From contig NZ_JAUCGR010000002.1 of the NCBI RefSeq assembly GCF_030362815.1, forward strand, positions 310,001-374,000: a DNA stretch of 64,000 nt. The letters run 5' to 3'. The position numbers and the translations under genes are program-made. The notes under the pieces are model-generated. The model worked only from the letters and a program-made list of their open reading frames with translations. It searched no databases and was not told the DNA's origin. This document shows, one piece after another, positions 1 to 64,000 of the stretch; the first letter of the stretch is position 1; every line of letters begins with the position of its first letter. Source of the stretch: Cellulomonas edaphi. GTDB lineage: Bacteria > Actinomycetota > Actinomycetes > Actinomycetales > Cellulomonadaceae.

Positions 1-119
1 TGCACGACGAGCACCCGTCGGACGTCCGTCCCCAGCAGCCCGGGCAGCGCGCCCAGCAGGTGGTGGCCGATGACCACGTCGTAGGGCTGCGCCCCGTCCA
101 CCTTGACCGTCGTCGTCAT
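1..119 (-). CDS. aroB: 3-dehydroquinate synthase, N-terminal fragment
   Basis: Cytoplasmic shikimate pathway enzyme that converts DAHP to 3-dehydroquinate. Only the first 39 codons lie in the window; the gene runs off the left edge. The start reads MTTTVKVDGAQPYDVVIGHH, which carries the PYDVVIG motif typical of AroB N-termini. Its ATG overlaps the aroK stop in an ATGA arrangement, so the two are probably translationally coupled. Identity rests on this short N-terminus plus the usual aroC-aroK-aroB order. Confidence 0.85.
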   Translation of the reverse strand, partial: MTTTVKVDGAQPYDVVIGHHLLGALPGLLGTDVRRVLVV

Positions 120-679
120 GCCTCGTCCTCCACGGCGGCCCGGCGAAGCGCGGCCAGCTCGGTCTCGATGCGCTCCGCCACCTCGGTGGGGCGCAGGTCG
201 TCTGTCAGCACGGTGATGGTGGCGAGCCGCTCGTAGATCGGACGCCTCGCCTCCATGAGCGCCGCCCACTGCGCGCGCGGGTTGCCGAGCAGCAGGGGGC
301 GCGACTGGTTGAAGCCCACGCGCGGGGCGGCGTGGGTCAGCGTCACGTCGAGAAAGACGACCACGCCGCCGCCGCTCGCGTAGTCGTCGAGTGCCTGCTG
401 GGTCCCGAGGTCCAGCACCGCACCGCCACCCAGCGCGAGCACGCCGTCGTGCTCGGCGAGCGCCGCGAGCACTGCCGCGCTCTCGAGCGCACGGAAGTGC
501 GGCTCACCGTCGTCGACGAACAGCTCGGGAATCGACTTGCCCGCCGTGGCCTCGACATCCGCATCCGTGTCACGCACCGCGAGCTGCCAGCGTTCGCCCA
601 GAGCGGCCGCCACGGTGGACTTGCCGGAGCCCGGAGGTCCGACGAGGACGACGCGGGGGGCGGTGAGCGGCTCTGGCAC
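116..679 (-). CDS. aroK: Shikimate kinase
   Basis: Phosphorylates shikimate at the 3-hydroxyl with ATP in the cytoplasm. The 187-residue product has the Walker A loop GPPGSGKST at residues 14-22, a DTDAD acidic motif just after it, an FRALE segment, the LGGGAV motif and a lid-type SRPLL segment, all in family order. The length is normal for AroK. GTG start at 679. The 3' end overlaps aroB by 4 bases. aroC, the usual upstream partner, is more than 4 kb away behind an antiparallel gene, so aroKB must have its own promoter. Confidence 0.95.
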   Translation of the reverse strand: MPEPLTAPRVVLVGPPGSGKSTVAAALGERWQLAVRDTDADVEATAGKSIPELFVDDGEPHFRALESAAVLAALAEHDGVLALGGGAVLDLGTQQALDDYASGGGVVVFLDVTLTHAAPRVGFNQSRPLLLGNPRAQWAALMEARRPIYERLATITVLTDDLRPTEVAERIETELAALRRAAVEDEA

Positions 680-868
680 GGACCGAGACTAGCCGCCGCG
701 ATGCGCGCGACGGCAGCGGCGTCCACGGCCGGGCGCCGCAGCCTGCGAGGCACCGCGGACGGCGACGCGGACGTGCCGAACGAGTGAACGCACGAACTCG
801 CACCACGCCCGACCTCAGGTTCACCCTCCGATGTGCCGAACTACGCCCGAGTCGTTTCTGTGGTTGCC

Positions 869-874
869 AGGAGG
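869..874 (+). promoter_or_regulatory. Strong Shine-Dalgarno fixing the Fn3 protein start
   Basis: AGGAGG lies 5 bases before the GTG at 880. The frame is open back to 784, but only the 880 start places a positively charged stretch directly before the hydrophobic export signal, so this site decides the start. Confidence 0.8.
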
Positions 875-879
875 CATCT

Positions 880-3800
880 GTGTTCAATCGTCGTGGTGTC
901 GCCCTTCTGACAGGAATCGCCCTGGCACTGACAGGGGCCGTCGGCCTCGCAGCGCCGGTCGTCGCGGCGGAGAGCACGCTCGTCGCCGCACCCTCCGGCC
1001 TGGCGGTCGCGAACCTGGGCGGCGACCCCGTCTTCTCCTGGTCGGCCGTGGACGGAGCCGCGGCGTACTCCATCCAGATCGCGACCGACGACTCGTTCAG
1101 CAGCGGCAACATCATCGCGCGTGCGAGCACCTTCGGCCGCTCGTGGGTTCCCACGAGCACTCTCGACGTCGCCGTCCCGCGAACCCTCTTCTGGCGCGTG
1201 GCGGCCTTCGGCGACAGCATCAACGAGAGCTCGCTCGGGTCGTACTCGGCCGTGGCCACGCTCGACCGTCCCGCGGCAGCGGCACCCACCCCGTCGGCGC
1301 CCGTCTCGGGGTCCGTGATCACGTACCCGACGCCCGTAACCTTCTCCTGGGCAACGGTGCAGGGCGCGGTCTCGTACACGCTGAGCTATTCGTCGGACCC
1401 GAGCTTCCCCACCGCGACCACGACCACCGTGCCCGCCGTGGTCGGAACGTCCTACTCGCCCTCGGCATCGTTGGGCCGCGGCACCGACCCGGACGACGAG
1501 GCTGGAGCGCGCTGGTACTGGCGGGTCCGGGCCAACTTCTCCACGGCGACTGGCCCGACGAGCGGGCCGTACGCACCGACCTCGTTCTTCAACGTCAACT
1601 GGCCCCGGGCGGCCTCGGCGCCCGAGCTCATCTCGCCGGCCGACGGCGCAACGACCTACTCCGACCTGCGCTTCACCTGGAAGCCCGTGCCGGGCGCCTC
1701 GGGCTACTCGATCGTCATCGGCGCAGCGAAGGACTCGCACGGGGACGTCATCACCGTGAAGGACTCCGCCAGCACGACGAGCACGACGTACGTGCCCAAG
1801 ATCCAGTTCTCCGACACGAACTACTGGTGGCAGGTCCGTGCCCGCGATGCCGCCGGCAACCTCGGGGCTCGTTCTGAGGCGCAGGGCTTCGTCAAGGCGT
1901 GGGGCGCGCAGTCGGGCGAGTCCGTCGCGACGACCAGCTTCGTGCTCGGTACCCCGGTGACGATGGCGGGATCGAACTCGTCGGCCGCTCCGACCGAGAT
2001 CCCCCTGGACCAGTTCGAGCTGTCGTGGGAGCCGCTGCCGCGAGCCACCGCGTACGAGGTCGAGCTGCGGGAGGTCGGTGGCAGCCTCGCCACGCTGACC
2101 TGCCGTACTGCCAGCACGTCCGCGACCATCATCGGGCGCATCGACAGCGCGCAGGGCGACGACAAGTCCCTCCTCGCGGGTGATGCACCGTGCCTGTGGA
2201 CCTCGAACGCCGTGCAGCGTGTGCAGCCGGGCAAGAAGTACTTGTGGCACGTCCGCGCCCTGGACTACCCCGCCGGCTCCCAGGCGTCCTACAGCACCAC
2301 GAACGACGAGACGCTCGTCTCGCCGTGGTCCGACCAGTTCACGGTCAACCGTCGCTTCATCACGGTCACCGACCCGTCTCCGGTGGCCACCGACCAGGTC
2401 CAGCCGGACCTCGACGCCTGGGCCGCGGAGTCCGCGACCCACCTCGGCAAGCCCGCGCCGCGGCTGACGTGGCAGCCCGTCCAGGGCGTGAACGCCTACC
2501 GGGTCACCATCGCCCGCAACCTCGGCATGAACTCGGTCGTCCGCACGTTCTACACGCCCTCGGCAGTGCTGCGCGTGGACGGCGTCTTCGCCGACGTGGA
2601 CGCCGGCAGCTACTACTGGCAGGTCCAGGGCATCAACATGGACGAGCAGTGGCAGAACTACACCGAGTCCGTGCTGCTCTCGCCCTCGGACCCGCTGGTC
2701 TGGCAGAAGCAGAGCACCCCGAGCGACTTCACGGGCGTCGAGCCCACCACGGTGTCCTCCGACGGGTCCCTCCTGCTGCGCTGGCGACCGCAGTCGTTGA
2801 GCGCTCCCGACGACGGCGGCTCGCGGGGCTACAAGGTGACGATCTACAAGGGCCTGACGTCGACGACGCCCATGGGAAGCACCACCGCCGAGTTCCCCTA
2901 CTACCTGGCCAAGGACCCGACCACCGGCGTCGCCCTCGCGCCGGGGAAGTACCGGTTCTCCGTCGCGCCGCTGGACGCGCTCGGCGTCGCGGGCCGCGCC
3001 TCGGTGCTGCAGGGCTTCACCATCGCGGCACCCGCTCCGACGGGCCTGTCCGCGCAGGTCGACGGCACCACCGTCACCCTGGGCTGGCACAGTGACGCGC
3101 CGGTCAAGCGCTTCTCCGGCGAGCTCTGGCCCGAGGGGAACGACAACCTCGCCATCCCGCTCTCCCCCGAGGTCCTGCGCCAGTCGACCGCGACGGTCGA
3201 CTCACTGGCGCCCGGCGTCTACGCGTGGCGGGTCCGGTCCTTCGACGACGCGGACAACGCCACCGACCCGAGCGCGACCGGGACGTTCACCGTGGCCAAG
3301 GCGACCGTCGGACTCAGCACGCCGGACGACAGCGTGCTGACGACGGCGAACCGCGTCCTGGACTGGTCGCCGGTGCCCGGCGCCTCGCGGTACGTGGTCC
3401 GCATCGCGACGTCGCCGGGCACTCTGCCGGCCGCGACGCCCTTCGAGACGGTGGCCACGGCCTTCTCCCCCACGGTCCCGCTCCCGTTCGGCACGCAGTA
3501 CTACTGGCAGGTGACTGCCGTGCCCGAGCGGCTCGGCGGGACCACCGCGGTCGGCACGTCGGCCGTCCGCGCGTTCACCGCGTCGACCACGCCGGCTGCG
3601 CCGTACTTCGGCACCGTGCGCTCGGTCGGGACGTCCGTCGAGCTGGTGTGGGCTGATCTGAGCGGCCCGAGCCGTGGCGCCGTCGCGGCACCCGCATACG
3701 CCGTGCGATACCGCGTGGTGGACCCCACGGGAGCACCCACGGAGTGGAGCACCCCCACAGCGCTCGGCAGCGGCGTCACCGCGTACACCGTCGGTGGGCT

Positions 3801-4755
3801 CCTCAAGGCGACGGTCTACGAGTTCGAGATCCGGGCGGCCAACTCCGAGGGCGTGGGCCCGTGGTCGGCACCGCAGCGCGTGCAGACGGCCACCTACCCC
3901 GGGGCGGTGACCTACTTCCAGGTCACGCCGTCGCTCGGCGGTCTCACGGCGGCGTGGTCGCTCCCCTACGACCAGGGCGGCGACCCCGTGACGTCCTACG
4001 TCGTGCAGTACCGGGCAGCAGGCGCCGCATCCTGGGTCACCAAGACGACCGTCGCGCCTACCATCGCGCTGACGGGCTTGCTCCGTGGGGCGTCCTACGA
4101 GGTGAAGGTGGCCGCGCGGAACTCGGTGGGCACCGGGGACTACGCGGTGGCGACCAAGGCGACGCTCACCACTCCGTCGGCCCCGCGCTCACTCGCCCTC
4201 AAGCGCGGCGACATGATCGCGACGGCCACCTGGTCCGCACCGGCGTCCAGCGGCGGCGCGATCGTCACGGGCTACACGCTGCAGTACCGCTCGTACAGCA
4301 CGTCGCTGAAGAAGTGGTCCGCCTGGAAGCGCGGGCCCCAGGCGTCGTACTCCCCTCGCACGGCCGTCGTGGCATCCCTCACCAACGGCGTCAGCTACGA
4401 GGTCCAGGTGCGCGCCGAGAGCACCGTAGGCCCCGGCCCGTGGTCGGCGGCGGTGGCCGTGAAGCCGGCAGGCCGGCCGCTCGACCCCAAGCGGGTCACG
4501 GCCACGGCATACACGGGCAAGATCAAGGTTGCCTGGACGACGGCCTCCGCCAACGGCTCCAAGCTCTCGGGCTACAAGGTGCAGGTGTCCAAGAACATGT
4601 CCACCTGGACGACGGTCAAGTCGGCCTCCGTGAGCGCGAGGTCGTACACCTGGACGGGTCCGAAGAAGGGCACGACCTACTACGTGCGGGTCCGGAGCAC
4701 GAGCGACACGGGGCTGAGTGCCGGTGCCGTGGTGACCTCGGTCGTCGCGAAGTAG
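880..4755 (+). CDS. Large secreted fibronectin type III repeat protein
   Basis: A 1291-residue exported protein of unknown partner. Residues 1-30 form a signal peptide (VFNRRG, then a hydrophobic core ending near APVVAA). The rest is repeats: about eight divergent Fn3/Ig-like units marked by strands such as FWRV, YWWQV, YLWHV, YYWQV and YAWRV, then four canonical Fn3 units from about residue 900 with YEFEIRAAN, YEVKVAARN, YEVQVRAES and YYVRVRS. The chain ends SVVAK with no LPXTG motif, membrane anchor, catalytic domain or recognisable carbohydrate-binding module. It is the only gene here that runs against aroC and aroK and sits between them. An adhesive or matrix role is inference from repeat architecture only. 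Confidence 0.85.
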   Translation: MFNRRGVALLTGIALALTGAVGLAAPVVAAESTLVAAPSGLAVANLGGDPVFSWSAVDGAAAYSIQIATDDSFSSGNIIARASTFGRSWVPTSTLDVAVPRTLFWRVAAFGDSINESSLGSYSAVATLDRPAAAAPTPSAPVSGSVITYPTPVTFSWATVQGAVSYTLSYSSDPSFPTATTTTVPAVVGTSYSPSASLGRGTDPDDEAGARWYWRVRANFSTATGPTSGPYAPTSFFNVNWPRAASAPELISPADGATTYSDLRFTWKPVPGASGYSIVIGAAKDSHGDVITVKDSASTTSTTYVPKIQFSDTNYWWQVRARDAAGNLGARSEAQGFVKAWGAQSGESVATTSFVLGTPVTMAGSNSSAAPTEIPLDQFELSWEPLPRATAYEVELREVGGSLATLTCRTASTSATIIGRIDSAQGDDKSLLAGDAPCLWTSNAVQRVQPGKKYLWHVRALDYPAGSQASYSTTNDETLVSPWSDQFTVNRRFITVTDPSPVATDQVQPDLDAWAAESATHLGKPAPRLTWQPVQGVNAYRVTIARNLGMNSVVRTFYTPSAVLRVDGVFADVDAGSYYWQVQGINMDEQWQNYTESVLLSPSDPLVWQKQSTPSDFTGVEPTTVSSDGSLLLRWRPQSLSAPDDGGSRGYKVTIYKGLTSTTPMGSTTAEFPYYLAKDPTTGVALAPGKYRFSVAPLDALGVAGRASVLQGFTIAAPAPTGLSAQVDGTTVTLGWHSDAPVKRFSGELWPEGNDNLAIPLSPEVLRQSTATVDSLAPGVYAWRVRSFDDADNATDPSATGTFTVAKATVGLSTPDDSVLTTANRVLDWSPVPGASRYVVRIATSPGTLPAATPFETVATAFSPTVPLPFGTQYYWQVTAVPERLGGTTAVGTSAVRAFTASTTPAAPYFGTVRSVGTSVELVWADLSGPSRGAVAAPAYAVRYRVVDPTGAPTEWSTPTALGSGVTAYTVGGLLKATVYEFEIRAANSEGVGPWSAPQRVQTATYPGAVTYFQVTPSLGGLTAAWSLPYDQGGDPVTSYVVQYRAAGAASWVTKTTVAPTIALTGLLRGASYEVKVAARNSVGTGDYAVATKATLTTPSAPRSLALKRGDMIATATWSAPASSGGAIVTGYTLQYRSYSTSLKKWSAWKRGPQASYSPRTAVVASLTNGVSYEVQVRAESTVGPGPWSAAVAVKPAGRPLDPKRVTATAYTGKIKVAWTTASANGSKLSGYKVQVSKNMSTWTTVKSASVSARSYTWTGPKKGTTYYVRVRSTSDTGLSAGAVVTSVVAK

Positions 4756-4763
4756 CCGAAGCC

Positions 4764-4805
4764 GTCGGGCCCGGCGCCGCCACGCGGGCGGCTGCCGGGC
4801 CCGAC
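4764..4805. terminator. Bidirectional hairpin between Fn3 gene and aroC
   Basis: A 12-base perfect stem (GTCGGGCCCGGC with its complement at 4794-4805) encloses a second 6-base stem (GCCGCC/GGCGGC). It occupies most of the 67-base gap between two converging genes, as expected for a shared terminator. No clear T tract. Confidence 0.75.
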
Positions 4806-4822
4806 GTGCGTCCGGCGCGGGC

Positions 4823-6013
4823 TCAGCGCAGACGCTCGGGCACGGCGTCGGCGTAGGCGTGCAGGTTGCGCCGCACCTCGTCCAGCGAGTCGCCGCCCGA
4901 CTTCTCGAGCAGAGCGTCCGCGAGCACCAAGGCCACCATCGCCTCGGCGACCACGGCGGCCGGCGGCACCGCGCACACGTCAGACCGCTGGTGCTGCGCG
5001 CGGGCGACCTCCCCGGTCGACACGTCGACGGTCGCCAGAGCCCGCGGCACGGTGGAGATCGGCTTCATCGCCGCGCGCACCCGGAGCACCTCGCCGTTGC
5101 TCATGCCACCCTCGACACCGCCGGCGCGGTTCGTCGTCCGGGTCAGCGTGCCGTCCTCCGACCGCACGATCTCGTCGTGCGCCGCCGAGCCGCGGCGAGC
5201 TGCCGTGCGGAAGCCGTCGCCGACCTCGACGCCCTTGATGGCCTGGATACCCATGAGAGCTCCCGCGAGGCGCGCATCCAGCCGCCGGTCCGCGTGCACG
5301 TACGAGCCCAGCCCGGAGGGGAGCCCGTACGCGAGCACCTCGACGACGCCCCCCAGCGTGTCGCCGTCCTTGTGGCACTCGTCGATCTCGGCCACCATCG
5401 CCGCCGACGTGGCGCCGTCGAAGCACCGGACGGGGTCGTCGTCGAGCTGCTGCACGTCTGCTGGCGTCGGTAGCGGGGCGTCGTCCGGCACCGCGACGGT
5501 ACCGATCGAGACCACGTGGGAGACGAGTCGGATGCCGTACGCGTGCTCCAGCAGCGACGCCGCGGCCACTCCCAGGGCCACGCGCGTCGCGGTCTCCCGC
5601 GCGGACGCGCGCTCCAGGACGGGCCGGGCGTCGTCAAATCCGTACTTGCGCATGCCAATCAGGTCCGCGTGCCCCGGGCGCGGCCGCGTCAGCGGGGCGT
5701 TGCGGGCCCGTTCCAGCACGGACGGGTCCTCGAGCGGGTCGGCGGACATCACGTCGACCCACTTCGGCCACTCGGTGTTGCCGACCTCGATCGCGAGCGG
5801 GCCGCCCTGGGTGAGCCCGTGGCGCACACCACCGACGAGGCGCACCTGGTCCTGCTCGAACTTCATCCGAGCACCGCGTCCGTAGCCGAGCCGACGGCGC
5901 GCGAGGGCCGCCTGGACGTCCGCCGTCGTCAGGGGTACGCCGGCGGGGAGGCCTTCCAGGATGCCGACGAGCGCCGGTCCGTGCGACTCACCCGAGGTCA
6001 ACCAACGCAGCAT
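4823..6013 (-). CDS. aroC: Chorismate synthase
   Basis: Last shared step to aromatic amino acids: removes phosphate from EPSP to give chorismate, using reduced FMN without net redox change. The 396-residue product begins [20 protein letters not shown], with the catalytic histidine in GESHG. It also has [12 protein letters not shown], the [11 protein letters not shown] segment and a C-terminal [13 protein letters not shown] region, all family hallmarks. ATG start at 6013. It follows pilO after a strong hairpin, so it is probably transcribed separately from the pilus genes. Confidence 0.96.
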
Positions 6014-6034
6014 GCGCGCATCCTTTCACGACGA

Positions 6035-6069
6035 AGTCCACCCCCCGGGCGCAGTGCCCGGAGGGTGGA
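6035..6069 (-). terminator. Terminator after pilO
   Basis: Stem GTCCACCC (6035-6042) pairs with GGGTGGAC (6062-6069), continues after one mismatch with CCGGGC against GCCCGG, and closes on a 5-base loop. It lies just past the pilO stop, so it probably ends the pilus transcript before aroC. Confidence 0.75.
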
Positions 6070-6082
6070 CGGGTCGTCCGGC

Positions 6083-6859
6083 TCAGTGACCCTTGATGGG
6101 GTCGAGCGGGTTCTTGTCGTCGTGCGTGCCCGGAAGCGGTGCGGGCTTCGCACCGGGGTCGGCCGCAACGACCGGACCTGCCGGAAGGGCGTAGATGAAG
6201 CCCGTGATGACGAGCTCGGCGTCACCCTCCTTCGTCGCCGGGCGACCGCCGGTGGCGCCCGCCTCCTTCTGCGACGTGAGCATCATCGTGCCAATGAGCA
6301 GGATCCGCTGTTCACCGCTCTGCATGTCCTTGAGGAACGCTTGGGCGTTCTCGAACGTGCCGACCACGGTGACCGAGACCGGGATCGCGACCATGCCGGC
6401 CGGCACGCCGCTGTCGACCACGGGTGCCGGGGTCGGCGTGGCGTTCGGGTCCGTCGTCTGCTCGCCCTCGGCCGCGGGGGCCGGTGCAGGGGCGGCAGCG
6501 ACGGGCACCGTGAACGGCACGGCCGGGCTCGGGCTCAGCGAGGTGACCACGACGCCGTGCGACTCGGCGATCGTGTCGATCTGGCGCAGGTACGCGGACA
6601 GCTTCGCCGTGGTCGGGATCTGCACCTGGAGCGCGGCGAGCTCCTTCTTGTACTCGGGCAGCTTGGCGGACTGCGCCTTCAGCAGCGCGACGCTCTGCTC
6701 GAGCAGCTCGTTCGCATCGCGAGTCTCAGACGCCTGGGTCCGCGTCTCCTGCGCGCTCGCGAGCGTCGGGCTGATGGCGAGGAACCACGCCGCGGCCCCG
6801 AGCACCAGGGCGACGACGACTGTGCCGCCGATCCACGTGGACCTCTTGCTGCCAGCCAT
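6083..6859 (-). CDS. pilO: Type IV pilus inner-membrane protein PilO-like
   Basis: Part of the PilM-PilN-PilO platform that links the cytoplasmic motor to the pilus. The 258-residue product has one N-terminal membrane segment (about residues 9-28), a coiled-coil stretch rich in Ala, Gln and Glu, then an alpha/beta C-terminal domain with SVTVVGTFENAQAFLKDM, typical of PilO folds. A Pro/Ala-rich insert (PAPAPAAEGEQ) lies in the middle. The ATG at 6859 overlaps the pilN stop as TGATG, which fixes the start although the frame is open further upstream. Confidence 0.85.
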   Translation of the reverse strand: MAGSKRSTWIGGTVVVALVLGAAAWFLAISPTLASAQETRTQASETRDANELLEQSVALLKAQSAKLPEYKKELAALQVQIPTTAKLSAYLRQIDTIAESHGVVVTSLSPSPAVPFTVPVAAAPAPAPAAEGEQTTDPNATPTPAPVVDSGVPAGMVAIPVSVTVVGTFENAQAFLKDMQSGEQRILLIGTMMLTSQKEAGATGGRPATKEGDAELVITGFIYALPAGPVVAADPGAKPAPLPGTHDDKNPLDPIKGH

Positions 6860-7557
6860 CACTTCACCCCTTCGGTGACGTCGAACCGGTGCGAGTACGC
6901 CGCGAGCGTCACCTGGACGGTGGACGTGACGGTGTAGTAGATGCCGTGCTCGTCCTCGGTGGCGACGGCGGCGGAGACCCAGGAGTCGCTGAAGCCGGGG
7001 ATCTTGTTGAGCTTGTCCATCATCTGCGCGGAGTCCGGGATGAAGTTCGCGCGCAGCGTGAAGGTGAGCTGGCTGACGCTGGGCGCCTGCAGCGGGTCGC
7101 CGGGCGGCAGCGGCGCAATCATGGGCGTCGCTCCCGACATGCCGAGCACGTCGATGCTGACCCCCTTGGGGAGGATGGCCGAGATCGCGTCGATGTACTT
7201 GCCCCACTCGACGTCGGTCGACATCCCCATCTCGATCGCCTTGCTGGTGCTGCTCAGCGCGGCCAGCACCTGCGGGACCTCCTTGTACTTGGCCTGCTCG
7301 CTCTGCAGGCGCGCCGTCTCGGTCTGCGCCTCCGTGAGCTCGTCGTCGGCGCTGGAGGAGACCAGCGTCGCGCCGACGTAGCCGCCGGCGAGCAGGATCA
7401 GCACGGCCACCAGACCCAGGCCCAGGAGCCGCTTGAGCGCCTTGAGGCCGCGCGCCGCGCGCACCTCGGGCGGCAGCAGGTTGACCTGCGGGAGCGTCCC
7501 GGAGAGCGCGGTGCCCTTCGGCGCCTTGGTGCTCGACTTGGTCAGGGTGAGGTTCAT
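6859..7557 (-). CDS. pilN: Type IV pilus assembly protein PilN
   Basis: Membrane partner of PilM and PilO. The 232-residue protein carries the conserved PilN motif (LPQVNLLPPEV, residues 22-32) that docks into the PilM groove, one membrane helix at about 43-66, a coiled coil, and a C-terminal alpha/beta domain. Its start overlaps the pilM stop by 4 bases and its stop overlaps the pilO start by one, so the trio is translationally coupled. Confidence 0.9.
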   Translation of the reverse strand: MNLTLTKSSTKAPKGTALSGTLPQVNLLPPEVRAARGLKALKRLLGLGLVAVLILLAGGYVGATLVSSSADDELTEAQTETARLQSEQAKYKEVPQVLAALSSTSKAIEMGMSTDVEWGKYIDAISAILPKGVSIDVLGMSGATPMIAPLPPGDPLQAPSVSQLTFTLRANFIPDSAQMMDKLNKIPGFSDSWVSAAVATEDEHGIYYTVTSTVQVTLAAYSHRFDVTEGVK

Positions 7558-8615
7558 GCCGCCACTCCGTAAGCCAGGCCCACCGAGAGGGCGATCAGGG
7601 ACTCATGCCCGTTCAGAGCGGCGCGGTCGGCCGTCTTGGAGGTGCGGAGGCCGCTCAACGGATCGCCGAGCGTGACCGGCAGCCGGCTGGTGCTCGACAG
7701 GTACTGGCCGAGACCCGGAAGGTGAGCCCCGCCACCGATCAGCGCCACGACGTCGATGGCCGCTCCGCCGTTCTGCGTGTAGTAGACGAGCGTGTTGCGG
7801 ATCGACTCGACGAGGGTCCGCACCACGCCGTTGACGGCCTCGGAGGCGACCGCGCGGTCGGGCGTCACGGCGTAGCCGATGCCGACCTCACGCTTGACCA
7901 CCTCGGCCTCGGGGTTCGAGATGCCCGCTGCGGCTGCGACGGCGGCCGTCACGTTCTGGCCACCGCTCGGCAGCGACCGCACGAGTCGGGGGACGCCCTG
8001 GTCCGCGATGACGATCGTGGTGACCGAGGCGCCGATGTCGACGAACGCCGTGGTCCCCCGCGCGAGGTCGCCTCGCGCGAGCGAGCGCACGAGGGCGAAC
8101 GCGTTGAGGTCGACCATCGTCGGGTGCAGACCGGCGGCCTCCACGGCGATCACGTTCGTGCTCACCGTGTCTCGCTGGGCGGCGACCAGCATGCCGTGGA
8201 CCATCCGACCCTGGGGACCGTCGGACTGCGACGTGGGGTAGAAGTCGAGCAGCGCGTCCTCGATGGACATCGGCAGCGAGTCGCTCACCTGGAACGCGAG
8301 CGACTCCTTGATCTGTGCGTAGGGCATCCACGGCAGGTCGAGCTCACGCACGACCACCCGCTGGTTGCCGACGCCGATGACGACGTCCTTCGACTCGAAC
8401 TTGGCCTGCGACCACAGCTGACGAAGGGCGCGGGCGACGATGTCCTGCTGGACGACCTCGCCGTCGCGGACTGCACCGAGCGGAAGCCCGACCTCACCGA
8501 AGCGGACTAACGAGGGCGGGTTCTTCCCCGTCCGGTTGCCACCCGGGAATTCGAGCTCGGCGGCACGGACGCAGGTCGAGCCGATGTCGAGCCCGATGAC
8601 ACGTGTGCTGGCCAC
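7554..8615 (-). CDS. pilM: Type IV pilus assembly ATPase-fold protein PilM
   Basis: Actin/FtsA-fold cytoplasmic protein that binds PilN. The 353-residue product starts with the nucleotide-binding motif GLDIGST (8-14), has FVDIGASVTT as the second phosphate loop, and ALIGGGAHLPGL near the end. GTG start at 8615, preceded by a GGAAGGA ribosome site. The 117-base gap to pilD may hold a promoter for pilMNO, though none is convincing by eye. Confidence 0.93.
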   Translation of the reverse strand: MASTRVIGLDIGSTCVRAAELEFPGGNRTGKNPPSLVRFGEVGLPLGAVRDGEVVQQDIVARALRQLWSQAKFESKDVVIGVGNQRVVVRELDLPWMPYAQIKESLAFQVSDSLPMSIEDALLDFYPTSQSDGPQGRMVHGMLVAAQRDTVSTNVIAVEAAGLHPTMVDLNAFALVRSLARGDLARGTTAFVDIGASVTTIVIADQGVPRLVRSLPSGGQNVTAAVAAAAGISNPEAEVVKREVGIGYAVTPDRAVASEAVNGVVRTLVESIRNTLVYYTQNGGAAIDVVALIGGGAHLPGLGQYLSSTSRLPVTLGDPLSGLRTSKTADRAALNGHESLIALSVGLAYGVAA

Positions 8616-8732
8616 GAGGGTCCTTCCGACAGACGGGACGATTTCCTTCGTCCTATCGGGCGACTCGCGCCTCGACTTGAGCGTCTTGGACCCACCATTT
8701 GGGCGTATGTCGCACCGCGGGGTGCTGCGACC

Positions 8733-9518
8733 TCACATGCTGCCGAGGTACGCCGACCAGATCTCGTTCCCGGCCCCGATGCCGACAGCGGCACCGAGGA
8801 TCATCCACGGCCCGAACGGGATACCGGACTTCCTTCCGGCCTTGCGACGCGCCAGGAGCACCACGGAGTACAGGCCGCCCAGGAGGAAGGCAGAGAACCA
8901 CCCGACCACCAGGGCTCCCCACCCGAACCACCCCAGGTAGAGGCCCAGCACGCCGGCCAGCTTGACGTCACCGAAGCCCATGCCGCGCGGGTAGGCGAGC
9001 AGCATGAGGAAGTAGACGACGAACATGAGGACTCCCCCGATCGCCATCCGCACCAGGGCCGACCAGTCCGGCTCCCCCGCCGGGTTGGCGCTCGCGAGCA
9101 CGAGCAGCGCGACGGCGATCGGGTACGACGGCAGCACGATCCGGTCAGGGAGACGGTGGGTCTCGATGTCGATCAGCGCGAGCGCGATGGAGATCGCCGC
9201 CAGGTACAGCAGCGCCGGCAGCGTCCAGCTCAGCCCCGTCCACCACGCCACGAGCCCGAACACGACGGCCGTGCCGGCCTCGACCGTCGGGTACCGCGCG
9301 GAGATCGGCTCACCGCAGTCGCGGCACCGCCCGTGCAGGAGCAGCCACGAGACGACGGGGACGTTGTCGCGAGCCCGGATGGCGTGGCCGCACCGTGGGC
9401 AGGCGCTGGGCGGGTGGGAGACCGACTCCCCTCGAGGCACGCGCCACACGACGACGTTGAGGAACGACCCGACGGCGAGCCCCAGCACGACGGCGAGGGT
9501 GACGGCGAGGCCTGTCAC
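8733..9518 (-). CDS. pilD: Prepilin peptidase and N-methylase
   Basis: Membrane aspartic protease (A24 family) that cuts prepilin leaders and methylates the new N-terminus. The 261-residue protein has the full bifunctional layout: N-terminal membrane helix, a zinc-type domain with paired cysteines (C40/C43 and C65/C68), then several membrane helices. The two catalytic aspartates are in the LIDIETHRLPD and GFGDVKL motifs. It lies between the minor pilins and pilM. From memory, the M. tuberculosis prepilin peptidase gene Rv2551c is also beside aroE, so this may be the oldest member of the cluster. Confidence 0.95.
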   Translation of the reverse strand: MTGLAVTLAVVLGLAVGSFLNVVVWRVPRGESVSHPPSACPRCGHAIRARDNVPVVSWLLLHGRCRDCGEPISARYPTVEAGTAVVFGLVAWWTGLSWTLPALLYLAAISIALALIDIETHRLPDRIVLPSYPIAVALLVLASANPAGEPDWSALVRMAIGGVLMFVVYFLMLLAYPRGMGFGDVKLAGVLGLYLGWFGWGALVVGWFSAFLLGGLYSVVLLARRKAGRKSGIPFGPWMILGAAVGIGAGNEIWSAYLGSM

Positions 9519-9544
9519 GTGTCATCAGTCCTTCGGTCGACGGC

Positions 9545-9566
9545 GGGGTGGCGCGAGCGCCGCCCC
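9545..9566 (-). terminator. Possible hairpin between the PilX-like gene and pilD
   Basis: GGGGTGGCGC pairs with GCGCCGCCCC (one G-T pair) around a very short loop, in the 72-base gap between the two genes. No T tract, so it may only partly attenuate. Confidence 0.45.
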
Positions 9567-9590
9567 ACCGTATCTGCAGCGAGCCGGTCC

Positions 9591-11447
9591 TCAGCCCCTG
9601 ATGGCGCTCGGTGTCTTGACCTCACCGAAGTACCGCTGCGACCACTGTGCGTTCACCCAGCGAGGGAAATACGGCGGGGCGGAGTACTGCAACCGCGTGT
9701 CGTAGTTGTAGCTCTTCAGGTAGCCGGTCGAGCAGTTGCCCGTCCCGACCGCACCACGCCAGCGCTGAGCGATCGAGCCGTTGACCTGGAGGGTGTCCCG
9801 GCAGCCGCCCTGGTTGTACTGCTGCACGTAGAACGAGTGCTGCAGGGTCTGGATCGAACCCATGATCTGCACGCCGGTGACAGCGGTGCCCCCGGTCGGG
9901 TCGGCGTAGTTCTTCGGCCAGCTCAGGTTCTCCGTGGTCCCGGACTCCGGGTTGGTGTTCCACCTCGTCGACGTCGCTGCCTTCACGGTGGCGATGCGCG
10001 GGTTGAAGACCTCGACCGCGTTGGTCGCCACCAGACCCAGCATGTCGCCGCCGTTCAGGCCGCCCGCGAGGACGACGTCGCCCGTGGTGATCACCGACTG
10101 CTCCGCGGCGAGCGTCACCCGCCCCTTGAGCGTGCCCTCGACGTAGAGGTTGCCTTCCTGGCAGTACTTCGTCGAGTCGGCCATCGACACGTCATAGGTG
10201 TACGTGGAGGTGCTGGTCGGCGGCCGCGCGGCCACCAGTGCCTTCGTGAACGTACCGAGGGGAAGGGTCTGGCCCGAGACGCCGCCCAGCTGGCCGGCGT
10301 CGCACTGGGACCGCGGAAGTCCCGTGACGTCGCCGGCGGCGTAGATGACCATGTTGTCGGGAACGCTGACGGACGCGCCGGCGGGCGAGTTGAGGTCGGT
10401 GACCGAGCCGCAGCTCGGCGCCGAGCCCGCGGGGGGCGCGATCGCGAGCGGCGCCTTGTTGCCGTTGTTCAGCTTGCTGTTCCAGACCTGCATGGAGCCG
10501 TCCGCGCGGAACTGGATGCGCGTGGAGCCGTAGTAGTGGCACCCCGGGTAGCCTGCGAAGGCCGCCGACGTGTCATCGAGGTAGAGCGCCGTGGAGTACT
10601 GCGGCTGCACTCCGTTGAAGTTCGCCGTGCTGTACGTGCCGTTCGTGGCCTTGCGCAGGCACTTGTTCCACGTCGACGTCGACGACGTGACGTTGCGGCA
10701 GTCGGGGTTCGCGCTCGTGAAGCCGTTGGTGAACGACGGTCCGTCGGCGAGCACCGAGTCGTTGCTGAAGACCGCGCCACGGAGCGTGTCACGCGAGACG
10801 AACGTGATCTCGCTGCACTGCGGGTTCGCGGCCGAGCGGCCCTCCCACCAGTACTGCGCGGCGTCGTAGCCGGCGCCGCCACAGATGGCCGCCGGCGTCG
10901 ACGAGTACGCGACCTTGTTCGAGGGGTCGCCCGACTCGAAGTCGGTGTAGTACACGTAGTCCGTCGAGCCGCCCTTGCCGACGGCCGCCTCGATGGTGCG
11001 GTACTCACCGTTGACCCGGCCGGTGGATGTGACCGTGATGGTCCCCTCGGTGCCGGCGCGAGTCGCGTCGAACTTGTAGTGGAAGTAGGCGTCGCGCGGG
11101 CCGGTGCGCTCCCCGTCGACGGGAAGCCAGCCGACGGGCGTCGCCGAGTTCCAGCTGCACGGGTTCGTCGTCGTCATGGGTGTCTTGAGCGCCTTGTTGG
11201 TGCAGTCGAGCGACTGGTAGTAGCCGTCGTCGCGGTTCATCCGCGAGATGTAGTCGTCGATGCCGGCCTGCGCGGCTGCCATCGCACCCGTGAAGTCTTG
11301 GTCGTAGCGCGCGAACTTCGTGCTCGACAGCGTGTACGCGAGCGCACTCATCGAGAGCATCATCAGCACGAGCATGGTGCCGACCACGAAGACGAGGGCG
11401 GACCCCGCCTCGCCGTCAGCAGTCCTCGAGCGAACCCAGCGCATCAT
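9591..11447 (-). CDS. PilX-like membrane-anchored pilus-associated protein
   Basis: A 618-residue protein with a single hydrophobic helix near the N-terminus (GSALVFVVGTMLVLMMLSM, about residues 15-35) and a large extracytoplasmic domain. The helix is PilX-like but lacks a clean GFTLIE cleavage motif. The exported part contains twelve cysteines in short Cys-containing loops, an even number that would suit disulfide bonding, and many Ser/Thr/Asn/Tyr residues. The ATG at 11447 overlaps the stop of the PilW-like gene as TGATG. It is the last of three coupled minor-pilin genes, so a role at the pilus tip or in initiation is inferred. Confidence 0.75.
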   Translation of the reverse strand: MMRWVRSRTADGEAGSALVFVVGTMLVLMMLSMSALAYTLSSTKFARYDQDFTGAMAAAQAGIDDYISRMNRDDGYYQSLDCTNKALKTPMTTTNPCSWNSATPVGWLPVDGERTGPRDAYFHYKFDATRAGTEGTITVTSTGRVNGEYRTIEAAVGKGGSTDYVYYTDFESGDPSNKVAYSSTPAAICGGAGYDAAQYWWEGRSAANPQCSEITFVSRDTLRGAVFSNDSVLADGPSFTNGFTSANPDCRNVTSSTSTWNKCLRKATNGTYSTANFNGVQPQYSTALYLDDTSAAFAGYPGCHYYGSTRIQFRADGSMQVWNSKLNNGNKAPLAIAPPAGSAPSCGSVTDLNSPAGASVSVPDNMVIYAAGDVTGLPRSQCDAGQLGGVSGQTLPLGTFTKALVAARPPTSTSTYTYDVSMADSTKYCQEGNLYVEGTLKGRVTLAAEQSVITTGDVVLAGGLNGGDMLGLVATNAVEVFNPRIATVKAATSTRWNTNPESGTTENLSWPKNYADPTGGTAVTGVQIMGSIQTLQHSFYVQQYNQGGCRDTLQVNGSIAQRWRGAVGTGNCSTGYLKSYNYDTRLQYSAPPYFPRWVNAQWSQRYFGEVKTPSAIRG

Positions 11448-12184
11448 CAGTTCTCCGCCTCCTGCCTCAGGACCGCCTGCGCGTTCGGGAGGGTCACGCG
11501 CTGGACGTAGGTCGTCGGGTCGACGGTGTAGGACTTGCCGCTCTGGACGGAGACCGTGAGCTCCACGGCCAGCACCTTCGAGAGGTCGTCCGTCGTGAGG
11601 GAGCCCGCCGTCGGCGTCATCCGCTGCCCGTTCTTCCGGTAGTACGTGAACACGGGCGCTCCGGCGGCTACCTGCACTCCCTTGGCGACGGTCCGCGTGC
11701 GGAGCCGTGCCTTGCACGCGGGGCTCGCGGTGCCGGCCTCCGCGTTGCAGTAGATGTACCCCGTGCTCGTGGGGACGTTCGAGTCCGGGATCTGCACCTT
11801 CTCGACCAGATCACCGGCCGAGGCACCCGACTGCACCACGGTGTAGGTGACCTGGCTCGGGCCGACGCTGTTTCCCGGGTTGTCGATGTTCGCGTAGAAC
11901 TGGACCGCGAAGTCCTGACCGAGCACGAACGCGTCCTGGCAGTTCGTGCACGCGGAAGTCAGCTGGCTCGGCATCACCGCGGTGCGCAGGTACTTGCTCA
12001 TCGTCTCCGAGGCCATGCGGGCACTCTCCACCTGGGTCTGCCGCGAGACGTTCTGGCTGTTCGACCGCGTGAAACCCATGGTCAGCGTGCCCACCGCCGC
12101 GAGGATGACGCCGAAGATCAGCATCACGATGAGCATCTCCGTGAGGGAGTTGCCGCGGTCGCCGCGGGCGTGGTCGAGGCGCAT
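11447..12184 (-). CDS. PilW-like minor prepilin
   Basis: 245 residues with a class III prepilin signal: short basic leader MRLDHARGDRG, then NSLTEMLIVMLIFGVILA with the Glu at position +5 after the glycine. A coiled N-terminal helix and a globular domain containing a CTNC pair follow. This matches PilW/GspJ-type minor pilins, which help start the fibre. The ATG at 12184 overlaps the upstream stop (TGATG). A GTG directly before it is a less likely start. Confidence 0.8.
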   Translation of the reverse strand: MRLDHARGDRGNSLTEMLIVMLIFGVILAAVGTLTMGFTRSNSQNVSRQTQVESARMASETMSKYLRTAVMPSQLTSACTNCQDAFVLGQDFAVQFYANIDNPGNSVGPSQVTYTVVQSGASAGDLVEKVQIPDSNVPTSTGYIYCNAEAGTASPACKARLRTRTVAKGVQVAAGAPVFTYYRKNGQRMTPTAGSLTTDDLSKVLAVELTVSVQSGKSYTVDPTTYVQRVTLPNAQAVLRQEAEN

Positions 12185-14082
12185 CACGGGCCCACCTGTC
12201 CGGTCGAGGTCGGCAGCTTCGAGAGCGGGCTCCCCGTCGCAGGACCGACGACGAAGGTGCCGAGGTTGGTGCACGTGCCGGACACCTTGTTCCACACGTA
12301 CGCGTTGTAGGTAACCGTTCCCGAGGCCGGTCGCGGTGCACTGACCTGGAGCGTCGCGCCGCTGGTGGCCGTCGGGCCCTGGATGGGCAGCGTGGGGGCG
12401 GGCGACACCGCGGTCGTCGAGCACGTCGTCGCCGAGGTGCTGACCACCATGTAGAGGGCCGCGTTCAGGTTCGTCACGCGCAGCGTGACCGGGGAGGCGC
12501 TCCACCCCTTCACGTTCGGCTGCCCGTACAGCAGCGTGGCGGGATTGATCAGGTCTGGGTACGACTGGCAGCTGCCATTCACGGCGCCGTTCGTCTGCCA
12601 CACGTACCAGTCGCCCGCGGCGAGCGCGAAGGGTCCCGACCGCGCGTTGCTGATGTCGATCGCCGTGCCCGAGAAGGACGTGGGGCACGTCGTGGGGCCC
12701 GTGAGGCCGGACGCCTTGCGCTCGATCGCCCACACCTTGCCACCCGTGGGGGCACCGGTGAGCTGCAGCGTGGTCGCCGCCCAGGCGAAGTCCTCGTTGT
12801 CCCCCGCGTCGAACGCCACGGCCGGCGCTCCGGGAGAGCAGGTGTAGGCGTCTCCCGTGACGTACAGGTCGTACGAGCCGGGGATCAGCGTGACGTCCGC
12901 GCTCCCACCGGCGCTGAACGTGGTCGCTCGGGAGTCGGTGCAGCCGTTCGCCGTCCCGGCGGGAGCCGCGATGAGCGACCGAGCCCCGACGGGCAGGTTG
13001 GTGATCTTGCCGGTCGCCATGGCGAACGGCACGTCGATGGTCAGGGCGGAACCCGGGGCGAGCGTCGCGACGGGGTAGCCGCCGGGCGGCGCGCTGGTGC
13101 CGAAGTAGGCCCCGTACGTGGTGGGCCACAGCCCGCTGAACGTCGTGCTCAGCCCGGTGACGGTGCGCACGGTCGCGCCGGTCGAACCGGAGTACTGCGA
13201 GGCGACGAGAGTGATCGAGGAGCCGGCCACCTGCGCGTTCGAGAGAGGTCCACCGTCCTCGCGCACGATGCGCACCGTGATCGCGCCCGGCTTGGCCACC
13301 GAGAAGCTCGCGCCGCTGTAGATGGACCCGCGCAACATCACGCCCGTGTTGCGGCTGGGGTTCACGGTGCCGGAGAGGTCGATGTAGGTCGGGTCGTTGA
13401 CGGAGACCGTGTAGGCCGTGCCCGTGGTCGCCGGGTTGACCCGGATCACGGCGCAGCCCGTCTCGTCGGTGAACCCGAGAGCAGACGTCGCACCGGACGC
13501 GGCCTTCACCGAGATGCCGGCGAGCGGCGCGGCGGCCTGGTCGAGGACCTTGGCGGCGACGAACGAGTCCGTCGACTGGATACCCGTGTCCTTGTCCGGT
13601 GCCAGCGCCGTGGTGCTCTCGACGGGCTTGACGTTCCCCATGTTGGGCCACGTCACGCTCACGGTGATGCCCAACGTCGGGTACGAGACGAGCGATCCAC
13701 CCTCGCACGCGGAGGCGCCTGTGCCGGTCACGTTCCACTGGGCCGAGCGCGTCACGGTGTAGGGGGTGCCGTCGATCATGATCGGCTGTCCGGCCGTCCC
13801 ACCGGCGAGCGGGTGCTGGTTGACCATCGTGCCGCCGTTGGCGATGTCCAGCGGGCCGGTGTCGGAGGCCGCGAACTGCTCGCGCGTGAGGTCGATCTCG
13901 CGGCTGGCGAGGTTCGCGGCGGCGACGCGGCTGCGGTTGCCCTCGGTCGCCGACTGGGTGTTGAGGATCACGCCGATGACGGCCAGCGAGAGCGCGCCGA
14001 GGACGATCATGGCGATGACGAGCTCGATGAGGCTGAAGCCTTCATCGTGCTGCTGCGCCTCGCGCTGCTGGTGGACGACCAT
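12184..14082 (-). CDS. Giant PilV-like minor prepilin with repeat-rich head
   Basis: 632 residues. The leader MVVHQQREAQQHDEG precedes FSLIELVIAMIVLGALSLAV, a perfect type IV prepilin signal and N-terminal helix. Ordinary minor pilins have about 120-200 residues; here the helix is followed by roughly 550 residues of beta-rich, Thr/Ser/Gly-rich sequence with carboxypeptidase-regulatory or Cna-B-like units (for example VLDQAAAPLAGISVKA and IVREDGGPLSNAQVAG) and scattered cysteines. Start chosen at the ATG at 14082 after AGGGGT; the frame is open further back. Likely a pilus-tip adhesin or initiator; no ligand can be named. Confidence 0.8.
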   Translation of the reverse strand: MVVHQQREAQQHDEGFSLIELVIAMIVLGALSLAVIGVILNTQSATEGNRSRVAAANLASREIDLTREQFAASDTGPLDIANGGTMVNQHPLAGGTAGQPIMIDGTPYTVTRSAQWNVTGTGASACEGGSLVSYPTLGITVSVTWPNMGNVKPVESTTALAPDKDTGIQSTDSFVAAKVLDQAAAPLAGISVKAASGATSALGFTDETGCAVIRVNPATTGTAYTVSVNDPTYIDLSGTVNPSRNTGVMLRGSIYSGASFSVAKPGAITVRIVREDGGPLSNAQVAGSSITLVASQYSGSTGATVRTVTGLSTTFSGLWPTTYGAYFGTSAPPGGYPVATLAPGSALTIDVPFAMATGKITNLPVGARSLIAAPAGTANGCTDSRATTFSAGGSADVTLIPGSYDLYVTGDAYTCSPGAPAVAFDAGDNEDFAWAATTLQLTGAPTGGKVWAIERKASGLTGPTTCPTSFSGTAIDISNARSGPFALAAGDWYVWQTNGAVNGSCQSYPDLINPATLLYGQPNVKGWSASPVTLRVTNLNAALYMVVSTSATTCSTTAVSPAPTLPIQGPTATSGATLQVSAPRPASGTVTYNAYVWNKVSGTCTNLGTFVVGPATGSPLSKLPTSTGQVGP

Positions 14083-14148
14083 GCGGACCCCTATGCGGAA
14101 CGATCGCGGTGCACCACCGCGAGGAGGACTGCTGCTCCAACGAGCGAA

Positions 14149-14182
14149 GCAGGTGGGCGGGAGAACACTCCCGCCCACCTGC
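14149..14182 (-). terminator. Strong terminator after pilA
   Basis: A perfect 15-base stem (GCAGGTGGGCGGGAG and its complement at 14168-14182) closes on the 4-base loop AACA, 16 bases past the pilA stop. It separates pilA from the minor pilin genes and would let pilA mRNA accumulate above them. Confidence 0.88.
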
Positions 14183-14197
14183 TGTCGGTTACTCAGA

Positions 14198-14653
14198 TCA
14201 GGCGGGGCAAGCGGCGGTCGCGGACTTGTCCAGACCGTTCTTGGCCGAGTACACGACGGCCGTCTTCGTGCCGCCGGTGTACGTGACCTTGACGCACCAG
14301 TTCTGCGACTTGGAGACGACGTCGGTCGCGGTGGCCGGGTAGGACAGGTCAGCGGCGGTGACGCCGTTGCTCTGCTTGCCCGCGTCGCTCGTGCCGACGG
14401 TGTAGCGACCCGAGGCCATGAGCGTGCCGGCGGCGAGCGCGGTGTCGGCGTCCACGTAGTACGTGGCCACCTCCTTGCCCAGCGTCGAGACGTCCGAGAC
14501 GGCCGCGGTGTCCTGGGCCTTCTTGCGCTGGCTCAGGAACACGGGGATCGCGATGGCCGCGAGGATCCCGATGATGATCATGACGACGAGGAGCTCGATA
14601 AGGGTGAAGCCCTTGTCCTTCTCCTCGATGGACTTACGAACGCGAGCGATCAT
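14198..14653 (-). CDS. pilA: Type IV major pilin
   Basis: The 151-residue prepilin is the main fibre subunit. Its leader MIARVRKSIEEKDKG ends before FTLIELLVVMIIIGILAAIA, the classic cleavage site and assembly helix with Glu at +5. The globular part is short, with two cysteines near the end (NWC and AACPA) that could form the usual D-region disulfide. Ribosome site AGGGGAG sits 6 bases before the ATG. Hairpins on both sides make it a likely single-gene transcription unit, fitting its high demand. Confidence 0.93.
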   Translation of the reverse strand: MIARVRKSIEEKDKGFTLIELLVVMIIIGILAAIAIPVFLSQRKKAQDTAAVSDVSTLGKEVATYYVDADTALAAGTLMASGRYTVGTSDAGKQSNGVTAADLSYPATATDVVSKSQNWCVKVTYTGGTKTAVVYSAKNGLDKSATAACPA

Positions 14654-14825
14654 TGTCAGCTCCCCTGTGAGTCGGGATGGTCGGTTTCAATTTCAAGCCG
14701 GCCGGAGCCGGATCAGTTGTGCAAACCCTCCATCGACCGCGAGCGGGCGGATCTTGAGGAAACGGGCAATGCGCGTCCCGATTCACTCGGACGGCCGAAC
14801 GGCACCTGCACCCGAGCATGAAGAA

Positions 14826-14866
14826 GGCCCGGCGGGCCGCGCTCGAGGAGCACGGCCCGCCGGGCC
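14826..14866 (-). terminator. Terminator after pilC
   Basis: Perfect 13-base stem GGCCCGGCGGGCC with its complement at 14854-14866, loop of 15 bases, 16 bases past the pilC stop. It marks the end of the pilB-pilT-pilC unit and precedes the pilA promoter region. Confidence 0.85.
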
Positions 14867-14881
14867 ACGAGGACGCTCAGG

Positions 14882-16111
14882 TCACTCGATGAGCTTGAAG
14901 ATGCCGAAGATCGGCATGTACATCGCGATCACCATCGAGCCCACGATCGCGCCGATGACGACGATCATGAGCGGCTCGATGAGGCTGGTCAGCTGCTCGG
15001 TGGTGGCCTCGACCTCGGCGTCGTAGAAGTCCGCGACCTTGCCCAGCATCGTGTCCAGTGCCCCCGTGTCCTCACCGACCGCCATCATCTGGACGACCAT
15101 GGGCGGGAACACCGGGTGCTGCGCGAGCGGACCCGCGAGCGACTCCCCGCGGCGTACCGACTCCTGCACCGAGCGAGCAGCCTTCTCGATCACCAGGTTG
15201 CCGCTCGTCTCGCCGACGATATCGAGCGCCTGGAGCAAGGGGACGCCAGCGTGAATCATGGTGCCGAAATTCCTTGTGAACCGCGAGACGGCGATCTTGC
15301 GGAAAAGGCCGCCGAAAACCGGGAGCTTGAGCTTCCACGGATCGACCCGCTCGCGGATGGCGCGGTCGTTCTTGTGCTTGCCCCACCACACGGCGAACGC
15401 GATGAGCCCGACGATGATCGGCAGGATCGCGATCTTGAGACCCTTGGACATCATCACCAGGATCTTGGTCGGCAGCGGCAGATCACCACCCAGGCTCGAG
15501 AACATGCCCGCGAAGACGGGAACGATGAACAGCAACATGCCCGTCGTGGCGAGGATCGCGATGACGAACACCACGACCGGGTACGTCATCGCGGACTTGA
15601 TCTTCCCGCGGAGCTTGACCTCGGCCTCGAAGTTGTCGGCGATGGAGACGAGCGTCTGGTCGAGGAAACCGCCGACCTCGCCGGCCTTGACCATGTTGAT
15701 CATCAGCGGCGGGAAGACGTCCGGGTGCTTGGCCAGCGACACGGAGAAGGCCGAGCCCACCTCGACGTCGTTGCGCACCTGGCCGAGGACCTTGGCCAGC
15801 GGCTTGGACTCGGTCTGCTCCGCGAGGATCGCCAGGGCGCGCAGCAGAGACAGACCCGAGTCGATCATCGTCGCGAGCTGGCGCGACATGATCGCCAGGT
15901 CCTTCAGCGAGATCTTGTTGGAGAACCCCGGGATGTTGATCTCGGCGTTCAGGCCGCCCGTGCTGACCTCGGAGATCGAGATCGCGGCCATGCCCATCTC
16001 GCGCAGGCGGTTGGCGACCGCCGCCTGGTTCGTCGCGTCGACGCGGCCCTTGACGACCTTGCCCGCGCGGTCACGGACGGCGTACTCGAACGTCTTCGTG
16101 GTTCCCGACAT
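14882..16111 (-). CDS. pilC: Type IV pilus inner-membrane platform protein PilC
   Basis: GspF/PilC-family platform on which the PilB and PilT motors act. The 409-residue protein has two repeated GspF domains (about residues 65-190 and 270-395), each with a cytoplasmic helical bundle and membrane segments. Conserved elements include MSRQLATMIDSGLSLLRAL, FVIAILATTGMLLFIVPVF, and the C-terminal LIEPLMIVVIGAIVGSMVIA and YMPIF. The start at ATG 16111 overlaps the pilT stop as TGATG; upstream codons in the same frame are non-coding for this protein. Confidence 0.95.
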   Translation of the reverse strand: MSGTTKTFEYAVRDRAGKVVKGRVDATNQAAVANRLREMGMAAISISEVSTGGLNAEINIPGFSNKISLKDLAIMSRQLATMIDSGLSLLRALAILAEQTESKPLAKVLGQVRNDVEVGSAFSVSLAKHPDVFPPLMINMVKAGEVGGFLDQTLVSIADNFEAEVKLRGKIKSAMTYPVVVFVIAILATTGMLLFIVPVFAGMFSSLGGDLPLPTKILVMMSKGLKIAILPIIVGLIAFAVWWGKHKNDRAIRERVDPWKLKLPVFGGLFRKIAVSRFTRNFGTMIHAGVPLLQALDIVGETSGNLVIEKAARSVQESVRRGESLAGPLAQHPVFPPMVVQMMAVGEDTGALDTMLGKVADFYDAEVEATTEQLTSLIEPLMIVVIGAIVGSMVIAMYMPIFGIFKLIE

Positions 16112-17721
16112 CACAGCACCTGACCGAAGGAGTTGGTGGAGCCACCCATCGACATCGGGTCGTTCATCGCCGACGCACCCTGGGCTGCACCGGAGAACCG
16201 CCCGGTCAGGCGGTTGAAGTCCTCGACGTGGTGGCACTTCTCGAGCCCGACCTCGTAGGAGATCTTGCCCGTCTTGACGAGGTCGGCGAGGTGCTGGTCC
16301 ATGGTGTGCATGCCCTGCTTGGCACCCGCCTGCATCGCGGAGTAGATCTGATGGGTCTTGCCCTCACGGATCAGGTTGCGGATGGCGGGAGTCGCCACCA
16401 GCACCTCGGTCGCGACCGCCCGCCCGGGGGTGTCCGCCCGCTTGCACAGCGTCTGGCACACCACGCCCTGCAGCGCGCCGGCCAGCTGTGTGCGCACCTG
16501 GTCCTGCTGGTGGGCGGGGAAGACGTCGATCACGCGGTCGATGGTCTGCGCGGCGTCCGACGTGTGCAGCGTCGCGAAGACCAGGTGACCCGTCTCGGCC
16601 GCCGTGAGCGCGACCGAGATCGTCTCGAGGTCGCGCATCTCACCGACGAGGATGATGTCCGGGTCCTGCCGCAGCACGTGCTTGAGCGCGTTCGCGAAAG
16701 AGTGCGTGTCCTGCCCGACCTCGCGCTGGTTCACCAGCGACTTCTTGTGGCGGTGGAGGAACTCGATGGGGTCCTCGACCGTCATGATGTGGTCCTCGCG
16801 CGTCCGGTTGGCGAGGTCGACGATCGACGCGAGCGTCGTGGACTTGCCCGAGCCCGTCGGACCGGTGACGAGGACCAGGCCGCGCGGAAGCCCGGCGAAG
16901 TTGCCGACGACCGCGGGCACGCCCAGCGCCTCGAGGGGCTTGATCTCGTAGGGGATCACGCGGAACGCGGCGCCGATGGACTCGCGCTGCTGGTAGATGT
17001 TCACGCGGAAGCGGGCCAGCCCGCGCACGGCGTAGGAGATGTCGAGCTCGAGGTTGGCCTCGAACTTCTCGCGCTGCTTCTGCGTGAGGATCGCGAACAG
17101 CGTCCGGCGCAGCGGCTCCGGCATCAGGGCCGGGAAGCCCTCGAGCGGGCGCAGCGAGCCGCTCACGCGCACCATGGGCGGCGAGCCCGTGGTCAGGTGC
17201 GCGTCCGAGGCGCCGAGGCGGACCATCTCGGTCAGCACCTCGTCGATCGCGATGTCGCCCTCCTCCGCGTCGCGGCTTCCCGTGGAGCGGCTCGGTCCAG
17301 CCGCGCGACGCGAACCGGGTGCGGGTGCTGCCGCGGCCGGTGCCTCCGGACGCTCGGGCGGCGCGGCGGGCGCGGGCGCGGCCGCTGCCGGGGCCGGCTG
17401 CTCCTGCGGGAGGAACGTCCCCGGCTGGGGATGCACGTACGGCCGGGTGGGCGTCTGGGGCGTCGGCAGGAAGGCCGACGGCGGCGCGCCCGGCACCGCC
17501 TCCTCGATGGAGCGCGCCGGCCGCACGGCAGCGGCCTGCGCCTCCGCCTCCGCGCGAGCCGCGGCGACCGAGAGCACGGGCGCGTTCTGCGACGGGATCG
17601 GCGAGAACATCGCGACGGGCGCACGAGGGGCTTCGGGCTCGGCCGCAGCACCGAGCGGACCCGCGGGCCGGTACGGGGGCAGCGGCCGCGTCGGCTCGCT
17701 CGGCGGGTAGTGCTCGCTCAC
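16111..17721 (-). CDS. pilT: Twitching motility ATPase PilT with long N-terminal extension
   Basis: Hexameric retraction ATPase. The core (about residues 155-505) has Walker A GPTGSGKST near 287, the Asp box TVEDPIE, a Walker B-type ILVGEMRD, a His box with LHTSDA, and the PilT hallmark AIRNLIREG. Before the core lies a region of about 155 residues rich in Pro and Ala, absent from ordinary PilT proteins of about 350 residues. GTG start at 17721 with GGAGGA upstream. It follows pilB after 82 bases and is coupled to pilC. Confidence 0.93.
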   Translation of the reverse strand: MSEHYPPSEPTRPLPPYRPAGPLGAAAEPEAPRAPVAMFSPIPSQNAPVLSVAAARAEAEAQAAAVRPARSIEEAVPGAPPSAFLPTPQTPTRPYVHPQPGTFLPQEQPAPAAAAPAPAAPPERPEAPAAAAPAPGSRRAAGPSRSTGSRDAEEGDIAIDEVLTEMVRLGASDAHLTTGSPPMVRVSGSLRPLEGFPALMPEPLRRTLFAILTQKQREKFEANLELDISYAVRGLARFRVNIYQQRESIGAAFRVIPYEIKPLEALGVPAVVGNFAGLPRGLVLVTGPTGSGKSTTLASIVDLANRTREDHIMTVEDPIEFLHRHKKSLVNQREVGQDTHSFANALKHVLRQDPDIILVGEMRDLETISVALTAAETGHLVFATLHTSDAAQTIDRVIDVFPAHQQDQVRTQLAGALQGVVCQTLCKRADTPGRAVATEVLVATPAIRNLIREGKTHQIYSAMQAGAKQGMHTMDQHLADLVKTGKISYEVGLEKCHHVEDFNRLTGRFSGAAQGASAMNDPMSMGGSTNSFGQVL

Positions 17722-17803
17722 GTCAGTCCTCCACGTCGACAGTTGCCACGATCTAGCCGGTTCATCGGTCCCCCCGGTGCCCGACTTGAGGGCAATGGGC
17801 CGG

Positions 17804-19477
17804 TCATGCGACGACGCGCAGGATCTCCTCGATCGACGTCTGCCCCAGAACCACCTTGTGCCAGCCGTCGTCGCGAAGCGGGACCATGCCCTGCCGCACC
17901 GCGGTGGCGTTGATCTCGGCGCTCGAAGAGTGCGCCACGGCGTGGCGCTCGATGTCCTCGGTGACGCGCATGACCTCGTGCAGCGCGAGACGTCCGCGGT
18001 ACCCGGTCTTCGAGCACGTGACGCAGCCACCGGGACGGTAGAGCTCCGGGATCTCCTCCCCCGGCGCCCACGGGAAGCGGGCCGCGAGCATCTCGCTCTC
18101 GGTCGGCTGGTACGGGACCTTGCACTTCTCGCACAGCCGGCGCGCGAGGCGCTGGGCGACCACTGCGTCGAGCGCGGAGCCGACCAGGAACGGCTCGATG
18201 CCCATCTCCGTCAACCGGGTGACCGCCGAGGGCGCGTCGTTGGTGTGCAGCGTCGAGAGCACGAGGTGACCCGTCAGGGCCGCCTCGATGGCGATCTGCG
18301 CGGTCTCGTGGTCGCGGATCTCACCGAGCAGCACGACGTCAGGGTCGGAACGCAGGATGGAGCGCAGCGCGCCGGCGAACGTCAGGCCCGCCTTCGGGTT
18401 GACCTGCACCTGGTTGATCCCCGGGAGGCGGTACTCGACCGGGTCCTCGACGGTGATGACGTTGATCTCCGGCTTGGAGACGGCGTTGAGCGTCGCGTAG
18501 AGCGTCGTCGACTTGCCCGACCCCGTGGGCCCGGTGACCAGGATCATCCCGTACGGCTTGGTGTACGAGTCGCGGTACGTCGCGTAGTTGTGCTCGAGGA
18601 ACGACAGGTCGCGCAGGTCGAGGCTCGCCGTCGAGTTGTCGAGGATACGCATGACGATCTTCTCGCCCCACACGGTCGGCAGCGTCGCGACGCGGAGGTC
18701 GATCTTGCGACCGTTGTGCACCACGGACATGCGGCCGTCCTGCGGCTTGCGCCGCTCGGCGATGTCGATGTCGCTCATGATCTTGACGCGGCTCACGACG
18801 CCGCCCGTGATCTGCTTGGGCGCGCGCTGGGTCTCGTGCAGCACGCCGTCGATGCGGTAGCGGACGCGCAGGTCGTGCTCGCTCGGCTCGATGTGGATGT
18901 CGGAGGCGCGGTCGGTGATCGCCTGCGTCACCAGGAGGTTGACGAACCGGACGATGGGCGCGTCGTCGTCGACGACCTCGCCCATCTTCGACAGGTCCTG
19001 GTCGGGCTCGGCGGCGGCCTCCTCGAACGCCGAGGAGAGGTTCTCCATCTCGTCGTCCGCGCGGACGAAGCGGTCGATCGCGCGCAGCACGTTGTCGTGC
19101 GTCGCGATGACCGAGATCACCTGGCGCCCGGTGACCGTGCGGATGTCGTCGACGGCGATGACGTTGCCCGGGTCCGACGTCGCGAGCACGAGCGACGAGC
19201 CCTCGATGCTGATGGGCAGCACGGTGTACTTGCGGCACAGCGAGCCCGGCACCATCGAGACGGCCATGCGGTCGACCGCGAAGTCGTCGAGGTCGACGTA
19301 CCGCATGCCCACCTGGGCGGCGAGCGCCTGGACCAGCTGTCCCTCGCTCAGGACGCCGATCTCCACCAGCGTGCGCCCCAGCGAGTTTCCGGAGGTCATC
19401 GTCTCGTCGAGCGCTGCGAGCAGCTGCGCCTCAGAGACGAGGCCCTCCTCGAGCAGGACTTCTCCCAGCTGCTTCAC
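17804..19477 (-). CDS. pilB: Type IV pilus extension ATPase PilB
   Basis: GspE/PilB-family motor that drives pilin polymerisation. The 557-residue protein has an N-terminal MshEN domain (about residues 1-150, starting MKQLGEVLLEEGLVSEAQL), then the secretion ATPase domain with SDIHIEPSE, Walker A GPTGSGKST, Asp box TVEDPVEY, Walker B LLGEIRD and His box LHTNDA. Paired cysteines (CEKC and CVTC) match the zinc site of this family. It is the first gene of the pilus cluster, 78 bases after aroE. Confidence 0.96.
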   Translation of the reverse strand: MKQLGEVLLEEGLVSEAQLLAALDETMTSGNSLGRTLVEIGVLSEGQLVQALAAQVGMRYVDLDDFAVDRMAVSMVPGSLCRKYTVLPISIEGSSLVLATSDPGNVIAVDDIRTVTGRQVISVIATHDNVLRAIDRFVRADDEMENLSSAFEEAAAEPDQDLSKMGEVVDDDAPIVRFVNLLVTQAITDRASDIHIEPSEHDLRVRYRIDGVLHETQRAPKQITGGVVSRVKIMSDIDIAERRKPQDGRMSVVHNGRKIDLRVATLPTVWGEKIVMRILDNSTASLDLRDLSFLEHNYATYRDSYTKPYGMILVTGPTGSGKSTTLYATLNAVSKPEINVITVEDPVEYRLPGINQVQVNPKAGLTFAGALRSILRSDPDVVLLGEIRDHETAQIAIEAALTGHLVLSTLHTNDAPSAVTRLTEMGIEPFLVGSALDAVVAQRLARRLCEKCKVPYQPTESEMLAARFPWAPGEEIPELYRPGGCVTCSKTGYRGRLALHEVMRVTEDIERHAVAHSSSAEINATAVRQGMVPLRDDGWHKVVLGQTSIEEILRVVA

Positions 19478-19500
19478 GGCGCTCCTCCCGAACAGGGTGC

Positions 19501-19522
19501 GCGGAGCACACCTCTGCTCCGC
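19501..19522 (-). terminator. Possible terminator after aroE
   Basis: GCGGAGCA pairs perfectly with TGCTCCGC around a 6-base loop, in the gap between the aroE stop and the pilB start. Short stem and no T tract. Confidence 0.5.
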
Positions 19523-19555
19523 TCATCGGCAGCACCGCACGCGGACCTGAGGGAA

Positions 19556-20407
19556 TCAGGCGGACTCGGCCAACCTCTCGGCGAGGGCCGCGTCCATCGC
19601 GTCGACCGGCCCGGGACGACCGGTCATGAGCCGCACCTGCTCGACGGCCTGGTGCAGGAGCATCCGCTCGCCGCCCACTGCCACGCCGCCGGCCGCGACC
19701 CAGGCGGAGTGCAGCGCCGTGGGACGCGGCTCGTACGCCACGTCGAGCAGCACGCCCGTGACCGCGCCGGGCAGCGCCTCGGCGATCGGGTCCGCCGCGT
19801 GGTGCGGCAGGGTGGAGACCACGACGGACGCGCGGCCCAGCTGGGCGGCCGCGCCGTCGAGGGGCCGGAAGACCGGCTCGACACCCATTCGGTGCGCCGC
19901 GCGCATGAGCCCCCCGGCGCGCTGCATCGAGCGCACGTAGACGACAGGCGAGGTGCACCCCAGCTCGCCGAGCGCGGCGAGCGTCGACGCCGCGGTGGCA
20001 CCGGCACCCAGCACGGCCGCGGTGGTGACCGGCTCCCCGCCGAGTCCCTCGCGCAGCGCGGCCACGAGCCCGTGCACGTCGGTGTTCGCCCCCACGAGCG
20101 TGCGTCCCGCTCCCGAACCGGTGAAGAGCACGGTGTTCACGGCGCCCACCACCTGGGCGAGCGGCTCGACGTGGTCGAGCAGCGGCAGCACGATCTGCTT
20201 GTGCGGCATGGTCAGCGACAGGCCCGCCCAGGAGTCGTCCGCACCCGCGACGAAGGCCGCGAGGTCGTCCGCCGGGACGTCGATCGCGTCGTACGACCAC
20301 TCGCGCAGCCCCAGGGCCGCGTACGCGGCCCGGTGGAGCGTCGGGGACAGCGAGTGCGCGACCGGGTGGCCGAGCACGGCGGCCCGGCGCTGTGACGACG
20401 CGGTCAT
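19556..20407 (-). CDS. aroE: Shikimate dehydrogenase
   Basis: NADPH-dependent reduction of 3-dehydroshikimate to shikimate. The 283-residue protein has the substrate motif GHPVAHSLSP, the catalytic lysine region LTMPHKQ, GAVNTV, GANTDVHG, a nucleotide-binding loop VLGAGATAAS and a closing MLLHQAVEQ segment. The ATG at 20407 overlaps the mltG stop (TGATG). It belongs to the ruvX-mltG-aroE unit; in related genomes aroC usually follows closely, whereas here the pilus cluster intervenes. Confidence 0.94.
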   Translation of the reverse strand: MTASSQRRAAVLGHPVAHSLSPTLHRAAYAALGLREWSYDAIDVPADDLAAFVAGADDSWAGLSLTMPHKQIVLPLLDHVEPLAQVVGAVNTVLFTGSGAGRTLVGANTDVHGLVAALREGLGGEPVTTAAVLGAGATAASTLAALGELGCTSPVVYVRSMQRAGGLMRAAHRMGVEPVFRPLDGAAAQLGRASVVVSTLPHHAADPIAEALPGAVTGVLLDVAYEPRPTALHSAWVAAGGVAVGGERMLLHQAVEQVRLMTGRPGPVDAMDAALAERLAESA

Positions 20408-21600
20408 CAGCCGTCGTGCGCGTCGAGCCAGGCGTTGAGCTTCGCCTGAGCGGCATCCTGCTCGGCCTGCGTGTGGGAGAAGACCGTCTCCCCCGTCTCC
20501 GGGTCGACCGTGCACCAGTACATCCAGGTGCCGTCCGCGGGCTTGAGCACGGCCTTGATCGAGGCCTCGCCGGGCGACGCGATCGGGGTCGGCGGCAGGC
20601 CGGGGAGCACCCGCAGGTTGTACGGGTTGTCCTTGTCCTGGAGCTGCTTGGTGGTCAGCTGCGTGCCGTTGATCCCGGCGCCGTACGCGACCGCCGCGTC
20701 GATGCCGAGCGTCCAGCCCTGCTCGAGGCGGTTCTCGATGACCCGGGCCATCTTGGGCCGGTCCTCGTCCAGCTTGCCCTCACGCTCGACGAGCGAGGCC
20801 TTGTTCAGGACGGTCTCCCAGTCCTCCTTGTCGACCTTGTTCTCCTTGAGGACGTCGACGGTCTTGGTCGTCATCATCTTCAGCACGTCCGCGGCCGACG
20901 AGCCGGGCTCGACCTCGTACGTCGCGGGGAACAGCCAGCCCTCGGCGTCGCCGTCGGCTGCAGCGGGCAGGCCGATCGCCTTCGCGTCCTTGAGGGCGGC
21001 CTTGAGGTCCTTGGCGGGGATCAGCGTCTTCTCGCTGATGCGCGCGACGATCTGGTCCTTGGTCAGTCCCTCAGGGATGGTGACCCGGAACGACTGCTTG
21101 GAGGCCGGGTTGAGCAGCGCCTCGACCGCGTCGGACGCGCTCATCTCCTGCAGCAGCGTGTAGGTGCCGGGCTGGATGGAACCGGCGTCGGCGTTCGCGT
21201 CGTACGCGTCGGCGAAGGCGCCCACCGAGGCCACCACGCCGGCGTCGGCGAGGGTCGCGCCCATGTCGGCACCGGTGTCGCCGGTCTTGATGGTCACCGT
21301 CGCGGAGCCGAAGCCCGGGCCCGGGTAGTCGGTCGTCTTCGACGCCTGCTTGTCGTTGCCGTCGAACATGCCGCCCAGCAGCGACACCACCACGTAGCCC
21401 GAGCCGATGACGAGCATCACCGCGACGATCACGACGAGGAGGCTGCGCCGGCGACGCTGCTTGCGCCGCCGGACCTCGCGCTGCCGGCCGGCGTTGCGGG
21501 CGCGACGCGGCTGCGAAGACGCGGCAGTGCCACCGAAGAGGTCGGCGTCCTGGCCGTTGCCCTCCGCGGGTGCCCACCACTCAGTCTGGCTGTTGCTCAC
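20407..21600 (-). CDS. mltG: Endolytic murein transglycosylase MltG
   Basis: Cleaves nascent glycan strands outside the membrane. The 397-residue protein has a cytoplasmic Arg/Lys-rich N-terminus, one membrane helix (about 53-75), a LysM-like segment (VTIPEGLTKDQIVARI), and the YceG domain with catalytic glutamate in SLVEREGKL followed by MARVIENRL. The YNLRVLPGLPPTPIASPG motif is diagnostic. GTG start at 21600, 7 bases after ruvX. Confidence 0.95.
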   Translation of the reverse strand: MSNSQTEWWAPAEGNGQDADLFGGTAASSQPRRARNAGRQREVRRRKQRRRRSLLVVIVAVMLVIGSGYVVVSLLGGMFDGNDKQASKTTDYPGPGFGSATVTIKTGDTGADMGATLADAGVVASVGAFADAYDANADAGSIQPGTYTLLQEMSASDAVEALLNPASKQSFRVTIPEGLTKDQIVARISEKTLIPAKDLKAALKDAKAIGLPAAADGDAEGWLFPATYEVEPGSSAADVLKMMTTKTVDVLKENKVDKEDWETVLNKASLVEREGKLDEDRPKMARVIENRLEQGWTLGIDAAVAYGAGINGTQLTTKQLQDKDNPYNLRVLPGLPPTPIASPGEASIKAVLKPADGTWMYWCTVDPETGETVFSHTQAEQDAAQAKLNAWLDAHDG

Positions 21601-21607
21601 GTGCGTG

Positions 21608-22165
21608 TCACTCCACCGTCGTCCCGTGACCTGCAGCCCCCGACGCGTCGCCGTCCCCCGCGGCGCGCCTGACGACGACCGGTTCCCCCGGGCGCCGCCC
21701 CGTCGCGCGCTCTGCGTCCAACGCGTACTGCAGGATGACCACCGCGGCCGCCTGATCGACGACCTGCCGCTGGCGGCGCCCGGATCGGCCGGACGCCTGC
21801 AGCGCCTGATGCGCGGACACCGTGCTCATCCGCTCATCCACCATACGCACCGAGACCGGTGCGACGGCCTGCGCCAACCAGACAGCGTACGCGCGTGCAG
21901 CCTCCGACGAGGCACCTTCGGCGCCCGACAGGTGGCGAGGCAGCCCGACGTACACACACTGTGCACCTCGTTCGTGCACCGCGTCCACGATCTGCGCGAC
22001 ATCCCTGGGCAGCTGTCCAGCTGCCGGCTTCCGCGTGTCGCGCGCGAGCGTCTGCACCGGGGTCGCGATCAGGCCGTCCGGATCGCTGGCGGCGAGCCCC
22101 ACGCGCACCGTCCCGACGTCCACGCCGAGACGCGCACCGCGCGGGATCGCGTCGCCCTCGCCCAC
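21608..22165 (-). CDS. ruvX: Putative pre-16S rRNA nuclease / Holliday junction resolvase-like RuvX
   Basis: RNase H-fold YqgF family protein thought to process the 16S rRNA 5' end. The 185-residue protein has the first catalytic aspartate in GVDVGTVRVGLA, the YVGLPRHLSG segment with GLP, and the C-terminal VDERMSTVSA and VVDQAAAVVILQ motifs. GTG start at 22165, one base past the alaS stop. It is extended at the C-terminus by a Gly/Ala/Glu-rich tail compared with the usual 140-150 residues. Confidence 0.9.
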   Translation of the reverse strand: MGEGDAIPRGARLGVDVGTVRVGLAASDPDGLIATPVQTLARDTRKPAAGQLPRDVAQIVDAVHERGAQCVYVGLPRHLSGAEGASSEAARAYAVWLAQAVAPVSVRMVDERMSTVSAHQALQASGRSGRRQRQVVDQAAAVVILQYALDAERATGRRPGEPVVVRRAAGDGDASGAAGHGTTVE

Positions 22166-22166
22166 G

Positions 22167-24857
22167 TCAGCCGCGCACCGCGCCGACGACGGCCTCGAGC
22201 GCCTCGCCGAGCTTCGCCACGTCCGTGCCGCCGCCCTGAGCCAGGTCGTCCTTGCCGCCGCCGCCGCCGCCGAGCACGCCCGACGCCAGCTTGACGAGCG
22301 CCCCCGCCCGCACGCCGGCGCCCCGTGCGGCCGCGTTGGTCGCGACGACCACCACCGGCCGGCCCTTGGCGGCGCCGCCGATCGCGACGACCGCGGGCTC
22401 CGCCTCACCGAGTCGGGAGCGGACGTCGAGCACGAGCGTGCGGATGTCGTCGCCCGACACCTCCCCCAGGTCGGCCGTCACCACGCGGGCGGCGCCCACC
22501 TGCTGCGCGTTCGCGGCCAGCGTCCCGGCGCCGGCGAGCACCTGCGCCTGGCGCAGCGCCGCGAGCTCCTTCTCGGAGTCCTTCAGCCGGCCCAGCAGCG
22601 AGGAGACGCGCTCCGCGAGCTCGTCCGGGCGCGCACCCAGCAAGCCGGAGATCTGACCGACGAGCGCGCGCTCCTTGGCCTGGTATCCGTAGGCGCCCGC
22701 ACCGACCAGCGCGTCGACGCGTCGCACGCCCGACCCGATCGCCGACTCGGAGAGCAGCGTCACGAGGCCCAGCTCCCCCGAGCGGCGGACGTGGGTGCCC
22801 GCGCAGAGCTCGAGCGACCAGTCGCCGCCGATCGAGACGACGCGCACCTGGTCGCCGTACTTCTCGCCGAAGAGCGCCATCGCGCCCTTGGCACGGGCCT
22901 CGTCGATGTTCATCGTCTGGTCGGTGACCTCGAGGTCGTCCTGCAGCCGCTCGTTCACCCGGGCCTCGATCTCGGCCACGACCCCCTGAGGCGTGGCCGA
23001 CGGGGACCGGAAGTCGAAGCGCAGGCGGCTCGGCGCGTTGAGCGAACCCGCCTGCGTGGCCGTCTCGCCGATCGACTCGTGCAGCGCCTTGTGGACGAAG
23101 TGCGTCGCGGTGTGCGCACGCGCGATCGCTCGGCGGCGGTCGGTGTCGATCCTTGCCGTGCCGCGGTCACCGAGCGCGACCGAGCCGTCGACGAGCCGGC
23201 CGTGGTGCACTGACAGCCCCTTGACCGGTGCCTGCACGTCGTCGACCTCGATGCGCGCCCCGTTGTCGAGCACGATCGTCCCGGTGTCGGCCTGCTGGCC
23301 ACCGGACTCGGCGTAGAACGGCGTGACGTCGAGCACGAGCTCCACGTCGGCCGGAGCGGTCGCCGCGGGCGCGGGGACGCCGTCCACGAGCAGGCCGACC
23401 ACCTGGGAGGTCGCCTCGTGGTCCGTGTAGCCGACGAACTGGACCGGCTTGCCCTGCTCGACGCTCAGCGTCTTGTGCAGGTCCTGGTACGCACCCGTGT
23501 CGGCGCGGCCCGCGCGCTTGGACATCGCGTCGGCGCGCGCCCGCTCGCGCTGCGCCTGCATGAGCGTGCGGAACGCCTCCCGGTCGACGTCGACGCCCTG
23601 CTCAGCCGCCATCTCGAGCGTGAGGTCGATCGGGAAGCCGTACGTGTCGTGCAGCGCGAACGCGTCGGAGCCCGACAGCAGCGGCGTGCCGCTCGGCGCG
23701 ACGGACGTCTTCGCCGACGCGACCGCGGTGTCCAGGATGGTCGTGCCGGCGACGAGGGTGCGACGGAACGCGTCCTCCTCGGCGTAGGCGACCTGGCTGA
23801 TCCGGTCGAAGTTGGTGGCCAGCTCCGGGTACGACGGGCTCATCGCGTCGCGGCTGAGCGGCAGCAGCGACGGCAGCGCGTGGTCCTCCACGCCCAGCAG
23901 GCGCATGGCGCGGATCGAACGGCGCAGCAGGCGGCGCAGCACGTAGCCGCGGCCCTCGTTGGACGGGGTGACGCCGTCGCCCATGAGCATGAGCGCCGAG
24001 CGGACGTGGTCCGCGACGACCCGCATGCGGACGTCGTCCTCGTGCACCGCGCCGTATCGCCGACCCGAGAGCTCCTGGGCACCGCCGATCACGGGGTACA
24101 CCTCGTCGATCTCGTACATGTTGTTGACGCCCTGCAGCAGGAACGCGACGCGCTCGAGGCCCATGCCGGTGTCGATGTTGCGCTGCTTGAGCGGCCCCGT
24201 GACGCGGAAGTCCTCCTTGCTGCGCACGTCGTCCAGCGCGTACTGCATGAAGACGAGGTTCCAGATCTCGACGTACCGGTCCTCGTCGGCGACGGGGCCG
24301 CCCTCGACGCCGAACTCGGGCCCGCGGTCCACGTAGATCTCCGAGCAGGGGCCACCGGGGCCCGCGCTGCCCGTGTGCCAGTAGTTGTCCTTCTTGCCGC
24401 GACGCTGGATGCGCTCGTCGGGCAGGCCGGCCACCTGCTTCCACAGGTCGCGCGCCTCGTCGTCGTCCTCGTAGACCGTGACCCAGATCTTGTCGGGGTC
24501 GAAGCCGTAGCCACCGCTGCCCTGCGCGCCCGTGACGAGCTCCCAGGCGTAGGTGATCGCGCCTTCCTTGAAGTAGTCGCCGAACGAGAAGTTGCCGTTC
24601 ATCTGGAAGAACGTGCCGTGCCGCGTGGTCTTGCCGACCTCTTCGATGTCGAGCGTGCGCACGCACTTCTGGACGCTCGTCGCGCGCTGCCAGGGCGGCG
24701 TCTGCTCGCCGAGCATGTACGGGATGAAGGGCACCATGCCGGCGATGACGAACAGCGTCGAGGGGTCGGGCGAGATCAGCGGGGCCGAGGGCACCACGGT
24801 GTGACCGTTGCCCTCGAAGTAGTCGAGCCAACGCTGGCGGATCTCGGCGGTACGCAT
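22167..24857 (-). CDS. alaS: Alanine--tRNA ligase
   Basis: Charges tRNA-Ala and edits mischarged Ser or Gly. The 896-residue protein starts [19 protein letters not shown], has the class II motifs ([28 protein letters not shown]), an editing domain with zinc-type [11 protein letters not shown] and [13 protein letters not shown], and the C-terminal DHHA1 domain with [18 protein letters not shown] start with GAAGGAC just upstream. Normal length; it heads the alaS-ruvX-mltG-aroE group. Confidence 0.98.
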
Positions 24858-24917
24858 GGTGTCCTTCTTCGCGAGGTGCGGGGTCGAAAGTGGTGCGTGG
24901 GGGCGATCGGAGACCGC

Positions 24918-25283
24918 TCAGAAGAACGCGGCGTCGCCGTCGTCGTCCGGGTCCTCGGTGGGGCCGGCCCAGCTGGCCGGCACCTTGGGGCCGTCCTGCG
25001 GGCGGAACCGGTGGCGCAGGTCGTCCATGTGCTGGGGGCGCTGCGCGCGCAGCTCGTCGAGGTCGGCGTCGCCCACCAGGTCGCGCGTGAGCTCGGCCGT
25101 GCGCTCGGAGACCCCCGCCGCGAACTCGGCGCGCGCGGTGTTCCAGGCCCGCGAGACGCGGGTGGCGCCGTCGACGACCTCCGTGGCGCCGGCCGGGAGG
25201 TACTGCTCGGCGAGCGCCCGCCCCTTGCGGATCACGACGACCGTGACCGCGACGCCGACCCCGACCCAGAACAGCCGGCGCAT
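24918..25283 (-). CDS. Small membrane protein, DUF6167-like
   Basis: A 121-residue protein with one N-terminal membrane helix (residues 4-18, FWVGVGVAVTVVVIR) and a polar helical tail ending in acidic residues (EDPDDDGDAAFF). Function unknown. Its place between a DUF948 gene and alaS is conserved in many actinobacteria, and the family name is assigned on that basis and on length. Its ATG overlaps the upstream stop by one base. Confidence 0.75.
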   Translation of the reverse strand: MRRLFWVGVGVAVTVVVIRKGRALAEQYLPAGATEVVDGATRVSRAWNTARAEFAAGVSERTAELTRDLVGDADLDELRAQRPQHMDDLRHRFRPQDGPKVPASWAGPTEDPDDDGDAAFF

Positions 25284-25648
25284 CAGCGGGCCTTGCGGGC
25301 GCCCGCGGCGAAACCGCCGAAGGCGCGTCGCACGCCGTAGGAGAAGGCCGCGACCTTGACCAGCGGGCCGCCGAGGGTCGCCGCGAACAGCGCCGTGAGC
25401 GCCGAGACGTTCTGCGAGACCTGGGCCGCGGCCGTCGTCACGGTGTCGATGTTCTCGAGCTGGGTGTTGCTCGACGCGACCAGGGTGGCGGTCTCGTCGA
25501 GGACCGGCACGGTGTGGTCGGTGAGCTCCTTGACCGACGTGGTGGCCTCGTCGAAGACCTTGCCGAGCTTGAGCAGAGGCACCGCGAGCAGGCCGACGAG
25601 CAGCACGAACGCGATCGCGGCGATCATGCCTGCGACGTCACCCAACAC
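25283..25648 (-). CDS. DUF948 family membrane protein
   Basis: A 121-residue protein: N-terminal membrane helix (about residues 7-27), then a long amphipathic, coiled-coil-like stretch (VKELTDHTVPVLDETATLV) and a basic C-terminus. This matches small DUF948 proteins, whose role is unknown. It lies between rpsD, whose terminator is upstream, and the DUF6167-like gene, with which it is coupled. Confidence 0.8.
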   Translation of the reverse strand: MLGDVAGMIAAIAFVLLVGLLAVPLLKLGKVFDEATTSVKELTDHTVPVLDETATLVASSNTQLENIDTVTTAAAQVSQNVSALTALFAATLGGPLVKVAAFSYGVRRAFGGFAAGARKAR

Positions 25649-25760
25649 CTAGATCGACCTCCCTGACGGGACCGGGACCGGCCCGCCCGAAACCCTACCT
25701 GCCCTGACCCTGCTCACCAGCCTGCTGATCGAGCCCCGGAACCGCGAGGGGAAAAGCGAA

Positions 25761-25791
25761 CGCCCCGCCGGCGCAGTGCGCGGGCGGGGCG
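25761..25791 (-). terminator. rpsD terminator
   Basis: CGCCCCGCC (25761-25769) pairs with GGCGGGGCG (25783-25791); after one G-G mismatch, GCGC pairs with GCGC around a 3-base loop. On the minus strand the hairpin is followed by CGCTTTTCCCC, giving a short T tract. This is the best Rho-independent terminator on that strand here. Confidence 0.88.
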
Positions 25792-25807
25792 TCCGGAACG
25801 CCTCAGG

Positions 25808-26434
25808 TCAGCGGGCGTAGTACTCGACGACCAGCTGGACCTCGCACGTCACGGGGATCTCGGCGCGCTTGGGGGCGCGGACCAGGATCGCCGAGAGCTT
25901 CTCGAGCTGCACGTCCAGGTAGCCCGGGACGGCGGGCAGCACGTCGCGGTGCGCACCGGCGGCGGCGACCTGGAACGGCGTGGTGGCCTGGCTCTTCGGC
26001 TTGACCTGCAGCGTCTGGCCCGGCTTCACGCGGAAGGAGGGGCGGTCGACGATCTTGCCGTCCACGAGGATGTGACGGTGCGTCACGGCCTGGCGGGCCT
26101 GCAGGATGGTGCGGGCGAAGCCGGAGCGCAGCACGAGCGCGTCGAGGCGGACCTCGAGGTTCTCGACGAGCGCCTCACCCGTCAGGCCGGGGGCCTTGCG
26201 GGCGTCCTCGTACGCACGGGCCATCTGCTTCTCGCGGAGCGCGTACTGCGCGCGCAGCCGCTGCTTCTCGCGCAGACGCACGGCGTAGTCCGACTCGGTG
26301 CGGCGACGGGCGCGGCCGTGCTCACCGGGCGGGTAGGGACGCTTCTCGAAGTGCTTGACGGCCTTGGGCGTCAGCGCCAGGCCGAGGGCGCGGCTCAGGC
26401 GGACCTGGCGGCGCGAACGGGTCACACTGCTCAC
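25808..26434 (-). CDS. rpsD: 30S ribosomal protein S4
   Basis: Primary 16S rRNA-binding protein of the small subunit. The 208-residue protein has [11 protein letters not shown]-like sequence ([13 protein letters not shown]), the YALREKQ segment and an S4 RNA-binding domain ([15 protein letters not shown] and [13 protein letters not shown]). It is the zinc-free form: the N-terminal CxxC cysteines are absent and the only Cys lies near the C-terminus. Start taken at the GTG at 26434, 8 bases after AGGAAG; a second in-frame GTG three codons on is an alternative. Confidence 0.96.
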
Positions 26435-26626
26435 TTCAGATACTTCCTGTCGTTTGATGGACGTCACACCCTGCGACGGAGCTCCGAGGCGGGCGTGGGA
26501 CCGACCGTGGATGCGCGATGACACACCGCGCTGGCTAGGGCCCCAGGTGGCCGTCCGGTGGACGTGCGTCAGCACATCGCCCCGGGCGACCGGTCCACTC
26601 TACCGGCAACACGGCCGGAGACCGAA

Positions 26627-28003
26627 TCACTCGCCGCCGAGGATGCCGCGGATGCGCTCGAGCCGCTCCCCCACGGCACGCTCGTACCCGCGGTCGCTCG
26701 GCTCGTAGTAGCGCGCGCCGGCGAGCTCGTCGGGAAGGTACTGCTGCGCCGCGACACCGTGCGGCTCGTCGTGCGAGTACACGTACCCCTTGCCGTGACC
26801 GAGCTGCCCGGCACCCGCGTAGTGCGCGTCGCGCAGGTGCGAGGGCACCGAGCCGATGCGGCCCGCCCGCACGTCGGCCAGCGCGGCGTTGATGCCGTTG
26901 TACGAGCGGTTCGACTTGGGGGCGGTCGCGACGTGCACGACGGCCTCCGCGAGGATGATCCGCCCCTCCGGCATGCCGATCAGCTGCACCGCCTGCGCCG
27001 CGGCCACCGCCGTTTGCAGCGCGCTCGGGTCCGCCATGCCCACGTCCTCGGCCGCCGCGATGACTACGCGTCGCGCGATGAAGCGGGGGTCCTCCCCCGC
27101 GGCGATCATGCGGGCGAGGTAGTGCAGCGCCGCGTCGACGTCCGAGCCGCGCATCGACTTGATGAACGCGCTGATCACGTCGTAGTGCTGGTCGCCGTCG
27201 CGGTCGTACCGCACGGCGGCCACGTCGATCGCGCGCTCGACCGTCTCGAGGTCGACGACCGCCGGGCCGTCCGCTCCACGCTCGTCGGCCGCCGACAGCG
27301 CGGCACCGGCCGCCGCCTCGAGGATCGTCAGCGCCTTGCGCGCGTCGCCGCCGGCCAGGCGCAGCAGGTGGTCCTGCGCCTCGTCGCTCAGCTCGACGGC
27401 GCCCGCCAGGCCGCGCTCGTCCTGCACCGCGCGCCGCACGAGCGTCGCGACGTCCTCGGTGGACAGCGGCTGCAGGGTCAGGAGCAGCGAGCGCGACAGC
27501 AGCGGCGAGTTGACCGAGAAGGACGGGTTCTCCGTGGTGGCCGCCACGAGCGTGACCCACCGGTTCTCGACGCTGGGTAGCAGCGCGTCCTGCTGCGCCT
27601 TGGTGAACCGGTGCACCTCGTCGATGAACAGCACCGTCTCGCCCGCCGCGGTGGCCAGGGCGCGGCGGGCGCCGTCGATCACGGCCCGCACGTCCTTGAC
27701 CCCGGCCGTGACCGCCGAGAGCTCGACGAACCTGCGGCCCGACGACGACGCGATGAGGTACGCGAGGGTCGTCTTGCCCGTCCCCGGCGGCCCCCACAGC
27801 ACCACGGACGACGGCGCGGCGCGGCGCCCCGCCTCCCCCGCGGGCTCGACGAGCCGACGCAACGGGGACCCGGGGACCAGCAGGTGAGCCTGGCCCGCGA
27901 CCTCGTCGAGGGAGCGCGGGCGCATCCGCACCGCCAGCGGCGCGCCCGCGCTCACCTCGGGGAGCCCCGCGGTCGTCGAGGTCGCCGAGTCGAACAGGTC
28001 CAT
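26627..28003 (-). CDS. rarA: Replication-associated recombination AAA ATPase RarA
   Basis: Clamp-loader-like AAA+ protein acting at stalled replication forks. The 458-residue protein has [16 protein letters not shown], Walker [10 protein letters not shown], Walker [10 protein letters not shown], sensor region [18 protein letters not shown], and the MgsA C-terminal domain with [14 protein letters not shown] and [22 protein letters not shown] start at 28003 (MDLFDS). Divergent from the MMPL gene across 80 bases. Confidence 0.95.
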
Positions 28004-28083
28004 GGCCGCAGGGTACGTCCGTCGACCCACACCCCGACGCCGCTCGTGTGCGCGTAGCCGGTTCGACCTGCGACGATGTCCGC

Positions 28084-30318
28084 GTGTTCGCCCGCCTCGG
28101 TCGCGTCGTCGCCCACCACCCCCGCCTGACGGTCGCCGTCTGGCTCGTCCTGGCCGTCCTCGGCTACGCCACGGCAGCGGTGGGAGTGCACGGCGAGAGC
28201 CTCTTCGAGCGGCTCACCACCGGCGAGCCCACCGCGCCCGGCTCCGAGAGCCAGGAGGGCCGGGACATCCTGGCCCAGGCGGACGAGGCGGGGGCGTCGC
28301 TCACGCTCATCCTGTCGGACGTCGATCCCAGCACGCCCGGTCTCGACGACGCGCTCGATCCCGCGCGCACCGACCTGGCCGCGATCCCGGGCGTCGCCTC
28401 CGTCGTCGACCCGCTCGCACTGCCGGACGGCGTCGACAACCCGGCGGCGGCCCCGCTGGTCGCCAAGGACGGCGATGGCTTCCTCGTCGTGGTCGAGCTC
28501 GAGCCGGGGCTGAGCGACTCGGCCGAGGGCCACGCGCTGGCCGAGGTCGAGGAGCGGCTCGGCGCGGTGCCCGACGACCTGGAAGACCTCGCGCCCGACG
28601 TCACCGGGGTCGTCGGCGGCACGTCGCTCATCTACTCGGCCATCACCGAGCAGGTGGAGACCGACCTGCGCACCGGCGAGGCGATCGCCCTGCCCGTCGC
28701 GCTGCTCATCATGGTCGTGGTGTTCGGCGGCTTCCTCGCCGCGTCGATGCCCATGGCGGGCGCATTCGCCTCGATCGCCGGTGGGCTCGCGGCGCTGCTG
28801 GGCCTGTCGTACGTGATGACGCTCGACTCGTCCGTGGTCAACGTCGTGACCGTGCTCGGACTCGGCCTGTCGATCGACTACGGGCTGCTCATCGTGTCGC
28901 GCTTCCGCGAAGAGCTGCACCGCCTCATCGACGCCGACGGCGGTCGGGCGTCGCGACGCAGGCGCGGTGACGGGTCCGTCGTGACGGCCATCGAGAACAC
29001 CATGGCGACCGCCGGTCGCACCGTGACGTTCTCCGCGTTGACGGTGGCGATCTCGATCGCCTCCCTCCTGGTGTTCACGCCCGAGATCCTGCGCGCGATC
29101 GGGGCAGCCGGCGTCGCCGTCGTGCTCGTGGCCGTGCTCACCGCCCTCACGCTCGTCCCGGCGCTGCTGGTCATGACCGGGCGCCGGCTCGCGCGCCCGG
29201 GGCTGCTCTCGCGCGTCCCGGTGATCGCGAACATCTTCTCGGGTGCCTCCGACGTCGTGACCGAGGAGGGCCGGTTCTCGGCACTCGCCGAGCGCGTGCA
29301 GCGGCACCCCTGGTGGGTCATGCTCGGCGCGCTCGTCGTGCTGGGCACCCTCGCCATCCCGCTGACCCATCTCGAGCTGCGCAGCTCCACCACGCAGCTG
29401 CTGCCCGCCGGCAGCACGCAGCGCGAGTTCGTCGAGACCCTGGCCGCCCAGTACCCGGCCTCCACGTCACCCGCGATCACCGTGGTGGCAGAGACGTCGC
29501 TCGAGGAGGCCACGGCCTGGGCCGACGACATCGCCGACCTCGACCACGTGGCGAGCGTGGACCCGCCGACCCCGGTCGGCTCGTACGTCGCCATCGGCGT
29601 GCGCCCCGCGACCACGGACGGCGGCGATGCCGTCGCGCGCGCGGCGGTCGAGGAGATCCGCGCGCTCGACCCCGGCTTCCCCACCTGGGTGACCGGGCAG
29701 GCGGCCGCCCAGATCGACTTCAGCGCGGCACTGCGCTCCGGGGCGCTGTGGGCCGCCCTCATCGTCGGGCTCGCCACGTTCGTCCTGCTCTTCCTCATGA
29801 CCGGCTCCGTCGTGCTGCCCGTCAAGGCGCTGCTGACCAACCTGCTCTCGCTCGCGGCGTCGCTCGGGGTGCTCGTCTGGGCGTTCCAGGACGGCCACCT
29901 GGAAGGGCTGCTGGGCTTCACCTCGACCGGCGGCATCGAGACGTTCGTCATCGCGCTCGTCATCGCGTTCGGCTTCGGGCTCGCAATGGACTACGAGGTC
30001 TTCCTGCTCTCGCGCATCAAGGAGCTGCACGACCAGGGGGCGTCCGACAACGACGCGGTGCGGCTGGGGCTGCAGCGCTCGGGCCGCATCATCACGTCCG
30101 CCGCGGCGATCATCATCGTGGTGTTCGCGGGCTTCGTCGCCGGTCAGCTGCTGGTCATCAAGGAGGTCGGCTTCGCACTGGCCGTCGCGGTGCTGATCGA
30201 CGCCACGATCGTGCGACTGCTGCTCGTCCCGGCCACCATGACGGTCCTCGGGCACCTCAACTGGTGGTCGCCGCGCTGGATGCAGCGCATCTACGAGCGC
30301 CTCGCGATCACCCACTGA
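28084..30318 (+). CDS. MMPL/RND-family membrane transporter
   Basis: A 744-residue inner-membrane protein with the MMPL layout: helix 1 ([18 protein letters not shown]), an extracytoplasmic loop, a five- to six-helix bundle, then the same again. Each half has the conserved Asp-Tyr membrane motif ([15 protein letters not shown] and [15 protein letters not shown]). The substrate is unknown; relatives export lipids or drugs. GTG start at 28084 chosen because it leads straight into [14 protein letters not shown]; no clear ribosome site, so it may be leaderless. It is single and plus-strand among minus-strand genes, ending at a bidirectional terminator. Confidence 0.9.
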
Positions 30319-30330
30319 GTCGCCCGCGAT

Positions 30331-30365
30331 CTCCGGTACCGGCGCACGAGGCGCCGGTACCGGAG
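30331..30365. terminator. Bidirectional terminator between MMPL gene and aspS
   Basis: A perfect 15-base stem, CTCCGGTACCGGCGC with its complement at 30351-30365, and a 5-base loop fill the 51-base gap between two converging genes. Confidence 0.88.
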
Positions 30366-30369
30366 GCGG

Positions 30370-32142
30370 TCACTCCGCGGCGGTCTTCGCCTTCGGCCTG
30401 GCGTCCACGCCGGCCTCGCGACGCTGCTCGGGCGTGATGGGCGCGGGAGCCTGCGTCAGCGGGTCGTAGCCGCCACCCGACTTGGGGAAGGCGATGACGT
30501 CGCGGATGGACTCGGCGCCGGTGAGCAGCGCGACGATGCGGTCCCAGCCGAACGCGATCCCGCCGTGCGGGGGCGCACCGAACTGGAACGCGTCGAGCAG
30601 GAAGCCGAACTTCTCCTGCGCGTCGTCGGGGCCGATGCCCATGATCTCGAAGACCCGCTCCTGCACGTCGCGGCGGTGGATACGGATAGACCCGCCGCCG
30701 ATCTCGTTGCCGTTGCAGACGATGTCGTACGCGTAGGCGAGGGCCGCGCCCGGGTCCTGCTCGAACGTGTCGATCCACTCCGGGGTGGGGGACGTGAACG
30801 CGTGGTGCACGGCCGTCCAGGCGCCGCCGCCGACGGCCACGTCGTCGTCCTCGCCGGTCGGCTTGAACAGCGGCGCGTCGACCACCCACACGAACGACCA
30901 CTCCGACTCGTCGATCAGGCCGCCGCGGCGACCGATCTCGAGCCGTGCGGCGCCCAGCAGGCCCCGCGCGTCGTTCACCGAGCCGGCCGCGAAGAAGATC
31001 GCGTCGCCTGGGCTCGCGCCGACGGCGGCCATCAGGCCGGCCCGCTCGTCATCGGTGATGTTCTTGGCGACCGGGCCGCCGAGCTCACCGTCCTCACCGA
31101 CGGTGACGTACGCGAGGCCCTTGGCGCCGCGCTGCTTGGCCCACTCCTGCCAGGCGTCGAAGCCGCGGCGCGGGGTGGACGCGCCACCCGGCTGGACCAC
31201 GGCACCCACGTAGGGCGCCTGGAACACCCGGAACGGGGTGTTCTTGAAGTACTCCGTGAGCTCGACGAGCTCGAGGCCGAACCGCAGGTCGGGCTTGTCC
31301 GACCCGTAGCGGGCCATCGCCTCGTGGAACGTCATGCGGCGGATCGGCGTGGGGATCTCGACGTCGATCAGCTGCCAGAGCGCCACCAGGATCTGCTCGC
31401 CGAGCGCGATGACGTCGTCCTGCTCGACGAAGCTCATCTCCACGTCCAGCTGCGTGAACTCCGGCTGACGGTCCGCGCGGAAGTCCTCGTCGCGGTAGCA
31501 ACGGGCGATCTGGTAGTACCGCTCGAGGCCGGCCACCATGAGCAGCTGCTTGAACAGCTGCGGCGACTGCGGCAGGGCGTACCAGCTGCCCGGGGCCAGC
31601 CGCGCCGGCACCAGGAAGTCGCGCGCACCCTCGGGGGTGCTGCGCGTGAGCGTGGGCGTCTCGACCTCGACGAAGTCCTGCGCGTCGAGCACGGCACGGG
31701 CGGCGGCGTTCGCCCGCGCGCGCAGGCGGATGGCGCGAGCGGGCGCCGGCCGGCGCAGGTCGAGGTAGCGGTGCTTGAGGCGCGCCTCCTCGCCCACGGG
31801 CTCGTCCAGGGACGACGAGACCTGGAACGGCAGCGGAGCGGCCTCGTTCAGGACGACCACGTCGGTGGCCACGAGCTCGACCTCGCCGGTGGCGAGGTTG
31901 GCGTTCTCGTTGCCGGCGGGACGACGGCCGATCTCGCCGGTGACCTGCAGCACGTACTCGGCCCGCAGGCCGTGGGCCACCGCCTCGTCGCGGATGACCA
32001 CCTGAGCGATGCCCGAGGCGTCCCGCAGGTCCACGAACGCCACGCCGCCGTGATCGCGCCGACGGTCCACCCAGCCCGTGAGGGTGACGGTGGTGCCGAT
32101 GTGCTCGGCTCGCAGCGAGCCGGCGGTGTGGGTGCGGAGCAC
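30370..32142 (-). CDS. aspS: Aspartate--tRNA ligase
   Basis: Class II synthetase charging tRNA-Asp. The 590-residue bacterial-type protein has the anticodon-binding OB fold ([20 protein letters not shown]), the [11 protein letters not shown] loop, motif 2 ([22 protein letters not shown]), the bacterial GAD insertion in the middle, and motif 3 ([13 protein letters not shown]). ATG start at 32142. In related genomes hisS lies close by; here about 20 kb of accessory genes intervene. Confidence 0.97.
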
Positions 32143-32204
32143 AGCAGATTCCTTCGGTCAGAGGCGTGGGGCAGCCCTGATCCTAGTCGGCGACCAGGGC
32201 CGGC

Positions 32205-33224
32205 TCAGGACCCGGACGTCACGAGCGACTGGATCTCCGCGACCGGGACCTCGGAGGTCGTCGTCACCGTCTGGTCGGCGAGCGCGGTGGGAGCGGCGTT
32301 CGCGCTCGACACCCACGACGCGTGCCAGACCTCGCGCGCCGTGAGGGTCGACCTCAGGCCCGGCTGGTTGGCGCTGGAACGCTGGAAGACGACCGAGCAG
32401 TCCGTGCTCGCGCCGCTCGACCACGGGGTGCCGCCGTCCGCGCAGTGGCGCGATGTGCCGCCCTCGGCGCTCACGTCCATGCCGCCCAGCGTGGCGGTGA
32501 CCCGGGCCCAGACCGCGCCCCCGTAGACCGAGGCGGTGACGTCCAGGGTGTGCGGCGCACCCTCCACCCACACCCACGTGTCGACGCCGACGAACGTGGC
32601 CGCGTCACCACGCCTGGTCGGGTTCCAGGCGACGGTGCCCGGCTCGATCGACAGCTCGGAGCTGGCGATCTCGGCGAGCATCTCGGGCGTCACCAGCGGG
32701 TCGGGCGGCGCGTCGCCCGCGTCGACCCAGACCGTGTCGTGGTCGGCGAACCAGGCGGTCGTCGCCTCGGCCCAGCCGTCGAGCGTGTCGCCCGGCCAGT
32801 ACTCGCTCGAGCACATGCCGCCGTACCAGTGCCCCTTGTCGTCGTCGGCGTGCTTCTCCCAGCCGGGGATCTCGTCGAAGCCGCCCAGGCCGTGCTCGAT
32901 CCTCGCGCGGTCGGGATCCGCAAGCATCTCGGCGTACGCCTTGCCGGTCATGAACTCGAAGTACCAGCAGACCGGGTGGACCGCGATGGTGGTGGTGTCG
33001 ACGTCGACCGAGCCCCCGCCGCCGCGCACGCCGGTGCCGGAGACCGTGACCTTGATCGTCCCGCCACCCGCGCTCCCGCTCGACGACCCTCCGCACCCGC
33101 TCACGCACGGCCCGTCGGCCGCGGACCCCGGCGTCGAGGCGACCAGGGCGCCGCCCGCCACCAGCACGGCGACCGCCGTCAGCCGCGCGACGAGGCGGCC
33201 TGCGGAACGGACCGGGGTCAGCAC
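32205..33224 (-). CDS. Secreted protein of unknown function
   Basis: A 339-residue exported protein. The GTG start at 33224 gives a signal peptide (VARLTAVAVLVAGGALVAS, then a likely cut near GSAA). The mature N-terminus is CVSGCGG followed by Ser/Gly, then a domain with VCWYFEFMTGKAY, WYGGMCSSEY and GVDTWVWVEG and several cysteines. It resembles unnamed secreted actinobacterial proteins; no catalytic motif is evident. Its start overlaps the stop of the lipoprotein gene upstream by 7 bases, so the two are probably made together. Confidence 0.75.
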   Translation of the reverse strand: MLTPVRSAGRLVARLTAVAVLVAGGALVASTPGSAADGPCVSGCGGSSSGSAGGGTIKVTVSGTGVRGGGGSVDVDTTTIAVHPVCWYFEFMTGKAYAEMLADPDRARIEHGLGGFDEIPGWEKHADDDKGHWYGGMCSSEYWPGDTLDGWAEATTAWFADHDTVWVDAGDAPPDPLVTPEMLAEIASSELSIEPGTVAWNPTRRGDAATFVGVDTWVWVEGAPHTLDVTASVYGGAVWARVTATLGGMDVSAEGGTSRHCADGGTPWSSGASTDCSVVFQRSSANQPGLRSTLTAREVWHASWVSSANAAPTALADQTVTTTSEVPVAEIQSLVTSGS

Positions 33225-33889
33225 GGGTCCCCCGTCAGGTAGGCCTGGACCGCCCACGCGCCCGTCGGCTGCTTCGCGACCTCGGCACGGATCTTCTGCC
33301 GCGCCTCCGGGAGGTCCGCTCCTGAGGTCACCTTGCCGCCCTTCGTGAACGTCGCCTTGCGGGAGTCGGTGCACAGGTCGACGACGACCAGCCGGCCGTC
33401 GCCCACCACGTCCTTGTACGTGATCGTCTCGCGGCCCCCGGTGGTCCAGCCGCTCTTGTTGTTCGTGTCGACGACCTCCTTGACCTGGGCCAGCGCCGCG
33501 CCGGTGGCGAGCGTGCGCAGCTGCGGGTCGACCTTGCCCTCGGTCCGGGACCGCCAGAACGCGACGTCGAACTTGCTGAGGGTGTCCAGCGCGTCGACCT
33601 GGGCCGCGGTGATCGTCGGCATGGCGCCGAAGGTGATGCCCAGCGCGGGGTCGGAGCGGTCCGTCACGGCCGGGGCGGCGGTGGTCGCCGACGCCTGCGG
33701 TGTCGGCTCCGCCGACGCCGATGCCGAGGCGGTCGCATGAGCCGGGGTCGCCGACTCGGTCGACCGCTGGAGGCTGACCGCGTCGCCCTGCTGCGCCGAG
33801 CAACCGGCGACCACGAGGACTCCGCCGGCGACGAGCCCCGCGAGGGTCCGCCGCACTGCCCGTCGACCTCGAAGACTCGTCGGTCTCAC
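33218..33889 (-). CDS. Putative lipoprotein
   Basis: A 223-residue product with an Arg-rich N-terminus, hydrophobic stretch LAGLVAGGVLVV and a lipobox AGC, then a Thr/Ser/Ala/Pro linker of about 45 residues and a compact domain (FGAMPTITAAQVDALDTLSK ... VVVDLCTDSRKATFTKGG). The last segment, with one cysteine and a terminal GDPC, resembles small actinobacterial lipoproteins of unknown role. Start taken at GTG 33889 (VRPTS); an in-frame GTG about 10 codons later is possible. Coupled with the following secreted protein gene. Confidence 0.7.
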   Translation of the reverse strand: MRPTSLRGRRAVRRTLAGLVAGGVLVVAGCSAQQGDAVSLQRSTESATPAHATASASASAEPTPQASATTAAPAVTDRSDPALGITFGAMPTITAAQVDALDTLSKFDVAFWRSRTEGKVDPQLRTLATGAALAQVKEVVDTNNKSGWTTGGRETITYKDVVGDGRLVVVDLCTDSRKATFTKGGKVTSGADLPEARQKIRAEVAKQPTGAWAVQAYLTGDPC

Positions 33890-34053
33890 CCCGTACCCCC
33901 TGCTCTCGACTCCAACGACCCGCCGTCCCGGACCGAGCGCGAGGCGTCGGACCGGTGCGTGCTTCGTCCCAGAATTCCACAGCCCTCGGCTGCTCGCCGT
34001 CGCTGCCCGTCCCTCGATCGGGTCGATCGCGACGCGGCATCGCCGACGGCGCG

Positions 34054-34671
34054 CTACCTCGGCCGCCTGATCGTCGTGCGCACGCGCGTCACGGACGGCC
34101 GCGCCGGGACCGACGAGAAGCCGAAACCGACCGGGGGTTCGACGGCCGCGAGTGCCCCGCACGGCTCCCCGGCCCACGACGCGTCGGCGGCCACGATCTC
34201 GTGCTGGTCCGAGGCGGCGTAGGTCTCGGTGCGCCCGCCGCCGGCCGACCCGCGCGTCCGCACCCCGGTGAGCACGACGCGAGCGACGGGGTCCGCGGCG
34301 GCGGCGAACCACTCGGCCGAGGCCAGCGCGGCGGGCACCGCGGCCAGCAGTCTGCCCACCCCCGTGCGCGCTCCGATCCGCAGCGCGGCATCGAGCGGCC
34401 CCGCGGTGACGCGCCACGTCCTCGACCGTGCGTCGCTCGAGACGCGCACGTCCACCACGTGCACCGCGTCGAACGCGTAGGTCGCGGAGATCTCGTCGGC
34501 GACGTCCGCACGCGGCGCGAGGAGGGTGCGGTGGCCCGACGCGTCCTCGACCATCACGTCGGCGAACGACCCGTACGGCGAGTCGAGCCACCGTCCGACG
34601 ACGAGGCGGCGTCCGCTCGCCGTGCCGAGACCCGCGATGTGCCCGCGGTAGACGTCGACGCGGTCGGGCAT
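34054..34671 (-). CDS. Conserved hypothetical protein
   Basis: A 205-residue soluble-looking protein without signal peptide or membrane helix. It begins MPDRVDVYRGHIAGLGTASG and has YAFDAVHVVDVRVS and a basic C-terminus. No catalytic motif is recognised. ATG start at 34671, 45 bases after the radical SAM gene. The function cannot be assigned; co-transcription with the radical SAM gene is plausible from spacing. Confidence 0.65.
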   Translation of the reverse strand: MPDRVDVYRGHIAGLGTASGRRLVVGRWLDSPYGSFADVMVEDASGHRTLLAPRADVADEISATYAFDAVHVVDVRVSSDARSRTWRVTAGPLDAALRIGARTGVGRLLAAVPAALASAEWFAAAADPVARVVLTGVRTRGSAGGGRTETYAASDQHEIVAADASWAGEPCGALAAVEPPVGFGFSSVPARPSVTRVRTTIRRPR

Positions 34672-34716
34672 CCCGTCACGGTAGGCGGCCCTGCCCCGGC
34701 ACGCACCACGCGGGCA

Positions 34717-35763
34717 TCAGAACAGAGCCGGTTGCAGCACGCTCGCCGCCGCCGGGCTCTCCGGCGCCACCGGCATGCTGCCCTCCGGGTACGACCCCTC
34801 CGCATCGAGGCGGTGACCACCGCCGGGAGTCAGCCCGTGCCTGGTGAGCAGCGGTCGGACGCGCTGGTCCAGCCACCTGGCGTACTCGCGCGGTGCGTAG
34901 GCGCCGGAGCCGTACAGCGAGCGGTACCGGGTCACGATCTCCGGGCGGTGCTCGGCCAGCCAGGCGTAGAAGAGCGGCTTCACGGGCCCGCGCAGGTGCA
35001 ACGGGAGGATGGTCACGCCCGTCGCACCTGCCTCGGCGAGCTGGCCCAGCAGCGAGTCGAGCTCGTCGCGCCCGTCCGTGAGCCACGGCATGACGGGGGC
35101 CACCATGACGCCGCACGGCAGGCCCGCGTCGCGCACCGCGCGGATCAGGTCGAGCCGCGCGCGTGGGGTCGGCGTGCCGGGCTCCATCGCCTGCTGGAGG
35201 CCCTCGTCGCCGATCGCGAGCGAGACGCCGATGCCGACGGGCACCCTCTCGGCCGCGGAGGCGAGCAGCGCCAGGTCGCGCCGCAGCAGCGTGCCCTTGG
35301 TGAGGATCGACAGCGGCGTGCGTGCGTCGGCGAGGGCCTCGATGATGCCGGGCATGAACGCGTACCGGCCTTCGGCCCGCTGGTACGGGTCGGTGTTGGT
35401 CCCGAGAGCCACGGCCTGCCGCCCCCACGTCCGGCGGGACAGCTCCGCGCGGAGGACCTCCACGACGTTGGTCTTGACCACCACCTGCGTCTCGAAGTCG
35501 CGGCCCGCGTCGAGGTCGAGGTACTCGTGGGTCGGTCGGGCGAAGCAGTAGGCGCAGGCGTGCGTGCAGCCGCGGAACGGGTTGACCGTCCACCGGAACG
35601 GCATCGAGGAGGCCTCGGGCACCTTGTTCAGCGCGCTGCGGGCCAGCACCTCGTGGAACGTGATGCCGGCGAACTCGGGCGTGCGCACGCTGCGGACGAG
35701 GCCCCGCAGGCCCAGGCCCGGCAGCGCCGCGTCCTCGTCACCCCGCTGGTCATCCCATCGCAT
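34717..35763 (-). CDS. Radical SAM protein, Rv2578c/SplB-like family
   Basis: A 348-residue iron-sulfur protein. The SAM cluster motif CTHACAYC (CxxxCxxC) lies in NPFRGCTHACAYCFARPTHE, followed by the family's EYLDLDAGRDFE and GTNTDPYQRAEGRYAF. It belongs to the group that includes M. tuberculosis Rv2578c, which has distant likeness to spore photoproduct lyase. From memory Rv2578c also lies between aspS and hisS, so this gene is likely part of the ancestral order. A perfect SOS-box-type palindrome ends 10 bases upstream of its ATG, which suggests LexA control and a DNA-damage role. The exact reaction is unknown. Confidence 0.9.
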   Translation of the reverse strand: MRWDDQRGDEDAALPGLGLRGLVRSVRTPEFAGITFHEVLARSALNKVPEASSMPFRWTVNPFRGCTHACAYCFARPTHEYLDLDAGRDFETQVVVKTNVVEVLRAELSRRTWGRQAVALGTNTDPYQRAEGRYAFMPGIIEALADARTPLSILTKGTLLRRDLALLASAAERVPVGIGVSLAIGDEGLQQAMEPGTPTPRARLDLIRAVRDAGLPCGVMVAPVMPWLTDGRDELDSLLGQLAEAGATGVTILPLHLRGPVKPLFYAWLAEHRPEIVTRYRSLYGSGAYAPREYARWLDQRVRPLLTRHGLTPGGGHRLDAEGSYPEGSMPVAPESPAAASVLQPALF

Positions 35764-35772
35764 CGACCCATG

Positions 35773-35786
35773 CGAACACGTGTTCG
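35773..35786. promoter_or_regulatory. SOS box (LexA operator) candidate
   Basis: CGAACACGTGTTCG is a perfect 14-base palindrome that matches the Gram-positive and mycobacterial LexA consensus CGAAC-N4-GTTCG at every fixed position. It ends 9 bases before the radical SAM start codon, where a bound repressor would block transcription or early elongation. Confidence 0.8.
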
Positions 35787-35808
35787 AACGCGTGTCAAGC
35801 AGCCGCGC

Positions 35809-36357
35809 TCACGCCTGCGTCGAGACCACCTGCGCCGAGAGCGCGGGCAGGTCGTGCAGGGGATCGCGCCCCTCGCCCTTCCAGCTGCTCGTGAGCTCCA
35901 CCACCTGGTCGCCCGCGAAGACGACCGAGCTCGCCCCCACCGCGCCCGTCCATGCCGCGCCGTCCTGGTCCGTGTAGCGGACCGACGGCTCGACCACCCC
36001 GGGCGCGTCGCCGTCCACCTGCGCGCGGAGGTCCTTGCCCTCGGCGGACGACGCCGGCTGGACGGTCACGAACAGCATGGCCCCGTCCACCAGGCTCGTG
36101 TCGGTGGGCCAGATCTCGCACTCGCGCACCCCGTCGGCGCCCGCCGACTCGAGGCTGCCCTCGACGCGCCCGACCTTCAGGCCCAGGGCCGTCTCGACGT
36201 CGGCGCGGTCCATGCCGCACACGAGGTCGGCCGTGCTGGCGGGGCGCGACGGGATCTCGGTCGGCATCGGTTCCTCCTTCGTGGACGACGTGCAGCCGGC
36301 GACCGCGGCACCGAGCGCGGCCGCGGCGAGCAGGCCGAGGATCGGGCGCGCCCTCAC
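35809..36357 (-). CDS. Putative lipoprotein next to type VII locus
   Basis: A 182-residue protein with a lipoprotein signal (VRARPILGLLAAAALGAAVAGC) and a DUF3558-like small domain: LVCGMDRADVETALGLKVG, CEIWP and a late FAGDQVVELTSS. Two cysteines would be able to pair. The GTG at 36357 overlaps the stop of the 700-residue protein gene by 4 bases, so it is translationally coupled to the type VII-associated unit. Role unknown; an envelope accessory of the same unit is inferred. Confidence 0.75.
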   Translation of the reverse strand: MRARPILGLLAAAALGAAVAGCTSSTKEEPMPTEIPSRPASTADLVCGMDRADVETALGLKVGRVEGSLESAGADGVRECEIWPTDTSLVDGAMLFVTVQPASSAEGKDLRAQVDGDAPGVVEPSVRYTDQDGAAWTGAVGASSVVFAGDQVVELTSSWKGEGRDPLHDLPALSAQVVSTQA

Positions 36358-38456
36358 AGCGGCAGGCCCCACTGGTCGCGGTACGTGCCGATGACGCGCT
36401 CGGCGACGATCGTCTTCATCGCCGACTTGTTGTACCAGTCCTGGTAAGCGCGCGAGCCGGTGTCGAAGTGCGGCGGCGGCCCGGGCTGGATCGTCCCCGC
36501 GGGCGGCGGCGTGAAGTCGTAGCCGCGCTCGGCGGCCCCCCGGACGGCCGCGTCGTCGAAGTAGCCACTCTGCAGGAGCTGGTTCATGGTCGCGTCGGCG
36601 AGCTGCGTCTGGACCTTCTGGCTGAGCTCGGTGTACGTCGCTCCCGAGTCCGTGGACGCGCTGTCCTTGATCTGGTCGAGGGTCGCGTCCTTGAGCTGGT
36701 CGACGCCGAAATTGAGCCACTTGGGCTTGATCTCGGGGATGTACGGGATCGCCGAGGCCAGGCTGAGGGCGTCGGCGATGGCCTCGGCGCGCTTCTTCTG
36801 GAACTCCTCGTCCGACTTGTCGCCGCCGTAGGCCGTGTCCAGCGTCCAGCCGATCACCTGCGACGCGTTGGTGATCGCGGGGTTGGAGTCGTCGCTGACG
36901 CCGCCGGTGATGAAGTTGGCCGCCGCGTTGGGCTGCTGCACCTTCGCGTCCGTCAACCCCTTGTTGACCGCGAGGTTCTGGGCCTGGAACAACCCGGTCA
37001 TGAAGGGGGTCAGGTCGTTCTGGTTCTCCCCCAGCGTGCCGACGATCTTGGCCAGCAGCGCCTTGTCGAGCACGGCGCCGTACGGCATGTCGGGGTCGAA
37101 GAGATCCCCGCTGCCGGGCTGCGACCAGCCCTGCGTGAGGTCGTCGTGGTCGTCCAGGATCACGCGGTAGGCGTCGGCACCGTAGGAGGCGAGCATCTGC
37201 GCGACGTGCGCGCGCAGCCCGTCCGACATCTTCCAGCCCTCGTGCTGGCCGAACACGAGCCACCCGTCCGACTGGCCCTCGCCGGTCTTGTCGCCGATGA
37301 GCGCGAACGTCTGCGACGCGAGGTCGGCCGAGAGCCGTCCGGACGCCTCGCTGTTGCGCAGCCGCGTCGTCGCGGCCTCCAGCGCGGTTCCCAGGGCGCC
37401 GCCGTTGGTGGCGTCGACGTCCCAACGCCGGTCGAGCACCAGGTACGCCAGCCGCTCGGAGACGCTCACCTCGTGGCCGTCGATGGTGACCTTGCGGTCG
37501 TCGCCGCCACCGAAGAAGTGCTGCGCGGCCTCCGGGTTGTTCCCGAGCGCCGCCATGATCCCGGCCAGCGGGTCGCGGAACCGCCGACCGTCCGCGTCGT
37601 AGACGCCCGCGTTCGTCGTGCCGTCGCTGCCGCGCGGCTGCCAGACGGCTCCGCGCGCGTCGCCGAGCTCACGCTCGTGGTCGTAGACGCCCTCGGCCAC
37701 CTGGTTCAGGAACGGGGTGCCGTACCGGCCGGCGTTCAGGAGCACCGTCAGCGCGTTGGCGCGGTCCACCCGCCCGTCCCCGCCGTCGTAGTAGGGGGAC
37801 GTCGGCACCTCCGCCTCGATCGTCTCGAGCCAGCTCTGCGCGTAGTCGGACGGGAGCGCCAGGTCACCGGTGTTGCGGGTCGCCGTGGCGACCGTCGTCG
37901 ACATGCCGTTCAGCAGCTTGCCGTACCAGGCGTTCTTGGCGTCGAGCTCGGCCTGCGTCGAGCTGCCGTCCTGGTAGGAGCGCTGGTACCCCAGGGTGAT
38001 GACGACGTCCGCGAGCTCGTCGGCGCTCAGCGCCCTCGCGAACCCCGCGGCGTAGTACGGGTCGTCCTGCATCTCGATGATCTGCTCGATGAGGTCGTCG
38101 TCCGGGCGACCTCCGTCGCGCAGCGCCTCGGCCGCCTCCTGGCCCGCCTGCTCCGCCTTGTCCGGGGCCATCGAGGAGATCTCGGTGACGTCGTCGAACT
38201 GGACGGTCCCCGTGGGCCACGTCGGGCTCGACCCCTCGAGGGCCTGCGCCTTCGCGAGCCGCCTGCGCGCGTCGGGCAGGACGTCACGGGCCCAGTCGGC
38301 CGCGGTCTGCATCCCGTGGGTGTCCGACGTCGCGAGGTTGTAGCGCGACAGCGTGGTGCGCAGGGAGCTGCGGGCAGAGTCGAGCGTGTCGATGCCGCTG
38401 ATCAGACCGTTGACGAGCTGCTGCATGCCCGCCACGTCGATGATCGCCTTCGCCAT
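36354..38456 (-). CDS. 700-residue type VII-associated protein, possible secreted substrate
   Basis: No signal peptide. Residues 1-75 are a helical, Trp-containing region (MAKAIIDVAGMQQLVNGLIS ... AADWARDVLPDARRRL) of the size of an ESX-type N-terminal module. The rest is largely alpha-helical, with DPYYAAGFARALSADELADV, HFFGGGDDR, a Pro-rich patch (TPPPAGTIQPGPPP) and an uncharged C-terminus DQWGLPL. It resembles large actinobacterial proteins near WXG100 genes (possibly DUF6571), but I cannot confirm a family. No toxin motif is recognised. It lies directly downstream of the 96-residue gene (TGACATG junction) and is coupled to a lipoprotein gene. Confidence 0.75.
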   Translation of the reverse strand: MAKAIIDVAGMQQLVNGLISGIDTLDSARSSLRTTLSRYNLATSDTHGMQTAADWARDVLPDARRRLAKAQALEGSSPTWPTGTVQFDDVTEISSMAPDKAEQAGQEAAEALRDGGRPDDDLIEQIIEMQDDPYYAAGFARALSADELADVVITLGYQRSYQDGSSTQAELDAKNAWYGKLLNGMSTTVATATRNTGDLALPSDYAQSWLETIEAEVPTSPYYDGGDGRVDRANALTVLLNAGRYGTPFLNQVAEGVYDHERELGDARGAVWQPRGSDGTTNAGVYDADGRRFRDPLAGIMAALGNNPEAAQHFFGGGDDRKVTIDGHEVSVSERLAYLVLDRRWDVDATNGGALGTALEAATTRLRNSEASGRLSADLASQTFALIGDKTGEGQSDGWLVFGQHEGWKMSDGLRAHVAQMLASYGADAYRVILDDHDDLTQGWSQPGSGDLFDPDMPYGAVLDKALLAKIVGTLGENQNDLTPFMTGLFQAQNLAVNKGLTDAKVQQPNAAANFITGGVSDDSNPAITNASQVIGWTLDTAYGGDKSDEEFQKKRAEAIADALSLASAIPYIPEIKPKWLNFGVDQLKDATLDQIKDSASTDSGATYTELSQKVQTQLADATMNQLLQSGYFDDAAVRGAAERGYDFTPPPAGTIQPGPPPHFDTGSRAYQDWYNKSAMKTIVAERVIGTYRDQWGLPL

Positions 38457-38457
38457 G

Positions 38458-38748
38458 TCAGTACCACGTCGCTCGGTAGTCGGTCGGCTCCACCTTCGCG
38501 GGCTCGCGCGAGTAGCGCGACGTCATCTCCCCGACGCAGTCGCCGCCCGCACCGGCCGCCTTCGTCTGCATGTCGGTGCACTGCTGGGAGAACGCGTCAG
38601 CGGTCGTGCTCACCCACGCCTCGTGGGCCAGGGCGCTGAGCACCGACGTGAACGCGGACCCCGCCCACGACGCCTGCGTCTGCGCCCCGGGCGTCGCCGC
38701 GTGCAGCGCGCTGCGATAGCGGTTCTCGACCTTGTCGGGATCAGTCAT
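38458..38748 (-). CDS. Small WXG-like protein
   Basis: A 96-residue helical protein, size of an ESAT-6-type partner. It has two tryptophan-containing turns (SWAGSAF, residues 27-33, and AWVSTTADAF), two cysteines and a Tyr/Trp-rich end (TDYRATWY). SWAG reads as an intact W-A-G turn, so a WXG100-like role is plausible. Ribosome site GAGGGAG precedes the ATG. It could be the secretion partner or chaperone of the 700-residue protein just downstream. Confidence 0.7.
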   Translation of the reverse strand: MTDPDKVENRYRSALHAATPGAQTQASWAGSAFTSVLSALAHEAWVSTTADAFSQQCTDMQTKAAGAGGDCVGEMTSRYSREPAKVEPTDYRATWY

Positions 38749-38788
38749 CGCGCTCCCTCGCTCGCCACCTGCTCGGATGTCCTTTTTG

Positions 38789-38794
38789 ACTCTA
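38789..38794 (-). promoter_or_regulatory. Possible -10 element before the small WXG-like gene
   Basis: TAGAGT on the minus strand within an unusually A/T-rich patch (GTTAGAGTCAAAAAGG) of the 67-base gap after the EccC-type gene. No convincing -35. Confidence 0.3.
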
Positions 38795-38815
38795 ACGACC
38801 TGCGCGCCCGGGCAC

Positions 38816-41800
38816 TCACGGGACCGGCACCTGGACGCTCTGCCACGCCCCGGCCAGCGACAGGATGCCGCGACCCGGCGCCGCGGCGCCGATCACCGAG
38901 CGCGGGAGCCGGAGGCCGAAGACATCGCCGTCGTTCGGCGACGCCGGCGCGAGCAGCAGGCCGCTCCGAGACTTCTTGAGCGCCGGGGCGGGGCCGCGGT
39001 AGGAGCCGGACAGCTCGTCGGTGGTCCCGCCCGCGACGACGAGGCCCGGTCGGTCGCGCAAGGCGCCCAGGTGCTCGACCACCGCGTCCGCCAGCGCGCC
39101 GTCCGTGCCGAGCAGCTCGAGGTCGTCGACGAGCAGCAGCGTCGGTGGTCCGTCGCCCGGGACCAGGCGAGCCAGCAGCTCCTTGATCTCGTCGCGCGTC
39201 GACTCGAGCGTGAGCGCGCCCACCACGCCGGGCAGGTCGCGCAGCGGGCTCCGGCGCGGCGTGACGATCCCGACCGACCACCCGCGCTCGATCGCCGAGG
39301 TGCCCATGGTCACGAGCGACGTGCTGCGCCCGGACCGGCGCGGCCCGACCACGAGCACACCCGGGCCGTGGTCCTCGGCCTCGAAGCCGAACAGCGTCAG
39401 GCTGTCGCCACCGACGCCCGCCGGCACCGCCGCGGGCGGCAGGTCGGCACCACCGAGCCGCTGGGCCTCCGCGAGCGTGATCCGCGTCGGCAGGTCGTCC
39501 ACCCGGAACGGCACCTGGGCGGCGGGTGTCGGTCCGCGGTCGGCCGCGCGCGCCGTGGCGTCGCGCGCGATCCGCTGCAGCGCGGCGACCTGCTCCGCGC
39601 CGCCCACGGCGGCGTCCAGCACGCACAAATGGACCTCCTGGCTGCCCACCGACCGGAACGCCCGGCCGTCCGCCATGTCACCGGGGACCTGGCGCGGGCT
39701 GAGGCCGACGGCCGAGTAGTCGCCGGCGTCCGGCATGCGCAGCATCACCCGGTTCTCGGTGAGGGCCGCGATCCGCCCGACGAGCATGCTGCGGTCACCG
39801 CTGAGCACCACCTTGACCCCCGCGCCGGGTCCCTCCTGGAGGATCTGGGTCCAGAGGTCCACCAGCACGCCCGAGTCGTAGTCCTCGAACGCCTGGATGA
39901 AGCCCTCCCAGCGGTCCAGGAGCACCACCAGGTACGGCAGGCGCTCGTCGGGCGCGACGTTCGCTCGCTGCTCGGTCACGTCCGCGAACGACTGCTCGGC
40001 CAGCAGCCGCTGGCGCCGCGAGATCTCCGCCCGCAGGCGGCGCGTGAGGCGCGCGAGGCGGTCGGGCTGGTCGCGACCGACCACCGCACCGGTGTGCGGC
40101 AGGGCGACGAGCGGGAGCAGCGCGTTGTTGCCGCAGTCGACGCCGTACAGGTGCACGTCCCGCGGCGAGGTCCGCGTCCCGATCGCGGCGGCGAAGGTCC
40201 GCAGCGCGGTGGAACGCCCCGAGCGCGGCGCGCCGACGACCGCGAGGTGACCCCCGACGGCGATGTCGTGCACCGCGACGTCCCGGCGCTGCTGGGACGG
40301 CAGGTCGACCAGGCCGTACGGGAGCGCGAACGGCGATTCCGGCAGCGCGGTCCCGGCCTGCTGAGCGAGGTCGTCGAGGGTCACCGTGGCGGGCAGTGCG
40401 GGGAGCCACGGCGGATGCGGGGCGGCCACCCCGGCCAAGTCGGCCGCTCCCCGCACCGCGCTGACGAGCGCAGCGAGGTCGGTGGGTACCTCGATGTCGT
40501 CGTCCGCCGCCGCGGCGCCCGGCGACTGCAGGGCGCGCCCGAGCCCGGGCCAGCCCAGGGGTGCGACGGCCACCGCACCGCCCGCCGAGGCGCTCGGCGG
40601 CCGCCCCCCGACGCGAGAGGCCTGGAACGCGACGAGGCTCGAGTGCCCCAGCCGCGCGTACGCCCGGCCCGGCAGGCTCTGCGCGATCTCCGCCGCCTCC
40701 GGCCCCTCGATGACGTCCTGGCTATCGTTGCGGTCGGTCACGCGCAGCGCGATGCGCAGGTTGGTGTTCGACTTGATCTCGGCGCTGACCACACCGGCGG
40801 GGCGCTGGGTCGCGAGCAGCAGGTGCACGCCCAGCGACCGACCGCGCCGGGCGATGTCCACCAGGCCGGTGACGAAGTCGGGCAGCTCGGCGACCAGCGC
40901 CGCGAACTCGTCGATGACGATGAGCAGCCGCGGCATGGGCTCGTCGTCCGGACCACGCGCGGCGAGGTAGTCCTCGATGTCCTTGGCGCCCGCACCGGCC
41001 AGCTGGTGCTCGCGCCGCCGCAGCTCGGCGGCGAGGCTCTCGAGCGCGCGCGTGGTCAGGTGCGTGTCCAGGTCGGTCACCATGCCGACCGTGTGCGGCA
41101 GGTTGTTGCAGTCCTTGAACGCCGCGCCGCCCTTGTAGTCGACGAGCACGAACGTCATCTCGTCGGGACGGTTGCCGACGGCGAGCGACGCGATGAGCGT
41201 CTGCAGCAGCTCGGACTTGCCCGAGCCCGTGGTGCCCGCCACGAGGCCGTGCGGGCCGTCGGCGCTGATGTCGACCGTGAACAGGCCGTCACCGGTCTCG
41301 CCGATCACCGCCCTCGTGGTGCGGCCACCGCCGGCCCAGCCCCGGGCGACGGCCTGCGCCTGCGGCGGGTCGAGCTGCAGGACGTCGAGCAGCCGCGACG
41401 ACGACGGGAGCGTCGACGCCAGGTCCTCGGTGCTGATGTCCCGGATCGGGGACAGGGCCCGCGCCAGGCGCTCGAGCCACGGTCGGTCCACGACGTCGGC
41501 GCGCACGCCCTCCACCGGGTCCCGACCCGTGACGGACACGGAGGCGCCCTCGGGGTGGAGCCGCACGACGGCCTGGCACTCCTCGGGGAGCTGTCGCTCC
41601 TGCTCGTCGAGGCACAGGAAGATCACACCGACCGCGGGTCCCTCGCGCAGCAGCGTGACGAGGCCGGGCAGCAGCCGGATGCGCCGTGCCCCGTCGAGCA
41701 CCACCAGGACGGGCGGCGGGAGCAGCGTCGTCATGGTGGAGAACCCACCACCGTCGCCCCGCGCCGCCTCGCGGCGCCGCTCCACGAGGTCGAGGAGCTC

Positions 41801-43423
41801 CGCGATCCGCCGTGCCGTCGTCTCGTCGTCGTTGCCGACCGAGACCAGCGGCCCGGCGTCGCGTCGCAGGTGCGGCAGCCACCGCACCCAGCGCCAGTCG
41901 GCCTCCGCCTCGGGCTCGGACAGCAGCACCACCGTGACGTCGGCCGGCGAGTGGGAGGCGGCCACCTGCGCCACCATCCAGCCCGCCACCCGGCGCCGGT
42001 CGTCGTCGGTGCCGGCGACGCCGGTGACCCCGACGCGCGCGAGCGGCACCGCGACGGGCACGTCCGCCGCCGTCCAGTGCTGGACACGCTCGTGGTCCTC
42101 CCCGGCGGGGTCGCGCAGCGACACCTCGCTCGGCACGTCCGCCGTGCCGACCCGCGCGAGCATCCAGTCGGGGTCGGTGCGCCGCCGCTCCCACAGGCGC
42201 GAGCGCGGGCCCGTGGCGAACAGCAGCACCGTGGCCGGGTCGGGGAGGTCACGGCGCCGCGCAGCGCTCTCGCTGGTCAGGGCGGCGTAGGCGTCGGCCT
42301 CGACCCGCGCCGTGCGCTCCGTGAACGAGCGCACGGCATCCACGTGCTGGCCGCGCCGGGACTTGCGGGACGACACCCAGTTGGAGATCGCCATGGCCGG
42401 CGACAGCGCCATGATGATGAGCGAGTAGGGCGACCTGGTGAAGTAGAACATCGCCCCGCCCATGATCACCGGGAGCAGCATCATCGCCAGGGGGAACGCC
42501 TGCTTGTCGGGCGAGCGGGGCTCGGCGGGCAGCCGGAACTCGTGCGTGCGCACCGGCGGCAGGAGGCGGGGCGGGCGGTTGAAGTCGAGGGTCGCTCCCT
42601 CGGCGCTGGGCGACAGGCTCGCGTCGGGCGGCTCGTGCTCGGCGAGCTCCAGCACGGTGTCGCCCACCACCAGCGGCGCCCCGGTCTCCCACGGGCGCGC
42701 CGTGGTCAGCGGCAGCCGGCCCAGGTGGACGAACGGCCGGTCCTGCTCCGGGTCGATCTCCTCGACGCCGGCCGTCGCGGCGCGTGCCTGCTCGAGCCGG
42801 GCGGCGTAGCGCCGGCCCTTGCGCGCGGCGCCGGCCGGCGCCCCCGGGCTGCGCACGACGATGGGCCCGTCGAGCGGCCGCATGCGCCGCGGCGCGGGGA
42901 ACGTCCGGGCGGCCAGCGCCGGGTCCGGCGTGACGACGACCGATCCGTCGACGCCGACCTCGAGAATCACGGCCCTGTCGGGCACGTCGTCGAGCCGGAC
43001 GGAGGCCGTCGATCCGGCGCCGATCTCGTGGTGGCCCGGCGCCAGGCGGTGCACGGTCCCCGCCCCGCGCCCGGACACGACGCGGATCTCGCACGCGCCG
43101 TAGGGCTCGTCCCACGGGTCGTCGACGGCACGCCCCAGGCCGACCAGGTGCCCGTGGCGCAACGGGCACGCCTCCACCGCCTGACCGAGGTCGAGCTCCC
43201 GCCCCCGCCACCACAGCGGCACCGCCGCGTTCGCGTCGGACGCGGTCACCTGGACGACGCCCAGGTGGCCGGACCCGCGCGGCACGACGCTCTGCTGCTC
43301 GTAGCGGACGGCACCGGCCAGCGCGGCAGCGAGGTCGCCCACCCGCGCGCCCGGGGCGCACTCGGCGACGACGTCGACGAGCGCGTCGGCGCCGGGCACG
43401 GCAACGCTCAAGATGAGACGCAC
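38816..43423 (-). CDS. eccC: EccC/EssC-type FtsK/SpoIIIE ATPase with FHA-like domain
   Basis: Motor of a type VII secretion system. Of 1535 residues, 1-100 form a ubiquitin-like or FHA-associated N-terminus, 110-160 an FHA-like segment (GHHEIGAGSTASVRLDD), and 310-350 two membrane helices. A DUF and three FtsK-type ATPase modules follow. Module 1 is canonical: Walker A AGTTGSGKSE (730-739) and Walker B LLIVIDEF (833-840). Modules 2 and 3 have GAPRSGRST (about 1064) and GPRRSGRST (about 1360), with Arg replacing the Walker lysine, as in inactive regulatory modules. GTG start at 43423 after GGAAGGA. EccB, EccD, EccE and mycosin genes are not in the window. Confidence 0.93.
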   Translation of the reverse strand: MRLILSVAVPGADALVDVVAECAPGARVGDLAAALAGAVRYEQQSVVPRGSGHLGVVQVTASDANAAVPLWWRGRELDLGQAVEACPLRHGHLVGLGRAVDDPWDEPYGACEIRVVSGRGAGTVHRLAPGHHEIGAGSTASVRLDDVPDRAVILEVGVDGSVVVTPDPALAARTFPAPRRMRPLDGPIVVRSPGAPAGAARKGRRYAARLEQARAATAGVEEIDPEQDRPFVHLGRLPLTTARPWETGAPLVVGDTVLELAEHEPPDASLSPSAEGATLDFNRPPRLLPPVRTHEFRLPAEPRSPDKQAFPLAMMLLPVIMGGAMFYFTRSPYSLIIMALSPAMAISNWVSSRKSRRGQHVDAVRSFTERTARVEADAYAALTSESAARRRDLPDPATVLLFATGPRSRLWERRRTDPDWMLARVGTADVPSEVSLRDPAGEDHERVQHWTAADVPVAVPLARVGVTGVAGTDDDRRRVAGWMVAQVAASHSPADVTVVLLSEPEAEADWRWVRWLPHLRRDAGPLVSVGNDDETTARRIAELLDLVERRREAARGDGGGFSTMTTLLPPPVLVVLDGARRIRLLPGLVTLLREGPAVGVIFLCLDEQERQLPEECQAVVRLHPEGASVSVTGRDPVEGVRADVVDRPWLERLARALSPIRDISTEDLASTLPSSSRLLDVLQLDPPQAQAVARGWAGGGRTTRAVIGETGDGLFTVDISADGPHGLVAGTTGSGKSELLQTLIASLAVGNRPDEMTFVLVDYKGGAAFKDCNNLPHTVGMVTDLDTHLTTRALESLAAELRRREHQLAGAGAKDIEDYLAARGPDDEPMPRLLIVIDEFAALVAELPDFVTGLVDIARRGRSLGVHLLLATQRPAGVVSAEIKSNTNLRIALRVTDRNDSQDVIEGPEAAEIAQSLPGRAYARLGHSSLVAFQASRVGGRPPSASAGGAVAVAPLGWPGLGRALQSPGAAAADDDIEVPTDLAALVSAVRGAADLAGVAAPHPPWLPALPATVTLDDLAQQAGTALPESPFALPYGLVDLPSQQRRDVAVHDIAVGGHLAVVGAPRSGRSTALRTFAAAIGTRTSPRDVHLYGVDCGNNALLPLVALPHTGAVVGRDQPDRLARLTRRLRAEISRRQRLLAEQSFADVTEQRANVAPDERLPYLVVLLDRWEGFIQAFEDYDSGVLVDLWTQILQEGPGAGVKVVLSGDRSMLVGRIAALTENRVMLRMPDAGDYSAVGLSPRQVPGDMADGRAFRSVGSQEVHLCVLDAAVGGAEQVAALQRIARDATARAADRGPTPAAQVPFRVDDLPTRITLAEAQRLGGADLPPAAVPAGVGGDSLTLFGFEAEDHGPGVLVVGPRRSGRSTSLVTMGTSAIERGWSVGIVTPRRSPLRDLPGVVGALTLESTRDEIKELLARLVPGDGPPTLLLVDDLELLGTDGALADAVVEHLGALRDRPGLVVAGGTTDELSGSYRGPAPALKKSRSGLLLAPASPNDGDVFGLRLPRSVIGAAAPGRGILSLAGAWQSVQVPVP

Positions 43424-43447
43424 GGGATCCTTCCGGGGCAACGGTCA

Positions 43448-43475
43448 GCGGCCCGCCCCCGCAGGGGCGGGCCGC
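43448..43475 (-). terminator. Hairpin between WXG100 gene and eccC
   Basis: Perfect 12-base stem GCGGCCCGCCCC with its complement at 43464-43475 and a 4-base loop, placed between the WXG100 stop and the eccC start. It could stop or attenuate readthrough so that the small substrate is made in excess of the ATPase. Confidence 0.8.
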
Positions 43476-43487
43476 CGTGAGCGGGAC

Positions 43488-43760
43488 TCAGATGCGGTCG
43501 CCCTCGCCGGTCGCCGCGGCGATGTTGTTGTGGTTGGTCTTGACGTCCTTGGCAGCACCCTCGAGCGCCTCGTTCAGCTTGTCGAGGTTGGTGCGGTACT
43601 CCTGCCAGGCGCTGCGGAAGTCCTCGGAGTACTTGCCGGTCCAGACAGCACTCTCGAGCGCCGAATCGACGCGCGTCTTGATGTCGTGCGCCTCCTGGGC
43701 CTTCTCCACGAACGTCTTGTGGAGGGACTGAAGGGTACTGAGCTCTGCACCAACCGCCAC
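43488..43760 (-). CDS. WXG100 family (ESAT-6-like) protein
   Basis: A 90-residue all-helical type VII substrate. It has the helix-turn-helix form with the W-T-G turn at residues 40-42 (AVWTGKYSEDF) and heptad-like patterns on either side (STLQSLHKTFVEKAQ, AWQEYRTNLDKLNEAL). GTG start at 43760, 6 bases after AAGGAG; the frame extends 24 codons further but without a ribosome site. It opens the type VII locus, 101 bases after the LysM-BTAD gene. Confidence 0.9.
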   Translation of the reverse strand: MAVGAELSTLQSLHKTFVEKAQEAHDIKTRVDSALESAVWTGKYSEDFRSAWQEYRTNLDKLNEALEGAAKDVKTNHNNIAAATGEGDRI

Positions 43761-43766
43761 GGAAAT

Positions 43767-43772
43767 CTCCTT
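43767..43772 (-). promoter_or_regulatory. Ribosome site that fixes the WXG100 start
   Basis: AAGGAG lies 6 bases before the GTG at 43760. It rules in the 90-residue form over the longer 114-residue reading. Confidence 0.75.
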
Positions 43773-43861
43773 CGACTCGAGCGGCGCCCCCATGACGCCA
43801 CCGCTTTCGGTCACGTTATCGTGCAATGACAATCCGGGCAGACCAGGCCCGGACCTCGGGC

Positions 43862-46690
43862 TCAGTCGCCCGCTGCACGACCCACACCCCCGGTGGGGGC
43901 GAGCTCTTCGACCAGCGCCGCGGTGGGTGCCGAGATCTCGCGGACCCCCGCATCACGCAGCTCGCGCTCCATCTCGGCCGCCGCGGCGCGGACACCGTCG
44001 GGGCCCGACTCGAGCCACACCGCGCGGAGCAGGTCCCGCCACAGCAGCTCGTCGGTCGGCGCCACGCCGAGGCCGGTCGCCACCGCCGCCCGCGCGCCCG
44101 CGGGGTCGTCGTCGTCGAGGCTCAGCACCGCCAGCCGGTGCGCCGCGTCGACCAGCAGCGCACGGGAGTCCCGTTCCAGCCGCGCGCGCGCGAGCCACGA
44201 GTAGCGTCCGGCGGGGACGTCCTCGACGGCCGCACCGCGCACCAGCCCGAGCGCCTCGCGCAGCAGCGCGGCCTCCTGCGCCCGGGTCCTCTCGGTGCGG
44301 GACGCGGCGAGCAGCGAGCGCGCGACGTCCCAGTCGAGCACCGCACGAGCGCCGAGCACGAGGTTGCCGTCCATGGTGTGCCGCAGGTGCGGCGCGCCGT
44401 GGGCGTCCTTGCCGAGCCACTCGCGCGCACGCGCGACAGTCGCGTTGAGCACGGCGGTCGTCACCCCGCGGGGCCACACGGCCGCGCCCAGCACGGTCGG
44501 GTGCACGCCTTCGGGGTGCAGGGCCAGGTGCACCACCAGCTCGGTGCACAGCTCGCGGCGCTCGTCGTCGATCGGTCCGTCGGCCTCGACCACCGGCGTG
44601 CCGAGCACGAGCACCCGGACCGGTGCCGCCCACAGGTCCGCGGTCCCGAGCGCGCGGCCGCTCGCGGCCAGGTCGGGACGCTCGAGGTGGCCCTCCACCT
44701 CGACACCGCCCACCTGCTCCTCCACCTCCTGGGGTGCGAGCAGCCGTCCGAGCGAGGCGATCCGACGAGCCGAGAGCCGGTTGGCGGTCACGCTCAGGCC
44801 GAGCACGCCCACCCGCAGCGACCCTTCCGCGTCCACCTCGATGCGCCACCGGGCGCCGGGCACGTCGCCCACGACGATCGCCCCCCACGGCGCGCGGCCA
44901 CCGTCGGCAGCCACCTCCGCGATCCGCCGGGCCTCCTCGGGCGAGGGCGTGCGCCCCGCGACCAGGTACTCCGGCGTCCCGGTTCCGCCGGAGCCGCCAC
45001 GCACGCGCCCGGCCAGCACGCTCGTGCCGAGCACGTCCGCCTGCCGCGCGCTCAGCGCCGGGAGGGCGTCGGCGACGCCCGGCACCGCGCGGTACCGCTC
45101 TCCCCCGACCTCGGCGAGCTCCTGCGGCAGGTCCACCCCGCTGACGCGCAGGCCGTCCGACCAGGAGTTGGTGACGAGCTCCGCGGCGATCGCGGTCGCC
45201 ACCTCGGCCGCCACGGCCTCGTCGCCCACGATGCTGATCGTGCCCTGAGCCGCCTCGAGGTCGACCAGCACGTCGGCCTCCTCCGGGCTGCGGCCCAAAG
45301 AGACGAGCCCCGGGTACGGGGCCGCACCGAGCCGGCCGGCGGGGACCGGGGCGTCCGCGGCGAGGTGCCACTGCCGCCCGCCCTCGGCCACGGTCCACGG
45401 GGACGGCGCGTGCGCGTCGGCGGGCGCGAGGAAGAGCGTGAGCCGCGTGTCGTCGATCTGCGCGGCGTACACGGGCGGCAGGTCGCGCCCCGCCGCGGCG
45501 CACAGCGCGGCGAGCTGGCGCAGCGAGGTGTCGAGGCGACGCGCGCGAGCGGGGTCGGCGCCGAGGCGCAGGGCCACCTCCATCTCCACGGCGTCGTCGC
45601 CAGGCTCGGGCGTCCGGCGCCGGCGCCGGACGGCCACCATGGCAGCGAGCAGGCCCGCGGCGAGCAGGCCCGAGCCGACCAGGCTCTGCACGTCGTCGGC
45701 CGTGCTCGCCTCGTCGGCGACCGATGCCCCGGGCTGCACCGTGTCCGCGGCGCCGCTCGTCTGCGTGGGAGCCTCGACGGGCGCATGGAGCGGCGGCGTC
45801 ACCGTGCTGGCCGGAGCCACCTCGGTGACCGTCACGCGGGCGACGCCCGCGGCGTCCTCGGGCATGACGAGGAGCCAGCCGGGCTGGATGAGCCGCGCCA
45901 GCGTGAGCTCCTGCCCGTCGGGCTGCGGGCGGCCCTTGTTGAGCTCGTAGATGTCGTGGTATCGGCGTCCGTCGCCCATGTGCCGCTCGGCGATGTCCCA
46001 GAGGTTGTCGTGGTAGCGCCCCTCCGGCGGGGTCACCACGGCGACCTTCTTGCCCACGAGCTCACGGCCCTCGTCCTCGTCGAGCACGATGTCGCCCAGG
46101 TGGTAAGTCTTCTCGCCCTCCGCCGACGCCTCCTGCTCGGCGTGCGCCTGGTCGGGTGCGGCCTGCGTCGTACCGGGCACGGCAGAGGCCACGGCCGCGA
46201 CGTTCGACGCCGCCACGTGCTCGATCGTCGCTGTCGTCACGGCGTTGGCCTGCCCCGCGGCGGTGACCAGCAGCAGCACGGCCGCCACGAGCGTGCGCGC
46301 CGCGCGCTGGCTCGGACCCGCCAGCGGCACGCGCGCGGGCATGCCCACGCCGCGGATGGCCGACCGCAGCTCGACGAGGACGCAGACCGTGAACTGCAGC
46401 CACGCGAGCCACACGACCCACGTGAGGATGGTGACGATCTGCTGAGCGCCGATCGATCCGGTGAGGTCCTCGCGAGAGGGCAACGACGGCATGCTCAGCC
46501 CGCCGCCGAGCAGCAGCAGCGCGACGGGCACGCCGACCACGAGGAGCAGCAGGACCAGGGCGGCACCCGCGCCGCTCCACCGGGACCGGGTGGCCTCGAT
46601 GTCCCCGTCGACCTGCTGGAACCGCTGCGGTCCGCGCTCGGGCACCGGACGCTCGGTCGGCGACGCCGCGTGGCGGGTTCGTGCGCTCAC
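43862..46690 (-). CDS. Membrane LysM protein with C-terminal BTAD transcription-activator-like domain
   Basis: 942 residues. Three membrane helices (about 42-62, 84-107, 132-150) precede an extracytoplasmic stretch with a LysM-type segment (about 222-278, NLWDIAERHMGDGRRYHDIY ... LIQPGWLLVMP). A fourth helix (about 336-354) is followed by Arg repeats and about 580 cytoplasmic residues. The last about 240 residues are a winged-helix plus BTAD module (LVVHLALHPEGVHPTVLGAAVWP ... RLAVLSLDDDDPAGARAA). Such proteins commonly sit in actinobacterial Tad loci. GTG start at 46690 overlaps the TadG-like stop. Wall sensing coupled to gene control is inference. Confidence 0.85.
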   Translation of the reverse strand: MSARTRHAASPTERPVPERGPQRFQQVDGDIEATRSRWSGAGAALVLLLLVVGVPVALLLLGGGLSMPSLPSREDLTGSIGAQQIVTILTWVVWLAWLQFTVCVLVELRSAIRGVGMPARVPLAGPSQRAARTLVAAVLLLVTAAGQANAVTTATIEHVAASNVAAVASAVPGTTQAAPDQAHAEQEASAEGEKTYHLGDIVLDEDEGRELVGKKVAVVTPPEGRYHDNLWDIAERHMGDGRRYHDIYELNKGRPQPDGQELTLARLIQPGWLLVMPEDAAGVARVTVTEVAPASTVTPPLHAPVEAPTQTSGAADTVQPGASVADEASTADDVQSLVGSGLLAAGLLAAMVAVRRRRRTPEPGDDAVEMEVALRLGADPARARRLDTSLRQLAALCAAAGRDLPPVYAAQIDDTRLTLFLAPADAHAPSPWTVAEGGRQWHLAADAPVPAGRLGAAPYPGLVSLGRSPEEADVLVDLEAAQGTISIVGDEAVAAEVATAIAAELVTNSWSDGLRVSGVDLPQELAEVGGERYRAVPGVADALPALSARQADVLGTSVLAGRVRGGSGGTGTPEYLVAGRTPSPEEARRIAEVAADGGRAPWGAIVVGDVPGARWRIEVDAEGSLRVGVLGLSVTANRLSARRIASLGRLLAPQEVEEQVGGVEVEGHLERPDLAASGRALGTADLWAAPVRVLVLGTPVVEADGPIDDERRELCTELVVHLALHPEGVHPTVLGAAVWPRGVTTAVLNATVARAREWLGKDAHGAPHLRHTMDGNLVLGARAVLDWDVARSLLAASRTERTRAQEAALLREALGLVRGAAVEDVPAGRYSWLARARLERDSRALLVDAAHRLAVLSLDDDDPAGARAAVATGLGVAPTDELLWRDLLRAVWLESGPDGVRAAAAEMERELRDAGVREISAPTAALVEELAPTGGVGRAAGD

Positions 46691-47148
46691 GGCGCACCTC
46701 CGATCTCGTTGATGATCCCGACCGTGGCACGCGCGGTGGCGGAACCGGTCACGTGGAACGTGTCGATGTTGACGAGCGACAGCAACGTGGTGGGGACGTC
46801 GTCGCTCACGCTCACGTCGACGGAGTCGGCGCGGACCGCGACGCGCACGTCGCCTCGGTCGTAGCCCTGGTGGGACAGGAAGCTCAGCGCGGCCTCGCGC
46901 GCGGCCGCCTCGTCGACCACCACGGTCCCGCGCCCGCGCAGGGCGACGTCGTCCACCTGGTTCGCGCCGGCCCGGGCCGCCTGCTCGGCGTCGTCCGCGG
47001 CGGTCGCGCGCGCGTTGATCGCGCGCCCACCGTCCACCACCAGGCCGGCCAGTGCCATGAGCACGACGATCAGGCCGATGACGAACACCGACATCGTGCC
47101 GGTGTCCTCCGCGCGCAGCCGCCGCGTCAGGGTGCTCACAGTGCTCAC
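46687..47148 (-). CDS. TadG-like pilus assembly protein
   Basis: A 153-residue protein with one N-terminal membrane helix (GTMSVFVIGLIVVLMALAGLV) followed by DGGRAINARATAADDAEQAARAGANQVD, the hallmark of TadE/G-like pseudopilins. It is a candidate minor subunit or anchor of Flp pili. GTG at 47148 overlaps the previous stop by 4 bases. It lies at the end of three consecutive TadE/G-type genes. Confidence 0.85.
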   Translation of the reverse strand: MSTVSTLTRRLRAEDTGTMSVFVIGLIVVLMALAGLVVDGGRAINARATAADDAEQAARAGANQVDDVALRGRGTVVVDEAAAREAALSFLSHQGYDRGDVRVAVRADSVDVSVSDDVPTTLLSLVNIDTFHVTGSATARATVGIINEIGGAP

Positions 47149-47576
47149 GGCGCCTCCCCCACGCGGCGGAACTCGTCCAGCGGGGCCGAGCTCGAGGCTG
47201 TCACGGACGTCGACCCGGGCAGGCCGAGGCTCGACAGGTCGGCCCAGGACACCGTGCAGCTGAGCTCGACGGTGAGGGTCTCGCCGCGCGCGAACGCACC
47301 CGTGAGGGTCGCCGGTCGGCACCGGGCGCTCGAGGGCAGGGCGGCGGCCGCGGACGTCCGTGCGGCCGCGCGGGCCGATGCGACGTCACGCTCGAGCGTC
47401 GCCGCGCGGACGGACTCGCGGGCCGCGGCCTGCACCTGTCCCTCGACGCTCACCAGCCGCCCGGCGGCGACCACCAGCATCACGACGAGCAGCATGATCG
47501 GGACGAGCACCACGACCTCCACCGCCATCGAGCCGCGATCGTCGACGCGGCGCACCGGCTCCCGGGCTCCCGTCAC
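47145..47576 (-). CDS. TadE-like pseudopilin
   Basis: 143 residues with GSMAVEVVVLVPIMLLVVML, a TadE-type processing site (Glu +5) and helix, then AARESVRAATLERD and a small beta domain with two cysteines. Pseudopilins of this kind help start Flp fibres. Coupled to its neighbours by 4-base overlaps on both sides. Confidence 0.85.
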   Translation of the reverse strand: MTGAREPVRRVDDRGSMAVEVVVLVPIMLLVVMLVVAAGRLVSVEGQVQAAARESVRAATLERDVASARAAARTSAAAALPSSARCRPATLTGAFARGETLTVELSCTVSWADLSSLGLPGSTSVTASSSAPLDEFRRVGEAP

Positions 47577-47989
47577 CGGTCCTCCCGGAACTTCTCGACC
47601 GGACCCTCGACGCTCTGCGAGACGCGCGGCGCCAGGCCCGGGATGATCTCCTGCGACCGGCCTGTCACCGTGGCGCGGACGCGATCCCCCGGCAGGCGGA
47701 TGACAGTGACCGTGACGTCGTGCAGGTTCTTCTCGCCCACGGCCGCGGCATAGGTCTCGCCGCGCGCAGTCGCGGCAGCAAGCGCCGCGTCCGACCCGCC
47801 GCCCGTGCGCGCGACGCGGGCGGCCTCCCGCGCCGTGGCGCCGGCGACCTCCTGGCCGAACCAGCTCAGCGCGAACTGCACGATCAGGAAGGTCACGAGC
47901 ATGAGGACAGGCGTGTACAGCACGAGCTCGATCGCGGTGGTGCCGCGATCACGCTGCTCGCGCCGGACCCGGCGTTGCCACCAGCTCAC
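47573..47989 (-). CDS. TadE-like pseudopilin
   Basis: 138 residues. The basic leader VSWWQRRVRREQRDRG precedes TTAIELVLYTPVLMLVTFLI, the TadE signature, followed by ATAREAARVARTGG. GTG at 47989 overlaps the Flp pilin stop by 4 bases, which places it directly behind the major subunit. Confidence 0.87.
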   Translation of the reverse strand: MSWWQRRVRREQRDRGTTAIELVLYTPVLMLVTFLIVQFALSWFGQEVAGATAREAARVARTGGGSDAALAAATARGETYAAAVGEKNLHDVTVTVIRLPGDRVRATVTGRSQEIIPGLAPRVSQSVEGPVEKFREDR

Positions 47990-48216
47990 GGACCACCCGG
48001 CGCGGCGGGGTCGGTGTCGAGGTTGTTGGCGGAGGCCACGACCTTGTCGTAGATGATCTTGCCGACGAAGGCGGTCAGCAGCACCAGGATCCCGGTGATG
48101 ATGACCCACTCGATCGCCGACGCCCCGAGGTCCTCGGTGCTGCGCGCCCGCGCGAAGCGCCGGCGCAGCTCCATGAGCATGAACCCCTGCGGCGTGAGGG
48201 GAGACAGACTGAACAT
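47986..48216 (-). CDS. flp: Flp/Tad major pilin
   Basis: A 76-residue prepilin. After a leader ending EDLG comes ASAIEWVIITGILVLLTAFV (Glu at +5, then a hydrophobic helix) and a short hydrophilic tail, as in Flp pilins. ATG at 48216 with an AAAGG ribosome site 6 bases ahead. The 46-base gap before it is one of the few in an otherwise overlapping operon. Confidence 0.88.
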   Translation of the reverse strand: MFSLSPLTPQGFMLMELRRRFARARSTEDLGASAIEWVIITGILVLLTAFVGKIIYDKVVASANNLDTDPAAPGGP

Positions 48217-48262
48217 GTGGTGCCTTTCTGGTTGAGCCGTCGGACGACTGCGGCTGACCCGA

Positions 48263-49183
48263 CTACCCGCTGGTGAACACGTTGGTCATGGCGGGGTACA
48301 GCAGGAACACGAGGAACCCGACGCAGAGCAGCAGCTGGGCCACGAGCATCGACTGGGAGCTCTCGCCCGCCTTGCCCTCGGACTCGGCGAGCTCGCGCCG
48401 GCGCAGGGAGCCGGCCCGGGCGGCGAGCGAGTCGCGCACCTTCGCGCCGTCCTCGGCGACGAGGGCGAGGGCGGCGGCCAGGTCCCGGAGCTCGTCGATG
48501 CGCAGCTCCTCACCGAGCAGGCCGAGCGCCGACCACGGCGTGCGGCCGTGCAGGCGCGCGGACCCGAGCGCGTTGCGGATGCGGACCATGCCCCAGCTGT
48601 CGCTGAGCTCCGACGCGCTCTGGAGCGCCTCCGGCACGCCGCGCCCGCCGGCGAGGCTCATGGCGACGAGGTCGAGGAACGACCCGACCACGTGCCGGAA
48701 GTCGCGGCGCCGCGCAGACGCCTGCCCTCGCACCATGAGGCTCGGCAGCCAGGCGCCGACGAGGGCGGCGAGCAGGCTGAGGGCGAGCGGCGCGGCGAAC
48801 GACACCGAGCCGCCGACCACGGCCGCGACGCTCGCGAGCACGATGGGCACGAAGAAGCCGGCCACCGCGCTCAGCACCGAGGTGGCCAGGTGCGCCTCGA
48901 GCGTGCGGCCCACGACGGCGAGGTCCGAGCGCAGCTGGCCCAGCTCGACCCCCACGCGCGAGAGCGCGTCCGCGGTCGACCTGCCCAGCGTGCGCTTCCA
49001 CGCGGCGTCGGAGGCCCGTCCGGGGTCGGCCGCGACGGTCTGAGCGCGCTCGCGCACCTCGGCCCGGCGCACGTCCAGACGCGCCAGGGCGCTCGCCGGC
49101 TGGGTCCGCGGCGGTGCCACGACCAGCACGAGGAGCAGCACACCGAGCCCGACGACGGCACCGGCCAGCAGGACGACGATCAT
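48263..49183 (-). CDS. tadC: Tad pilus platform protein TadC
   Basis: A GspF-type inner-membrane platform of 306 residues. N-terminal helix (residues 2-22), two central helices around residues 125-165, a GspF core (HVVGSFLDLVAMSLAGGRGV) and a C-terminal helix LVAQLLLCVGFLVFLLYPAM. Its ATG overlaps the tadB stop by 4 bases. Confidence 0.9.
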   Translation of the reverse strand: MIVVLLAGAVVGLGVLLLVLVVAPPRTQPASALARLDVRRAEVRERAQTVAADPGRASDAAWKRTLGRSTADALSRVGVELGQLRSDLAVVGRTLEAHLATSVLSAVAGFFVPIVLASVAAVVGGSVSFAAPLALSLLAALVGAWLPSLMVRGQASARRRDFRHVVGSFLDLVAMSLAGGRGVPEALQSASELSDSWGMVRIRNALGSARLHGRTPWSALGLLGEELRIDELRDLAAALALVAEDGAKVRDSLAARAGSLRRRELAESEGKAGESSQSMLVAQLLLCVGFLVFLLYPAMTNVFTSG

Positions 49184-50034
49184 CGGCCGTCCTCCTCGAC
49201 GAGGAAGCGCGCGGGCATGTCGACGCCGGAGAGCCGCTTCATCCACCAGAAGCCGGCGGCGAACAGTGCCCCGATGACCAGCAGCACCACCTGGCCGGTC
49301 GCCGAGTCGTACGGCTCGACGTAGTCCGGGTTCGCGAGCGTGATGCCCGCCATGACCGCGAGCGAGAAGATCGTCACGATCTGTGCCGAGCGTCGCGTGG
49401 AGCTACGTCCGGCCGTGACGCGCTGGCGCATCTCGAGCTCGGCGCGCGCGGCCTCCGACAGCGAGGTGAGGACCTGGCGCAGGCCCGGGCCGCGCAGCTT
49501 CGCGTTGAGCACGAGCGCGGCGACCACGAGGTCGGCGCTGGGGTCGTCGAGGTCGTCGGCGAGCCCGCGCAGCGCGACGGCCAGCGGGACCCGGACGCGC
49601 AGCCGGTCCACCAGGAGGCGCAGCTGGGGCTGGATGGCCGGTGACGCGGCGTAGACCGTGGCCGGGATCGCCTGCTCGAGGCCAACCGCCCCCGCGATCG
49701 TGTCGCGCAGCGACTCGGTCCACGACGCGAGCCCCTCGAGCCGCGCGGTCTGCCGCTTCTCGGCCTTCGCACCGCCGAGCAGCGACGGCGCCGCGAGGGC
49801 GAACGCACCGGCGCCCACGGCCGCCACCGGCCACTGCGTGACCACGAGCGTCACGAGGCCGACCGCGGCCGCGACCAGGCCGCGCTTGCGCGCTCGGCCC
49901 ATCGAGCTGGGGCCGCCGCGGCGCACCTTCGGCGGGGCCGGCGTGGTGCCCATGATCGCCACCACGAGCAGCAGGATCCCGGCGCCGACCACGGCACCGG
50001 CGGCGATGACCAGGAGCGTGGACGCGGGGATCAT
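49180..50034 (-). CDS. tadB: Tad pilus platform protein TadB
   Basis: 284 residues, type II secretion F-domain protein. Helices lie near the N-terminus (about 6-27 and 47-80) and C-terminus, with a cytoplasmic core LASWTESLRDTIAGAVGLEQ and SLSEAARAELEMRQRVTAGR. It pairs with TadC to form the platform for TadA. ATG at 50034 overlaps the tadA stop by 4 bases. Confidence 0.9.
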   Translation of the reverse strand: MIPASTLLVIAAGAVVGAGILLLVVAIMGTTPAPPKVRRGGPSSMGRARKRGLVAAAVGLVTLVVTQWPVAAVGAGAFALAAPSLLGGAKAEKRQTARLEGLASWTESLRDTIAGAVGLEQAIPATVYAASPAIQPQLRLLVDRLRVRVPLAVALRGLADDLDDPSADLVVAALVLNAKLRGPGLRQVLTSLSEAARAELEMRQRVTAGRSSTRRSAQIVTIFSLAVMAGITLANPDYVEPYDSATGQVVLLVIGALFAAGFWWMKRLSGVDMPARFLVEEDGR

Positions 50035-51344
50035 CGCGCACCACCCAGCGCGTAGGACGGCTGGTAGCCCACCGCGACGAGGTCGTCGAGCGAGGCGATC
50101 GGGGCCGCGGCCGCCGCGACGCCGTCCGAGCCCGCCGCGAAGATCTCGCTCGACAGCACGCGCCCGTCGACGCCGTTGACCTCGCGGATGCTGGCCACGT
50201 AGCGGCGCAACCGCCCGCCCGTCGAGTAGTCGTTCTGCTTCTGCACGAAGACGACGAAGTCGATCGCGCCAGCGATGAGCATCATCGTGGCCTCGACCGG
50301 CAGCCGCTCGACCGACTGGATGGCGTAGGTGGAGATGCGGTTGAACACCTCGATCGAGCTGTTGGCGTGGATCGTCGAGAGCGAGCCGTCGTTGCCCTGG
50401 CTCATCGCGTTGAGCATCGTGACGATCTCGTCGCCCAGCACCTCGCCCACGATCACGCGGCTCGGGTTCATGCGCAGGCTGCGCCGCACGAGCTCGGACA
50501 TCGGGATCGCACCGTTGCCCTCGGAGTTGGGCAGCCGCTCCTCGAAGGACACGACGTTGGGGTGCAGGTCGGGGAACTCGCCGAGGCCGAGCTCCAGCGC
50601 GCGCTCCACGGTGATGAGGCGCTCGTGGGGACCGATCTCGTTGGCGAGGGCCCGCAGCATGGTGGTCTTCCCGGCGTTGGTGGCGCCCGCGATCATGATG
50701 TTCTTGCGCGCGGCCACGGCTGCCGACAGGAATGCGGCGACGTCGGGCGTCACGGAGCCGAACCGGACCAGGTCGTCGAGGTGCACGCGGGACAGCCGCG
50801 ACCGGCGGATGGAGATCGCGGGCCGCGAGCACACGTCCATGACGGCCGACAGGCGGCTGCCGTCCGGGAGCCGCAGGTCGAGCTGCGGGTTGGCCGCGTC
50901 GAACGGGCGGCTGGTCAGCCCGGAGTAGGCACCCAGGATCTGCACCAGCTCGACGAGCTCGTCGTCCGACTCGGCGACCGGACCCCACCGCTCCTCGCGC
51001 CCGTCGCCGTACTGCACGAACACGTTGTCGAACCCGTTGATGTCGACGTTCTCCACGTCGGGGTCGTCCAGCAGCGGCTGCAGGCGGCCGACGCCGTACA
51101 GCGCGGCGTGGATGCCGGCGGAGATCTCCTCCTCGTCCTGCGGCGTGGGCGGCGTGCGCCCGCTGGCCATCTCGCCGCGGGCGTGCGCGTCGAGCACGCG
51201 CGCGATGACGGCACGGGCGAACTGTCGCTCGTCCTCGCTCGACATCGCGGGCAGTCCCGCGGCCGCGTCGTCGCGCCGCTGCCGGGCGAGGACGTCCGCG
51301 ACCTCCTCGCGCAGCCGGCGGACGAGCGTCTGGTCCAGGCTCAT
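50031..51344 (-). CDS. tadA: Tad pilus assembly ATPase TadA/CpaF
   Basis: A 437-residue secretion ATPase. An N-terminal helical domain precedes the core: LLDDPDVENVDINGFDNVFV, Walker A AGATNAGKTT, Asp-box equivalent TVERALELGLGEF, Walker B VIVGEVLGDE and His-box STIHANSS. This is the CpaF/TadA signature and differs from PilB and PilT. ATG at 51344 overlaps the TadZ-like gene stop. Confidence 0.95.
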   Translation of the reverse strand: MSLDQTLVRRLREEVADVLARQRRDDAAAGLPAMSSEDERQFARAVIARVLDAHARGEMASGRTPPTPQDEEEISAGIHAALYGVGRLQPLLDDPDVENVDINGFDNVFVQYGDGREERWGPVAESDDELVELVQILGAYSGLTSRPFDAANPQLDLRLPDGSRLSAVMDVCSRPAISIRRSRLSRVHLDDLVRFGSVTPDVAAFLSAAVAARKNIMIAGATNAGKTTMLRALANEIGPHERLITVERALELGLGEFPDLHPNVVSFEERLPNSEGNGAIPMSELVRRSLRMNPSRVIVGEVLGDEIVTMLNAMSQGNDGSLSTIHANSSIEVFNRISTYAIQSVERLPVEATMMLIAGAIDFVVFVQKQNDYSTGGRLRRYVASIREVNGVDGRVLSSEIFAAGSDGVAAAAAPIASLDDLVAVGYQPSYALGGAR

Positions 51345-52126
51345 GCGCGTCCCCGCCCCAGGCCTGCGCGGGCGTAGTGCCGCGACTCGGCGAGCTCGTG
51401 CACCGGCGCCACCAGCTGGCGGGCCGAGCGGACCAGCAGCGACCGGTCGATGCCGCGTGCCACCCGGGCGGCGATGACGTCGGCCGACTTCTGGTCGATG
51501 CCGACCGCGCCCAGCACGGGGATCGACAGGCCCGCGTGGCCCAGCAGCAGCTCGAGGTCGCGGACCGCGCCGGTCTCGCGCGGCTCCGTGACGGCGATGA
51601 CGCCGATCGCGGGCATCGGGCGCATGCCCGAGTCCATGGTGGACAGCCAGCGCAGCCGCTCGCGCAGGTGCGCGTAGCCCTCGATGGTCGGCCGCACGAC
51701 GAACACGAGCGCGTCCGAGTCGAGCACGAGCGGCAGGACCGGGCTGTCGGGCGTCAGGCGGCCCACGTCGGCCAGCACGGTGCCGGGGTGCTGGCGCAGC
51801 ACCGCGCCGAGCGAGGGCCACACGGGACCCATGCCGGCCACCTGCCCGGGCGACTGCACGCCGCACACCACCTGCAGGCCGCCGTCGATCGTCTGCAGGT
51901 GCGGCTCGAGCGAGGTGACGCCGCGGCGCGCCTCCACGGCGAGCGTGAGCAGGCCGACGTCGGGGTCGAGCGGGCTGCCGTCGGGCGCCGGCGACCACAG
52001 CGAGACGTCGCCGCCCGCCGGGTCGCCGTCCACCAGGACCACGTCCTGGGGCCAGACCGAGGCGAGGACGCGCGTCGTCGTCGTGACGCCGGGCGAGCCC
52101 TTGGCCGAGGCGATCGAGACGAGCAC
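51341..52126 (-). CDS. TadZ/CpaE-like MinD-fold protein
   Basis: A 261-residue ParA/MinD-fold protein thought to place the Tad apparatus. It has VLVSIASAKGSPGVTTTTR, a deviant Walker A in which the usual GKT is GVT, then LVDGDPAGGDVSLW and VLADVGRLTPDSP as the switch and Walker B-like regions. It may bind but not hydrolyse ATP. GTG at 52126, one base after the CpaB stop. Confidence 0.8.
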   Translation of the reverse strand: MLVSIASAKGSPGVTTTTRVLASVWPQDVVLVDGDPAGGDVSLWSPAPDGSPLDPDVGLLTLAVEARRGVTSLEPHLQTIDGGLQVVCGVQSPGQVAGMGPVWPSLGAVLRQHPGTVLADVGRLTPDSPVLPLVLDSDALVFVVRPTIEGYAHLRERLRWLSTMDSGMRPMPAIGVIAVTEPRETGAVRDLELLLGHAGLSIPVLGAVGIDQKSADVIAARVARGIDRSLLVRSARQLVAPVHELAESRHYARAGLGRGRA

Positions 52127-52127
52127 G

Positions 52128-52844
52128 TCAGTCGTCCTCACCGACGGGAGCGCCGCGCGACACGAGCGTCGCCGCGAGCGAGCCGTCCGCGGCGACCGCG
52201 GCGACCTTGGGGCCGGCGGACGCGTCGACGATGAAGGTGGCGACCGTGCCGCCGGACGACGAGTCACCCTCGCGCACCGAGCTGACCCGGGCGTCGGGGA
52301 CCAGCACCGTGCCCTCGCCGTCGACGACCTGGACCAGCTGGACGACGTCGCCCGCCTCCAGCCCGCTCGCGGGCACGCGCCCGTCCGCGAGCGAGGCGCC
52401 GACGGCGACGGACCCGGGCTGCAGTGGGGCGCTCTCGACGAGCATCGTCGTGTCGAGCAGCTGACCGCCGACGAGCGACACGCGCGCGTACTGCCCCACG
52501 ACCGCGTCCTTGGAGTCGGCCGAGATGAGCGAGGTGCCCTCCGACGCGACCGACGTGGTCACGAGGTCGCCCGAGGTGATCTGCGCGCCCGCGGAGACGT
52601 CGCGCGCGAGGGCGAGCACGGGCACCCGCGAGTCCTGGCGAAGAGCGACGAGCCCGGCGATCGCCGCGCCGCCCACGATCAGCAGGACAGCGAGCACCGC
52701 CAGCAGCGGACGCCGCTCACGCGGCGCCTTCGGGAGCCGGTCCCCCGTGCCGACACCCGCAGCCGGGGCGAGCCCGCGAGCCTCCCGCGTCCGACGACGG
52801 TCGGTGACCCCGTCCTGCGGCGTCGTGCCCGTGTTCGTCGTCAT
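52128..52844 (-). CDS. cpaB: CpaB/RcpC-like SAF domain protein
   Basis: 238 residues: a polar N-terminus, membrane helix (about 48-68, LAVLAVLLIVGGAAIAGLVA), then a SAF domain (VPVLALARDVSAGAQITSGD and VGQYARVSLVGGQLLDTTML). In diderms it helps the outer-membrane secretin; in monoderms the role is unclear, perhaps wall passage. First gene of the Tad operon, 134 bases after hisS. Confidence 0.88.
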   Translation of the reverse strand: MTTNTGTTPQDGVTDRRRTREARGLAPAAGVGTGDRLPKAPRERRPLLAVLAVLLIVGGAAIAGLVALRQDSRVPVLALARDVSAGAQITSGDLVTTSVASEGTSLISADSKDAVVGQYARVSLVGGQLLDTTMLVESAPLQPGSVAVGASLADGRVPASGLEAGDVVQLVQVVDGEGTVLVPDARVSSVREGDSSSGGTVATFIVDASAGPKVAAVAADGSLAATLVSRGAPVGEDD

Positions 52845-52889
52845 GCATCCCCCTGGTTCCGCGCTGCTCGGCCACTACGACCGGTTGGC

Positions 52890-52895
52890 ACTATA
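52890..52895 (-). promoter_or_regulatory. Possible -10 element for the Tad operon
   Basis: TATAGT on the minus strand inside the only A/T-rich patch (TGTTTATAGTGCC) of the 134-base hisS-cpaB gap, 46 bases before cpaB. No good -35 partner is seen. Confidence 0.4.
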
Positions 52896-52978
52896 AACAG
52901 CGCCTTTCGGACACGCCTGCCCAGTCCGCGTTCCGACGCGCTTGTCACCCGATCGGAGGGCCGCCCCCGCGCGCGTGC

Positions 52979-54346
52979 TCACGGGGTCGTCGCGACCACC
53001 CGAGGCCATCGGTCCTCGGCCGGCGGCGCCCACACCTGCGGGTCCGCCTCGACCTGGTCGCCCGAGCGGATGTCCTTGACCTGGCCGAGCGCGTCGGCCC
53101 CGTCGGCGGGGAACCAGACGAACGGGATGCCGCGACGATCGGCGTGCCGGATCTGCTTGCCGAACTTCGCCGCCGCGGGAGCGACCTCCACCGGGATGCC
53201 GCGGGCCCGCAGGGTCGCCGCGACGGCGTCGGACCGGTGCCGCTGGTCCTCGGCGTTGACCGCGACGAGCACCGCGCTGGGCACCGACCGGGTGGCGCGC
53301 ACGAGGCCCGCGCTCAGCAGCCGCGAGACGAGCCGGGAGACGCCGATCGACAACCCGACGCCGGGGTAGCTGTTCGCTCCGTCGGACGCCAGCGTGTCGT
53401 ACCGACCGCCCGAGCAGATGGACCCGAGCTGCTCGTGGCCTACGAGCACCGTCTCGTAGACCGAGCCCGTGTAGTAGTCGAGCCCGCGCGCGATCTTGAG
53501 GTCGGCGACGACGACGCCCGGCGCGCGCTCGGCCGCGGCCCGCACCAGCGCGCCGAGCTCCTCGAGGCCCGCGTCGAGCAGCGCGTGCCCGGCGCCGTGC
53601 ACGTCGGCGAGCGCGCGCACGCGCTCCACCACCGTGGCGTCGGAACCGCTGATGGCAGCGAGCTCGAGGCACGCTGCGGCCTGCTCGGTGCTCGCGCCCG
53701 TCTCGGCGACGAGCAGCGCGGCAACGGCGTCCGGGCCGATCTTGTCGAGCTTGTCGATGGAACGCAGCACGCCCTCGACGTCGTCGAGCCCGAGGCCTCG
53801 GTAGAAGCCCTCCGCGACCTTGCGGTTGTTGACCAGGATCCGCACCGGCGGCACCCCGATGGCCTGGAGCTCCCCGAGCGCCTCGGCGATCACCAGGGGC
53901 AGCTCCACCTCGACGTGGTACGGCAGCGCACCCGCCCCGACCACGTCGATGTCGGCCTGCACGAACTCCCGGAACCGACCGTCCTGGGGGCGCTCGCCAC
54001 GCCAGACCTTCTGGATCTGGTAGCGGCGGAACGGGAACGCGAGGTGACCGGCGTTCTCGAGCACGTAGCGCGCGAACGGGACGGTGAGGTCGAAGTGCAG
54101 CCCCAGCTGGCCACCACGCTCGGGGGGCGCGTCCGGGTCCTCCTGCAGCCGGCGCAGGACGTACACCTCCTTGGAGGTCTCACCCTTGCGCAGCAGCTGG
54201 TCGAGCGGCTCGACCGCCCGCGTCTCGATCCCGGCGAACCCGTGGAGCTCGAACGTGCGGCGCAGCACGTCGAGGACGTGCTGCTCGACGATGCGGCCCT
54301 CGGGCAGCCACTCGGGGAATCCGGACAAGGGGGTCGGTCGCGCCAT
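52979..54346 (-). CDS. hisS: Histidine--tRNA ligase
   Basis: Class II synthetase charging tRNA-His. The 455-residue protein has motif 2 (FRRYQIQKVWRGERPQDGRF), the HFDLTVPFARYV segment, the histidine A loops (GLDYYTGSVYE and ICSGGRYDTLA) and the C-terminal anticodon-binding domain. ATG at 54346 (MARPTPLSGFPEWLPEGR); the frame is open 13 codons further without a ribosome site. It follows the metallo-hydrolase gene after 73 bases. Confidence 0.96.
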   Translation of the reverse strand: MARPTPLSGFPEWLPEGRIVEQHVLDVLRRTFELHGFAGIETRAVEPLDQLLRKGETSKEVYVLRRLQEDPDAPPERGGQLGLHFDLTVPFARYVLENAGHLAFPFRRYQIQKVWRGERPQDGRFREFVQADIDVVGAGALPYHVEVELPLVIAEALGELQAIGVPPVRILVNNRKVAEGFYRGLGLDDVEGVLRSIDKLDKIGPDAVAALLVAETGASTEQAAACLELAAISGSDATVVERVRALADVHGAGHALLDAGLEELGALVRAAAERAPGVVVADLKIARGLDYYTGSVYETVLVGHEQLGSICSGGRYDTLASDGANSYPGVGLSIGVSRLVSRLLSAGLVRATRSVPSAVLVAVNAEDQRHRSDAVAATLRARGIPVEVAPAAAKFGKQIRHADRRGIPFVWFPADGADALGQVKDIRSGDQVEADPQVWAPPAEDRWPRVVATTP

Positions 54347-54419
54347 GGCCCCGATCCTTCCAGACGTCGCGCGGCGGGCGAGCACGGTGCCCGCTCGTCG
54401 GCCCGATCAGTCGGCCCGG

Positions 54420-55136
54420 TCACAGGTACGGGTTGCGCCCCAGCTCGGTCGCGATGTCGCTCGTCGGGCCGTGGCCGGGGACGACCAGCGTCGCCGGGGG
54501 CAGCGCGGCGACGACGTCGCGCAACGTCGTCGCCATCCGCTCGCCGTCGCCGCCCGGCAGGTCGGTGCGGCCGATGGTGCCGGCGAACAGCACGTCGCCG
54601 GTGAACGCGACGGGCTCGCCGTCCACGTCGAGCAGGTAGAGCGACGAACCCTCCGTGTGCCCGGGCGCGTGGCGCGCGACGACCCGCAGACCGCCGAGCT
54701 CCAGCACCGTGTCCTCGTCGCGACCCCGGGTGGCGTCCGACCCGAACGTCCGCACGTCCGCCGGCGGTCGGTACGCGGCGGGGTCGACGCCGACCGCGGC
54801 GATCGCCTGGGCCAGGGGGCCGCCGCGGTCGTGCGGGGCCGCCCCGCCGAGCAGGCCGAGCGTGCCGAAGGGGTCGTCGAGGCGGTAGGCGTCGGCGGCG
54901 TGCAGGTGCAGCGGAACGCCCAGCGCCTCGCACAGCGCGCCCGTGTCCCACGTGTGGTCGACGTGCCCATGCGTCGCGAGGACCGCGACCGGGCGCAGGT
55001 CGTGCTCCCGCACGTACGCGACGACGTCCTCGGTGACGCCGACGCCCGCGTCGACGACCACGCACGAGCGGTCGTCCGCGACGACGACCGTGCACCGAGC
55101 CCCGAACACCGGCGAGACGACCGCGAAGACCTCCAT
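54420..55136 (-). CDS. MBL-fold metallo-hydrolase, glyoxalase II-like
   Basis: A 238-residue zinc hydrolase. Metal motif THGHVDHTWD, then APGHTEGS, FTGDVLFAGTIGRTDLPGGD and VPGHGPTSD hold the expected His and Asp ligands of the glyoxalase II/YcbL group. The natural substrate is not known. ATG start at 55136. Linked to hisS as in M. tuberculosis (Rv2581c-Rv2580c, from memory); divergent from the cyclophilin gene. Confidence 0.9.
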   Translation of the reverse strand: MEVFAVVSPVFGARCTVVVADDRSCVVVDAGVGVTEDVVAYVREHDLRPVAVLATHGHVDHTWDTGALCEALGVPLHLHAADAYRLDDPFGTLGLLGGAAPHDRGGPLAQAIAAVGVDPAAYRPPADVRTFGSDATRGRDEDTVLELGGLRVVARHAPGHTEGSSLYLLDVDGEPVAFTGDVLFAGTIGRTDLPGGDGERMATTLRDVVAALPPATLVVPGHGPTSDIATELGRNPYL

Positions 55137-55225
55137 GGCGCGACCGTACCGGTCCAGACCCGCCGCCGTTGCCGGACTGTGACCTGGGTGCGCGCCCTGC
55201 TGGTGGTGGCGGCCCGCGCCTTGCC

Positions 55226-55231
55226 TAGACT
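55226..55231 (+). promoter_or_regulatory. Possible -10 element for the cyclophilin gene
   Basis: TAGACT sits 89 bases before the GTG at 55320 in the divergent gap with the metallo-hydrolase gene. No clear -35, so support is weak. Confidence 0.35.
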
Positions 55232-55319
55232 GTCCCGGGTTCCCCTGTGCGATGCGGCATGACCCGTGTCGTCGCACCGACAGGGCCGTCGACGGCAGAC
55301 GACACATCGAGGAGAGTGC

Positions 55320-56123
55320 GTGTCCAGCAAGCGCGAGCGCGAGTACGAGCAGCGCCGGTACGAGAAGTGGCAGCAGCGCCAGGCGGAGCACCGCGCCGCC
55401 CGTCGCCGCCAGCGCATCGTCGCCGGCTCCGTGCTCGGCGGGCTCCTGCTGGTGATCGCCATCGTGGCCGTCGTGGGGGCCACCAAGGACGACGACACCC
55501 CGACCGCCTTCGCGACCGACACCCCCCCGGCGTCCGCCAGCGCCGAGCCGACCGCCAGCGGCGAGCCCACGGCGAGTCCCGGGCCCTCGGCCACGCGCGA
55601 CCCGCTGACGCCCGACCCGGCCCTCGCCGAGGCGCGCACGTGGACCGGAAGCCTCGACCTCAGCCAGGGCGACATCGGCATCAGCCTCGACGGCGCCGCC
55701 GCGCCGCAGGCCGTCGCGAACTTCGTGACGCTCGCGGACAAGGGGTTCTTCGACGGCACCAAGTGCCACCGGCTCACCACCTCCGGCATCTACGTCCTGC
55801 AGTGCGGCTCGCCGGACGGCACGGGGACCGACGGCCCGGGATACTCGTGGGGACCCATCGAGAACGCCCCGGCTGACGGCGTCTACCCCGCGGGGACGAT
55901 CGCCATGGCGCGCGTCGGCAACGACGGCAGCTCCATGGGCAGCCAGTTCTTCCTTGTCTACAAGGACAGCACCATCCCGGCAGACGCTGCGGGCGGTTAC
56001 ACCGTGTTCGGCCACATCACGTCCGGCCAGGACGTGCTGACGGCCATCGCCGACGCGGGCACCACGGAGGGGACCGAGTCCCCGGTGCACGACGTCATCA
56101 TCGAGGGAGTGAAGGTCAAGTGA
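55320..56123 (+). CDS. Membrane-anchored cyclophilin-type peptidyl-prolyl isomerase
   Basis: 267 residues. A charged cytoplasmic N-terminus (SSKREREYEQRRYEKWQQRQ) precedes a membrane helix (about 32-52), a Pro/Ser/Thr/Ala linker and a cyclophilin domain: DGAAAPQAVANFVTLADKGF, FDGTKCHRL, GTIAMAR and SQFFLVYKDS, all conserved. It should help fold exported proteins. GTG start after GAGGAG. Its stop overlaps the DUF349 start as GTGA, so the two are co-translated. Confidence 0.92.
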   Translation: MSSKREREYEQRRYEKWQQRQAEHRAARRRQRIVAGSVLGGLLLVIAIVAVVGATKDDDTPTAFATDTPPASASAEPTASGEPTASPGPSATRDPLTPDPALAEARTWTGSLDLSQGDIGISLDGAAAPQAVANFVTLADKGFFDGTKCHRLTTSGIYVLQCGSPDGTGTDGPGYSWGPIENAPADGVYPAGTIAMARVGNDGSSMGSQFFLVYKDSTIPADAAGGYTVFGHITSGQDVLTAIADAGTTEGTESPVHDVIIEGVKVK

Positions 56124-57916
56124 CGCAGACCCCGGACCAGCCGAGCGTGCCCGACGAGGCACCCGCGGCGTACGCGCCGCAGGAGCCGACCACCGTGGAG
56201 GAGGCCGTCGCGGCCGAGCCCGAGGCCATCCCCGAGGCACCGGTCGCCGACCTGCCCGCCGAGGACGCTCCCGCGGCACCTGCCGAGGCCGACGACGCTC
56301 TCGCGGCACCTGCCGAGGCCGACGAGGCTCCCGCCGCCCCGGCGACCGATGGGCCTCCCGCTGCCCCGGCGACCGACGAGGCCGCAGCCACCGACGAGGC
56401 CGCGGCCACCGCCCCGGAGGCCGACGCCCCGGCGGCTGCCGACGAGGCCGCAGCCACCGACGAGGCTCCGGCGGAGGAGGCCCCTGCTGCGGAGGCCCCC
56501 GCCGAGAAGGCGCCCGCCGCCTCCGCACCCGCCCCGGTGCCGACGCCCCGGCCCGTGCCGCGTCCCCGCCCGGGCGGTCCCATCCCGGTCCCCCACCCGC
56601 CCACGGCGCCCGTCGCGGCGGTCGCGGCACCCGTGCCGCCGCCCGCCGACGCCGCCGAGGCCGCGCTGGCCGCGACGTTCGGCAGCGTGGACGACGAGGG
56701 CAACGTCTCGGTCCGCGAGGCCGCGGGCGAGCGCGTGGTCGGTCAGTTCCCCGGCGCGAGCCGCGACGAGGCCCTCGGCCTGTACGTGCGCCGGTTCCTG
56801 GACCTGCAGGCCAAGGTGGCGCTCTTCGAGGCCCGGCTCTCGGCGACGGACCTGTCCGTCAAGGAGATCGACCAGACGCTGGCCCGTCTCACCACCGAGC
56901 TCGCCGAGCCCGCCGCGGTGGGCGACCTCGACGGGCTCCGCGCCCGGCTGGACTCCCTGCGCTCGGTCGCCGCCGAGCGCCGCGTCGCCGCCGAGGCCGA
57001 GCGGCTCGCCGCGCGCGCCGCCGCGGTGGAGTCACGCACCGCGATCGTCGAGGCCGCCGAGAAGATCGCCGAGACGGAGCCCAGCCGCATCCAGTGGCGC
57101 CCCGCAGGGGAGCAGCTGCGCCTGCTGCTGGACCAGTGGAAGGACGCTCAGCGCAACGGACCGCGGCTGGACCGGCCCACCGAGGAGTCGCTCTGGAAGC
57201 GGTTCAGCCACGCGCGCACCACGTTCGACCGTGAGCGCCGGCACTTCTTCGCCGAGCTCGAGCAGCGCAACTCGTCGGCGAAGCAGGCCAAGGAGAAGCT
57301 CGTCGCCGAAGCCGAGCGGCTGCAGAACAGCACCGACTGGGGTGCGACAGCCGGCGCCTTCCGCGACCTCATGGCGCAGTGGAAGCTGGCAGGCCGTGCG
57401 AGCCGTGCCGACGACGACGCGCTGTGGGCCCGGTTCCGCGCCGCGCAGGACGCGTTCTTCGCGTCGCGCGACGCCCAGAACGCGGCGACCGACGAGGAGT
57501 ACCGAGCGAACCTCGTGGTGAAGGAGGCGCTGCTGGCGGAGGCCGAGGCGCTGCTGCCCATCCGTGACCTCAACGCGGCGAAGCAGGCCATCCGCGGCAT
57601 CCAGGACCGCTGGGAGGCAGCCGGGAAGGTGCCGCGTGCCGACGTGCAGCGGGTCGAGGGGCGCCTGCGCGCCGTCGAGACCGGCATCCGCGACGCCGAG
57701 CAGGCGCAGTGGACGCGCAGCAACCCGGAGACACGTGCCCGTGCCGAGGGCGCGGCCGCCCAGCTCGAGCAGGCGATCGCCGGGCTCGAGGCCGACCTGG
57801 AGAAGGCGAAGGCGGCCGGCGACAAGCGCAAGATCGCCGACGCGCAGGCCGCCCTCGACGCCCGGCGGGCCTGGCTCGAGCAGGTCCAGCGCGCAGCGAG
57901 CGACGCCCGCGGCTGA
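56120..57916 (+). CDS. DUF349 protein with repetitive Ala/Pro/Glu N-terminus
   Basis: 598 residues. The first 180 are Ala-Pro-Glu-Asp repeats; from about 185 come several DUF349 units of about 70-75 residues, each with aromatic-basic patterns such as WKDAQRNGPRLDRPTEESLW, LMAQWKLAGRASRADDDALW and DRWEAAGKVPRADVQ. DUF349 proteins are long helical rods of unknown function; some relatives touch ribosomes or RNA. No membrane segment. Coupled to the cyclophilin gene and ended by a strong terminator. Confidence 0.88.
   Translation: MTQTPDQPSVPDEAPAAYAPQEPTTVEEAVAAEPEAIPEAPVADLPAEDAPAAPAEADDALAAPAEADEAPAAPATDGPPAAPATDEAAATDEAAATAPEADAPAAADEAAATDEAPAEEAPAAEAPAEKAPAASAPAPVPTPRPVPRPRPGGPIPVPHPPTAPVAAVAAPVPPPADAAEAALAATFGSVDDEGNVSVREAAGERVVGQFPGASRDEALGLYVRRFLDLQAKVALFEARLSATDLSVKEIDQTLARLTTELAEPAAVGDLDGLRARLDSLRSVAAERRVAAEAERLAARAAAVESRTAIVEAAEKIAETEPSRIQWRPAGEQLRLLLDQWKDAQRNGPRLDRPTEESLWKRFSHARTTFDRERRHFFAELEQRNSSAKQAKEKLVAEAERLQNSTDWGATAGAFRDLMAQWKLAGRASRADDDALWARFRAAQDAFFASRDAQNAATDEEYRANLVVKEALLAEAEALLPIRDLNAAKQAIRGIQDRWEAAGKVPRADVQRVEGRLRAVETGIRDAEQAQWTRSNPETRARAEGAAAQLEQAIAGLEADLEKAKAAGDKRKIADAQAALDARRAWLEQVQRAASDARG
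56264..56323 (+). repeat. 30-base tandem duplication in DUF349 gene
   Basis: Two adjacent 30-base units (56264-56293 and 56294-56323) differ at one base. They encode DAPAAPAEAD-type decapeptides; shorter degenerate copies follow up to about 56530. Confidence 0.85.
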
Positions 57917-57925
57917 GCCCGTCGC

Positions 57926-57964
57926 CCGACGGCCCGTCCCGGTTTTCCCGGGGCGGGCCGTCGG
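57926..57964 (+). terminator. Terminator after DUF349 gene
   Basis: CCGACGGCCCGTCCC pairs with GGGGCGGGCCGTCGG (one G-T pair) around a T-rich loop, followed on the plus strand by CTTTTCC. A textbook intrinsic terminator 10 bases past the stop. Confidence 0.92.
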
Positions 57965-58025
57965 CTTTTCCACAGGGCGTCGGCGGGCGCCGCCCCGCGT
58001 CGCGCGCGGACGGCATGCTGGCGCC

Positions 58026-58646
58026 ATGGGATCTGCCCTCGCTCCCTTCCGCCCTCCGCCCGACCCAGGTGTCGTGGGCGTTGTGCGCCGGTCCGAGGTG
58101 CCGTCGAGCGCCTGGCACGGGCAGCTCAGGGACGGTGCGCTGAGGCTCGTCTGGGGCGGGCTCGCGGTCGCCTCCGACGTGCGCGTGACGCCGGAGCTAC
58201 GCGCGCTCGCGCTGGCCGACCTCGTCCCGCCGCGCACCGTGGTCGGGCGCTGCTCGGCCGTGTGGGTCCACACGGGGGTCCGCGAGCCGGTGCGTCTCGA
58301 GGTGCTCGTCGGGCGACGCGCGCGTCACGCTCCCCCGCACCCGTGGCGCACGTCGGCGGAGGCCGACCTGGCCCCCGACGACGTGGTCCGCCTCGCGGGC
58401 GTCGGCGTGACCTCGGTGCAGCGCACCGGCACGGACCTCGCGCGCGTCCTACCCGTCGACGAGGCGGTGCCGCTGATCGTGCGGCTGCTGCCGCTGGGGT
58501 TCGACCTCGACGCGGCGGCGGGGACGCTCTCGGCGCTGCGCGGGCACCGCAACGTCCGCACGGCGATGCGTGCCCTCTGCGCCGTGGATCGGGCTCAGGC
58601 GCGGATCGTCGGCTCCTCGGCGCCCTTGGCACCCGTGATGCGGTAG
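58026..58646 (+). CDS. AbiEi-like orphan antitoxin family protein
   Basis: A 206-residue soluble protein. The pattern [17 protein letters not shown], then [27 protein letters not shown], and a closing helix ending in [13 protein letters not shown] resembles the C-terminal regulatory domain of AbiEi-type (type IV) antitoxins, many orphan copies of which occur in actinobacteria. The N-terminal DNA-binding helix is not clear, and no AbiEii toxin gene is adjacent. ATG at 58026. Its last 17 codons overlap the 3' end of relA on the other strand. Confidence 0.6.
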
Positions 58647-60934
58647 ACGTCGAACACGCCCTCGACCTTGCGCACCGCGGACAGCACCGACGCGAGGTGC
58701 GACGGCTCGGCCATCTCGAACACGAACCGCGAGAGCGCCACGCGGTCCCGGGACGTCGAGACAGAGGCGGACAGGATGTTCACGTGGCTGTCGGACAGCA
58801 CCCGGGTCACGTCGGACAGCAGCCGCGACCGGTCGAGGGCCTCGACCTGGATCTGCACCAGGAAGAGGGCGGACGACGACTGGCTCCACTCGACGTCGAC
58901 GATGCGCTCGGGCTGCGCTCGCAGCGAGTCGACGTTGATGCAGTCCGTGCGGTGCACGCTGACCCCTGCGCCGCGCGTGACGAAGCCCATGATCGAGTCG
59001 CCGGGCACCGGCGTGCAGCACTTGGCCAGCTTGACCCAGATGTCGTCGATGCCCTTGACCACGATCCCCGGGTCGCCCGCACGCTGGCGGCGCCGGCCCT
59101 GCCCCGGGCGCGTCGCCTCGGCGATGTCCTCCTCGGCGGCCGGCTCGCCGCCCATCGAGTGCACGAGACGCTGCACGACGGTGGCCGCCGAGACCTGCCC
59201 CTCGCCCACGGCCGCGTAGAGCGCCGACACGTCGGCGTAGCGCATGTCGTTGGCCAGGGCCACGAGCGACTCGTGCGAGAGCAGCCGCTGGATCGGCAGG
59301 TTCTGCTTGCGCATCGCCTTGGCGATGGCGTCCTTGCCGTGCTCGATCGCCTCCTCGCGACGCTCCTTGGAGAACCACTGGCGGATCTTGTTGCGGGCAC
59401 GCGGGCTCTTGACGAAGCCGAGCCAGTCGCGCGACGGGCCCGCGGTCTCCGACTTCGACGTGAAGACGTCGACGACGTCGCCGTTCTCCAGCGTCGAGTC
59501 GAGCGGCACCAGCCGCCCGTTGACGCGCGCGCCCATGGTGCGGTGCCCCACCTCCGTGTGCACGGCGTAGGCGAAGTCGACCGGCGTCGAGCCCGACGGC
59601 AGGCCCATCACGTCGCCCTTGGGCGTGAACACGTAGACCTCGGAGCCCGCGATCTCGAACCGCAGCGAGTCGAGGAACTCGGTGGGGTCGGCGGTCTCCT
59701 TCTGCCAGTCCACCAGCTGCCGCAGCCAGGTCATGTCGTTGCCGGCGGCGTCGGTCGTGCCCGCAGCGCCCTGGTTCTTGGCGCTCTCCTTGTACTTCCA
59801 GTGCGCCGCGACACCGTACTCCGCACGGCGGTGCATGTCGTGCGTGCGGATCTGGATCTCGACGGGCTTGCCGCCCGGGCCGATCACGGTGGTGTGCAGC
59901 GACTGGTACAGGTTGAACTTGGGCATCGCGATGTAGTCCTTGAACCGGCCGGGCACCGGGTTCCATCGCGCGTGCAGCGCACCGAGCGCCGCGTAGCAGT
60001 CCCGCACGGAATCCACCAGCACCCGCACGCCGACCAGGTCGTAGATGTCGGCGAAGTCGCGGCCGCGCACGATCATCTTCTGGTAGATCGAGTAGTAGTG
60101 CTTGGGCCGCCCCGTGACGGTGGCCTTGATCTTCGCGGTGCGCAGGTCGGAGCCCACCTGCTCGCGGACCACGGCGAGGTACTCCTCGCGGGCCGGCGCG
60201 CGTTCGGCGACCAGGTGGACGATCTCGTCGTACACCTTGGGGTACAGGGTCGCGAAGGACAGGTCCTCGAGCTCCCACTTGATGGTGTTCATGCCGAGCC
60301 GGTGCGCCAGGGGCGCGTAGATCTCGAGCGTCTCGCGGGCCTTCTTCTCGGCCGAGGTCGCCGCCACGAACTTCCACGTGCGCGCGTTGTGCAGCCGGTC
60401 CGCGAGCTTGATCACCAGCACGCGGATGTCGCGCGACATCGCCACGACCATCTTGCGGACGGTCTCGGCCTGCGCCGCGTCGCCGTAGGTCACCTTGTCC
60501 AGCTTGGTGACGCCGTCGACGAGCATCGCGACCTCGGGGCCGAACTCGCGGCGCAGCTGGTCGAGCGAGTAGTCGGTGTCCTCGACCGTGTCGTGCAGCA
60601 GGGCCGCCACGAGCGTGGACGGCGTCATGCCCAGCTCGGCGAGGATCGTCGCCACCGCCACCGGGTGTGTGATGTAGGGGTCGCCGCTCTTGCGCAGTTG
60701 GCCACGGTGCGCCTTCTCGGCCACCACGTACGCCTGCTCCACCACGGCCAGATCGGCCTTGGGGTGGTTGGTGCGGGCGGCCTGCAGCACGGGCTCCAGC
60801 GCGGGGAACGCGGGGCCGCTGCGGCCGCCGAACCTGGACAGGCGCGAGCGCACGCGACCGGACGAGGTCCCGTAGGGATCCGTCAGGGCGGCAACCTGAG
60901 AACCGGTCGCTGCCGAGTCGACGTCGTCGCTCAA
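58595..60934 (-). CDS. relA: Bifunctional (p)ppGpp synthetase/hydrolase
   Basis: Makes and degrades the stringent-response alarmones. The 779-residue protein has the HD hydrolase domain (AEKAHRGQ with H76, [10 protein letters not shown] with H114 D115), the synthetase domain ([41 protein letters not shown], where RFKD marks the bifunctional type), TGS ([20 protein letters not shown]), and a C-terminal ACT domain. ATG start at 60934. It follows apt after 105 bases. Its 3' end overlaps the convergent AbiEi-like gene by 52 bases. Confidence 0.97.
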
Positions 60935-61039
60935 GCCCTACCCCCTCGCGCTCGGGTGGTCCCCTCACGGATGAGCCGGCGGGGGAACCGATTCGCAGAG
61001 TCTACGGCCGCCGACGGGCAGTCACGCCCGCCGTGCAGG

Positions 61040-61588
61040 TCACGGCACCGAGACCAGCGCGTGGACCGCGTGCCCCGCCAGCTGCGCGCGGCCGGCCAGG
61101 GCCTCGATCTCGACCAGGAACGACAGCCCGACGACGGTCGCACCGCACCGCTCGACGAGCCTGATCGTCGCCGCCGCGGTGCCTCCCGTGGCCAGCACGT
61201 CGTCGACCACGAGCACCCGGGCACCCGCCGGGATGGTCGAGGGGTGGAGCTCGATGGTGGCGTCCCCGTACTCGAGCGAGTAGCTCTCGGACGCCAGGGG
61301 CCCGGGCAGCTTGCCGGCCTTGCGCACCGGGATGAGACCCGCGCCCAGGTGCACGGCGATCGGTGCCGCGAGGAGAAACCCGCGCGCCTCCATCCCCGCC
61401 ACCAGGTCGACGGGGCCGCCGGCCTGCACCGCGAGGGCGGCGCAGACCTGGGCGAACGCGTCGCCGTCGGCGAGCAGCGGCGTGATGTCACGGAACAGGA
61501 CCCCCGGCTCGGGGAAGTCCGGCACCAGCCGGACCAGCTCCTCGACGCGGCGCGCGGCGGCCTCGAGCTCGGGGGTCCGTCCGCTCAT
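61040..61588 (-). CDS. apt: Adenine phosphoribosyltransferase
   Basis: Salvages adenine to AMP using PRPP. The 182-residue protein has DFPEPGVLFRDITPLLADGD, GMEARGFLLAAPIA, the hood region RKAGKLPG and the PRPP loop VLVVDDVLATGGTAAA. Its ATG overlaps the secF stop by 4 bases (ATGA), the usual secD-secF-apt-relA arrangement of actinobacteria. Confidence 0.97.
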   Translation of the reverse strand: MSGRTPELEAAARRVEELVRLVPDFPEPGVLFRDITPLLADGDAFAQVCAALAVQAGGPVDLVAGMEARGFLLAAPIAVHLGAGLIPVRKAGKLPGPLASESYSLEYGDATIELHPSTIPAGARVLVVDDVLATGGTAAATIRLVERCGATVVGLSFLVEIEALAGRAQLAGHAVHALVSVP

Positions 61589-62676
61589 CGGGTGGGCTTG
61601 CGCTTCTTGGGCTGGGCCGCGACGCCCTGGTGGGACCCCGGGCGCAGCTGGCCGGCCGCGTTGACGGAGCCCGCGTGCACCGTCGCGTCGTCGGCGCCAC
61701 CTGCACGCCGGCCGGCGAGCACGCGGGCCGTGTGGTCCTTGATGGCGGCCTCGCGCTCGCGCAGCGAGACCTCGAGCGGCGTGGCCAGGAAGACCGAGGA
61801 GAACGTGCCGATCAGCATGCCGACGAACAGCGCGAGTGCGATGTCACGCAGCGTGCCTGCCCCGAGGATGAACGCGCCCACGAACAGGATGCCGGCGACC
61901 GGGAGCAGCGCGACGACCGAGGTGTTGATCGAGCGGACCAGCGTCTGGTTGATCGCGAGGTTCGCCTTCTCGGCGTACGTGAACCGCGTCTGGTCCAGCG
62001 TGTCCGCGGTGTTCTCGCGCACCTTGTCGAACACCACGACCGTGTCGTAGATCGAGTACCCGAGGATGGTCAAGAAGCCGATGACCGTCGCCGGCGTGAC
62101 CTCCCAGCCGATCGCGGCGTAGACGCCCACGGTGACCAGCAGGTCGTGGAACAGGGCGACGAGACCCGCGACCGCCATGCGCCAGTTGCGGAAGTAGATC
62201 GTCATGACGATGGTCACGAAGATCAGGAACACGATGATGCCGGTGATGGCCTTCTTCGAGATGTCCTTGCCCCACGACGGGCCGATGAACGAGCTGCCGA
62301 TGTCGTCCTCGGTCACGTCGAACGCCGTCATCAGGGCGTCCTTGACCTCCTCGACCTCGGCGTTCGAGAGCGTCGCCGTCTGGATGCGCAGCGAGCTGGA
62401 ACCGATCGCCGTCACCTGGGGCGACTCACCGGGTGCCACCGACTGCACCGTGTCGATGGCCAGCTGCTCGTCGTCGGTGTCCACGTTGGACACGACGAAC
62501 TGCGAGCCGCCGCTGAACTCGATGCCCGGGTTCAGGCCGGGCTTGACGAGCAGCAGTGCCGACAGCACCACCAGCACCGCCGAGATCGTGAACCAGATGC
62601 GACGGCGACCGACGATGTCGTACGACCGACGCCCCGTGTAGAGGTCGTTGCCCCACTGGGCGAAACCGGCGGCCAT
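61585..62676 (-). CDS. secF: Protein translocase subunit SecF
   Basis: Sec export accessory membrane protein that uses the proton gradient. 363 residues with six membrane helices, the first after NDLYTGRRSYDIVGRRRIWF, and the conserved GIEFSGGSQF, LGYSIYDTVVVFDKVREN and SINTSVVALLPV motifs. A basic C-terminal tail (QPKKRKPTR) is likely cytoplasmic. TGATG overlap with secD. Confidence 0.96.
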   Translation of the reverse strand: MAAGFAQWGNDLYTGRRSYDIVGRRRIWFTISAVLVVLSALLLVKPGLNPGIEFSGGSQFVVSNVDTDDEQLAIDTVQSVAPGESPQVTAIGSSSLRIQTATLSNAEVEEVKDALMTAFDVTEDDIGSSFIGPSWGKDISKKAITGIIVFLIFVTIVMTIYFRNWRMAVAGLVALFHDLLVTVGVYAAIGWEVTPATVIGFLTILGYSIYDTVVVFDKVRENTADTLDQTRFTYAEKANLAINQTLVRSINTSVVALLPVAGILFVGAFILGAGTLRDIALALFVGMLIGTFSSVFLATPLEVSLREREAAIKDHTARVLAGRRAGGADDATVHAGSVNAAGQLRPGSHQGVAAQPKKRKPTR

Positions 62677-64000
62677 CAGACCTCACTCCCGTCGGTGCGC
62701 CCAGGGGCGTCGTCCTCGTCCGTCGCAGCCGCCTTGCTGGCGGCCGCCTTCTGCGCGGCGCGCCGCTCGGCGATGGTCATGCCCGCCGTCTCCGGCGTCA
62801 CGCTCGTGGTGCTGGTCGTGCTCGCGGTTCCCGCGGTGCCCACCGTGGCGGGGACGCGGGGCTCGGCCGCGGCGTCATCCGCGGTCGCGTCGTCCTTCGC
62901 GGCGGCCGGACGCGGGGTCGAGACCTTGCCACGACCCACGTACCGGGGCGCGTCGATGACGCCGAGGCGGCGCGGGTCCAGGCCCGAGGCCCGGTGGCCC
63001 TCGGAGAAGAACTTCGTCCGGGCCAACAGCTCCATGACCGGGTGCGTGAACATGAACACGACGAGGATGTCGACGAGGGTCGTCAGACCGAGCGTGAAGG
63101 CGAAGCCACGCACGCCACCGACCGCGAGCACGTAGAGCACGACGGCCGCGAGGAAGTTGACCGCGTCGGACGCCAGGATCGTGCGGCGTGCGCGCGACCA
63201 ACCACGCTCGACTGCGGCGCCGAGGGTCCTGCCCTCGCGCAGCTCGTCGCGGATGCGCTCGAAGTACACGATGAAGGAGTCGGCGGTGATACCGATCGCG
63301 ACGATCAGACCGGCGACACCGGGCAGCGAGAGCCGGTATCCCTGCGTCCAGGACATCAGCGTGATCATCCCGTAGGTGACCACGCCGGCGACGACGAGCG
63401 ACGCGACCGTCACGAGGCCGAGGGCGCGGTACTGGAAGAGCGAGTACACGACGACCAGCGCGAGACCGATGAGGCCCGCGAGGATGCCCTTCTGCAGCTG
63501 GTCGGCGCCGAGCGTCGCGGAGATCTGCTCCTCGCTCTGCACCTCGAAGGACATGGGCAGGGAGCCGAAGTTCAGCTGCTGCGCCAGGCTCGCGGCGGAC
63601 TCGCGGGTGAACGAGCCCGAGATCGTCGCCTCACCGTTGGGGATGACGCCGTTGACGGACGGGGCCGAGACCACCAGGCCGTCGAGCACGATGCCGAACT
63701 GGTTGAGCGGCGGCTGCTGCGGGAACAGGCGCTCGGTGGTGTCCGCGAACTGGCTCGCGCCCTTGGAGTCGAACTTGAGCGTGACGACCCAGTCGCTGCC
63801 GACGCCGCCCGACGGCAGGGTCTCGAGGCCCGAGCTGGCGCTCGAGATCCGGTCGCCGTCGATCTCGACCGGCCCCAGGATGTACTTCGCCGTGCCGACC
63901 ACCTGGCCGCCGATCGTCTGCGACTCGCAGGTGACGAAGGCCTTCTCCGGGTCGCCGTTGACGCCACCGGTGAGGTTCTTCGGGTCGGAGCAGTCGAGGT
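62676..64000 (-). CDS. secD: Protein translocase subunit SecD, C-terminal part
   Basis: The gene runs off the right edge; about 441 codons of its 3' part are present, from LDCSDPKNLTGGVNGDPEKA onward. It shows the P1 periplasmic domain end (FGIVLDGLVVSAPSVNG and SGSFTRESAASLAQQLNFGS) and a membrane block with GLIVAIGITADSFIVYFERIRDEL. A long charged Ala/Thr-rich tail (about 95 residues after SEGHRASG) extends beyond typical SecD. Acts with SecF, whose start overlaps its stop. Confidence 0.95.
   Translation of the reverse strand, partial: LDCSDPKNLTGGVNGDPEKAFVTCESQTIGGQVVGTAKYILGPVEIDGDRISSASSGLETLPSGGVGSDWVVTLKFDSKGASQFADTTERLFPQQPPLNQFGIVLDGLVVSAPSVNGVIPNGEATISGSFTRESAASLAQQLNFGSLPMSFEVQSEEQISATLGADQLQKGILAGLIGLALVVVYSLFQYRALGLVTVASLVVAGVVTYGMITLMSWTQGYRLSLPGVAGLIVAIGITADSFIVYFERIRDELREGRTLGAAVERGWSRARRTILASDAVNFLAAVVLYVLAVGGVRGFAFTLGLTTLVDILVVFMFTHPVMELLARTKFFSEGHRASGLDPRRLGVIDAPRYVGRGKVSTPRPAAAKDDATADDAAAEPRVPATVGTAGTASTTSTTSVTPETAGMTIAERRAAQKAAASKAAATDEDDAPGRTDGSEV

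Follow-up and report, generated by a model that had tools for sequence, protein, structure and literature searches.

Locus and gene content

The 64-kb stretch of DNA analysed here (the window) carries a minus-strand gene for a CxxxCxxC radical SAM protein, and 9 bases (35764-35772) separate its ATG (35763-35761) from a perfect palindrome, CGAACACGTGTTCG (Table 1). The position of this palindrome and its exact match to CGAAC-N4-GTTCG, both put forward by the first-pass annotation, agree with the sequence, and this is the only mismatch-free occurrence of the motif within the window. Tolerating up to two mismatches yielded 60 sites across the window relative to 51.9 expected, a count reached in 13 of 100 shuffles; since this is at chance level, only the exact match and its conservation are informative, and loose motif counting was dropped as uninformative.

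Table 1. Features at the radical SAM locus, in window coordinates and listed in the direction of transcription.
Feature	Position	Strand	Basis or remark
Lipoprotein-like gene, 182 aa, upstream of the radical SAM gene	35809..36357	-	outside the unit
Predicted -35 hexamer TTGACA	35793..35798	-	sequence; matches at the same offset in orthologues
LexA operator CGAACACGTGTTCG, perfect palindrome	35773..35786	.	sequence and orthologue conservation
Predicted -10 hexamer TCGCAT, overlaps operator	35770..35775	-	17-bp spacer to -35
Predicted transcription start, A of ATG	35763	-	expected 7 nt past the last -10 base
Rv2578c-family radical SAM protein, 348 aa	34717..35763	-	NCBIfam NF038135, Pfam Radical_SAM
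QPALF, residues 344-348, clamp-binding-like motif	34720..34734	-	low-confidence tail

The radical SAM ORF scored 506.8 bits against NCBIfam model NF038135 (cut-off 430), and the protein is a clear member of the Rv2578c family; it also matched the PA0069 model NF033668, below cut-off (231 vs 360 bits). Its CxxxCxxC motif comprises C66, C70 and C73, present in all 47 aligned members, and its predicted structure has a mean pLDDT of 88.3.

The gene starts 45 bases after a lipoprotein-like gene on the same strand, which has no match in Pfam or NCBIfam. That this neighbour would not share the control was borne out: it recurs at none of the 84 other loci (flanks of up to 1500 bases), falls outside the conserved unit and was rejected as an operon partner. 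Also rejected was the downstream 205-aa gene, matched at one of the 84 other loci within the same flanks. This gene (34054-34671, minus strand) has no Pfam or NCBIfam match and shows 62.9% identity to its counterpart in locus L063. On the far side of the lipoprotein-like gene, 36354-38456 (minus strand) encodes a DUF6571 protein near a long ORF at 38816-43441, labelled FtsK/EccC-like from reading its sequence; these two ORFs suggest a type VII secretion neighbourhood.

Conservation of the operator before actinobacterial orthologues

The first-pass annotation had proposed looking for the same box upstream of orthologues across actinobacteria. Orthologues were sought in overlapping sets of genomes (200 from the family, 119 from the order and 118 from the class), giving 228 distinct matches; 60, 70 and 69 of these genomes, respectively, had no orthologue at E up to 1e-60. 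We read 165 of the 228 loci, the others being 62 own-family loci outside the genus and one fragment (G398). Counted across the ten bases that the motif specifies, the best site had no mismatch at 94 loci, one at 56, two at 14 and three at a single locus, such that 164 of 165 orthologue loci carry a LexA-type site with two mismatches or fewer and the box is indeed conserved. Control sequences behaved differently: among 674 same-size windows taken elsewhere, eight per locus, for the first 85 loci, we found one exact and 12 one-mismatch sites, three mismatches being most common, and 800 shuffles for the other 80 loci gave no exact and five one-mismatch sites. The reading covered every one of the 48 genes found in the window's genus, and each has a site with at most one mismatch. 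This conservation settles the palindrome as real.

The distance to the start codon is similarly constrained, with a box-to-start gap of 8-10 bases at 150 of 165 loci (77/85 and 73/80 in the two sets). An Arthrobacter plasmid copy has, by reading of its sequence, a site differing by one letter (GAAC-N4-ATTC) at the same spacing. The exceptions are mainly seven Streptomyces-like loci, together with loci whose start codon could not be placed; all seven keep the box and a -10-like sequence and have a leader of ~31 bases or more with GGAGG (7/7). Streptomyces sp. BHT-5-2 has a similar leader with GGAGG.

The operator lies within a predicted promoter

Promoter columns were counted only over those 77 of 85 loci in which 14 bases or fewer lie between box and start. 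The resulting consensus contains TTGAC starting 12 bases ahead of the box (T 72, T 53, G 61, A 47, C 57) and TCGAAT at the end of the box (final T in 74 of 77), the two hexamers being 17 bp apart. At least four of the six letters of TTGACA occur at the -35 offset in 102 of 165 loci, compared with 0-5 of 165 at six shifted offsets. In the window, the promoter reads TTGACA, 17 bp, TCGCAT, 6 bases, ATG, its -10 being weak. The operator is thus nested in the gene's own predicted promoter, between and across the -35 and -10 elements. Given the distance from -10 to ATG, transcription would be expected to start on the A of the ATG, and the mRNA is probably leaderless; such a transcript would explain the fixed gap between box and start. 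GGAGG or AGGAG occurs within 20 nt of the start at one of 78 loci lacking a leader.

Other LexA-type boxes in the genome

Across the whole genome (3.37 Mb, 5 contigs), we found six exact sites, relative to two for a reversed control pattern. Four of the six, the radical SAM site included, lie by reading at the starts of plausible SOS genes; one adjoins an amylase-like gene, named from its sequence, and one sits inside a second dinB coding region and looks like chance. A lexA gene is present, with three one-mismatch boxes within 82 bases (L007:1060-1141), 287-355 bases before its likely start, a cluster that perhaps also serves a divergent gene; recA has a one-mismatch box upstream. The same LexA-type motif is therefore common to lexA, recA, imuA' and HEPN-dinB genes of this genome. 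With a conserved box and this lexA cluster, the first-pass reading of a LexA-type operator is very probably right.

The remaining exact sites merit description in their own right. At L001:1501-1514, the box overlaps a possible start codon of a DUF222/HNH gene, which we take to be 13E12-like. At L002:1501-1514, it stands 67 bases ahead of an ImuA' gene (NF058630), counted to its first in-frame ATG, and at L006:1501-1514 it precedes a SAV_6107-like HEPN gene, followed by dinB. A hypothetical gene paired with a DinB gene is described under LexA on an S. venezuelae plasmid (PMC9380542).

Predicted LexA control in other phyla and published parallels

We sampled the PA0069 family through seven plasmid loci and the best 80 of 595 relatives from named genomes, a choice that favours relatives close to the query; groups follow recorded organism names, one of which reads Acidobacteria, and the plasmid records (10 taken) came from among 40 of 67 matches listed. 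Within the best 80 of 595, 24 of 25 alphaproteobacterial loci carried a mismatch-free GTTC-N7-GTTC within 300 bases and the other one with a single mismatch, and all 20 Pseudomonas/Stutzerimonas loci had an exact CTGT-N8-ACAG, compared with no exact site in 225 shuffles of these two groups. Among the other beta, gamma and unplaced loci, of which 24 of 25 were testable (L267 being too short upstream), the exact gamma motif occurred in 9 of 24 vs 1 of 120 shuffles. None of ten xanthomonad loci had an exact match to the LexA motifs tried, including a xanthomonad motif. On plasmids, five of six alphaproteobacterial loci carry the exact alpha motif and the sixth, by reading, a one-mismatch site; in the Aeromonas locus, 12 bases separate an exact gamma motif from a start.

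Because these homologues carry the motifs of their own lineages, LexA appears to control the genes by way of three unrelated operators, in agreement with published reports (PMC3323433, PMC8565304, PMC9380542); splB is placed under LexA in alpha- and beta-Proteobacteria (PMC3323433) and in Bacteroidetes (PMC8565304). Those SplB/COG1533 studies likewise describe radical SAM homologues with lineage-specific LexA motifs but take the protein for a photolyase or for a repair protein, and neither the missing SPL residues nor the clamp-like tail described below appears in their available text. Since LexA control of SplB-like genes is already in print, the switch described here is a further case of a known control.

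The possibility that the palindrome is a chance match or the site of another regulator draws on the reversed-pattern control, from which about two exact sites per genome are expected, and on the six exact sites, of which at least one, that within dinB, resembles chance. Position and sequence are nevertheless conserved over 165 loci, and distant homologues are preceded by unrelated LexA motifs, leaving this explanation a negligible probability. On sequence evidence, LexA control of the gene is very probable.

According to the first-pass annotation, Rv2578c is among the listed SOS genes, and it is reportedly included in a list of 2002. A literature search, with subscription journals largely outside it, returned no report linking Rv2578c with LexA, and '2578' is absent from the main text of a study of mitomycin in M. 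tuberculosis (PMC8151990). The nearest published parallel is the S. venezuelae SOS regulon, in which a palindromic CGAAC-N4-GTTC-type core likewise precedes damage genes and the radical SAM gene vnz_31145 is bound by LexA in ChIP and rises 19.97-fold under mitomycin C (PMC9380542). Both this gene and ours encode radical SAM proteins, but, as far as the available text goes, vnz_31145 may belong to another family, and its published box, TCGACCGTTCGCTC at -61, is unlike the mostly GGAACA-N2-TGTTCT sites near -45 of the Streptomyces-like loci. The window gene further differs from the S. venezuelae operators in having its box nested in the promoter at a fixed gap of ~9 bases from the start codon.

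Fold and catalytic residues

Foldseek and VIA-align searches with the predicted structure returned spore photoproduct lyase (SPL) in their first six rows, followed by MiaB, RlmN, pyruvate formate-lyase activase and viperin. SPL was also the best-scoring, if weak, hit of a profile search of PDB sequences (E 0.015); a single-sequence search of the PDB gave only a chance-like match. The distant SplB likeness claimed by the first-pass annotation thus holds at the level of the fold but fails at the catalytic residues. In a MAFFT alignment built with intermediate families, SPL Cys140, the H-donor (C140 in Gt, C141 in Bs), aligned with T122, which is Thr in 47 of 47 members, and the position of the relay Tyr98 (Gt) is occupied by F74, Phe in 46 of 47 members and Tyr in one. 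The three cluster ligands are the only invariant cysteines among the 47. When hhalign was run against a single SPL sequence, the Cys140 region fell on W113 instead (probability 41%), also a non-Cys residue; we preferred the MAFFT alignment because the T-x-D motif lined up.

Relative to SPL (PDB 4FHC and relatives), the window protein therefore has both Cys140 and Tyr98 replaced and bears an additional C-terminal tail. These replacements bear directly on the simplest alternative, that the gene encodes an ordinary SplB-type photoproduct lyase, under the same LexA control, that repairs UV thymine lesions. SPL is indeed the nearest fold and the best, though weak, profile match, and published accounts name homologues SplB and propose such a role (PMC3323433, PMC9380542). 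The SPL of Clostridium acetobutylicum is described with its Cys at a different position (PMC5368176), so that loss of C140 by itself does not exclude lyase activity. With the relay Tyr98 replaced as well, however, photoproduct-lyase chemistry should not be inferred; the absence of any invariant Cys beyond the cluster ligands also argues against a lyase, as do the endings of the four SPL and SPL-family proteins examined (IEYFT or ILYWT), which lack a clamp-like tail. We consider an ordinary lyase quite improbable, and a chemistry different from that of SPL likely on alignment grounds.

Our literature search found no tested function for the Rv2578c and PA0069 families. A Streptomyces orthologue serves as the integration site of prophage Samy and is inactivated in the native host, from which the authors infer no significant fitness cost of the broken gene; this 2026 paper calls the family's link to DNA repair speculative, and neither 'DNA damage' nor 'mitomycin' occurs in its available text (PMC12924846).

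A clamp-binding-like C-terminal tail

The window protein ends in ...SVLQPALF, with pLDDT below 50 at residues 340-348. Beta-clamp-binding motifs follow the consensus QL[S/D]LF, of the Q-x-x-[L/I/M]-[F/L] type, of which QPALF is a less canonical form. Counting Q-x-x-[LIMV]-[FLIMW] no more than 3 residues from the end, we found the tail in 73 of 80 loci among the best 80 of 595 relatives (QLSLF, QMALF, QLSLL and others) and in all seven PA0069-type plasmid loci; PA0069-type proteins (NF033668) and the window protein thus have both LexA motifs and the tail in common. Among actinobacterial loci the tail was present in 42 of 85, made up of 35 of the 50 loci from other families and 7 of the 35 from the window's own family, where most tails are EQVLF-like or SETLF-like and a terminal hydrophobic pair such as LF is kept in 34 of 35. 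Earlier patterns gave 24 and 39 of 85, so that the actinobacterial counts depend on the pattern used. As controls, none of 47 E. coli proteins had the tail, and among 42 GC3-selected ORFs of the window it occurred in the radical SAM protein alone. The linker before the tail is variable and the ending is kept, as expected for a short binding motif.

A comparable arrangement is known in ImuB, whose clamp motif QLPLWG, when mutated, abolishes ImuB-clamp foci (PMC10421592). ImuB and other clamp clients described there resemble the window protein in being SOS proteins with a short, glutamine-led hydrophobic motif; unlike in ImuB, the putative motif here makes up the last residues of a radical SAM enzyme. 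The literature search, subscription journals again being largely outside it, yielded no report linking Rv2578c or PA0069 proteins to the clamp.

An alternative reading accepts LexA control as real and has the enzyme act on RNA, nucleotides or protein during the damage response, its hydrophobic C-terminus being no clamp motif. Enzymes such as MiaB, RlmN, pyruvate formate-lyase activase and viperin do rank after SPL in the fold searches, and within the window's own family, where 7 of 35 loci show the strict form, the tail is degenerate. Yet Q[LM]x[LI][FL]-like tails recur behind variable linkers in Pseudomonadota and are also found in Actinomycetota beyond that family, and the fold clearly lies closest to that of SPL, a DNA-acting enzyme. 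We regard this alternative as unlikely, and clamp docking by the family as reasonably probable; for docking of the window protein itself through QPALF, the chances are even.

A working model

In the SOS response, RecA-driven cleavage of LexA frees LexA-controlled promoters. At this locus, LexA bound to the operator would lie over the spacer and the -10, blocking RNA polymerase; upon DNA damage, RecA-stimulated self-cleavage of LexA would free the promoter, giving a transcript that, judging from the spacing, would start on the ATG and be translated without a leader. The product is a radical SAM enzyme with the SPL fold that lacks the lyase's catalytic Cys and relay Tyr, and its flexible C-terminal tail may recruit it to DnaN at damaged or gapped forks, where it would act on DNA. 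It is from the beta-clamp-binding-like tail that we infer both recruitment to DnaN and action on DNA. An SOS enzyme other than a photoproduct lyase, acting at the replication clamp, is thus our best working model, as suggested by sequence and predicted structure. With the clamp step set aside, LexA control through a nested promoter, together with a role in the damage response, is highly probable. More tentatively, and at slightly less than even chances, Rv2578c and PA0069 proteins may form a widespread SOS class of clamp-tethered radical SAM enzymes with a direct lesion reaction unlike that of SPL, and with leaderless LexA promoters in actinobacteria.

SplB-like radical SAM genes have been counted among LexA-regulated genes since 2012 or earlier (PMC3323433), and we found no tested job for them in the available text. 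To this the present analysis adds the layout of the promoter, the missing catalytic residues of SPL and the predicted clamp hook. Deeply conserved LexA control and the predicted hook tie the family to replication-coupled repair; if the tail binds DnaN, the response to damage at replication forks would include radical SAM chemistry in many bacteria.

Inserts and distant relatives

In 17 of 85 orthologues, a long insert starts at the third cluster Cys, with matched spans of 465-667 aa vs ~315 (loci L009, L012, L013, L017, L019, L023, L027, L029, L030, L036, L037, L053, L072, L073, L075, L077 and L079). These inserts are consistent with inteins, and NCBIfam NF038136 models intein-containing members. 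More distant radical SAM relatives include 'mobile pair protein B' on Bacteroides plasmids and proteins of Acidianus two-tailed viruses.
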